DNA from: a virus
Length of the DNA stretch: 30,920 nt
Reading direction: 5' to 3' (one strand)
IMG/VR virus record: IMGVR_UViG_3300021197_001064
Coordinates: 1-30,920 of that record
A model generated the notes under the pieces. It did no database searches and was not told the origin of the DNA. It saw only the letters and a program-made list of their open reading frames with translations. Shown in pieces: positions 1 through 30,920 of the stretch; position 1 is the first letter of the stretch; each line of letters starts with the position of its first letter. The position numbers and the translations under genes are program-made.

Positions 1-66
1 CTTCTTGGTATGTTGGGGTTGGGCGGCGCTAGATCATTTGAGCGCGTTAAAGGTGTTGGTAAGTAA
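1..66 (+). CDS. 3' end of upstream gene, possibly a holin (partial)
   Basis: An open frame runs from the window edge to a TAA at 64-66, giving 21 residues that end LGGARSFERVKGVGK. The stop overlaps the ATG of the lysozyme gene (TAATG), so the two are translationally coupled. The basic tail with an R-S-F-E-R-V-K-G-V pattern recalls, from memory, the C-terminus of three-transmembrane phage holins, and a position just before an endolysin fits a lysis cassette. Only the tail is visible, so this identity is a guess from context. Existence of a gene is likely; its function is uncertain. Confidence 0.5.
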   Translation, partial: LLGMLGLGGARSFERVKGVGK

Positions 67-485
67 TGAGCAAGCTTGTTGAAATGATAAAACGCCACGA
101 AGGCGTCAAATCTAAGGTTTATTTGTGCTCCGCTGGCTACGAAACCATAGGCGTCGGGCGAAATATCAGCGAGTCTGGCCTTGGGCTGTCTGATGATGAG
201 ATCGAATATCTGCTGGCGAATGACATAGCGCGAGTGAAAGACGAGCTATCGGATGCTTACTTTTGGTTCAACGGCATCAACGAAGCGCGGCAAGATGCAA
301 TGATCGACATCTGTTTCAACCTTGGTTTAACTAGGTTGCGCGGTTTTGTAAATGCTCTTGAGGCAATGTCGCGTGAGCAGTTTGATATCGCCGCAGATGA
401 ATTTATGGACAGTAAATGGGCGAAACAGGTTGGTACGAGAGCGATTCGCGTAACCGAAATGATTCGTAGTGGTGAGTATATCTAA
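66..485 (+). CDS. Endolysin, T4-type lysozyme (GH24 muramidase)
   Basis: This 139-residue protein is a glycoside hydrolase family 24 lysozyme that would cut the glycan strands of host peptidoglycan at the end of infection. The N-terminus aligns with T4 lysozyme: catalytic Glu12 in HEG (T4 E11), then KVYLCSAGYETIGVG, where Thr27 matches T4 T26. The T4 Asp20 position is Cys21, a substitution common in phage GH24 enzymes and, from T4 mutant work, compatible with activity. There is no signal peptide or N-terminal membrane anchor, so export would depend on a holin, which fits the gene just upstream. The length is slightly shorter than T4 lysozyme (164). The ATG overlaps the previous stop, and its own stop overlaps the next ATG. 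Confidence 0.9.
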   Translation: MSKLVEMIKRHEGVKSKVYLCSAGYETIGVGRNISESGLGLSDDEIEYLLANDIARVKDELSDAYFWFNGINEARQDAMIDICFNLGLTRLRGFVNALEAMSREQFDIAADEFMDSKWAKQVGTRAIRVTEMIRSGEYI

Positions 486-2380
486 TGCCGTTACAAAAAT
501 TTATTTTTAATCCCGGAATAAACAAAGAAGGCACAGATTATACCGCCGAAGGCGGATGGTTTGACGGTAATTTGGTGCGTTTTCGCAAGGGCTTGCCCGA
601 AAAAATTGGCGGCTGGGTTAAATATATCACGTCTTCTTTTGTAGGAACTGGAAGAAAACTTTTTGGCTGGACGAACCTTGATGGCACAAAGCTTTTGGGT
701 GTCGGTACATCAAAAAAACTCTACATTCAAACAGGCACAAACTACAACGATATAACGCCCATACGGTCAACCACGGCAGCGGGTGACGTAACTTTTGGCG
801 CAACCAACGGATCAAGCTCTATTAACGTAACCGACACTGCTCACGGTGCAGTTCAGGGAGACTTTGTTACTTTCTCAGGCGCAGCCTCACTTGGCGGCAA
901 TGTCATTGCCGCTGTGTTGAACCAAGAGTACGAGATTGATTCGATTACTAGCACCAACGTGTATGTAATCACAGCAAAAGATACTTCTGGAACAACTGTT
1001 ACGGCCAACAGCAGCGACAGTGGCAACGGCGGTAGCTCAACGGTTGGTACATATCAGATCAATGTCGGCCTTGATGTATTTGTTGCAGGAACAGGTTGGA
1101 GTGTGGGTGCTTGGGGCAATGGAGCTTGGGGTTCTAGCACTCCTCTTATCTCCGTCAACCAACTTCGCCTGTGGTCTATGGACAGTTTTGGCGAAGACTT
1201 AATAGCAAATGTGCGTGCGGGCGGCATCTATTACTGGGATACCAGCGCAAAAACGCTAGGAACAGACAGAGCGGTAAACATATCTGCTTTGACCGGCGCT
1301 AATTTCACGCCGACAGCCGCCCTTCAAGTTTTGGTATCCGACGTGGATAGACACGTCATTGCACTAGGCGCAGACCCGATAAACGACGCTTCAACTGCCA
1401 GAACAGGGACTATTGACCCTTTGTTGATTGCCTTTTCCGATCAAGAAAACCCGGCAGAATGGTTCCCCACGGCAACAAACACCGCCGGTTCACTGCGTTG
1501 TTCTGCCGGATCACAAATTATTGGCGGTTTGCGCGCTAGACAAGAAACATTGGTCTGGACGGACGTGGCACTGTACAGCTTACAGTTTATTGGTCCGCCG
1601 CTGACCTTTGGCTTGAACCTTATTAATGAAGGCGTAAGCCTTGTAGGCCCAAATGCGGCGGTTAATACGCCTAATGGCGTGTTCTGGATGGATAAGAAAG
1701 GATTTTATGCTTACCAAGGCTCTGTCCAGCCTGTCCCGTGTAGCGTGAAATCTTATGTTCTAAGCGATTTTAACGAGGCGCAAGCTTTCCAAGTTTTTGG
1801 CTTTGTAAACAAACAGTTTGACGAAGTAGGTTGGTTTTATTGCTCATCTACTTCAGACGTGATTGACCGGTATGTGACGTATAACTACGTTGAGCAGACA
1901 TGGGCAATAGGTAATCTATCGCGCACCGCGTGGCTAGATGAAGGAATCGAAAGCTTTCCGCGTGCAGCAGGCGTCTCTAGCAGTAGTAACTACATCTTTA
2001 GCCACGAGACAGGCTTTGATGACGAAGATTCGCCAATGGATAACGTGTTTGTTGAAAGCGCCGACTTTGATTTGGGTGACGGAGAGCAGTTTCAATTTGT
2101 GCGGCGTTGTATCCCGGACGTTAAGTTTACGGGTGATTCCGGAGCAACTCAGGCGCTAAACTTTGTTTTGAAAGCGCGTAACTTTCCCGGCGAATCACTG
2201 ACCACGGATCAAACAACGTCGTTTACAAGCAGTACTACTAAAATCGACACTCGCGCCAGAGGGCGGCAAGCTGCTGTTCGTTTTGAATCAGACGACGACG
2301 GCACCACGGGCACTCGTTTAGGGGTTGGTTTTAGGATCGGTGGCACGCGTTTAGACTTACAACCGAACGGTCGTCGATGA
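485..2380 (+). CDS. Tail hub / packaged-DNA stabilization-like protein
   Basis: This 631-residue protein starts MPLQKFIFNPGINKEGTDYT, followed by an EGGWFDGNLVRFR segment and a KIGGW motif. From memory this opening is typical of phage proteins annotated as tail or P22 gp10-like DNA-stabilization proteins, which sit between portal and tail. The remainder is rich in Gly, Ser, Thr and aromatic residues with beta-strand-like patterns. An insert at about residues 100-190 is Ser/Thr/Gly-rich and looks like a domain inserted between strands. The segment around PNGVFWMDKKGFYAYQGS fits a propeller-like hub. The start overlaps the lysozyme stop by one base (TAATG), and the end overlaps the next gene by four bases. 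Structural placement is fairly safe; the exact role is inferred. Confidence 0.6.
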   Translation: MPLQKFIFNPGINKEGTDYTAEGGWFDGNLVRFRKGLPEKIGGWVKYITSSFVGTGRKLFGWTNLDGTKLLGVGTSKKLYIQTGTNYNDITPIRSTTAAGDVTFGATNGSSSINVTDTAHGAVQGDFVTFSGAASLGGNVIAAVLNQEYEIDSITSTNVYVITAKDTSGTTVTANSSDSGNGGSSTVGTYQINVGLDVFVAGTGWSVGAWGNGAWGSSTPLISVNQLRLWSMDSFGEDLIANVRAGGIYYWDTSAKTLGTDRAVNISALTGANFTPTAALQVLVSDVDRHVIALGADPINDASTARTGTIDPLLIAFSDQENPAEWFPTATNTAGSLRCSAGSQIIGGLRARQETLVWTDVALYSLQFIGPPLTFGLNLINEGVSLVGPNAAVNTPNGVFWMDKKGFYAYQGSVQPVPCSVKSYVLSDFNEAQAFQVFGFVNKQFDEVGWFYCSSTSDVIDRYVTYNYVEQTWAIGNLSRTAWLDEGIESFPRAAGVSSSSNYIFSHETGFDDEDSPMDNVFVESADFDLGDGEQFQFVRRCIPDVKFTGDSGATQALNFVLKARNFPGESLTTDQTTSFTSSTTKIDTRARGRQAAVRFESDDDGTTGTRLGVGFRIGGTRLDLQPNGRR

Positions 2381-2721
2381 GTAAGCTGTTACAGGGTCGA
2401 TTGCCCTTTGCCGTCAATGGTGATTCTGTTGACGGAAACACGTTTAATCGCACTATTCGCTTGTTGGAATTAAGTTTAGACTCTTTTGATCCGGATGCGA
2501 CTCCGCAGTTCGTTACAACACAAAGAGATCAGCTAAAATTTGACGCGGGTGCTTTGATTTGGAACCTTACTGTGGGGCGTTTGCAACTGTATACCGGCAA
2601 TGAGTGGGTGAACCTATCAGACCCTTTGCCGTTCACTGTTTCTAAGCTAGAAGCCACGGGCGAAATAGGCGTTGTTCAAGTAATTACAAACGGATCTATC
2701 GTGGTGAACGTACACGGTTAG
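2377..2721 (+). CDS. Small conserved virion-associated protein, unknown function
   Basis: This 114-residue protein starts at an ATG overlapping the preceding stop (ATGA) and is clearly co-translated with the tail-hub gene. It has no membrane segment or recognisable catalytic motif. The middle (GALIWNLTVGRLQLYTGNEWVNL) resembles short beta-rich modules, with a Trp/Tyr-containing repeat, found in phage tail or fiber accessory proteins. The last 30 residues are Val/Ile-rich and probably beta strands. Its position between the hub gene and large virion genes suggests a tail or head-tail accessory role. I do not recognise the family. Confidence 0.75.
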   Translation: MSKLLQGRLPFAVNGDSVDGNTFNRTIRLLELSLDSFDPDATPQFVTTQRDQLKFDAGALIWNLTVGRLQLYTGNEWVNLSDPLPFTVSKLEATGEIGVVQVITNGSIVVNVHG

Positions 2722-2747
2722 GTTGGTTCTTCTAATAAAAATAGGCG

Positions 2748-2753
2748 TATACT
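2748..2753 (+). promoter_or_regulatory. Possible -10 box TATACT just before the 644-residue virion gene
   Basis: TATACT lies in the short non-coding gap between 2721 and 2760. No good -35 is present at 16-18 bp; TTGGTT at 2723-2728 is 19 bp away. The ATG at 2760 begins only seven bases after the box, so transcription from it would make a nearly leaderless message. The same hexamer occurs in the two cassettes near the right end. Confidence 0.3.
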
Positions 2754-2759
2754 AAGGAC

Positions 2760-4694
2760 ATGGGACAAGCTGCACTTAAATACGATGAGTTTGAGGAACT
2801 GGATCAGGTTCCTATACCGGAAGGCGGTATTGCTACCTTTTTGACGGCGGAAACCGGCTCTTGGGCCGATGACGATGATGATGTGCCACCCAAGGGCATC
2901 ACCAACGTTGTAAAAATAGCCGACAAACTGGCCGAATATGGCCGTAATGAAGACGAGTATATGGTCCACGCCGCTGAAGGCGAGACTGTCATACCAATGG
3001 AAGTCTTCAACCAAAATCCCGCCCTTAAAGAAAAGCTTTTTGCAGAAATGCGCATCATGGGCATTGAGCCAGAGCGTTACGTTGTAGGTAACGAGCTTAA
3101 CTCAATCAACCCTGTGACAGGTCAGCCTGAATTCTTCTTGAAGAAGTTGTTCAGAGGCTTGAAGAAGATTGTCAAAAAGGTTCTGCCGGTTATAGCCACG
3201 ATTGGTTTAACCGTTTTGACAGGCGGAATCATTAACCCCGCGATGGCGAGTGCGATTGTTTCTGGAGTTTCAACCGCTATTCAAGGCGGAAGCTTAAAAG
3301 ACAGCCTCAAAGCAGCGGCCATAGGCGGTATTTCTAGCTTTGCCGGTGGAAAGATAGCTAATAAATACAGTTGGGCCGCAGACAGTGCAAAACGAATGGC
3401 TACTCAATCGGCCATATCTACGGCTCTTTCAGGCGGAAAGCCGAAAGACATTTTAACTAGCGCAGCCTTAGCGGGCGCTACAACGAAAGGCTTGGCGTTT
3501 GCTCGTGGCAAGCTTGCGGGTGCTACTGAGCTTGAGGGGACGCCACAAGCGGATGCCACTGCTCAAGTAGACACTCAACTGGGTGACGCTCTGAGCACCG
3601 ATTTGGACGTAATGGACGCTACTTTAGCTAAAACAGGGGCAGTTCCAACTCCGGGTGAAACGGTGATCACAACAGAATTCCTGCCACCCGGCGAAGTGAC
3701 AATGGCTGATGCGGCTTCCGGTACAGTGGCTACTCAAACACCCGCTGGTATTGATGCGACATCCCCACAAGTAACCGGCATACGTTTACCGGGTGCTCTT
3801 GCTCCAGTAGACGCTTCGTTAGAAATGTTCCCCGGAGCGGAACAGCTAGTTACGGACATCGACACGAGCTTGACCGAAAGTGCGCAAGATAGATATCTGC
3901 GGAGCATGAGGCGTGAGGCTGGACTATCCGAAACCGGACTTCGCACCCCTGACGGTGTTACGGGTGCAGATGCCGCTGCGGGTGCAGGAGCCGGGGCCGA
4001 CGTACCTACTTTAGAAAGCTTGCAGGTTCCGACCGCCAGTCAAAGCGTCAAGGATATTTTTACGGGCATAGAAGGTTCCGACGGTATACTCGGTGGTCGA
4101 GTGGAGGCGCTTCAGAATTTGTTTTTGCCTCGCGGTCAGGTGGACCCCAAAGCTGTCAGAGCATATCTCAAGGCAGAAAAGTTACCTTACGATTCTGGCG
4201 CAGTACAAGATTTTATAAAAACCGACTTAAAGTTGGGTAATTTTAGGACTTACGGCCCCGGCGCTGCGGCAGTGTTGGGTCTTAGCGCCTTATCCAAGCC
4301 CGAAGAGGTAGAAGGTATCAACATTGACGATATACCTACCGGCATGGACCTTATTGAAGCCGATCCATCTAAATACCGCATATACGGCGACGATTTTGTT
4401 TACCGACAGCCGCAGTTCACTGTGACTCGTTCGGCGGGCAATGTATTTAATGTACCTGCTTTCACACCCACTCCTTTGAACGTAGCAGAGGGCGGCGGTA
4501 TTATGAATTTCCCTCGTATGAACGGCTCTATTGAAGGCCCCGGCACGGAAATCTCTGACGACATCCCTGCCATGCTTTCTGATGGCGAGTTTGTTTTTAC
4601 GGCTAAGGCAGTGCGCGGAGCAGGAAAAGGTAGCCGAGAAGACGGCATGGACACCATGTATCGAATGATGCGTCAATTTGAGGCTAGAGCGTAA
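2760..4694 (+). CDS. Large virion or DNA-ejection protein with membrane-like segment
   Basis: This 644-residue protein has no recognised enzyme domain. The N-terminus is acidic (a run of five Asp near residue 40). A basic patch (KKLFRGLKKIVKKV, about residues 128-141) leads into a hydrophobic, Gly/Ala-rich stretch to about residue 190 that could insert in or cross a membrane. The middle is Ala/Thr/Gly-rich. The C-terminus has a Gly-rich motif (EGGGIMNF), then GPGTEISDDIPAMLSDGEF and FTAKAVRGAG, a segment I recall from large virion proteins of marine phages. Neighbours are structural on both sides, so a virion or ejection role is likely. AGGA lies one base from the ATG, too close for a normal Shine-Dalgarno site. 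It ends in a TAATG overlap with the next gene. Confidence 0.65.
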   Translation: MGQAALKYDEFEELDQVPIPEGGIATFLTAETGSWADDDDDVPPKGITNVVKIADKLAEYGRNEDEYMVHAAEGETVIPMEVFNQNPALKEKLFAEMRIMGIEPERYVVGNELNSINPVTGQPEFFLKKLFRGLKKIVKKVLPVIATIGLTVLTGGIINPAMASAIVSGVSTAIQGGSLKDSLKAAAIGGISSFAGGKIANKYSWAADSAKRMATQSAISTALSGGKPKDILTSAALAGATTKGLAFARGKLAGATELEGTPQADATAQVDTQLGDALSTDLDVMDATLAKTGAVPTPGETVITTEFLPPGEVTMADAASGTVATQTPAGIDATSPQVTGIRLPGALAPVDASLEMFPGAEQLVTDIDTSLTESAQDRYLRSMRREAGLSETGLRTPDGVTGADAAAGAGAGADVPTLESLQVPTASQSVKDIFTGIEGSDGILGGRVEALQNLFLPRGQVDPKAVRAYLKAEKLPYDSGAVQDFIKTDLKLGNFRTYGPGAAAVLGLSALSKPEEVEGINIDDIPTGMDLIEADPSKYRIYGDDFVYRQPQFTVTRSAGNVFNVPAFTPTPLNVAEGGGIMNFPRMNGSIEGPGTEISDDIPAMLSDGEFVFTAKAVRGAGKGSREDGMDTMYRMMRQFEARA

Positions 4695-6925
4695 TGTCTG
4701 AAGTAACAACCACAACTCAGTATGTACGCGAAGCCCCAGAAATTGAGGCGTATAAGCTTGGGCTATACCAAGACGCGCAAAAATACATTCAGGAGCTTCA
4801 GAAGCAAGGTATCACACCGCCTGCGCAGGGTATTGCGGGCTTTACAGCCGAGCAGCTAAACGCAGGCACCATTGTCCGTGAAGGTATTGGCGGCTATGAA
4901 CCGTATTTAACGGGCGCAAGTGACGCAAACGCAGCCGCGCAAGGCTTGATTGCAGATACCTCTGTGCCTTTGCTGCAAGAATCGTTAGCACAGCAACAGC
5001 AAGGTATTTCCGGGCTAGAGCAGGCGCGCTTATTGGCGACTCAGCAGCGTGCAGCGCCCTTTCTAATCAGGGATCAAGCCTTAACGGGTCTTTCTGGCGC
5101 AGCGACAGACATTGCACGTGCCGGAGCAGGCGTGGGTGATCAAGTGCTTGCTGCTCAACGAGGGCTTGGTGAGTCAGGTCGGCTGGGTTTGCAAGCGGCT
5201 GATCAAGCAAGGGCCGCAAGTCAGCGTGCTCAGTTACAAGCAATGCAATCCGGCCAACGAGCCGGTCAGATTGCGGCACAAGGCATGCGCAGCATGGGAC
5301 AAGCGCAACGCGGCATTGCTAATCAAGTCGGTGGTGCGCAACAGGCACAACAATTGGCAGCACTGCGTGCCAGACAGTCCACGGCAGCCGCCCAAGGTCA
5401 GCTTGGCAGTGCGGCTGGAGCGGCGATTCAAGAAGGCGCAGCAGGGCAAAGAGGCATCCTCGGAGCAGCGGGCCAAATCGGCGGCGGAATACAACAAGCT
5501 CAACAGCAACGTCAGCTTGCGGAGCAAAGAGCACGGCAATCCACTGCGCAAGCGCAACGTCAATTAGGACAAGCAGGCGCTATGGGCATGGGCACGGCCC
5601 TTTCTGGCATAAGACAGTTAGAGGGCAGTGCAGGGCAGTTCGATCCTAGTGGTATTGGTGCTTTTATGGACCCGTTTACTCGGCAGGTCATTGAAGCTGA
5701 ACAAGCTGAAATTGCTCGACTAGGCGAAAAACAAGTCAATGAAGCGCGTGCGGCTCAAGCAGCGGCAGGCGCATTCGGTGGTTCTAGAGGAGCCATCATG
5801 GAGTCTGAGATCGGTCGAAACGTCTTGGAACAACAAGCGCGGACCGGGGCACAACTTCGATCACAAGGCTACCAGCAGGCGGCGCAACAGGCGCAACAAG
5901 CCTTTGAAGCTTCTAAAGCTCGCCAACAGCAAGCGGCGCAGCTTACGGGATCGTTAGGGCAAGCGGGGGCAGGCTCGTCCTTGCAAGCGGCGCAACAGGC
6001 AGGCGCTTTGGGCTTGAGTGCAGAGCAATTAGCTCAAACGGGGGCCTTACAAGGCGGTCAACTTGGCTTGTCTGGCAGTCAAACAGAGGCCGATCTTGCG
6101 CAACGAGCAGCCCAATTAGGCATAACGACTCAGCAACTACGCGGTCAGCTAGCGCAACAGGCCGGTCAATTAGGACTGAGCGCAGAGCAATTGGCTCAGA
6201 CCGGTGCCTTGCAGGGCGGCCAGTTAGGACTGTCGGGTCAGATGAATCAAGCACAACTAGCTCAACAAGCCGCGCAGTTGGGCATTTCAACGCAGCAGCT
6301 ACAGAATCAGATGGCGCAACAAGCCGCGCAAACTGCACAAAACCAAGGACGGTTAGGTATATCTGCGGCACAACTCGCGCAGCAGGGCGCGCAGGCAGGC
6401 GGAGCGTTGGGTTTACAAGGTCAGCAGGCACTGGCTCAAATGGCTGGACAACGGGCAAATATTGCCCAGCAAGGCGGTCAGTTAGGACTGCAATTCGGTC
6501 AGTTGGCGCAAAGAGACGTAGATCAACTCGCGGCCCTTGCGCAACAGCGCGGAGCAATGGGCCAAGGTATTGCGGGACTCGCTATGCAAAGCGGGCAACT
6601 TGCCGGTCAGCTAGGTAGCCTTGGTGGACAGCAAGCGGCCCTTGGACAACAAGCGCAGCAACAGCGACAGGCGGATGTACAAAGCCTGCTACAGTACGGT
6701 GGCATGGGTCAGCAGCAGGCGCAGAACGTGCTGAACGCCCAGTTTGCGGCGAAGCAAGCAGCTTACAACCAGCCACTGGCACAGCTAGGATTCTTGGGCG
6801 ACATGACTAAGGCGCTACCTTCATCACAAAGCGCCGTATTCCAACAATCGTCTCCTTCTCCAAGCTTGGCTCAAACAGCCGGTGGCTTGGCAATGGGAGC
6901 GGCAGGTCTAGCGAGGGCCTTTTAA
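4694..6925 (+). CDS. Gln/Ala/Gly-rich repetitive virion protein
   Basis: This 743-residue protein is dominated by Gln, Ala, Gly and Leu. The N-terminal 130 residues are ordinary sequence; the rest is long amphipathic helix with repeats. A conserved block in the middle (DPFTRQVIEAEQAEI, then AAGAFGGSRGAIMESE) is one I recall from large virion proteins of marine phages. A 23-residue unit starting LGLSAEQLAQTGALQGGQLG occurs twice without change, at 6008-6076 and 6170-6238. The pattern suggests an extended coiled coil or rod, such as an internal, ejection or tail-associated protein. It overlaps both neighbours by one base. Long open frames on the opposite strand are by-products of the repeated Gln/Leu codons. 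Confidence 0.7.
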   Translation: MSEVTTTTQYVREAPEIEAYKLGLYQDAQKYIQELQKQGITPPAQGIAGFTAEQLNAGTIVREGIGGYEPYLTGASDANAAAQGLIADTSVPLLQESLAQQQQGISGLEQARLLATQQRAAPFLIRDQALTGLSGAATDIARAGAGVGDQVLAAQRGLGESGRLGLQAADQARAASQRAQLQAMQSGQRAGQIAAQGMRSMGQAQRGIANQVGGAQQAQQLAALRARQSTAAAQGQLGSAAGAAIQEGAAGQRGILGAAGQIGGGIQQAQQQRQLAEQRARQSTAQAQRQLGQAGAMGMGTALSGIRQLEGSAGQFDPSGIGAFMDPFTRQVIEAEQAEIARLGEKQVNEARAAQAAAGAFGGSRGAIMESEIGRNVLEQQARTGAQLRSQGYQQAAQQAQQAFEASKARQQQAAQLTGSLGQAGAGSSLQAAQQAGALGLSAEQLAQTGALQGGQLGLSGSQTEADLAQRAAQLGITTQQLRGQLAQQAGQLGLSAEQLAQTGALQGGQLGLSGQMNQAQLAQQAAQLGISTQQLQNQMAQQAAQTAQNQGRLGISAAQLAQQGAQAGGALGLQGQQALAQMAGQRANIAQQGGQLGLQFGQLAQRDVDQLAALAQQRGAMGQGIAGLAMQSGQLAGQLGSLGGQQAALGQQAQQQRQADVQSLLQYGGMGQQQAQNVLNAQFAAKQAAYNQPLAQLGFLGDMTKALPSSQSAVFQQSSPSPSLAQTAGGLAMGAAGLARAF

Positions 6926-9846
6926 TGAGCGTAATTCAAAGACCTTTGTTTCGAGCAGCCGGTGGCGGCGCTAACAAGTTCCCAGATCTTAGCGGTGACG
7001 GCAAAGTCACTCAGAAAGACATATTGATGGGGCGTGGCGTTATTGAGAAGCAAGAAGGCGGCGGTATTGGCGCTATGATGCCTGCTGACGCTATGGCTAT
7101 GATGCCTGCTGACGCTATGGCTATGATGCCGGAGCAGATGCCTGCGGAAGCTCCTCTGGACCCGTTAGCTCAAGATGTGCTGATGGCTCGCGAAGAAGGC
7201 GAGAAAATTGGTTTGGATTACCTTGCTGAAACCATGGACGGCATCGACATGGCGAGCAACACGGAGGAGTTAATTAACTCAATCCGTGGTAATGACCGTC
7301 CCCTGCAAGATCGGGTAGCAGAGCTTGCCACGTTTGTGGGCGAGCAAGATGCTATGCAGACACCAGAGTCAGTACTGACGATGGTGCAGCCTACTATTAT
7401 GCTGTCGGAAGAAGGCGCTGTAGATAGCGGCGTGGGCGGCTTAATTCAACAAGTTCTCGGCGAAACCGATATGAACGACGAGATGGGCCAAGGCGTGGGC
7501 GCTTTGATGGCGCAGGGACAGCCCGAACCCATGGACGAGCCGGTGCAACAGTTTAACCAAGGCGGTGCCGTAAAAAAGTTCGCACCGGGTGGCGCAGTTA
7601 ACTTTGGCGACCCGGTCTATGACCCTACTTTTGGTACATCATTTAGTCCGCAGTCCATACGGACGGGCATTGCCGACGCAACGGCGGGCATAGGGCCTGT
7701 CCCGAATCTGGCGTCTATGCTTCCTGAAGAGTACGCGGCGCTATTACAAAGTGAGGCGCTACGGCGGCGTGAACCGCGAAGTGCAAGAGACGCTGCCGCA
7801 GAATACCAAACACTGATGGAAGAAGCTTATGACATCGAAGGTCAACGAGCTTTTTCTGATCGCGAAGCTGCGTTGGATTTAGCCCGAGCAGGGTTTGCTT
7901 TTGCCTCTGGCCGAGATCCAAAGACCGGTGAAAACATGGCCGGAAGAGGGTTTTTAGCCCAATTAGGCTCCGTGGGGCAGCAGTATGCAGAAAGCGCGGG
8001 TGAGCGACTAGCTAGAGAGCGTAAAGGTGAACAGGGAATTCGATTAGCTGCCATACAACAAGGGATTGCGGCAGAGCAGCGCGACCAAGAAGCGCAAGAA
8101 AGAAGTACTTCTGACGCTAGGCGCGCCCTTATTGAGGCGGGCTTGGACAAACGAAGACTTGATCAACAAGGTTTGATTACCGTAGCGGGTCTTAAGTCAG
8201 CGGGCGAAAATCTGGTTGCTGAGATCGGTTTTAACGCGTTTGAGAGCGATGCAAACCGAAAGTTCCAAGCGCAGCAAACTGACCGAAAAGCCGAGATAGA
8301 AGAAAACATCACGCGAGTCAGGGCAGATCTGACCGAAGCGCAAGCAGAACGAGACTTCGGTCGTCTTCAAACGCAAACGGAAACTTTGCGTAAAAACCAA
8401 CTAGAGCTTACAGGTGTAAACTTCAACAACGATTTGGCAATACAAACGGATCGGTTTGCTCGTCAGCGTGCCAATCAAACGGCCTTCATCAATTTGCAAG
8501 GCGGCATAGATCAAGCAATGCAAACTCAGCGGTTAGATCACACGACTTTGTTACAGAATATTCAGCAAGATTTTCTCGCAGGTCAGTCTGAGTTAGACCG
8601 AGACTTGCGAAGAGACTTGTCCGACGATGAATTAGATTATCGTCGCGAAGCTTTAGAGCTTAACCAAGAGAAGTTTGCGCAGGACAAGGCGTTAGCGCCT
8701 TCTACCGAAGATAGTTTTCTGTACGACGTTTCGGGCGGATTCGTTGGGCAAGGATCGCAAGCACGACAATTGAACGAGATCAATGCAGATATACAAAGAC
8801 TTCAGGCAGCAGCGTTAGCGCAGGGCATAGATCAAAACTTCTTGGCTAGGACAGACCAGAACATCGCTAATTACATTAATGTAGCTGATCTGGCTTTGCG
8901 CCAAGAACGGAGTGCCATGCTTAGAAGCGAGTCAGTTCTGGGTGCGCTACAAGCACGAGGTGCAGGACCGAAATTTGGCACAGCAGCGCAGCAAACGGAG
9001 CTTTTGGGCGACAGGAACGCTATTAATGCCTACGCTAAGGGATTAGATGTTCCGGGCTTTGAACTTGCGCTTAACAACATGTTTGGCACGGTGACTATGG
9101 ACAACCGTGGTAATCAAGTACCCGCACGTAAACTGACTCCGGCCCTGCGAGCCGCTCTTATAAAACGTAAAGAGGCTGGTTTCGTGATTCCAACGCTACC
9201 CGGTTTTGCGGGCGGTGGTGAGGTAGACATGGGCGCGGGGCAGGGTCTTCTTGATCCTGTCACGGGATATCGTTTTCCTATGACTCAAGAAACGTTAGAC
9301 CCAGAGCAGCTTCCTCGCACCTATGAGCCTACTATCACGCAGGACATAGCAGACATCACTAAGGCTACCGGCACGCAAGAGGGGCTTTTAAATATTGGGG
9401 GCGTTGCCCTCAACACCGTAGCGAACGCTATTTTTGGCACGGAAGCAGGGCTTGCTGCCGATACCCGACAGGCTAAAAAGGCCGTTGAAACACTAGGCAC
9501 GGTAGCTACTACCACTTTGATGGCTGCTATACCGGGTAAAGACAACGTCGAGCTACAGCGCATGCTGAAAAACATGCAAGTTCCCGCTGATTCGTTTAGC
9601 TTACAAGATGACGAAGCGTTGGATTACTTTAAGTTAGCGCGTAACACCATGGATCTTGGCATCAAAAACCAAGAAGACTTGTTAGACAATGCTAACCTGA
9701 CGCGGAAAGAAATCACTAAGGTGCAGACGGATCTGGCGCAGATGAACGCGATTCAAGCTGAGTATGACAACGTCATCAAAGCGTATGAGGCCAAGCTGAT
9801 GCCGTCTGAAGAAGTCTACGATTCATTGGATAAGTTTTTTAAGTAA
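6925..9846 (+). CDS. Large virion protein with EF-hand-like calcium loop
   Basis: This 973-residue protein starts MSVIQRPLFRAAGGG. Residues 21-32 (DLSGDGKVTQKD) match an EF-hand or dockerin calcium loop, with Asp21, Ser23, Asp25, Thr29 and Asp32 at ligand positions. Next comes a Met/Pro-rich tandem repeat (MMPADAMA). Gly-rich motifs (NQGGAVKKFAPGGAVNFG near residue 212; FAGGGEVDMG near residue 760) resemble the Gly motif in the 644-residue protein. Residues 270-590 are highly charged, Gln/Arg/Glu-rich and probably long coiled coil. There is no recognised enzyme domain. Its position between other giant structural genes supports a virion or injected protein. It starts in a TAATG overlap and is directly followed by the next gene. 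Confidence 0.65.
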   Translation: MSVIQRPLFRAAGGGANKFPDLSGDGKVTQKDILMGRGVIEKQEGGGIGAMMPADAMAMMPADAMAMMPEQMPAEAPLDPLAQDVLMAREEGEKIGLDYLAETMDGIDMASNTEELINSIRGNDRPLQDRVAELATFVGEQDAMQTPESVLTMVQPTIMLSEEGAVDSGVGGLIQQVLGETDMNDEMGQGVGALMAQGQPEPMDEPVQQFNQGGAVKKFAPGGAVNFGDPVYDPTFGTSFSPQSIRTGIADATAGIGPVPNLASMLPEEYAALLQSEALRRREPRSARDAAAEYQTLMEEAYDIEGQRAFSDREAALDLARAGFAFASGRDPKTGENMAGRGFLAQLGSVGQQYAESAGERLARERKGEQGIRLAAIQQGIAAEQRDQEAQERSTSDARRALIEAGLDKRRLDQQGLITVAGLKSAGENLVAEIGFNAFESDANRKFQAQQTDRKAEIEENITRVRADLTEAQAERDFGRLQTQTETLRKNQLELTGVNFNNDLAIQTDRFARQRANQTAFINLQGGIDQAMQTQRLDHTTLLQNIQQDFLAGQSELDRDLRRDLSDDELDYRREALELNQEKFAQDKALAPSTEDSFLYDVSGGFVGQGSQARQLNEINADIQRLQAAALAQGIDQNFLARTDQNIANYINVADLALRQERSAMLRSESVLGALQARGAGPKFGTAAQQTELLGDRNAINAYAKGLDVPGFELALNNMFGTVTMDNRGNQVPARKLTPALRAALIKRKEAGFVIPTLPGFAGGGEVDMGAGQGLLDPVTGYRFPMTQETLDPEQLPRTYEPTITQDIADITKATGTQEGLLNIGGVALNTVANAIFGTEAGLAADTRQAKKAVETLGTVATTTLMAAIPGKDNVELQRMLKNMQVPADSFSLQDDEALDYFKLARNTMDLGIKNQEDLLDNANLTRKEITKVQTDLAQMNAIQAEYDNVIKAYEAKLMPSEEVYDSLDKFFK
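7072..7130 (+). repeat. 24-bp in-frame tandem repeat
   Basis: The unit GCTATGATGCCTGCTGACG plus CTATG (24 bp) is present twice without change (7072-7095, 7096-7119) and a third time as the first 11 bases (7120-7130). It encodes repeats of Ala-Met-Met-Pro-Ala-Asp-Ala-Met in the 973-residue virion protein. Identical copies suggest recent slippage expansion. Confidence 0.9.
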
Positions 9847-12800
9847 ATGGCTATCCCACTAACGTATCTGCCGTCCACCCTTGCACAAGGCATATCTGAC
9901 GTGTCTGAGGAGGAGCGGGCAAGTCTTCGCGCCGCGCGGGCCAACGCTAAGAAGCCGTTGGACTTTGATCTGAACGGCGCTTTTGTTGCGCTTTCCGACA
10001 AAGGCTTTGACTCAAGAACGTCTTTAGACCTCATCGCCAAGAAGCTTAGTGAGAAAGCCAATTTTGATTTATCGGGTGCCCGCAAAGCAGGTTTCACCAA
10101 CGAACAGGTGGTAGCCAAGCTTATTGGCCGAGATCCTGATGATCTTGAATCAGACCCGGTAGGCTCCTTCTTTGGCGGTATTGGAAGAGGTGCCGTAGAA
10201 GGGTTGCCCGGAGGTTTGGCAGGTGCGGCCACCGTGGCCGGTCTTACCGCAGCCGGAGTAGCCTCCACCCCGCTTTTGCTGGGTGGCGGAATTTTGGCAG
10301 CTATCGCTACGGGAATGACCGGTGCGGGACAGGCACTAGAAGAAGCTACTCTTGGCGAAAGGCAGCTACTGCCCGGAGAACGAGGCGCGGGCGCTGCTGG
10401 CGAGGTGCTCGGCAGCGTGGCAAGTACGGTTCCGCTCACGCAACTTGCTTTAAAAAGCATCCCAGAGGCAGTTGATTTTGGGGCGAAAAAACTTCTTGCG
10501 CGACACAACGAAGAAAAAGCCAAACTTGCTCAAGAGGCAGGTAAGCTTTTTATCAAAGATGGCGTGCCTAAAAACGTCAAAAGACGTGAATTTTTAGAAA
10601 ACCTTGTTTCCAGTGTGGGTAAAGAAGCCCGAGACAAAAGCGCAATTAGCTTTGGTTTACGAGAATTGGGCTACAGCGCGATTCCTGCTGCCGCAGAGGG
10701 CATATCAGAGTCTTTGTACCCCGGCGACGACGTTCGGAGAACAATAGCGGGCGTTGCAGCGTCGTTAGCCCCTAGCCCGGCCTTTCTTGCAGCGGACGCT
10801 GTAACCTCGTTGGGGGGAGTAGCTAGACAAGACGTTTCCGAAAAAGGCTTCAAAGGCTCCGCTAAAAACCTGTTCGGTGTTTTAGATCGCGGAGACAGGG
10901 CCAGAAGGCGGGTTGCCGCTGAATATCTTGTAAAGTCGTATAACGCCTCACAAGCTGCGGCGGCTAGGTCAGCGGGTCAGCCCGAACCGGAAAACGCGGC
11001 TCTTGCATTCGCTGACGAGCTAGATCGACTAGTGGCCGACGACCCAGAATTTGCAAATCTGCTTACCCCCGGTCAACTGACCAACGACCCTTTCTTTTTG
11101 TTGCTGGAAGCCTCTACTCGAAGTGGTAACGTCCCGTTGACTAACCAACAACGAGACTTTGGCATTCAATCAAGGCAGCACTTACGAAAGTTAATTCAAA
11201 TGCTTCGTCTTACAGGCAGTGATGACCTTTTGAAAGAAGCTGCAAAGCTAGAGAAGGAAGGATTAGAGGCCGAAATAACCGGGCTTTTAGACGTAGAGCT
11301 TACCAAAGCTGCGGAAGCAGCCGATAAATTGGCTTTGGTGCGTGGCGACACAGACACCACCGCTAAAATAAAGCTTGATCAAGGTACTTTACTCAAAAAT
11401 GCAGCAGAACGTGCGGTAGAACAATCCAAAGAGGTTCGTCGTAAGTTATACGCGGATGTGGATAAGAACGTCCAAGTCAGTACGGCACCGCTTTTAGCGG
11501 CATACCGTGAGATTCGCGCCAGCAATTTATTGACAGAAGCTGGCGAGCTAAAGGGTGATTTGATCAATGATCTTAGGAACTACGGATTACAGACCGATAC
11601 AGGTTTGGGTGATTTACTGAAAGAAGCCGCTTCCAAGAAAAAAACGTTAAGTAATCGATTGGATACGGTTGGCCGAAGCTTCCAAAAGACAGCAGAGGGT
11701 AACCCGGACGCGTTTAACACCTTTGATCTTTTGGTAGACACAAGTGGCGGCGCTGCAAAACGAGGTTATGAAAACCGCTTAGATCAGGTCATTGCCGGTT
11801 TCTCTAGAAAAATAGATGACCCCGACGCGGCAGGCACAGAAATGTCAGCGCCTGTTCGAGCAAACATTTTAAAGTTAGCGAAGCAAGCCAAAGAAATTGA
11901 ATCCATTAAGCGCAACTTGACTCAAGCAACGTCTGAAATCGACAACGTTTCGCTAGGCGACTTTGCGTCAGATGATCCTGTGATGATGCCAATTGGAGAA
12001 TTGTTGGCTTTCCGGAACAAAGTTAGGGACGGTTTTCGAGACGCTAAACGAGGCATTAAAGACGGCCCTAATGAGGCGCAGCTAGCTATATTAGATCGAG
12101 GCGTCACCGATGCAATTAAAAAACGAATAGATGACGGCACCATTGACGGTGAAATGTCTGACAACATAAAAGCATTAGATTTGGCAGAAAGGTATGCGGC
12201 AGCACATCAGAATGTTTTTAGAAGAACGTTTGTTGGCGAGCTTGGCCGTACAAAACAAGTTGGCGACGAACTCATTGCCCCAGAGCAAGCATTAGACAAA
12301 CTGTTTGCCGGAAGACCAACTAAAAACGTCAAAGAAATACTGGAAGCTTTTGGTTTTCGAGGGTTAGAAGGAGCAGAACTAGCTTTTGACGACGATTTTT
12401 TAGGCACGGCCAGCGGTGCAATTAATGCTTATTTACGCAACGAGATAGCGGGCAAAGCGAAGACTACAACAATCGTCAATCCAATCACGGGTGAGACACA
12501 GACGGTTCAAACGTTGGATCAAAGAGACATTGATCAGTTCTTGAACAAAAACTCTGAAGCTCTAGCGGCGTTAGATCCCAGCGGAAGTTTGCTCAATGAC
12601 TTACAAAGCGCCGGGACCTCTAAGATTGCATTGGAATCTGCCTTAAACACTCAGACCGAGCGATACAAGACGCACCAAGCAGAAGTCAATTTAGGTAAGT
12701 TTTTGGAAGTAGACAGCACGGAAGCCGCTGTTGCAGACATCATATCTGGCAAGACTGCTGTCACTGATTTGAAAACGATTGCGCGACGTATCAACAACGC

Positions 12801-13740
12801 TCAAATTAACGATGTTCAAAAGCAAAGTCATAAAAAAGCTTTGTTTTCAACGCTGGTGGATGCGGCACTTACTAAATCACTCGATACCGTTGGCGACAAA
12901 CAAGTCATCGATTTTTCCAAGATGTACGACATTCTGTACGACACGTCTAATAAACGAACGCAGGTTGGGCTAATCGACTACCCCAAAGAAGGCCCCAGTT
13001 TGATGCAGATCTTGGATGACGCGGGTGGTGTTCCAAAAGAACAAGCGGCAGAGCTTAAAACTTTTCTACTGCGAGGCAAAAAGCTCACGGAGGCGCTAGA
13101 CGCGGGCGTAGATGATTTCCTAGCCGCCAAGGACACTCCTGCCGCTAAAGACTTCATCGCACGCTTTGCCGGTGCTCAAGGCGTGTCAGAGGTAACCAAG
13201 ATGCTTGGAATGACGCCGACGATTCAAACTACGGCGGCAGGCGCACAGGTGTTACGGAACCATTTTATTAATTTGCCTAATATAGTCGCCAAAGACTTGT
13301 TGATAGACATATCGAAGCCGGGGGGCGCTGGGACAAAATCTAGCGCGAAAACGCTGGCAGACTTAATGCGCGCCGGTTCCAACGAGAAACAACAAAGTGA
13401 TCTGAGCACTAAGATTTTCGTTCGCATCGCACAGAACATTATCGGGTCACCTTCTTACCTGACCTCTTTATCTGTACGAGGCGCACAGGCCGCACAAGAA
13501 GAACAGCCCACCTTAGATCCTGTGCCTGTGGAACAGCCCGTCGCTATGGAACCGCCGATGGCTCCTCCTATGCAGCAGCCCATGCCCCAACAAATGGCAG
13601 CGCCTCAACCGGCTCCCCCGCCTCAAGGCGGCGTCAACTCGCAACAGCGTCAGCGGTTCGCGGCCCTGTTTCCTAATGACCCTATCTCTGGTTTGATACA
13701 GCAGCGAGGTATTGCTTCGCTACCTCAAGCACCGAGCTAG
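9847..13740 (+). CDS. Giant virion / probable DNA-ejection protein
   Basis: This is the largest gene, 1297 residues. After about 100 charged residues comes a Gly/Ala-rich hydrophobic segment (about residues 108-165, including GLAGAATVAGLTAAGVAS) that could enter membranes. A long, mostly helical charged region follows, many hundred residues long. A Pro/Gln/Met-rich linker (about 1215-1265) leads to a tail containing RFAALFPNDPISGLI, a motif I recall ending similar marine phage proteins. I see no transglycosylase or protease motif. Size, a membrane-like segment and position at the end of the structural operon fit a core or ejection protein like those of podoviruses, but this is inferred. The stop lies in a CTAG shared with the stop of the opposite-strand helicase. 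Confidence 0.65.
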   Translation: MAIPLTYLPSTLAQGISDVSEEERASLRAARANAKKPLDFDLNGAFVALSDKGFDSRTSLDLIAKKLSEKANFDLSGARKAGFTNEQVVAKLIGRDPDDLESDPVGSFFGGIGRGAVEGLPGGLAGAATVAGLTAAGVASTPLLLGGGILAAIATGMTGAGQALEEATLGERQLLPGERGAGAAGEVLGSVASTVPLTQLALKSIPEAVDFGAKKLLARHNEEKAKLAQEAGKLFIKDGVPKNVKRREFLENLVSSVGKEARDKSAISFGLRELGYSAIPAAAEGISESLYPGDDVRRTIAGVAASLAPSPAFLAADAVTSLGGVARQDVSEKGFKGSAKNLFGVLDRGDRARRRVAAEYLVKSYNASQAAAARSAGQPEPENAALAFADELDRLVADDPEFANLLTPGQLTNDPFFLLLEASTRSGNVPLTNQQRDFGIQSRQHLRKLIQMLRLTGSDDLLKEAAKLEKEGLEAEITGLLDVELTKAAEAADKLALVRGDTDTTAKIKLDQGTLLKNAAERAVEQSKEVRRKLYADVDKNVQVSTAPLLAAYREIRASNLLTEAGELKGDLINDLRNYGLQTDTGLGDLLKEAASKKKTLSNRLDTVGRSFQKTAEGNPDAFNTFDLLVDTSGGAAKRGYENRLDQVIAGFSRKIDDPDAAGTEMSAPVRANILKLAKQAKEIESIKRNLTQATSEIDNVSLGDFASDDPVMMPIGELLAFRNKVRDGFRDAKRGIKDGPNEAQLAILDRGVTDAIKKRIDDGTIDGEMSDNIKALDLAERYAAAHQNVFRRTFVGELGRTKQVGDELIAPEQALDKLFAGRPTKNVKEILEAFGFRGLEGAELAFDDDFLGTASGAINAYLRNEIAGKAKTTTIVNPITGETQTVQTLDQRDIDQFLNKNSEALAALDPSGSLLNDLQSAGTSKIALESALNTQTERYKTHQAEVNLGKFLEVDSTEAAVADIISGKTAVTDLKTIARRINNAQINDVQKQSHKKALFSTLVDAALTKSLDTVGDKQVIDFSKMYDILYDTSNKRTQVGLIDYPKEGPSLMQILDDAGGVPKEQAAELKTFLLRGKKLTEALDAGVDDFLAAKDTPAAKDFIARFAGAQGVSEVTKMLGMTPTIQTTAAGAQVLRNHFINLPNIVAKDLLIDISKPGGAGTKSSAKTLADLMRAGSNEKQQSDLSTKIFVRIAQNIIGSPSYLTSLSVRGAQAAQEEQPTLDPVPVEQPVAMEPPMAPPMQQPMPQQMAAPQPAPPPQGGVNSQQRQRFAALFPNDPISGLIQQRGIASLPQAPS

Positions 13741-15179
13741 ATAAGCCACTTCTTAGTTTCTTCGCCCAAGACTTCTTGGGCTATGTCGATCTTGTCGCGT
13801 AGGGCCTTGATGATCTTCTCATCCACAGTGTCCGGACTGACCAGATCTACATACAAAACATGACGCGTTTGACCGATACGATGCGCACGGTCCTCGGACT
13901 GTAGCCGTATTTCTAGGTCGTACTGGTTGTTGTAGTAGATCATATTGGTAGCAGCCGTCAGCGTCAGCCCGTAGCCCCCAGTTCGCGGGTTAGCTACAAA
14001 AAACCGCAGATCACTGTCTGGATCTTGAAACTGAGCCACAATCTCGTCTCGTTCATCGGCAGGAGTGGCCCCATAAAAGGTGCGCACGGACCTTGGCCCA
14101 TAGACCTTGGATAATTCTTTCTCTATTTGCTCTATGTCGTAGACCCAGCTAGCCCAAACGATTACCTTGCCGTCCATTTCACTGATCACGTCCAGTAACT
14201 CAGACATTCGGTTACTGTCTAGCGCCTGTATCTCGCCGTCATCTGTCTTCAGGTGCCCACAGCAGATCTCTTGTAACCGCATTATCTGCGTCAAAACGCT
14301 CTGTGTAGTCGCCAGTTCGCCTTTCTCAAGCATGGCTAGGGCCATGTCTTGCATCTGTTTGTAGGCTCGCTCCTGTTCTTTGGTAAGCGCCACGTTACGT
14401 TGCGTATAGATCTTTTCCGGCAGGTCTAAGCAGTCTTCTTTTAAAACTCGGCTAGAAAAATCGTTCAACTTGACGTTTAGCTCGTCCAGATTGCGGTAGC
14501 CGGTAATGTCTTGAAAGCTCCTGTTGCCAAACTTACGCTGAGTGATCACCGCATAACGGCCCTGAAACGCGTAGTAGCTGTCAAATCCCAGCAGATCAGT
14601 GCCCAAGAAAGCACACTGAGCGTACAGATCCATAGGGTTCTTAGTGATAGGGCTACCGGTCAGGATGCGCTTGTACTTGGCTTCTTTGCCTAGCGCGACG
14701 ATGTTCTTTGTACGCTTTGCTGTACGGTTTTTGATCGACGTAGACTCATCCACCGCCACCAAGCAGTTGCGGTTACGCTTCACAAACCATTTAGCAACGT
14801 CCACGCCCTTTTTGGTTGAGAACGACTCAACGTTCATTACCAAGATCTTGAGATGTTCTTTGTCGTTAGCAAGCTGCAACATTTCACCCTTGAAGGTCTG
14901 CGTGAGGTTCGGTTGCCACTGAACCACCTTCAGCGGTATATCGTCCGGCAAATGCTGCGGTATCTCCTTGTGTACCCAGTTGCCGTACACGCCCTTCGGC
15001 GCAATGACCACGGCTGTATCTATCTCACCGTCGCAGTAAAGCTTGGCGACAGTGTCGATGGTTACCTTGGTCTTTCCTGTCCCCATCTCAAGGAACAACG
15101 CCCACGAGCGGCTATCCCAACTAGCATCAAAAACCTGCTGTTGGTGCTCGTAAGGTTGCGTTTTGAAAGTAAATTGCAT
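13737..15179 (-). CDS. SNF2-type superfamily 2 DNA helicase/translocase
   Basis: This 480-residue protein has a full SF2 motor of the SNF2 type. Motif I is EMGTGKT (Gly33-Thr37), motif II is VAVDESTSIKN (Asp144-Glu145), motif III is LTGSP (173-177), and the second RecA-like domain ends with TGGYGLTLTAATNMIYYN and a motif VI RAHRIGQ arginine finger. It would use ATP to move on double-stranded DNA, probably in phage replication, recombination or removal of bound proteins. It has no nuclease or methylase domain. It is the only gene in reverse orientation between the structural and replication blocks. The start at 15179 leaves a 98-bp divergent intergenic region, and its 3' end meets the virion operon in a shared CTAG stop. 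Confidence 0.92.
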   Translation of the reverse strand: MQFTFKTQPYEHQQQVFDASWDSRSWALFLEMGTGKTKVTIDTVAKLYCDGEIDTAVVIAPKGVYGNWVHKEIPQHLPDDIPLKVVQWQPNLTQTFKGEMLQLANDKEHLKILVMNVESFSTKKGVDVAKWFVKRNRNCLVAVDESTSIKNRTAKRTKNIVALGKEAKYKRILTGSPITKNPMDLYAQCAFLGTDLLGFDSYYAFQGRYAVITQRKFGNRSFQDITGYRNLDELNVKLNDFSSRVLKEDCLDLPEKIYTQRNVALTKEQERAYKQMQDMALAMLEKGELATTQSVLTQIMRLQEICCGHLKTDDGEIQALDSNRMSELLDVISEMDGKVIVWASWVYDIEQIEKELSKVYGPRSVRTFYGATPADERDEIVAQFQDPDSDLRFFVANPRTGGYGLTLTAATNMIYYNNQYDLEIRLQSEDRAHRIGQTRHVLYVDLVSPDTVDEKIIKALRDKIDIAQEVLGEETKKWLI

Positions 15180-15195
15180 GCTTGGCCTAAATTGT

Positions 15196-15222
15196 TTGAC
15201 ACATGCGATATTATGGGATTAT
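15196..15222 (+). promoter_or_regulatory. Candidate promoter of the replication operon
   Basis: A perfect -35 TTGACA (15196-15201) lies in the divergent gap between the SNF2 gene and the replication operon. The best -10 is GATTAT at 15217-15222, preceded by TGG (extended -10), with a short 15-bp spacer. The spacer contains the motif ATGCGATATTATG (15203-15215), also found at 25589 and 25936. The opposite strand has two CATAAT words that could serve the helicase gene. Confidence 0.55.
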
Positions 15223-15277
15223 GCTTCGTTTGGGAAGTGGCTAGCGCCGCTTGAAACTTGAAAAACGGAGAAAGACG

Positions 15278-15844
15278 ATGAGTGACTTACTCGCCGACAT
15301 GGCTGCCGACAGCCAATCTTCTATGTCTCTGCCCGGAGACAGGAGCTTAGATGCTTTGTCATCTATCGCAGATAATATCGTATCTGCGGATCAAACGGTC
15401 AAAAATCTTGAAAAACAGCTAAAAGAAGCGAAGCAGAAACTGCTCAAGCTCACAGACGAAGATCTGCCTAGCAAAATGCAAGAAATCGGCATGACCAACT
15501 TCACCTTGCAAGACGGGAGCAAGGTCGAAATCAAAGAAACCTACGGTGCGCGTATCAGCAAAGACAACGAAGCTGCGGCTTTCGATTGGCTACGCTCGCG
15601 TGGCGAAGGCGACATCATCAAAAATACCGTCACAGTGCGCTTTGGTAAGGAGAAAGATAACGAAGCGCAAGCCTTGGTCGAAGAACTGAGAAGTAAAGCT
15701 TGGGAGCCAGAGCAGAAGCAGGAGGTTCATGCCTCGACGCTGAAGGCTTGGGTCAAAGAGCGAGTCGAGCAAGGTAAGGAGCTAGACATGGATTTGTTTA
15801 GCGTATGGGTTGGACAACGAGCAACGATTACAAAGGCAAAATAA
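15278..15844 (+). CDS. Conserved phage coiled-coil protein, first gene of replication operon
   Basis: This 188-residue protein starts at the ATG at 15278, which has GGAG (15267-15270) seven bases upstream; an upstream in-frame TTG at 15251 lacks such a site. Residues about 35-65 form a heptad-like coiled coil (NLEKQLKEAKQKLLKL). The rest is a compact alpha/beta domain with segments FDWLRSRGEGDIIKNTVTV and STLKAWVKERVE. From memory, proteins with this order commonly precede ssDNA-binding-like genes in phage replication modules, but I know no proven function. It ends in a TAATG overlap with the next gene. A replication accessory role is inferred from context only. Confidence 0.8.
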   Translation: MSDLLADMAADSQSSMSLPGDRSLDALSSIADNIVSADQTVKNLEKQLKEAKQKLLKLTDEDLPSKMQEIGMTNFTLQDGSKVEIKETYGARISKDNEAAAFDWLRSRGEGDIIKNTVTVRFGKEKDNEAQALVEELRSKAWEPEQKQEVHASTLKAWVKERVEQGKELDMDLFSVWVGQRATITKAK

Positions 15845-16674
15845 TGGCTGATAAAGACGAAAAGAAAGTAGCGGAAAAGAAGAAGAGCGACGTTGTGGTC
15901 GCTGGCGCAGCAATGTTTGAGGCAGATGCGGGCGCAGGTATGCAGATGACAGAGGACGATCTGGCACTACCCTTTCTGAAAATTGTGTCCTCTGAATTAT
16001 TGAATCAGGACGAAGCCATCGCCGATAAGGCGAAGCTTGGCGACATGATCAACTCGGTGACAAAGCAGGTGTACTCCGGCAAGACACCGATCAAGGTGAT
16101 CCCTTGTCACTACAAGCGAGAGTTCCTGATGTGGGCACCTCGGGGGTCAGGAAACGGCGCTCCCTTGAAGATTTTCGGCCCAGAGGATCAGCGACCATCC
16201 ACCACTCGCAGCGCAGACGATAACAAGGAGTACGTTGACGGCATGCAGGGCGAGTACATCGATGAGACGCACCAGCACTACGTGTTGATCCTCGAAGACA
16301 ACGGCACTTGGTCTAACGCATTGATTTCTATGAAGTCTACGCAGTTGAAGAAGTCGCGCCAGTGGAACTCAATGATCGCCACGCGAAGCATGGTAGGTGC
16401 AAACGGGCCGTTCACACCGCCTCGGTTCTCGCACATTTACAACCTGTCTACGAACAAGGAAGAAAACTCCAAGGGCGTATGGCACGGCTGGAAGATCGAA
16501 CTGGAAGGCGCGATTGAAGACGCGGGTCAGTACCAAGCCGCGAAAAGCTTTCACCAAGCCATCAGTGCAGGAACGGTGACGGTCAAGCATGAGGACGGGG
16601 GACCCGCTAAATCGGGGCAACCGGCAGCGGCACAAGCAACAGGTGACGATGATTCCGATCAGATCCCTTGGTAA
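15844..16674 (+). CDS. Candidate ssDNA-binding protein with acidic C-terminal tail
   Basis: This 276-residue protein starts at the ATG overlapping the previous stop (TAATG); a longer in-frame start at 15805 would lie inside the upstream gene. After a Lys-rich N-terminus comes a probable OB-fold-like core (PFLKIVSSE, then YKREFLMWAPRG and MKSTQLKKSRQWN). A low-complexity linker leads to an acidic tail ending DDDSDQIPW. An acidic tail closed by an aromatic residue is the hallmark of bacterial SSB and T7 gp2.5, where it contacts polymerase and other partners. Its position just before primase, helicase and polymerase genes supports this role. There is no clear primary homology to E. coli SSB, so the call is functional inference. 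Confidence 0.6.
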   Translation: MADKDEKKVAEKKKSDVVVAGAAMFEADAGAGMQMTEDDLALPFLKIVSSELLNQDEAIADKAKLGDMINSVTKQVYSGKTPIKVIPCHYKREFLMWAPRGSGNGAPLKIFGPEDQRPSTTRSADDNKEYVDGMQGEYIDETHQHYVLILEDNGTWSNALISMKSTQLKKSRQWNSMIATRSMVGANGPFTPPRFSHIYNLSTNKEENSKGVWHGWKIELEGAIEDAGQYQAAKSFHQAISAGTVTVKHEDGGPAKSGQPAAAQATGDDDSDQIPW

Positions 16675-16756
16675 CAACTAACTCGGCGCTCCGTGCCGTC
16701 GTTAGGGGCATTTGAGGTCTCTCCGCAGATAGCCCCATGCACGGACCAAGGATTTT

Positions 16757-18289
16757 ATGGATATTCGTAGATTTGCTGAAATATTTGATGGCCTGAAACA
16801 GGCATATGGGACTTTTAAAATTGAGTCCAAGTCTAGCAGCGGCAAGACGCAGGGTAAGGCAAACGTGGTTCGCGAACCTCGGACCAAGCAAGATTGGGAA
16901 AACCATCTAGCTGGTACACAGTCGATTGGGATCATCCCGATCAACGAGGACAACGCCTGCCGTTGGGGCTGTATTGATATCGATCAATACAACTTCAACC
17001 ACAAGGCTCTGATCGACAAGATACAGGCGGCGAAGCTACCTCTGGTGGTATGTCGTAGTAAATCAGGGGGCGCTCACGTCTTCTTGTTTACGGACGCCTT
17101 TATCCCCGCAAAAGACATGCAGGACGTGCTGACACAGCTTTGCGCGGGCCTAGGCTATGGCGGTAGCGAGATATTCCCGAAGCAGGTAAGTCTCAACCTT
17201 GAGCGTGGCGATGTGGGCAACTTCCTCAACATGCCGTACTTTGACCATGAGAATGGTTTGAGGTACGCCTTCAATCTGGACGGTACGGCGGCTACTTTAG
17301 AGCAGTTCTTTGCTTTGGTAGCAGAGAACGTACAGACGCACGAGCAGGCTCTGTCTTTAGTCGTTGAACAAGATCAATCACTGCCCATACCCGACGGCCC
17401 ACCTTGCTTACAGATACTGTGCAAGGAAGGTATAGGGGAAGGGGCTAGGAATAACGGGCTGTTCAACGTTGGTGTTTACTTACGCAAGGCGTATCCCGAC
17501 ACGTGGGAAACAGAGATCCTGAACCACAACATGAACTTTATCCACCCTCCGCTGCCCTTGGGCGAGGTGAATACGGTCGCCAAGCAGCTTGAGCGCAAAG
17601 ACTATGCGTACAAGTGCAGGGACGCCCCAATCAACGCGTACTGCAACCCCGAGCTATGCAAGACGCGTAAGTTTGGTATCGATGCTGCTGTCTCTGGCGT
17701 ACAAATCGCCAACCTGCGCAAGTACAACAGTGTTCCGCCCGTGTGGTTCTTGGACGTTCAAGGTCAGCCCTTGGAACTAGGGACAGACGACTTGATGAAC
17801 CAAGCGGCGTTTCAACGTGCCTGTGTGGAGCAGTTGAACTTCTTTCCTCGTACCGTGCAAAAGGCTCAGTGGGAGCAGCGTATCAACGCTTTGCTCAATG
17901 AGATGAGCGACACCGAGGGGCATGTGATTGAGGTAAGCCAAGATGTCAGTGTGAACGGGCAGTTTGCAGACCACTTGGAAGAGTTCTGCACGGGGCATCA
18001 AGCCGCTGATGAGAAAGAACAGATCTTACTCAAGCGACCATGGACTGATGAAGATCAGAAAGAAACGTACTTCCGGCTCAAGGATCTGGAGGCACACTTG
18101 GTAAAAGCTAATTTCAAGGCGTACAAAACGCACCAGATCGCGCAGAGACTGCGTGACGTAAACGGCGAAGCAACTCAGCTTCGTATACAAGGCAAGGTTA
18201 TTCGTTTGTGGAAGATACCCGCACATGAACAACTGACCGGTCGCGTGGCAGAGCCATCGTTCGGTAAAGAAGACGAGATACCTTTTTAG
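16757..18289 (+). CDS. Archaeo-eukaryotic-type primase (TOTE-like AEP)
   Basis: This 510-residue protein is a primase of the archaeo-eukaryotic superfamily, closest to the AEP domain of TOTE conflict systems. Motif I is GCIDIDQY (Asp74, Asp76, metal-binding), motif II is SKSGGAHVFLF (His107), and a downstream EIFPKQ...GNFLNMPYF block (138-162) is typical of this subgroup. Residues about 280-310 carry a Cys pattern (YKCRDAPINAYCNPELCKTR), a possible metal-binding element often seen in phage relatives. The C-terminal 180 residues are unassigned. It likely makes primers for the polymerase encoded downstream, as no DnaG-type primase is visible. The ATG at 16757 has AAGGA five bases upstream. The 82-bp gap before it holds only a weak inverted repeat. 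Confidence 0.82.
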   Translation: MDIRRFAEIFDGLKQAYGTFKIESKSSSGKTQGKANVVREPRTKQDWENHLAGTQSIGIIPINEDNACRWGCIDIDQYNFNHKALIDKIQAAKLPLVVCRSKSGGAHVFLFTDAFIPAKDMQDVLTQLCAGLGYGGSEIFPKQVSLNLERGDVGNFLNMPYFDHENGLRYAFNLDGTAATLEQFFALVAENVQTHEQALSLVVEQDQSLPIPDGPPCLQILCKEGIGEGARNNGLFNVGVYLRKAYPDTWETEILNHNMNFIHPPLPLGEVNTVAKQLERKDYAYKCRDAPINAYCNPELCKTRKFGIDAAVSGVQIANLRKYNSVPPVWFLDVQGQPLELGTDDLMNQAAFQRACVEQLNFFPRTVQKAQWEQRINALLNEMSDTEGHVIEVSQDVSVNGQFADHLEEFCTGHQAADEKEQILLKRPWTDEDQKETYFRLKDLEAHLVKANFKAYKTHQIAQRLRDVNGEATQLRIQGKVIRLWKIPAHEQLTGRVAEPSFGKEDEIPF

Positions 18290-18297
18290 GAGGAACA

Positions 18298-18531
18298 ATG
18301 ACAGGACTAGTATTTCCAGAGGGCCTACGGGTCTTTAAACCACGGCAGAAGGCACCTGAGTTTGTGAAAGGCGCTTTGTTGATCAACCGGCAGGAACTCA
18401 TTGATTGGCTGCAACAGCAGACCGAAGAAGAGATCCGAATCGACATTCTACAAGCGAAAGCCCCCAAAACAGGGTGGTACTGCAAAGTGGACGATTGGAA
18501 GCCAGATAGCGCCCCGCAGGCAGACTTTTGA
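18298..18531 (+). CDS. Small conserved phage protein, unknown function
   Basis: This 77-residue protein has a strong Shine-Dalgarno (AGGAGG, 18288-18293) overlapping the primase stop, four bases from its ATG. The sequence (MTGLVFPEGLRVFKPRQKAP, then VKGALLINRQELIDWL) has no membrane segment or catalytic motif. The strong site between primase and helicase genes suggests high expression. From memory, similar short proteins starting with a P-G-hydrophobic motif and a helix with DWL occur beside phage replication genes, without known function. Confidence 0.8.
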   Translation: MTGLVFPEGLRVFKPRQKAPEFVKGALLINRQELIDWLQQQTEEEIRIDILQAKAPKTGWYCKVDDWKPDSAPQADF

Positions 18532-18806
18532 TAGTTCTCGAAGGCTTTGAAGAAGCATTAATTGGAGTAGGGGAGTGCGTTGGCGTGGACTCCCCCGTCA
18601 TGGTGTATGACTACAATAAATGTCTGGCCGTGCTGATGAAGCAGCACAACTGGGACGTGGAGGATGCCGTTGAGTGGATGGACTACAACGTGTTGTCTAC
18701 GCACATGGGCGAAGCCAACCCTGTGTTTGTGTTTCCTACCAAAGATTTGGCCGAACTAGCCGCAGAGCACGGCATTGAGGTCACGGAAGAGGATGTTTTT
18801 CACTAA
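18528..18806 (+). CDS. Small conserved phage protein, TTG start
   Basis: This 92-residue protein is read from a TTG at 18528 that overlaps the previous stop (TTGA). The TTG is preferred over the first in-frame ATG (18600) because the early segment (LEGFEEALIGVG) and the following VMVYDYNKCLAVLM are, from memory, the conserved core of a small phage family, as are the later EDAVEWMDYNV and PVFV segments. Function is unknown and no metal or nucleotide site is evident. It ends in a TAATG overlap with the helicase gene, so four consecutive replication genes are translationally coupled. Confidence 0.8.
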   Translation: MIVLEGFEEALIGVGECVGVDSPVMVYDYNKCLAVLMKQHNWDVEDAVEWMDYNVLSTHMGEANPVFVFPTKDLAELAAEHGIEVTEEDVFH

Positions 18807-20347
18807 TGCAACGTATCTTTGGCCCTCCGGGCACCGGTAAAACGACGACTCTTCTCAATCTCGTGGAAAACGAGCTAGCAAAAGGAACGCCGCCTAACCG
18901 AATCGCGTTCTTTGCATTTACCCGCAAGGCCGCAAACGAGGCTAAAGACCGTGCTGCCAAGAGGTTTGGGCTAGATCCCAAGAACGATCTGCCTTTCTTT
19001 CGCACCTTGCACAGTCTTGCGTTCAATCTAACCGGATTGAGGACCGACCAGTTGATGACGGGGCTTCACTACCAAGAGCTACAGCGTGCGACAGGCATTG
19101 AGCTAATGGAAGGCACCATGGACCACCTTGGCAAGGCTCCTCAGAACTACGTTAACGACGTTAATCACAGTCTGACCAAAGAAACGCCGTTGCTTCGCCT
19201 GATTACACTGGCACGGCTGAAGAAAAACCTGCTCAAAGATGAGTACAACCTGAGCGGGCTGGACGAGCCGTGGGTGGAAGTAGATTACGTTGCACGCTCT
19301 CTGAAGGCGTACAAGAAGACGCACGGCCTGTTTGACTACACCGACATGTTGGAGCTTTTTGCCAAGACCGCGCCCACTGTGTGCCCTACGTTCAAGCTAG
19401 CGATGCTTGACGAGGCGCAGGATCTATCGCCCTTGCAGTGGGACATAGCCCACGCGATTGACGGCAAGTCCGAGCGAATGTACTGCGCAGGTGACGACGA
19501 TCAGGCGATCTACAAATGGTCTGGGGCAGACGTTGAGCACTTTATCAACCTCGACGGCGGCAGTGAGGTTCTAGAGCAGAGCTACCGAGTCCCGTCGAAC
19601 ATTCACGTTGTCGCAGAGCGCATCTGCGCACGTATCAAGCGTCGGTTTCCCAAGAAATACCTGCCCAAGCCCAGCGAAGGCAAGCTACAGCGGCTTACTG
19701 ACTTCAGCGGGTTGGACATGAACCACGGCTCTTGGCTCTTTTTAGCGCAAGCAAACTACTTTTTGTCGCCTGTGCAGCAATTTTTAAAAAGTCAGGGCTA
19801 CTACTTCGAGTATGGGGGTGGTGTGCGCAGCGTTCGCGACAAGATACGCGTGGCTCTGTCTGCGTGGAACTGTATGCAAAACAACGAACCGATCTCTTTC
19901 GAGTCGGCCAAGGCCATGTACTCATTCATGTCAGGCAACGGCGTGCGGGTGGCCCGTGGCTACAAGAAGATTGTAGGCGATCCAGAAGCATTGTTTACCT
20001 ACGACGACCTCAAAGATTTTAACGGGTTACTGGCTACGCCAGACATGGATTGGAGAGACGCACTCGACAAGCTGCCCGACGTGGACGTGGCCTACATCAA
20101 CGCCCTAGTGCAACGGGGCGAGGACCTGTCAGCAGAGCCTCGTATACGCCTGTCCACGATCCACGGTGCCAAAGGAGGCGAAGCAGACAACGTCGTACTG
20201 TTCACCGACATCACCGCAGCCGCAGAAGCCAGCATGGAAAGCGACCCAGATTCCATGCACAGGGTCTTCTATGTAGCCGTCACCCGCACCAGACAGAATC
20301 TATATACCCTAGAGCCGCAGAACTTCTACAGGAGCTACGCAATATGA
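18806..20347 (+). CDS. UvrD/Rep-like superfamily 1A DNA helicase
   Basis: This 513-residue protein is a complete SF1A helicase. Walker A is GPPGTGKTTT (6-15), motif Ia FAFTRKAANEA, motif Ib FRTLHSLAF, motif II LDEAQDLSPLQ (about 200-210), motif III AGDDDQAIYKWSGAD, motif IV SYRVPSNIH, motif V STIHGAKGGEADNVVLF and motif VI VFYVAVTRTRQNLY. It would unwind DNA 3' to 5' ahead of or behind the phage polymerase. It is shorter than cellular UvrD (about 720), consistent with small 1B/2B insertions. No DnaB/gp4-type helicase is seen, so this may be the replicative helicase or a partner of the SNF2 motor. It overlaps both neighbours by one (upstream) and four (downstream) bases. Confidence 0.93.
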   Translation: MQRIFGPPGTGKTTTLLNLVENELAKGTPPNRIAFFAFTRKAANEAKDRAAKRFGLDPKNDLPFFRTLHSLAFNLTGLRTDQLMTGLHYQELQRATGIELMEGTMDHLGKAPQNYVNDVNHSLTKETPLLRLITLARLKKNLLKDEYNLSGLDEPWVEVDYVARSLKAYKKTHGLFDYTDMLELFAKTAPTVCPTFKLAMLDEAQDLSPLQWDIAHAIDGKSERMYCAGDDDQAIYKWSGADVEHFINLDGGSEVLEQSYRVPSNIHVVAERICARIKRRFPKKYLPKPSEGKLQRLTDFSGLDMNHGSWLFLAQANYFLSPVQQFLKSQGYYFEYGGGVRSVRDKIRVALSAWNCMQNNEPISFESAKAMYSFMSGNGVRVARGYKKIVGDPEALFTYDDLKDFNGLLATPDMDWRDALDKLPDVDVAYINALVQRGEDLSAEPRIRLSTIHGAKGGEADNVVLFTDITAAAEASMESDPDSMHRVFYVAVTRTRQNLYTLEPQNFYRSYAI

Positions 20348-20583
20348 ACGACATGGTCAACTCACCGGCCCACTACGCTGACGCTGAGATCGAATGTATC
20401 GACGCCATGATCGCGGCTTTTGGCTCAGAGGCCGTGCAGACTTACTGCCGCCTAGCCAGCTTTAAGTACCAGTGGCGGGCGGGCAAGAAATTCGATGCGC
20501 AAGAAGATTTAAAAAAATCGATCTGGTACACCCGTTTTGCGATGGGTGATGATCCAAGGAAGACACATGCAGAAGGCTACTAA
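20344..20583 (+). CDS. DUF3310 family protein
   Basis: This 79-residue protein starts at an ATG overlapping the helicase stop (ATGA); a longer open frame upstream lies inside the helicase gene and is not used. It matches the DUF3310 pattern: VNSPAHY at the start, IECIDAMIAAFGSE, then FKYQWRAGKK and EDLKKSIWYTRF. DUF3310 proteins are common in phages, often near nucleotide-metabolism or replication genes, and have no established function. Its last 17 bases overlap the start of the polymerase gene, whose ribosome-binding site lies inside this gene. Confidence 0.88.
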   Translation: MNDMVNSPAHYADAEIECIDAMIAAFGSEAVQTYCRLASFKYQWRAGKKFDAQEDLKKSIWYTRFAMGDDPRKTHAEGY

Positions 20584-22474
20584 ATTGCAATTCCCACTTT
20601 TTTCGACCGAATCCGAATGGACAGCGCCTTTTGAACTGGTAGACCTTACCGGTGCCAAAGAAATCGCTATCGACTTAGAAACGCGTGACCCCAACCTCAA
20701 GCAGATGGGGCCGGGTTGGCCTCGCAAAGACGGGGACGTTGTCGGCATAGCCATTGCCACAGAAGGCTTTGAAGCTTACTACCCTATCGCGCACCTTGGC
20801 GGGGGTAATCTCGACAAAGGACAGGTGCTGCGCTGGCTCAAGAAGCAGCTAGCCACCGACTGCCCAAAGATCATGCACAACGCACCTTACGATCTGGGGT
20901 GGCTCAAGGCCCTCGACATACCCGTCAACGGCAAGATCATCGACACCATGATCATGGCTGCGCTGCTGGACGAAAACCGCTTCAGCTACAGCCTGAACGC
21001 CCTGTCTTACGACTATCTGGGCAAGGCTAAGTCAGAAAAGCTACTCACACAGGCCGCAGTGGACTTCGGGGTAGACCCCAAAGCAGAGCTATGGAAGCTT
21101 CCTGCGCAGTTTGTAGGGCCTTACGGCGAACAAGACGCCCGTCTGGCTTACGATCTGTACAAATTCTTTCGCGTTGAGATCAACAAAGAAGAGCTAGAAA
21201 CCATCTTTGACCTTGAAACGCGGCTCACGCCTTGCCTGATCGACATGACCTACCGTGGCATACGGGTTGATCTAGAGCGGTGTGAACGCTCCAAGCAACA
21301 ACTTTTAAAAAGAGAGAAGCAAACCTACCGAGAAATCAACAAAGAAGCGGGCTACGACGTTGAGATCTGGGCGGCAACTTCTTTAGCCAAAGCATTCGAC
21401 AAGCTAAAAGTTGCTTATCCGCGCACGGCCAAGGGCGCTCCATCGTTTACCAAGGCGTTTTTGAGCGAAAACCCGCACCCGTTTGCGAAAATGATCGTCG
21501 AGGCACGTAACCTCAATAAGATCCAAGGCACTTTCATAAATAATATTATGAAGTTTGTAGGCTCCGACTGCCGCATCCACGGGCATATCAATCAGCTTCG
21601 CAGTGACGACGGGGGCACCGTCTCCGGACGCCTGTCGATGTCGAACCCAAACCTCCAACAGATCCCTGCCCGCGATCCAGAGCTAGGGCCAATGATCCGC
21701 AGCCTGTTCCTGCCGGAAGAAGGCGAACTGTGGGCAGCTATCGACTATTCGCAGCAAGAACCACGGATCTTGACCCATTACGCCAGCGTTTTCGGGGCGT
21801 GGAAGAACCGTCCGTTGGGCGGGGCGCAAGAGTTTGTGGACGGCTACACCAACGATCCGGACATGGATTTCCACACAATGGTTGCCGACATGGCAAACAT
21901 CAGCCGCAAACAAGCCAAGACGATAAACCTCGGCATGATGTACGGCATGGGTGTGCGCAAGCTATCCGAGCAGCTAGATCTGGACATTGACGAGGCAAAA
22001 GACCTCACGCGCCAGTACCACAACCGCGTGCCTTTTGTGAAAGAGCTAATGAACGGCGTGTCACGGTCCGTGGATCAAAAAGCAGACGGTTCCCTTCGAT
22101 CTTTGAAAGGCCGAAAGTGCCGGTTCAACATGTTTGAGCCACTGGGCTATGACGTGCAGAAAGCGATGCCTTTGAAAGAAGCGAAGGCTACATACGGCGA
22201 AACGGCTCCGCTGAAGCGTGCGTACACGTACAAGGCGCTAAATCGTCTGATACAAGCCTCTGCTGCGGACATGACCAAGCAGGCCATGGTCGATTTGTAC
22301 GAAGCTGGGGAGCGGCCCCTGTTGCAGGTACACGACGAATTGGGTTGCAGCGTGCGGGACGTGGAACACGCCAAGCGGATCAGGGAGATCATGGAAGCTG
22401 CTATACCGCTGCGCGTACCTAGCAAATGCGACATTGATCTCGGGCAAAGCTGGGGCGAAACAGAAGAAGTATAG
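20567..22474 (+). CDS. DNA polymerase I (family A) with 3'-5' exonuclease
   Basis: This 635-residue enzyme is the replicative DNA polymerase. The start at 20567 has AAGGA just upstream; an earlier in-frame TTG at 20537 lacks support. The DEDDy proofreading domain is intact: Asp36/Glu38 in AIDLETR, Asn105/Asp109 in HNAPYDL, Tyr186/Asp190 in YGEQD. There is no 5' nuclease domain. Polymerase motif A is AIDYSQQEPR (Asp393), motif B RKQAKTINLGMMYG (Arg447, Lys451, Leu455) and motif C VHDE (589-591). Leu455 is equivalent to E. coli Phe762; Leu there is known from marine phage polymerases and has been proposed to mark slower, often temperate, replication. It closes the replication operon and overlaps the DUF3310 gene by 17 bases. 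Confidence 0.95.
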   Translation: MQKATKLQFPLFSTESEWTAPFELVDLTGAKEIAIDLETRDPNLKQMGPGWPRKDGDVVGIAIATEGFEAYYPIAHLGGGNLDKGQVLRWLKKQLATDCPKIMHNAPYDLGWLKALDIPVNGKIIDTMIMAALLDENRFSYSLNALSYDYLGKAKSEKLLTQAAVDFGVDPKAELWKLPAQFVGPYGEQDARLAYDLYKFFRVEINKEELETIFDLETRLTPCLIDMTYRGIRVDLERCERSKQQLLKREKQTYREINKEAGYDVEIWAATSLAKAFDKLKVAYPRTAKGAPSFTKAFLSENPHPFAKMIVEARNLNKIQGTFINNIMKFVGSDCRIHGHINQLRSDDGGTVSGRLSMSNPNLQQIPARDPELGPMIRSLFLPEEGELWAAIDYSQQEPRILTHYASVFGAWKNRPLGGAQEFVDGYTNDPDMDFHTMVADMANISRKQAKTINLGMMYGMGVRKLSEQLDLDIDEAKDLTRQYHNRVPFVKELMNGVSRSVDQKADGSLRSLKGRKCRFNMFEPLGYDVQKAMPLKEAKATYGETAPLKRAYTYKALNRLIQASAADMTKQAMVDLYEAGERPLLQVHDELGCSVRDVEHAKRIREIMEAAIPLRVPSKCDIDLGQSWGETEEV

Positions 22475-22476
22475 TG

Positions 22477-22505
22477 TTGCGCGGGTTATAGGATTGCCTT
22501 ATAAT
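22477..22505 (+). promoter_or_regulatory. Sigma70-like promoter for the ribbon-helix-helix gene
   Basis: TTGCGC (22477-22482) and a perfect TATAAT (22500-22505) are 17 bp apart. The expected start point, six to eight bases after the -10, falls on or beside the A of the ATG at 22513, implying a leaderless message. It overlaps the end of the polymerase region. Confidence 0.65.
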
Positions 22506-22512
22506 CTCGCGT

Positions 22513-22689
22513 ATGGATACCAATAAATGGAAATCAGTTCTCGTTCCGGTCCCCGTGTACCGGCAGATCAAAGAAATTGCGCAGTTGGAAGACCGCTCAA
22601 TCAGCGGACAATTGCGTAAGATTTTTAGCGAGTGGAAAGAAGATCGTGCCCGAGAGGCGCGGCAGCTAGACGCTTACCGCGAAGGCTAA
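22513..22689 (+). CDS. Ribbon-helix-helix (CopG/Arc-like) DNA-binding protein
   Basis: This 58-residue protein has a short basic strand (KSVLVPVPVYRQI) followed by two helices (EIAQLEDRSISGQLRKIF), the order of a CopG/Arc/MetJ ribbon-helix-helix repressor, which binds DNA as a dimer through the paired strands. The C-terminal 18 residues are a charged helix. A strong promoter lies directly upstream, and no Shine-Dalgarno site precedes the ATG, so translation is probably leaderless, as for lambda cI from PRM. It stands alone after the replication operon and converges on the minus-strand operon, with the two stop codons overlapping (22686-22689). A phage regulator role is likely; targets are unknown. 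Confidence 0.75.
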   Translation: MDTNKWKSVLVPVPVYRQIKEIAQLEDRSISGQLRKIFSEWKEDRAREARQLDAYREG

Positions 22690-22898
22690 CCCGTTATTTG
22701 TTTGTTTTGAAACCTGCGCCGCAGTTCTACGCGGCAGCAGTTGATGGTAGCCATCCACTCTTCTGATCGATCTGACGTAGCGTCGGGATATGCGACCAGT
22801 AGTGTCGCCGTGTCTTGCAGCCGCTTTTGAATGTCACTTATCTTGTCGGCCTTTGTTAATTCTTCAAACAACCTGTGCGTAAACGATTTATTCACCAT
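22686..22898 (-). CDS. Small charged accessory protein, unknown function
   Basis: This 70-residue protein is the last gene of the minus-strand operon. It is mostly helical and charged (HRLFEELTKADKISDIQKRL), with two adjacent Cys (NCCRVELRRRF) and a basic C-terminus. No known family is recognised. Its start overlaps the end of the upstream gene by 11 bases, a spacing typical of coupled phage genes. Its stop overlaps the stop of the convergent ribbon-helix-helix gene, with no terminator visible between them. Confidence 0.6.
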   Translation of the reverse strand: MVNKSFTHRLFEELTKADKISDIQKRLQDTATLLVAYPDATSDRSEEWMATINCCRVELRRRFQNKQITG

Positions 22899-23121
22899 TT
22901 AGTTTTAATCCTTCCAGCTTTTCCAACACCGAAGTCCAATTCTCTTTGACCTCTTGCTCTTGATCTTTGTCGTGCGAATGAAACCAAAAGCACGTGCCGA
23001 TCAGGCCGTGTATGCGGGGGTCGTCTTTCGACATTTTTAAAAGTTGAATTAACATCAGCGCCTGTTGCGCGGACAGATTTATCGAAAGGGTTGCTTCTTC
23101 AATTTCTGTCTTTTCTGTCAT
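22888..23121 (-). CDS. Small acidic accessory protein, unknown function
   Basis: This 77-residue protein starts at an ATG with GAGGA nine bases upstream. It reads MTEKTEIEEATLSINLSAQQ followed by a leucine/methionine-rich helix and a segment with His and Trp (CFWFHSHDKD). The acidic N-terminus and amphipathic helix suggest a small binding protein. I do not recognise it. It overlaps the next gene by 11 bases and follows the membrane miniprotein gene by 12 bases. Confidence 0.65.
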   Translation of the reverse strand: MTEKTEIEEATLSINLSAQQALMLIQLLKMSKDDPRIHGLIGTCFWFHSHDKDQEQEVKENWTSVLEKLEGLKLNGE

Positions 23122-23133
23122 GTGGGTTGTCCT

Positions 23134-23235
23134 CTATCGTCCTACTGTAAGTACCAGAACGAAGGAAAGCAGGTTGATCGCAACAATAATGCCTATGCCA
23201 ATCAGGATGCCTAGTTTTACGCTGTCCTTGTCCAC
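23134..23235 (-). CDS. 33-residue single-pass membrane miniprotein
   Basis: Below usual gene-length cut-offs, this frame starts with GTG at 23235 preceded by GGGAGAA at five-base spacing and ends with TAG at 23134-23136. It encodes (M)DKDSVKLG followed by about 22 hydrophobic residues (ILIGIGIIVAI, then NLLSFVLVLTV) and a closing Gly-Arg. This is a classic small N-out or N-in single transmembrane segment with an Arg at the end. It lies between a repeat region and the 77-residue gene in the same operon. Good ribosome-binding site, hydrophobicity and spacing support a real gene; function is unknown. Membrane regulation, exclusion or lysis timing are possibilities only. Confidence 0.6.
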   Translation of the reverse strand: MDKDSVKLGILIGIGIIVAINLLSFVLVLTVGR

Positions 23236-23252
23236 GGCGTTCTCCCGAAAAA

Positions 23253-23352
23253 AGCCCCGCCTTCGGGCACGCGGACGGGAACGCGCAGGAAAGAGTATGT
23301 TAGCTCTTGCCCTAAAAAGTCCCGCCTTTGGGGCACGCGGACGGGAACGCGC
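23253..23352. repeat. Two GC-rich direct repeats of about 34 bp
   Basis: Copies at 23253-23286 and 23318-23352 share CACGCGGACGGGAACGCGC exactly and CCCGCCTT just before it, 65 bp apart. Flanking A-runs and CCC words are also shared, so the duplicated unit may be about 50 bp. On the minus strand, each unit reads GC-rich inverted sequence followed by a T-run (TTTTTT at 23247-23252; TTTTT at 23313-23317), resembling weak terminators or attenuators before the membrane miniprotein gene. The rest of the 23236-23404 gap holds no convincing gene. Confidence 0.75.
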
Positions 23353-23404
23353 TTGGAGGGCTGTGATTGCCCAACCCGAACTGGTTTGCCCCAGAGCATA
23401 TCAA

Positions 23405-23923
23405 TTAATCAGACTCGACCGGAACAACCGATTGCAGTTCCACATCAAAGTCAAACTTGCAGGAAGCCTGCGACTCAACCTTCTTACGCAATTGATTTAA
23501 ACGCCCTTCTCGAACATACAGCGCGTGGTAAGTTGAGTTACTGACCGCATAGTCCCCCGTTTGAGCATCCAAACGTTGGTAATCCTCTCTGATATCCATC
23601 GCAGTCGTGGACAAAAGATCCAACAAAATTGCGATGTCGTCGTTGTTCAACGCCGCGCTCTTCGCGGCACGCGGCTCTTGCGGAGGAGGCGTCTGGCTCT
23701 CACCGTCGCGCAAAAACAAACGAACGCGGTCCACGGTGCGCTCTGACGGTTTTTTGATCGTCCCGAACACAAAACCTTTCATCGTGGCGTAGTCCACACC
23801 CACCGCATCGGCGACCGTGCGAATACCCGCCGTGATCTTCTTACCAGACTTCTCAGCCTCTTCCACGGCCAAAGAGTTCATCGCTGTCTGCATCTCATGC
23901 AGTTTTAAAAAATTAACCGACAT
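23405..23923 (-). CDS. Putative helix-turn-helix regulator (Cro/C1-like)
   Basis: This 172-residue protein starts at an ATG with AGGAG six bases upstream. Residues about 30-70 (ITAGIRTVADAVGVDYATMK, then FGTIKKPSERTVDRVRLFL) have the spacing of a Cro/C1-type helix-turn-helix: a helix with A-D-A-V-G-V, a recognition helix and a Pro-Ser-X-R-T-V following helix. A Pro/Gln-rich linker (about 80-95) leads to a helical C-terminal half that may dimerise. It lies in the accessory operon, overlapping the upstream gene by 11 bases. A DNA-binding regulator is plausible; sequence match to known repressors is weak. Confidence 0.6.
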   Translation of the reverse strand: MSVNFLKLHEMQTAMNSLAVEEAEKSGKKITAGIRTVADAVGVDYATMKGFVFGTIKKPSERTVDRVRLFLRDGESQTPPPQEPRAAKSAALNNDDIAILLDLLSTTAMDIREDYQRLDAQTGDYAVSNSTYHALYVREGRLNQLRKKVESQASCKFDFDVELQSVVPVESD

Positions 23924-24134
23924 TGCTTTCTCCTACGCCCATGAATTTGCACATTGCTTTAAATTTCAACATGTTAACGACCCTTTCTGGCAATCCGCCT
24001 TCAAGGTTACGAACGATATCTTCTAACTCAACCCGCTCTGAATCACTCCACGTTCTTGGGAGTAGCTGCATCACCAGCACCTGATACAGGGCTTCTTCGG
24101 CGTTTTCTGGGCTTTTGTCCATGCTCAAGTTCAT
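23913..24134 (-). CDS. Small helical accessory protein overlapping its upstream gene
   Basis: This 73-residue protein ([20 protein letters not shown]...) starts at 24134 with GGAG seven bases upstream. A second ATG four codons later (24122) is possible. It is mainly helical, with [17 protein letters not shown] in the middle and a Met/Lys-rich end. The first 92 bases overlap the end of the upstream coiled-coil gene in another frame, which is long for this genome. Both frames have plausible ribosome-binding sites. No known family is recognised. Confidence 0.55.
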   Translation of the reverse strand: MNLSMDKSPENAEEALYQVLVMQLLPRTWSDSERVELEDIVRNLEGGLPERVVNMLKFKAMCKFMGVGESNVG

Positions 24135-24261
24135 TCACCTTCTCCAACAAAGTTTCAAGTTGCTGTTCCATAAAGGACAGCCGTTCATCAAGACCAAGAA
24201 CCAGCGTTACCACTCGCTCCGCTTCTTCTTCGTCGAAGATTATTGTCAGTTCGCCTTTCAC
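24043..24261 (-). CDS. Small coiled-coil protein, GTG start
   Basis: This 72-residue protein begins at a GTG that overlaps the stop of the alpha-CTD fusion gene (GTGA), with GAAGG six bases upstream. Residues about 1-50 contain an acidic strand ([15 protein letters not shown]) and a coiled-coil helix ([20 protein letters not shown]). The C-terminus is basic and Pro/Ser/Gly-rich (KPRKRRRSP). It could be a dimeric partner of the fusion protein upstream, as the genes are coupled, but that is inference. Its end overlaps the next gene by 92 bases. Confidence 0.6.
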
Positions 24262-25127
24262 TTGTGGCCTTCGAGTTCGTTGATACGGATCTTTTCAGCC
24301 GTCTTTTCATAAATTTGTCTCGCCCTCACACCAGAGAAACCAAACTCATCACCTATTTCGCGGTACGTTTTACCGGCTTGGCGCATCTCAAAGATTTGTC
24401 GGCTTCGATTGGTAACTTTGTGCCTTGGTTGGCGGGCCGGTTGCTTGAGCGCCAAGTCGTATCTAGCCAACCCTTCTTTGATATCGGTCAAGCCGCGTTT
24501 GCCAAGGTTAGAAATTTTTAAAAGATCAGCCTCGGTGCGTTGCACGAGTTCGCCGATGTACTGAATGTTGTCCGCCAACAGGCAATTACGCGCACGAACA
24601 AGCAATTCCAAATCATCGATTGATTTCAAAAGCACAGGGTTTGTCGGATCGACCGTGTTGTCCTCAATAGCAATCGTCTCCACGTTTATGACGTTGTCAG
24701 ACCACGTCGCTTGGTCCCTAGCCCAAGCGCCCGCTTGCTCTGCCGTTTGCGCCTGTACGTTTTTCACGAGACTCGTTTGAATGATCGTCACGTCCCAGCG
24801 TTTTTTCGCTGGAGGCACCAAACCGCTGACTTTGATTCGAGTGTGCTCGCTGCCGTCCCAATCGACTTCCAAATGCTGGTCGCGGAGCGCGGTACAAATG
24901 GTTTGACCACATCCGCCCCACGCCAGATAGCAAACGCCAGCATCTTTCAAATTCTCCGCGTCTTGCATGTGATAAAAAACGTAAGCCATTTCTTTGTCTG
25001 CGGGTATCTCCGACAGCCCGCAGGACTGGCAGCACGTGTGGTTGGCCTTGGCAAAGAACCCCTCGTCGCGGAGCGCGGCGAACGCGTCGTCAATGCGACG
25101 TGCGATTTTGTTAGCGTCTTTATGCAT
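24258..25127 (-). CDS. DUF6891 - RNA polymerase alpha-CTD - sigma4-like HTH fusion protein
   Basis: This 289-residue protein appears to be a phage-encoded transcription factor. Residues 10-102 resemble DUF6891: CCQSC (32-36), [25 protein letters not shown]. Residues 111-155 form a small unassigned domain. Residues 164-227 match the C-terminal domain of bacterial RNA polymerase alpha at about 60% identity by eye to E. coli. Equivalents of R265, N268, C269, G296 (Arg178, Asn181, Cys182, Gly209) and of the sigma-contacting D259/E261 (Asp172, Glu174) are kept; K298, S299 and E302 are Arg, Gly and Asp. Residues 239-282 ([20 protein letters not shown], then [16 protein letters not shown]) resemble a sigma70 region 4 helix-turn-helix. 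The domain matches are from memory; the transcriptional role is inferred. It overlaps the upstream gene by eight bases. Confidence 0.85.
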
Positions 25128-25563
25128 TTTCTACCCACCCCTCTATGTAGTCTTCAATGTCGATCTCGCTAACGTATTCGCCTTCACGTAATTCGTGCAT
25201 CGATATGTCGCAGTAGCCCTCGTCTCTCAACTCATTGATCCGATCCAAGCAACAGTTGAAATCAGGATCGAAATTCAATTGAGGGGTGTGGTCTTGCGGG
25301 GTGATCCTCTCTTCTAAGGGCAATCGGTAGTAGCCGATCTGATAGGTGTCCTCGAACCACTCGACAGTACTAACCCAGCCGTCTTTATGCTCCCACGATT
25401 TGATCTCTATTTGCTTTTCGCCTCGATCACCCGTTGGCTGACCCTCTGCGCTGAGAAAGCCAGCGACAGAGCCGTAGCCGTCTTGAATGTGGTCTAAGTC
25501 CAAAAAGTTTTTTTTGTGCAGCCTCACAAAATTGTCTGCTGCTATGTCGATTGATTTTTCCAA
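25120..25563 (-). CDS. Acidic accessory protein, first gene of minus-strand operon
   Basis: This 147-residue protein starts at a TTG (25563) with GGAG eight bases upstream; there is no better ATG near the N-terminus. It is acidic with many aromatic residues ([20 protein letters not shown]) and a Cys pair ([11 protein letters not shown]). The C-terminus is strongly acidic ([15 protein letters not shown]). This composition resembles DNA-mimic or small inhibitor proteins but I recognise no family. As first gene of the operon, 24 bases from the predicted start point, it is probably expressed early. It overlaps the fusion gene by eight bases. Confidence 0.65.
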
Positions 25564-25583
25564 TTCACTTTCTCCAATAAAAG

Positions 25584-25612
25584 TTGAAATGCGATGGTAT
25601 GGGAGTTATCTT
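25584..25612 (+). promoter_or_regulatory. Rightward promoter of divergent control region
   Basis: TTGAAA (25584-25589) and TATCTT (25607-25612) are 17 bp apart, pointing to a start near 25619 and a 20-base leader to the ATG at 25640. The motif ATGCGATGGTATG occupies the spacer (25589-25601). It overlaps the leftward promoter on the other strand. Confidence 0.5.
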
Positions 25613-25622
25613 ACCGATGCAA
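25594..25622 (-). promoter_or_regulatory. Leftward promoter of divergent control region
   Basis: On the minus strand TTGCAT (25622-25617) and TACCAT (25599-25594) are 17 bp apart, giving a start near 25587 and a leader of about 24 bases to the TTG at 25563. The two promoters overlap almost completely, so polymerase cannot occupy both at once. Confidence 0.5.
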
Positions 25623-25639
25623 CACTAATTTGGAAAAAA

Positions 25640-25723
25640 ATGAAACATACCGAAAAACGAGGCAAGCGGATCGCGGCGAAAGTAAAAGCAGGCAATAAAG
25701 CAGTGGCAGAGGGGCCGGTATGA
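25640..25723 (+). CDS. 27-residue Lys/Arg-rich peptide
   Basis: This short frame, MKHTEKRGKRIAAKVKAGNK and seven more residues, starts at an ATG preceded by TTGGAA and lies 20 bases after the predicted start point of the rightward promoter. Its stop overlaps the ATG of the next gene (ATGA), the usual junction here. A longer version from 25590 would start inside the promoter and is less likely. It is strongly basic and could bind nucleic acid, or be a leader peptide that couples translation of the next gene. Short length makes this tentative. Confidence 0.4.
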   Translation: MKHTEKRGKRIAAKVKAGNKAVAEGPV

Positions 25724-25884
25724 CCGACCGCGAAGACGCCGAGCGGAGCGATCCCCGCGCACCGTGGAACTTGCCAGATGCAATCTTCTGCCCAAAACAC
25801 CCCGACATCGAACTCGAAGCGGTGTTCGGCGAGGACGAAGACGGCCATTACTTTTTTGAGGTCTGCAAAATCTGCGAAGAATAG
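25720..25884 (+). CDS. 54-residue zinc-knuckle-like protein
   Basis: This protein begins at the ATG overlapping the previous stop. It has CPKH at residues 24-27 and CKIC at 49-52, two knuckles that could bind one zinc ion, separated by an acidic strand-rich segment (IELEAVFGEDEDGHYFFEV). Small zinc-ribbon proteins of this kind are common in phages and often bind nucleic acid or polymerase. The N-terminus is charged and probably disordered. There are 114 bases between it and the next gene. Confidence 0.6.
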   Translation: MTDREDAERSDPRAPWNLPDAIFCPKHPDIELEAVFGEDEDGHYFFEVCKICEE

Positions 25885-25935
25885 TCGTTTGTCTAAGTTA
25901 TGTCTAAAACTGGGGGTATCTTTTAAAAGTTGAGT

Positions 25936-25948
25936 ATGCGATAATATG
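25936..25948 (+). promoter_or_regulatory. Promoter region with extended -10 (TGCGATAAT) and shared motif
   Basis: The motif ATGCGATAATATG contains an extended -10 (TG, one base, GATAAT at 25940-25945). TTGAGT lies immediately upstream (25930-25935) but is too close to act as -35 for this -10. The predicted start near 25952 puts the hairpin at 25955-25970 at the 5' end of the message. Confidence 0.45.
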
Positions 25949-25954
25949 CATACC

Positions 25955-25983
25955 GGTCGAGAAATCGACCAGATCTTTAACAA
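25955..25983 (+). promoter_or_regulatory. boxB-like hairpin followed by boxA-like element
   Basis: A perfect 6-bp stem with a GNRA tetraloop (GGTCGA-GAAA-TCGACC, 25955-25970) is followed two bases later by ATCTTTAACAA. The stretch 25972-25983 matches 10 of 12 positions of the E. coli rRNA boxA TGCTCTTTAACA (from memory). Hairpin-then-boxA is the order in rRNA leaders. A Nus-factor antitermination site is suggested. Confidence 0.45.
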
Positions 25984-25998
25984 CTTGGAAAAAGTGAC

Positions 25999-26217
25999 AT
26001 GGAACAACATAAAATTACGGCGAATGTCTACGTCGTCAGCATGGTTCAAACGCTGGCGGGCGCACATCGAACTTTCGTCGGCGCTTACCCGACAATCGAA
26101 CTAGCCGGAGAAGCGAGGGTGCGCCAAGAGGAAATGTGGCACGACGCGATTGTTACGATCAGCGGCACCACACTCCACGACGCAGACAAATTAGATTTGC
26201 GGATTGAACGACAATGA
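25999..26217 (+). CDS. Small accessory protein, unknown function
   Basis: This 72-residue protein starts at an ATG preceded by TTGGAAAAAGTGAC, a leader also found before the DUF932 gene at 28025. It reads MEQHKITANVYVVSMVQTLA and continues with beta-strand-like and charged segments (GAYPTIELAGEARVRQEEMW). There is no known domain. It is first in a three-gene set joined by ATGA overlaps and follows the boxA-like leader, so its expression may be antitermination-controlled. Confidence 0.65.
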   Translation: MEQHKITANVYVVSMVQTLAGAHRTFVGAYPTIELAGEARVRQEEMWHDAIVTISGTTLHDADKLDLRIERQ

Positions 26218-26405
26218 CCGGCTTCAGTTTTAAAAAGCCTAGCGGCAAAACCAGTACTGAACGACTCCACGCCCAGATGCTCGGGCGGGTGGCCGCGCTC
26301 TGCGGCAATGGCAGCGACAGAGTGATCCCCATAGCAAAATTTCTGCTAAGTGATAGCCCTGATCGATGCAAGCGGTGCATCCAAGTGATTGAGGGCGAGG
26401 AATGA
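26214..26405 (+). CDS. Small basic protein with Cys pair, unknown function
   Basis: This 63-residue protein starts at an ATG overlapping the previous stop and ends in an ATGA overlap with the next gene. It is basic at the N-terminus (GFSFKKPSGKTSTERLHAQM) and has CKRC near the C-terminus (residues 53-56), plus an earlier Cys. The single CxxC could be half of a metal site or a redox pair. I do not recognise the family. Confidence 0.6.
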   Translation: MTGFSFKKPSGKTSTERLHAQMLGRVAALCGNGSDRVIPIAKFLLSDSPDRCKRCIQVIEGEE

Positions 26406-26683
26406 CAGACAAATTCCTAGCCGCGATCCGCGCACAAGAAAAAGCCAAACAACTGCCGCGAGGCAGATCGAACCCAATACTAGGCGATCCACCGAAAAAA
26501 CCGTCAGCACCGCTCACCGATGCCGTGAGACTGCAAATCCTGTACCTGCACCAAAACAAAATGCGAGGGACAGACATCGCCAGAAAACTCGGACTGAACG
26601 CCAATACCGTCCACAACACCATTCGACGGTATGGGATTCGCGACAACAAAGTCGTCAATCTGCAAAACAATATGTTCGAGTGA
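26402..26683 (+). CDS. Helix-turn-helix DNA-binding protein
   Basis: This 93-residue protein has a disordered, Pro/Lys-rich N-terminal third and then a helix-turn-helix: LTDAVRLQILYLHQNKMRGT, followed by DIARKLGLNANTVHNTIRRYG (residues about 55-78). The ARKLGL-N-A-NTVHNTIRR spacing matches transposase/resolvase-type or GcrA-like recognition helices. It closes a three-gene coupled set. The window after it (26684-27044) is a candidate origin, so an origin-binding role is conceivable but unproven. Another possibility is a small transcription regulator of the divergent promoter region. Confidence 0.7.
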   Translation: MTDKFLAAIRAQEKAKQLPRGRSNPILGDPPKKPSAPLTDAVRLQILYLHQNKMRGTDIARKLGLNANTVHNTIRRYGIRDNKVVNLQNNMFE

Positions 26684-27044
26684 GGGGACGGGAAAGAGGG
26701 TCGCGTAACGCGGTTCGCGGCGCTTGGTGCAAAAAAACGCGCTTCTATATAGTACTTTCCCAGAAAAAATATTTTTTGAAAAAAAAATTTCAAAAATGGC
26801 GGTACAGGCGGTACGGCGGTACAGCCCTTATAGGACGGGGCTTTCAGGCGTACCGTTGGCGTACCGGCGTGATTCAGGGCGTTACGGCCAAATGAAAAAA
26901 CGCGTAACTACATAGGACTTTTCGGGAACTTTTTTTTGTTTTGTTTTTTATTTCTCTAAAAAGACTATATAGGAACGTCCATTAAGGATTGACAGTGCGC
27001 GCTGGCCTATTGTTAGCCTGCGATAAATCCCATAGGAAACTGTT
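26684..27044. other. Non-coding AT-rich, repeat-rich region; candidate replication origin
   Basis: This 361-bp gap has no convincing gene. It holds A/T tracts (26761-26797 and 26931-26962), five CGGTAC cores (three in one direction at 26798-26822, two inverted at 26847-26866) and four related TATAGGAC-like words (near 26745, 26829, 26909 and 26966). An AT-rich unwinding element plus short iterated sites is the layout of many plasmid and phage origins. It lies between accessory genes rather than beside the polymerase. Confidence 0.4.
26798..26866. repeat. Short CGGTAC-core repeats, three direct and two inverted
   Basis: GGCGGTAC occurs at 26798-26805, 26807-26814 and 26815-26822. GGCGTACCG, whose complement contains CGGTAC, occurs at 26847-26855 and 26858-26866. 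The clustering of five copies in 69 bp is far above chance for a 6-mer and suggests binding sites of a protein acting on both strands. Confidence 0.75.
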
Positions 27045-27272
27045 GTGACTTGGCTACTTTTTAAAATTTTAGCGTGGTTTGAGAAAGGCCCTCAGCCGAC
27101 CGATAGCGTTGTGCAAAAACTGACCAAACAAAACGATAAACCCGCTGTTGATATTTATGGCCGGATAAGAGATAGTTCGCATACACCTATAAATAAGGAT
27201 GCGAACGATGAAACTTTTAGATACCCGAGCCACGAACACGAAAGTAAAGAAAACCCAGAAAAAACCGAATAG
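27045..27272 (+). CDS. Small protein with N-terminal hydrophobic helix (tentative)
   Basis: This 75-residue frame starts at GTG with AGGAAA eight bases upstream. The N-terminus (MTWLLFKILAWFEKGPQPTD) is a short hydrophobic, aromatic helix that may anchor in a membrane. The rest is polar and charged (HEHESKENPEKTE) and likely disordered. TTGACA at 26989-26994 is upstream but has no good -10. The 3' end overlaps the GP88-like gene by 65 bases in another frame, and a good promoter for that gene lies inside this frame, so the coding status is uncertain. Confidence 0.4.
   Translation: MTWLLFKILAWFEKGPQPTDSVVQKLTKQNDKPAVDIYGRIRDSSHTPINKDANDETFRYPSHEHESKENPEKTE
27148..27176 (+). promoter_or_regulatory. 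Candidate promoter of the GP88-like gene
   Basis: TTGATA (27148-27153) and GATAGT (27171-27176) are 17 bp apart. The predicted start near 27183 gives a leader of about 25 bases containing AAGGA (27195-27199), eight bases before the ATG at 27208. Confidence 0.5.
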
Positions 27273-27924
27273 CCACTTTGCGAAGCCGATCCGCATGGCG
27301 AGCCTAAGCATGATGCCGGACCATATTATTTGCGCCGGTAGCAAAGCCGCGAACTGTATGGAAGCCTGCCTAAAAGAAGCCGGACTTGCGGCAGTGTATG
27401 ACAGCGTCAACATTGCCCGTCAAGCAAAGACTGATTACTGGCACGCCGATCAATCTGGATTCCTCGCCCAACTCACCCGTGAATTGGCAAACTTTAAAAA
27501 ACTTTGTGATAAGCAAGGCATGCAAGGCGTTGTTCGGCTGAATGTGCTCAGTGATATACCGTGGGAAAAGCATGGCATCCCGCAGCAATTCCCCGATCTA
27601 TTTTTCTATGACTACACGAAGCAAGCGAAGCGATTGGACAACACTCTAGGCAATTACCGGTTGATGTTTAGCTACAGCGACCGCCCTCAATACCAAAACC
27701 AAGTAGCCGCCGCGCTGCCCACTGGCGTCCCCGTCGCAGTAGTTTTTAAAAATTCGATGCCGAGCGAATACCTTGGCCGACCGGTTATTGATGGTGATCT
27801 GTCAGATTTGGATAACGTAATGGCCGGTCCGGTCGTCGTCGGTCTGACGGCTAAGGGTCCGGCACTGCACGACGATTCTGGTTTCGTGGTGGACGGGAAT
27901 ATCATCCTACGCGCCGCCGCGTAA
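27208..27924 (+). CDS. GP88-like phage protein (Cys-containing, unknown function)
   Basis: This 238-residue protein is called from the ATG at 27208 because AAGGA is eight bases upstream; an in-frame ATG three codons earlier overlaps that site. After a basic N-terminus comes IICAGSKAANCMEACL (Cys near residues 43, 51, 55), a helix-rich middle, then VVRLNVLSDIPWE and FPDLFFYDYTKQAKR. This order (Cys cluster, V-R-L...SD, F-Y-x-Y-T-K) recalls the phage family called gene product 88 or related DUF entries; this is from memory. No activity has been established for the family, as far as I know. It is followed by an A-rich stretch (27925-27940) and the promoter region of the DUF932 gene. Confidence 0.65.
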   Translation: MKLLDTRATNTKVKKTQKKPNSHFAKPIRMASLSMMPDHIICAGSKAANCMEACLKEAGLAAVYDSVNIARQAKTDYWHADQSGFLAQLTRELANFKKLCDKQGMQGVVRLNVLSDIPWEKHGIPQQFPDLFFYDYTKQAKRLDNTLGNYRLMFSYSDRPQYQNQVAAALPTGVPVAVVFKNSMPSEYLGRPVIDGDLSDLDNVMAGPVVVGLTAKGPALHDDSGFVVDGNIILRAAA

Positions 27925-27941
27925 ACTTTTAAAAAAAACCA

Positions 27942-27969
27942 TTGCACTCGCGTGCATATATGAGACTAT
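27942..27969 (+). promoter_or_regulatory. Weak candidate promoter and leader of the DUF932 gene
   Basis: TTGCAC (27942-27947) and GACTAT (27964-27969), the latter preceded by TGA as an extended -10, are 16 bp apart. A small hairpin TGCAC-TCGC-GTGCA overlaps the -35. Downstream, GGGCG-CACCGCA-CGCCC (27990-28006) can form a leader hairpin, followed by ATTGGAAAAGTGACATG, the same ribosome-binding leader as at 25999. Confidence 0.35.
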
Positions 27970-28024
27970 TCGCATGCGGTAAACATTTAGGGCGCACCGC
28001 ACGCCCCACAATTGGAAAAGTGAC

Positions 28025-29149
28025 ATGTTAAATACTACGTTAGAGAACGCGAACGGAACGCTGGAAAACATCCTTCGACAGATCAGCGAGCAAGCCAGCC
28101 GAAAAGCCGACTATATTGCCCCGACCGATCAGTTACAGGTGCAAACCCGCGACGGGAATACCAACATTGTTTTGGAGGCGAACGGCGGCATGCCGACGCA
28201 ACAATTCACGACTAACGAAATTGCATTCCAGCAACTGGCAAGCAATTGCGATATCGATGTTCGGACCGCTCGCCGGTTACGTGACAACGACAACTATGCG
28301 CCGGAATTCGATAACCTAATTAACAAAATTCTGGTAAATGAGCCGAAGTCTAAAATGCTCCGCACGTTCGACGGCGATCAGCCGCTTGTTCGCGCCATCG
28401 TTAGCGACAAGTTTAAGACGTTCGACAATGTCGATCTGGTGCAGGCCGCGCTCCCGCAATTGATGGAATCCGAAGCGAATTGGAAAATCGTTAACGGGAC
28501 CGTCACCGACTCTCGCCTTTACATGAGACTGAAATCGGAGAACCAAGTAGCCGAACCCGCGATAGGTGACGCCATGGCGAACGGCATCATGCTGCGCAAT
28601 AGCGAGGTAGGCATGGGTAGCGTGGAAGTTATGCAAATGGTATGGACGTTGTGGTGCCTAAACGGATGCAGTAGCGAGAAAAAAAGTCGCCACACTCATG
28701 TCACCAGCGCACGCGGGACCGAGGATTGGTCTTTGCTCACCAGTGAAGCAAAAGACGCGGACAATCACGCGCTGCAACTGAAATTGCGCGACGTTGTCGC
28801 CGGTTACACTTCCCGCGATAGTTTTGACGAAGCCGTCGAAATGTTCCGGATCGCGCACGGGGACATTGTCGAGAATGGTTTAGCCAATCCCGCCGCCGTC
28901 GTCGATAGCGTCGTCAAAGTGTTAAGCCTCCCGAAAAAATCGTCCGAATCGATAATGGCCGGCCTTATGCAAACGATCCAGCAGAGCGGATACCGTGACA
29001 AGCCTATCAGCCGTGCAACCTTAGTTAACGCGGTTACCGCCGTCGCGCACACTGCCGACGCTGATTCTGTGGATGATTGGTATTCGCACGGTCGCGCCGT
29101 TCTAGACTTGCCGCGTAACCAGTGGGAGACAATCGCGCTAGCAGCCTGA
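28025..29149 (+). CDS. DUF932 family protein
   Basis: This 374-residue protein fits the DUF932 (YfjQ/YubP-like) family: N-terminal region with QFTTNEIAFQQLASNCDI, then the characteristic DQPLVRAIVSDKFKTFDNVD and later LRNSEVGMGSVEVMQMVWTL and a Cys (WCLNGC). DUF932 proteins occur in phages, plasmids and conjugative elements, often near ssDNA or anti-restriction genes; function is unproven. A well-formed ribosome-binding leader precedes the ATG. A strong rho-independent terminator follows at 29173, so it is a single-gene unit. The size is close to typical family members (about 300-400 residues). Confidence 0.85.
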   Translation: MLNTTLENANGTLENILRQISEQASRKADYIAPTDQLQVQTRDGNTNIVLEANGGMPTQQFTTNEIAFQQLASNCDIDVRTARRLRDNDNYAPEFDNLINKILVNEPKSKMLRTFDGDQPLVRAIVSDKFKTFDNVDLVQAALPQLMESEANWKIVNGTVTDSRLYMRLKSENQVAEPAIGDAMANGIMLRNSEVGMGSVEVMQMVWTLWCLNGCSSEKKSRHTHVTSARGTEDWSLLTSEAKDADNHALQLKLRDVVAGYTSRDSFDEAVEMFRIAHGDIVENGLANPAAVVDSVVKVLSLPKKSSESIMAGLMQTIQQSGYRDKPISRATLVNAVTAVAHTADADSVDDWYSHGRAVLDLPRNQWETIALAA

Positions 29150-29172
29150 TCGGCCCCCTCATCCGCTCCAAT

Positions 29173-29200
29173 AGCCCGCCAACGTGCGGGCTTTTCTTTT
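29173..29200 (+). terminator. Rho-independent terminator after the DUF932 gene
   Basis: Stem AGCCCGC / GCGGGCT (29173-29179 with 29186-29192) with a six-base loop is followed by TTTCTTTT. The same stem recurs at 29929. Confidence 0.85.
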
Positions 29201-29202
29201 GC

Positions 29203-29221
29203 ATGGGATTAATCTTATACT
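29203..29221 (+). promoter_or_regulatory. Promoter-like element, copy 1 (ATGGGATTA...TATACT)
   Basis: TATACT (29216-29221) lies directly after the terminator and 39 bases before the ATG at 29261. It has no good -35, but shares GCATG, GATTA, TATACT, ACGCCA and GGCGCAA with the region before 30023. Confidence 0.5.
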
Positions 29222-29260
29222 GGGCGCACGCCATACCGGCGCAATATAGGAAAAACGAAA

Positions 29261-29662
29261 ATGAAAACAGTGATACAGATACGGCCCGCAAAGGTTTTAC
29301 TGCAATGGATACTCGACCCGACCGCCAGTTATGATTTCAGCCGCGACGAATTGCAGGAAATGTGCGGCATCATCCCCGACTTTTTTGCCGAAGCCGTGCT
29401 ACAAGAAAAAGCCGCAACGATAGAAGAAGCCGCGCAAGTGATGGACGACTGCTATCAGATGGGCGGATTTAATCAATACCCATTCTCGGGCACGCTGGAC
29501 GCTGACGGCATTTACCATAGCGACGGCGACGATCCGCTGCCGCCGCTGCTAAAACTTTGCGCGCTCGACGAACCCAACGACAGCGTGACGTGCTACGTCT
29601 ACCCGTATGGCATTGTGGCGGTCGCTACCCTGTATGATTCAAAAATTGCGAGGTTCGACTAG
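29261..29662 (+). CDS. Acidic accessory protein, unknown function
   Basis: This 133-residue protein starts at an ATG nine to ten bases after AGGA. It is acidic with an internal His/Asp-rich stretch (DADGIYHSDGDDPLPP) and a helical N-terminal half (RDELQEMCGIIPDFFAEAVL). No known domain is recognised. It is preceded by its own promoter-like cassette and overlaps the next gene by one base, so the two are co-expressed. The sequence TVIQIRPAKVLLQWI at the start may form a strand and helix. Confidence 0.65.
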   Translation: MKTVIQIRPAKVLLQWILDPTASYDFSRDELQEMCGIIPDFFAEAVLQEKAATIEEAAQVMDDCYQMGGFNQYPFSGTLDADGIYHSDGDDPLPPLLKLCALDEPNDSVTCYVYPYGIVAVATLYDSKIARFD

Positions 29663-29904
29663 TGAAAAACCCCATGCCACAATTCATCGATCATCTTGCC
29701 CAGTTCACCTCCGATCAACAGTGCGCACTGGTGCGCATTTTCTGTCGCCACATTCGAGACACCGACCACCCTTTATACAAAGGCGTCGGCTTCGTGGATT
29801 GGGTGGCGCGGGATTGTTACCCGCTACACTTCGCTGGCTGCGCGATGGCGAACGTCCCCGATATGGTCATCGGCATCGAGCGCGACGGCTACGCGCACAC
29901 TTAA
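29662..29904 (+). CDS. Small protein, unknown function, GTG start
   Basis: This 80-residue protein starts at a GTG one base overlapping the previous stop; an ATG four codons in is an alternative. It has three Cys (residues 21, 28 and 52) and a His-rich middle (CRHIRDTDHPLYKGVGFVDW). There is no membrane segment. It ends 25 bases before a terminator. No family is recognised. Confidence 0.6.
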   Translation: MKNPMPQFIDHLAQFTSDQQCALVRIFCRHIRDTDHPLYKGVGFVDWVARDCYPLHFAGCAMANVPDMVIGIERDGYAHT

Positions 29905-29928
29905 CCCGCCGATCATTCGGCCCCGCCA

Positions 29929-29954
29929 AGCCCGCCAATGTGCGGGCTTTTTTT
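29929..29954 (+). terminator. Rho-independent terminator, copy 2
   Basis: The stem AGCCCGC / GCGGGCT (29929-29935 with 29942-29948) with a CAATGT loop is followed by TTTTTT. It is nearly identical to the terminator at 29173. Confidence 0.88.
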
Positions 29955-29958
29955 ATGC

Positions 29959-29977
29959 ATGCGATTAGTTGTATACT
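29959..29977 (+). promoter_or_regulatory. Promoter-like element, copy 2 (ATGCGATTA...TATACT)
   Basis: TATACT (29972-29977) follows ATGCGATTA (29959-29967). The message would run into the 133-residue gene at 30023. The block matches copy 1 over about 60 bp, including the terminator. Confidence 0.5.
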
Positions 29978-30022
29978 CCGCGAACGCCACGAACCGCTGG
30001 CGCAACATTGGAGCACCGAACT

Positions 30023-30424
30023 ATGAACATCGAAAACCAAAACCAACCCGCCACGCGTGAATCTATGGCCGAGTATCTCGACCGGCTCGCCGCCGATCAG
30101 ATAGAAGCCGGACTCGACGCGACCGGCGCGGACATAAAAGCCGCCGCCGTTGAGATCCGAAAGCTTTCGCAGAAAGTCGATCAAATGGCCGCCGCTATGG
30201 CGACCGTCGCTTACCGCGAGGATCAACTTGCTAGCGCGTTGTTTGGATTGATCGAAGACCGCGTGCAATCGCTAGTCGAAACCGAGCTAGATAATTACGA
30301 CCCGACCGATCATTACAATTTTTCCGACGCGGTCGCCGAGCAAGTCGGCGAATCTGGCGAGGATCGGACCCGCGACATAGTCCGCGAAGTGATCGAGGGC
30401 GGATCTGTTACCTTCCACGTCTGA
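30023..30424 (+). CDS. Helical accessory protein, unknown function
   Basis: This 133-residue protein starts at the ATG at 30023, which has TTGGAG about ten bases upstream; a longer frame from 29969 would start in the promoter. The N-terminal half is helical and charged (EYLDRLAADQIEAGL, DIKAAAVEIRKLSQKVDQMA), likely a coiled coil. The C-terminal half is acidic (VETELDNYDPTDHYNFSDAV). It is the last gene seen and is followed by a strong terminator at 30445. No family is recognised. Confidence 0.65.
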   Translation: MNIENQNQPATRESMAEYLDRLAADQIEAGLDATGADIKAAAVEIRKLSQKVDQMAAAMATVAYREDQLASALFGLIEDRVQSLVETELDNYDPTDHYNFSDAVAEQVGESGEDRTRDIVREVIEGGSVTFHV

Positions 30425-30444
30425 TCGATAAACCCGATCCAATC

Positions 30445-30469
30445 AACCCCGCCGAGCGCGGGGTTTTTT
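30445..30469 (+). terminator. Rho-independent terminator after the last gene
   Basis: Stem AACCCCGC / GCGGGGTT (30445-30452 with 30458-30465) with a CGAGC loop is followed by TTTT and TG. Confidence 0.9.
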
Positions 30470-30920
30470 GTGTCTTTTAAAAAAGTGAAACATGCCGCGC
30501 CCCGCCTCCCGCTCGCCGGTTGAAACGTACCGCGATCCGCGCTCCCCGATCCACGATTGGCTAAACCTATTAAAAGTTGGCCGATCTGGCCGCGATCCTC
30601 CCTGATCGGAGCCAGAATCCCCGATCCACGATTGATCCCGACTATCGAACCGCGCCCGATCCGCGCCCCGCGATCCGCGAACCGCGCTAAACTTTCGTCG
30701 GTTTGATCGCCGTTGGACGTTTCCCGCCGCCGGTTTGGAAGTTTCCGTTTAACTTCCACCCGCCGCGCCCTACCCGAGCCGGACCGCGCCGGACCCAACC
30801 GCGCTACCCTTTCGTCGGTACGTTTTCCCGCGGGAGTTCCCCTCCGCCGGCTTACAAGTTTCCCGTTTGACTTCACACCGCCGCTGCTGCCGACTGTCCC
30901 GTCGGCTGACCAGCCGCGGC
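30470..30920. other. GC-rich non-coding end region
   Basis: This stretch holds no convincing gene. It is very GC-rich, full of CGATCC and CCGCG words (CCCGATCCACGATTG twice, near 30547 and 30618), and contains a 117-bp tandem repeat. A minus-strand frame is open from the window edge to 30313 but runs through the terminator and the end of the preceding gene; its Arg-rich sequence looks like a product of base composition. Confidence 0.6.
30680..30913. repeat. 117-bp imperfect tandem repeat
   Basis: Unit 1 begins at 30680 and unit 2 at 30797, each with AACCGCGCTA followed by CTTTCGTCGGT, and both later contain GTTTCC...GTTT.ACTTC and CCGCCGC at the same 117-bp offset (30741 and 30858). Copies differ by many substitutions and small indels, so the duplication is old. 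The unit length equals 39 codons. Confidence 0.8.

Follow-up and report, generated by a model that had tools for sequence, protein, structure and literature searches.

A repeated terminator-promoter-like module with a leader hairpin at a locus of small-gene turnover in mostly uncultured relatives of phages HTVC023P and DSL-LC04

Two small genes in one stretch of viral DNA are preceded by nearly the same noncoding block, which raises the question of what the block does and whether it takes part in the gain and loss of genes at this place. The window analysed is the whole IMG/VR record, 30,920 bases, and is probably a fragment of a tailed-phage genome. The first-pass annotation had taken the block for a portable insulating cassette, comparable to phage morons, through which small genes could be inserted as independent units.

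Genomic context

By DNA polymerase, the nearest sequenced isolates were phage 023Pt_psg01 (54%), phage DSL-LC04 (54%) and Pelagibacter phage HTVC023P (53%), and the phage group, relatives of HTVC023P and DSL-LC04, is mostly uncultured and aquatic. No match was found when positions 26900-30920 were compared with phage records by blastn. A DUF932-like gene on the plus strand (28025-29149, 374 aa; PHROG 1362, E=2.5e-30; Pfam DUF932 only below the cut-off) formed the left flank and the conserved left border of the variable region. Relatives were gathered through this gene, and 80 loci on viral contigs were kept. In relatives the cassette locus lies between the DUF932-like gene and a gene for a 184-aa protein, followed by the large terminase gene (Terminase_6C, E=2.8e-11). 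The 184-aa protein had no Pfam match and was taken as the terminase small subunit, judged by its position.

The leader of the DUF932-like gene (27988-28027) carried a GGGCG/CGCCC hairpin before the ribosome site, with a stability not above that of shuffles (z -0.92). The stretch 30470-30920, ahead of the terminase genes, was GC-rich and without a convincing gene, and it contained CGATCCGCG-like repeats and a 67-nt direct repeat (30680/30797, 75%). Similar GC-rich stretches occupy the same place in relatives.

The two cassettes of the window

Copy 1 (29173-29260) and copy 2 (29929-30022) shared a direct repeat of 61 nt with 84% identity (29173-29233 and 29929-29989, repeat search of the window), which bears out the duplicated terminator-promoter order noticed earlier before the genes at 29261 and 30023. 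A terminator hairpin, a T-run, GCATGnGATTA, TATACT and a leader were common to both copies. The core motif GCATGSGATTANTNNTATACT, with up to 3 mismatches, had two sites in the 30,920 bases against 0.03 expected, a number that none of 100 shuffles reached, and the pattern TATANT-N4..8-ACGCC-N4..12-GGCGCAA matched twice in the window against 0.00 expected.

The order of the module was terminator hairpin, T-rich stretch with GCATGnGATTA, TATACT, 6 nt, A, hairpin CGCC...GGCG, CAAYAT, ribosome site and ATG, with all features on the plus strand. In cassette 1, folding placed the putative terminator hairpin (AGCCCGC/GCGGGCT) at 29173-29192, with the T-run at 29193-29200. It was followed by a candidate promoter block from motif search (29201-29221), composed of GCATGGGATTAATCT and the -10-like TATACT (29216-29221), and, 6 nt behind the -10 box, by a folded leader hairpin of type I (29228-29241, ACGCC-ATACC-GGCG). 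Cassette 2 opened with the putative terminator hairpin between units 1 and 2 (29928-29949, scan and fold), then came the candidate promoter block (29957-29977, motif search; GCATGCGATTAGTTG and TATACT at 29972-29977) and a folded leader hairpin of type II (29984-30002, CGCCA/TGGCG with an 8-nt loop). The terminator hairpins of copies 1 and 2 had energies of -13.3 and -14.3 kcal/mol, and for each copy none of 200 shuffles was as stable. A third terminator hairpin of the region (30445-30465, scan and fold) closed unit 2.

The CGCC...GGCG element, unremarked in the first-pass annotation, is an RNA hairpin directly behind the -10 box. As a general rule transcription starts about 7 nt behind a -10 box, so the transcript would begin at the leader hairpin. 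Taken alone, the leader hairpins of the two copies were unexceptional against shuffles (z -1.23 and -1.34). A -35 box at the usual distance was absent at both cassettes, and a generic sigma-70 scan listed neither as a promoter; over the region the generic scan gave no excess over shuffles, with 7 promoter-like sites against 6.9 and 13 terminator-like sites against 12.0.

Cassette 1 preceded two slot I genes without family match, the first of 133 aa (29261-29662), whose place is taken by unrelated genes in relatives, and the second of 80 aa (29662-29904, from ORF and family searches). Cassette 2 preceded the slot II gene (30023-30424, 133 aa), to which no family was assigned from its ORF, Pfam and BLASTP. 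Pfam gave nothing above the cut-off for the slot genes. The proteins downstream of the two cassettes had no BLASTP match to one another at E<1, in line with the earlier statement that the downstream genes are unrelated.

Two other places in the window attracted attention. On the minus strand, 23244-23352 held a 43-nt direct repeat (84%, 66 nt apart) with a GC-rich hairpin-like stretch and a T-run, possibly another duplicated terminator block. At 25935-25975 the promoter-like site TATGCGATAAT was followed by a GGTCGA-GAAA-TCGACC hairpin ahead of the gene at 25999, in a style that matches the cassettes.

Cassette family in close relatives

Over all loci 28 distinct cassettes were collected, 11 with leader type I, 11 with type II and 6 with type III, and each close relative carried one to three of them where its contig extends far enough past the DUF932-like gene. 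The layout was conserved. The -10 box TATA[AC]T was present in 28/28, although the search patterns fixed the TATA box and the CCCGC/GCGGG arms with at most 2 mismatches, so conservation there is partly built in. Spacing and variable pairs were not fixed by these patterns. The discriminator up to the leader hairpin measured exactly 6 nt in all 28, and the terminator stem was 24 nt from TATAMT in 17 cassettes and 23 nt away in the other 11.

Terminator pairs were counted per sequence by script, because the MAFFT alignment misplaces the 3' arm of some terminators. The variable outer pair was G-C in 15 and C-G in 13 cassettes and broken in none of the 28, for which the chance under random pairing is 2.7e-8 with kinship ignored; the swap could be a recurrent compensatory mutation. 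In type II leaders the fifth pair was A-T or C-G and one G-U stood in the fourth, with none broken among 7 distinct rows; this covariation concerns one pair in those 7 rows and was equalled by 20 of 500 shuffles. Type III stems had additional G-C and A-T pairs, where type I has A-C, unpaired.

The first-pass annotation had called for a search for further copies, and the 28 versions were its yield; in the six records that gave a match, all cassettes lay within this region. At position 729 of contig L150, on the minus strand, a leader resembling type I but lacking a terminator was left out of the 28. Two other search patterns gave 31 and at least 119 stretches, many of them chance matches and most without a terminator. 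In bacterial and archaeal genome contigs the promoter-plus-leader pattern matched 56 stretches, three of them with the GGCGCA arm and none with a terminator in front, and thus no host or prophage copy was found.

Gene turnover and recombination at the cassettes

In a tally of ten contigs that leaves out near-duplicates, unit I stood alone in L040 and L046, units I and II in the window, L010, L034, L038 and L050, all three units in L037 and L041, and units II and III in L048. Thus L046 and L040 are without units II and III, and L048 is without unit I. Unit III alone was found in L205, where the left gene is different. Five different unit sets at one locus amount to strong gene turnover there.

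The genes inside the units also varied. Type I leaders stand before METV-like (133-137 aa), MQAI (77 aa) or MNIM (90 aa) proteins, which had no BLASTP match among one another at E<0.1, and the slot I gene of L041 was MQAI by BLASTP. Type III leaders stand before MENF or MQDI, again with no BLASTP match between them at E<0.1. The type II leader was found before one gene family only (11/11 distinct copies). A weak match joined MNIM to one slot II protein (E=0.015 over 39 residues). In L012 the slot I gene MNIM (6946-7218) ends in the last seven residues of the second slot I gene, which MNIM replaces, and this fused end was probably left by the replacement. Both unit sets and slot genes therefore vary among relatives, a point that the first-pass annotation had proposed to check, and no relative was seen with the same gene content and no cassette.

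Promoter and gene variants were reshuffled. In slot I, METV and MQAI genes occurred with the promoter haplotypes TATACT..GCGC and TATAAT..GATC in all four combinations among 11 distinct cassettes. A C-containing T-run was observed in 8/11 type I, 0/6 type III and 1/11 type II cassettes. The sole type II cassette with this T-run is that of L048, where unit I is absent and the type II leader is in the first position, as would be expected if a crossover inside cassettes had removed unit I.

Identity between relatives was mosaic and shifted sharply at cassettes. Between L010 and L046 the left gene was 75% identical and the right gene 99%, with the rise just after the last terminator; for L010 and L034, identity was about 90% as far as the cassette, dropped to 41% within the slot I gene and recovered to 88% beyond it. 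Breaks away from cassettes exist too, since L034 and L038 diverge inside the second slot I gene. Taken together, the differences among relatives suggest that the module is where units come and go and where they receive new genes.

Distant relatives and cultured isolates

Relatives at 47-58% had the same order in other letters, with a terminator, TATGCGATA, a leader hairpin such as CCGCAATGTTGCGG or GCGGTAATGATGCCGC, ACTTTGGGA and ATG. The leader hairpin was absent in the most AT-rich of them (L107-L109). In all, 76 distinct units stood ahead of 17 gene clusters, of which at least two (30 and 39 aa) look like miscalled starts. These units were chosen by requiring a terminator, so their terminators are no independent test. 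Among 74 leaders tested, 66 folded better than the shuffle mean, with an average of -9.3 against -6.4 kcal/mol, seven had no hairpin and one folded slightly worse; many of the 74 are near copies and do not count as independent cases. In L077, TATGCGATAC-like sites were in excess (8 against 0.61).

In the cultured isolates DSL-LC04 (L225, 31039-32778) and HTVC023P (L226, 13055-16145), small genes lying between terS and terL are preceded by repeated leader boxes of a different kind; 4 of 6 box matches in DSL-LC04 and 4 of 7 in HTVC023P fell in this interval.

Proposed role and alternative explanations

We consider it likely, from comparison of the sequences, that the module acts as an insulator and a driver of single small genes and, in addition, as a place where genes are exchanged. 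In this composite intergenic module, a terminator and a T-rich stretch (about 24 nt) are followed by the promoter, a 6-nt discriminator, a hairpin at or next to the transcript 5' end, a ribosome-binding site and ATG. The terminator would end the upstream unit and the promoter would start a new short transcript, whose 5' hairpin probably protects or presents the mRNA. Each small gene or gene pair could then be an independent transcription unit, open to insertion, loss or replacement that leaves its neighbours undisturbed. Genes would be exchanged at module borders because mutually similar modules act as short homologies for phage recombination. From the sequence we infer that the promoter and terminator are active, that the hairpin has this role and that exchange proceeds by homologous recombination. 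A broader proposal is tentative and in our judgement falls somewhat short of probable: phages outside the T4 group may have independently evolved composite modules that are at once transcription insulators and recombination platforms, with the layout kept in this aquatic group while nearly every letter changes between clades, and what is selected may be a modular "socket" for accessory genes.

The block could instead mark ordinary operon borders, where every small gene is served by a separate terminator and promoter, the promoters being alike since one polymerase uses them at one time, and where turnover comes from the usual illegitimate recombination without a role for the cassette. Leader types do track gene slots, and distant relatives keep the layout with other letters, as selection on function predicts. 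TGCGATA also stands ahead of other genes in the window, with no significant excess (TGCGATAW, 4 sites against 1.6 expected, reached by 8 of 100 shuffles). We nevertheless regard this explanation as unlikely, for identity breaks at cassettes, all four promoter and gene combinations occur, and in L048 a cassette that combines a slot-I-type tail with a slot-II leader stands at the very place where unit I is absent.

A cassette that was simply duplicated in tandem not long ago in this genome, and that signifies nothing further, would account for the 84% identity of the window's two copies; we give this explanation next to no probability. It is contradicted by the slot-specific leaders: the same two slots, with their own leader types, exist in relatives whose left gene is 73-89% identical to that of the window, and same-slot copies across genomes seem closer to each other than a genome's two copies do. 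The position beside the terminase genes and the GCATGnGATTA upstream of the -10 box would agree with a repeated block whose main function is that of a protein-binding operator or of a signal for replication or packaging, and not that of a promoter. The order and spacing of -10 box, 6 nt and hairpin, fixed in 28/28, and the presence in distant relatives of hairpins that differ in sequence at the corresponding site give this explanation very little chance.

For the module as insulator and exchange site, the idea of a portable insulating cassette thus holds in part. Units are present or absent between the same flanks, unrelated genes stand behind the same leader type, and promoter and gene variants are reshuffled; however, there are three leader types and they are not freely portable, type II being tied to a single gene family (11/11) and the units being confined to one locus in the records searched.

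Comparison with known systems

In lambdoid-phage morons, a gene with its own promoter and terminator, expressed from the prophage, is present or absent between conserved neighbours. The likeness drawn at first holds in so far as an independent unit is present or absent between conserved genes here (L046, L040, L048), but here consecutive units are headed by copies of one control block, and the parallel is looser than that with the PeSL cassettes of T4-type phages.

A PeSL (promoter early stem-loop) belongs to a T4-type phage and has a T4 early promoter. PeSLs have reportedly been called "mobile regulatory cassettes" of T4-type phages, in work by Arbiol et al. 2010 and Comeau et al. 2014. They are described as composites of promoter and stem-loop, repeated between genes of a variable region and proposed to mediate modular shuffling (PMC4503421). 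The module resembles them as a putative promoter and stem-loop composite between genes, in several similar copies (2 in the window, 1-3 in relatives), within a region of strong gene turnover (five unit sets, one locus). Recombination at the cassette, as proposed for PeSLs, would fit the four-combination result and the mosaic identity. The module differs in its single fixed block with the terminator ahead of the promoter, in an additional leader hairpin at the 5' end and in having one locus of 1-3 units; in addition, the phage group is not T4-like by the genes tested, and there is no -35 box. The PeSL is the closest known kind, and the module would work like one but is not classed as one; the added 5'-terminal leader hairpin is new relative to it.

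In the haloarchaeal tailed virus HGTV-1, a TATA-box and inverted-repeat motif ahead of many ORFs was likened to PeSLs, according to excerpts of the report (PMC3950731), and the likeness here, on that text, is a repeated promoter-like motif with an inverted repeat before ORFs. In cluster K mycobacteriophages, SAS/ESAS is described as a conserved block at the start site, repeated ahead of some of the genes and bearing inverted repeats and a putative SigA promoter (PMC3203893, PMC11373665), and departures in the inverted repeats generally do not support RNA pairing (PMC3203893). The 13-bp SAS GGGATAGGAGCCC, as given in PMC3203893, was absent from both window leaders. In contrast to cluster K, the hairpins here stay paired, and the SAS/ESAS block, as described in those passages, includes no terminator.

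The words promoter, terminator, stem-loop and intergenic are all absent from the main text of the study on HTVC023P-type phages (PMC9599517), and a literature search, mostly of titles and the beginnings of abstracts, gave no description of the module in this phage group. The finding suggests that phages of a second group, too, keep short control modules in place while their accessory genes change. If this is true, the modules would guide the search for small genes recently gained by uncultured phages, and they would offer a testable case of how phages may add genes without breaking the expression of their neighbours.
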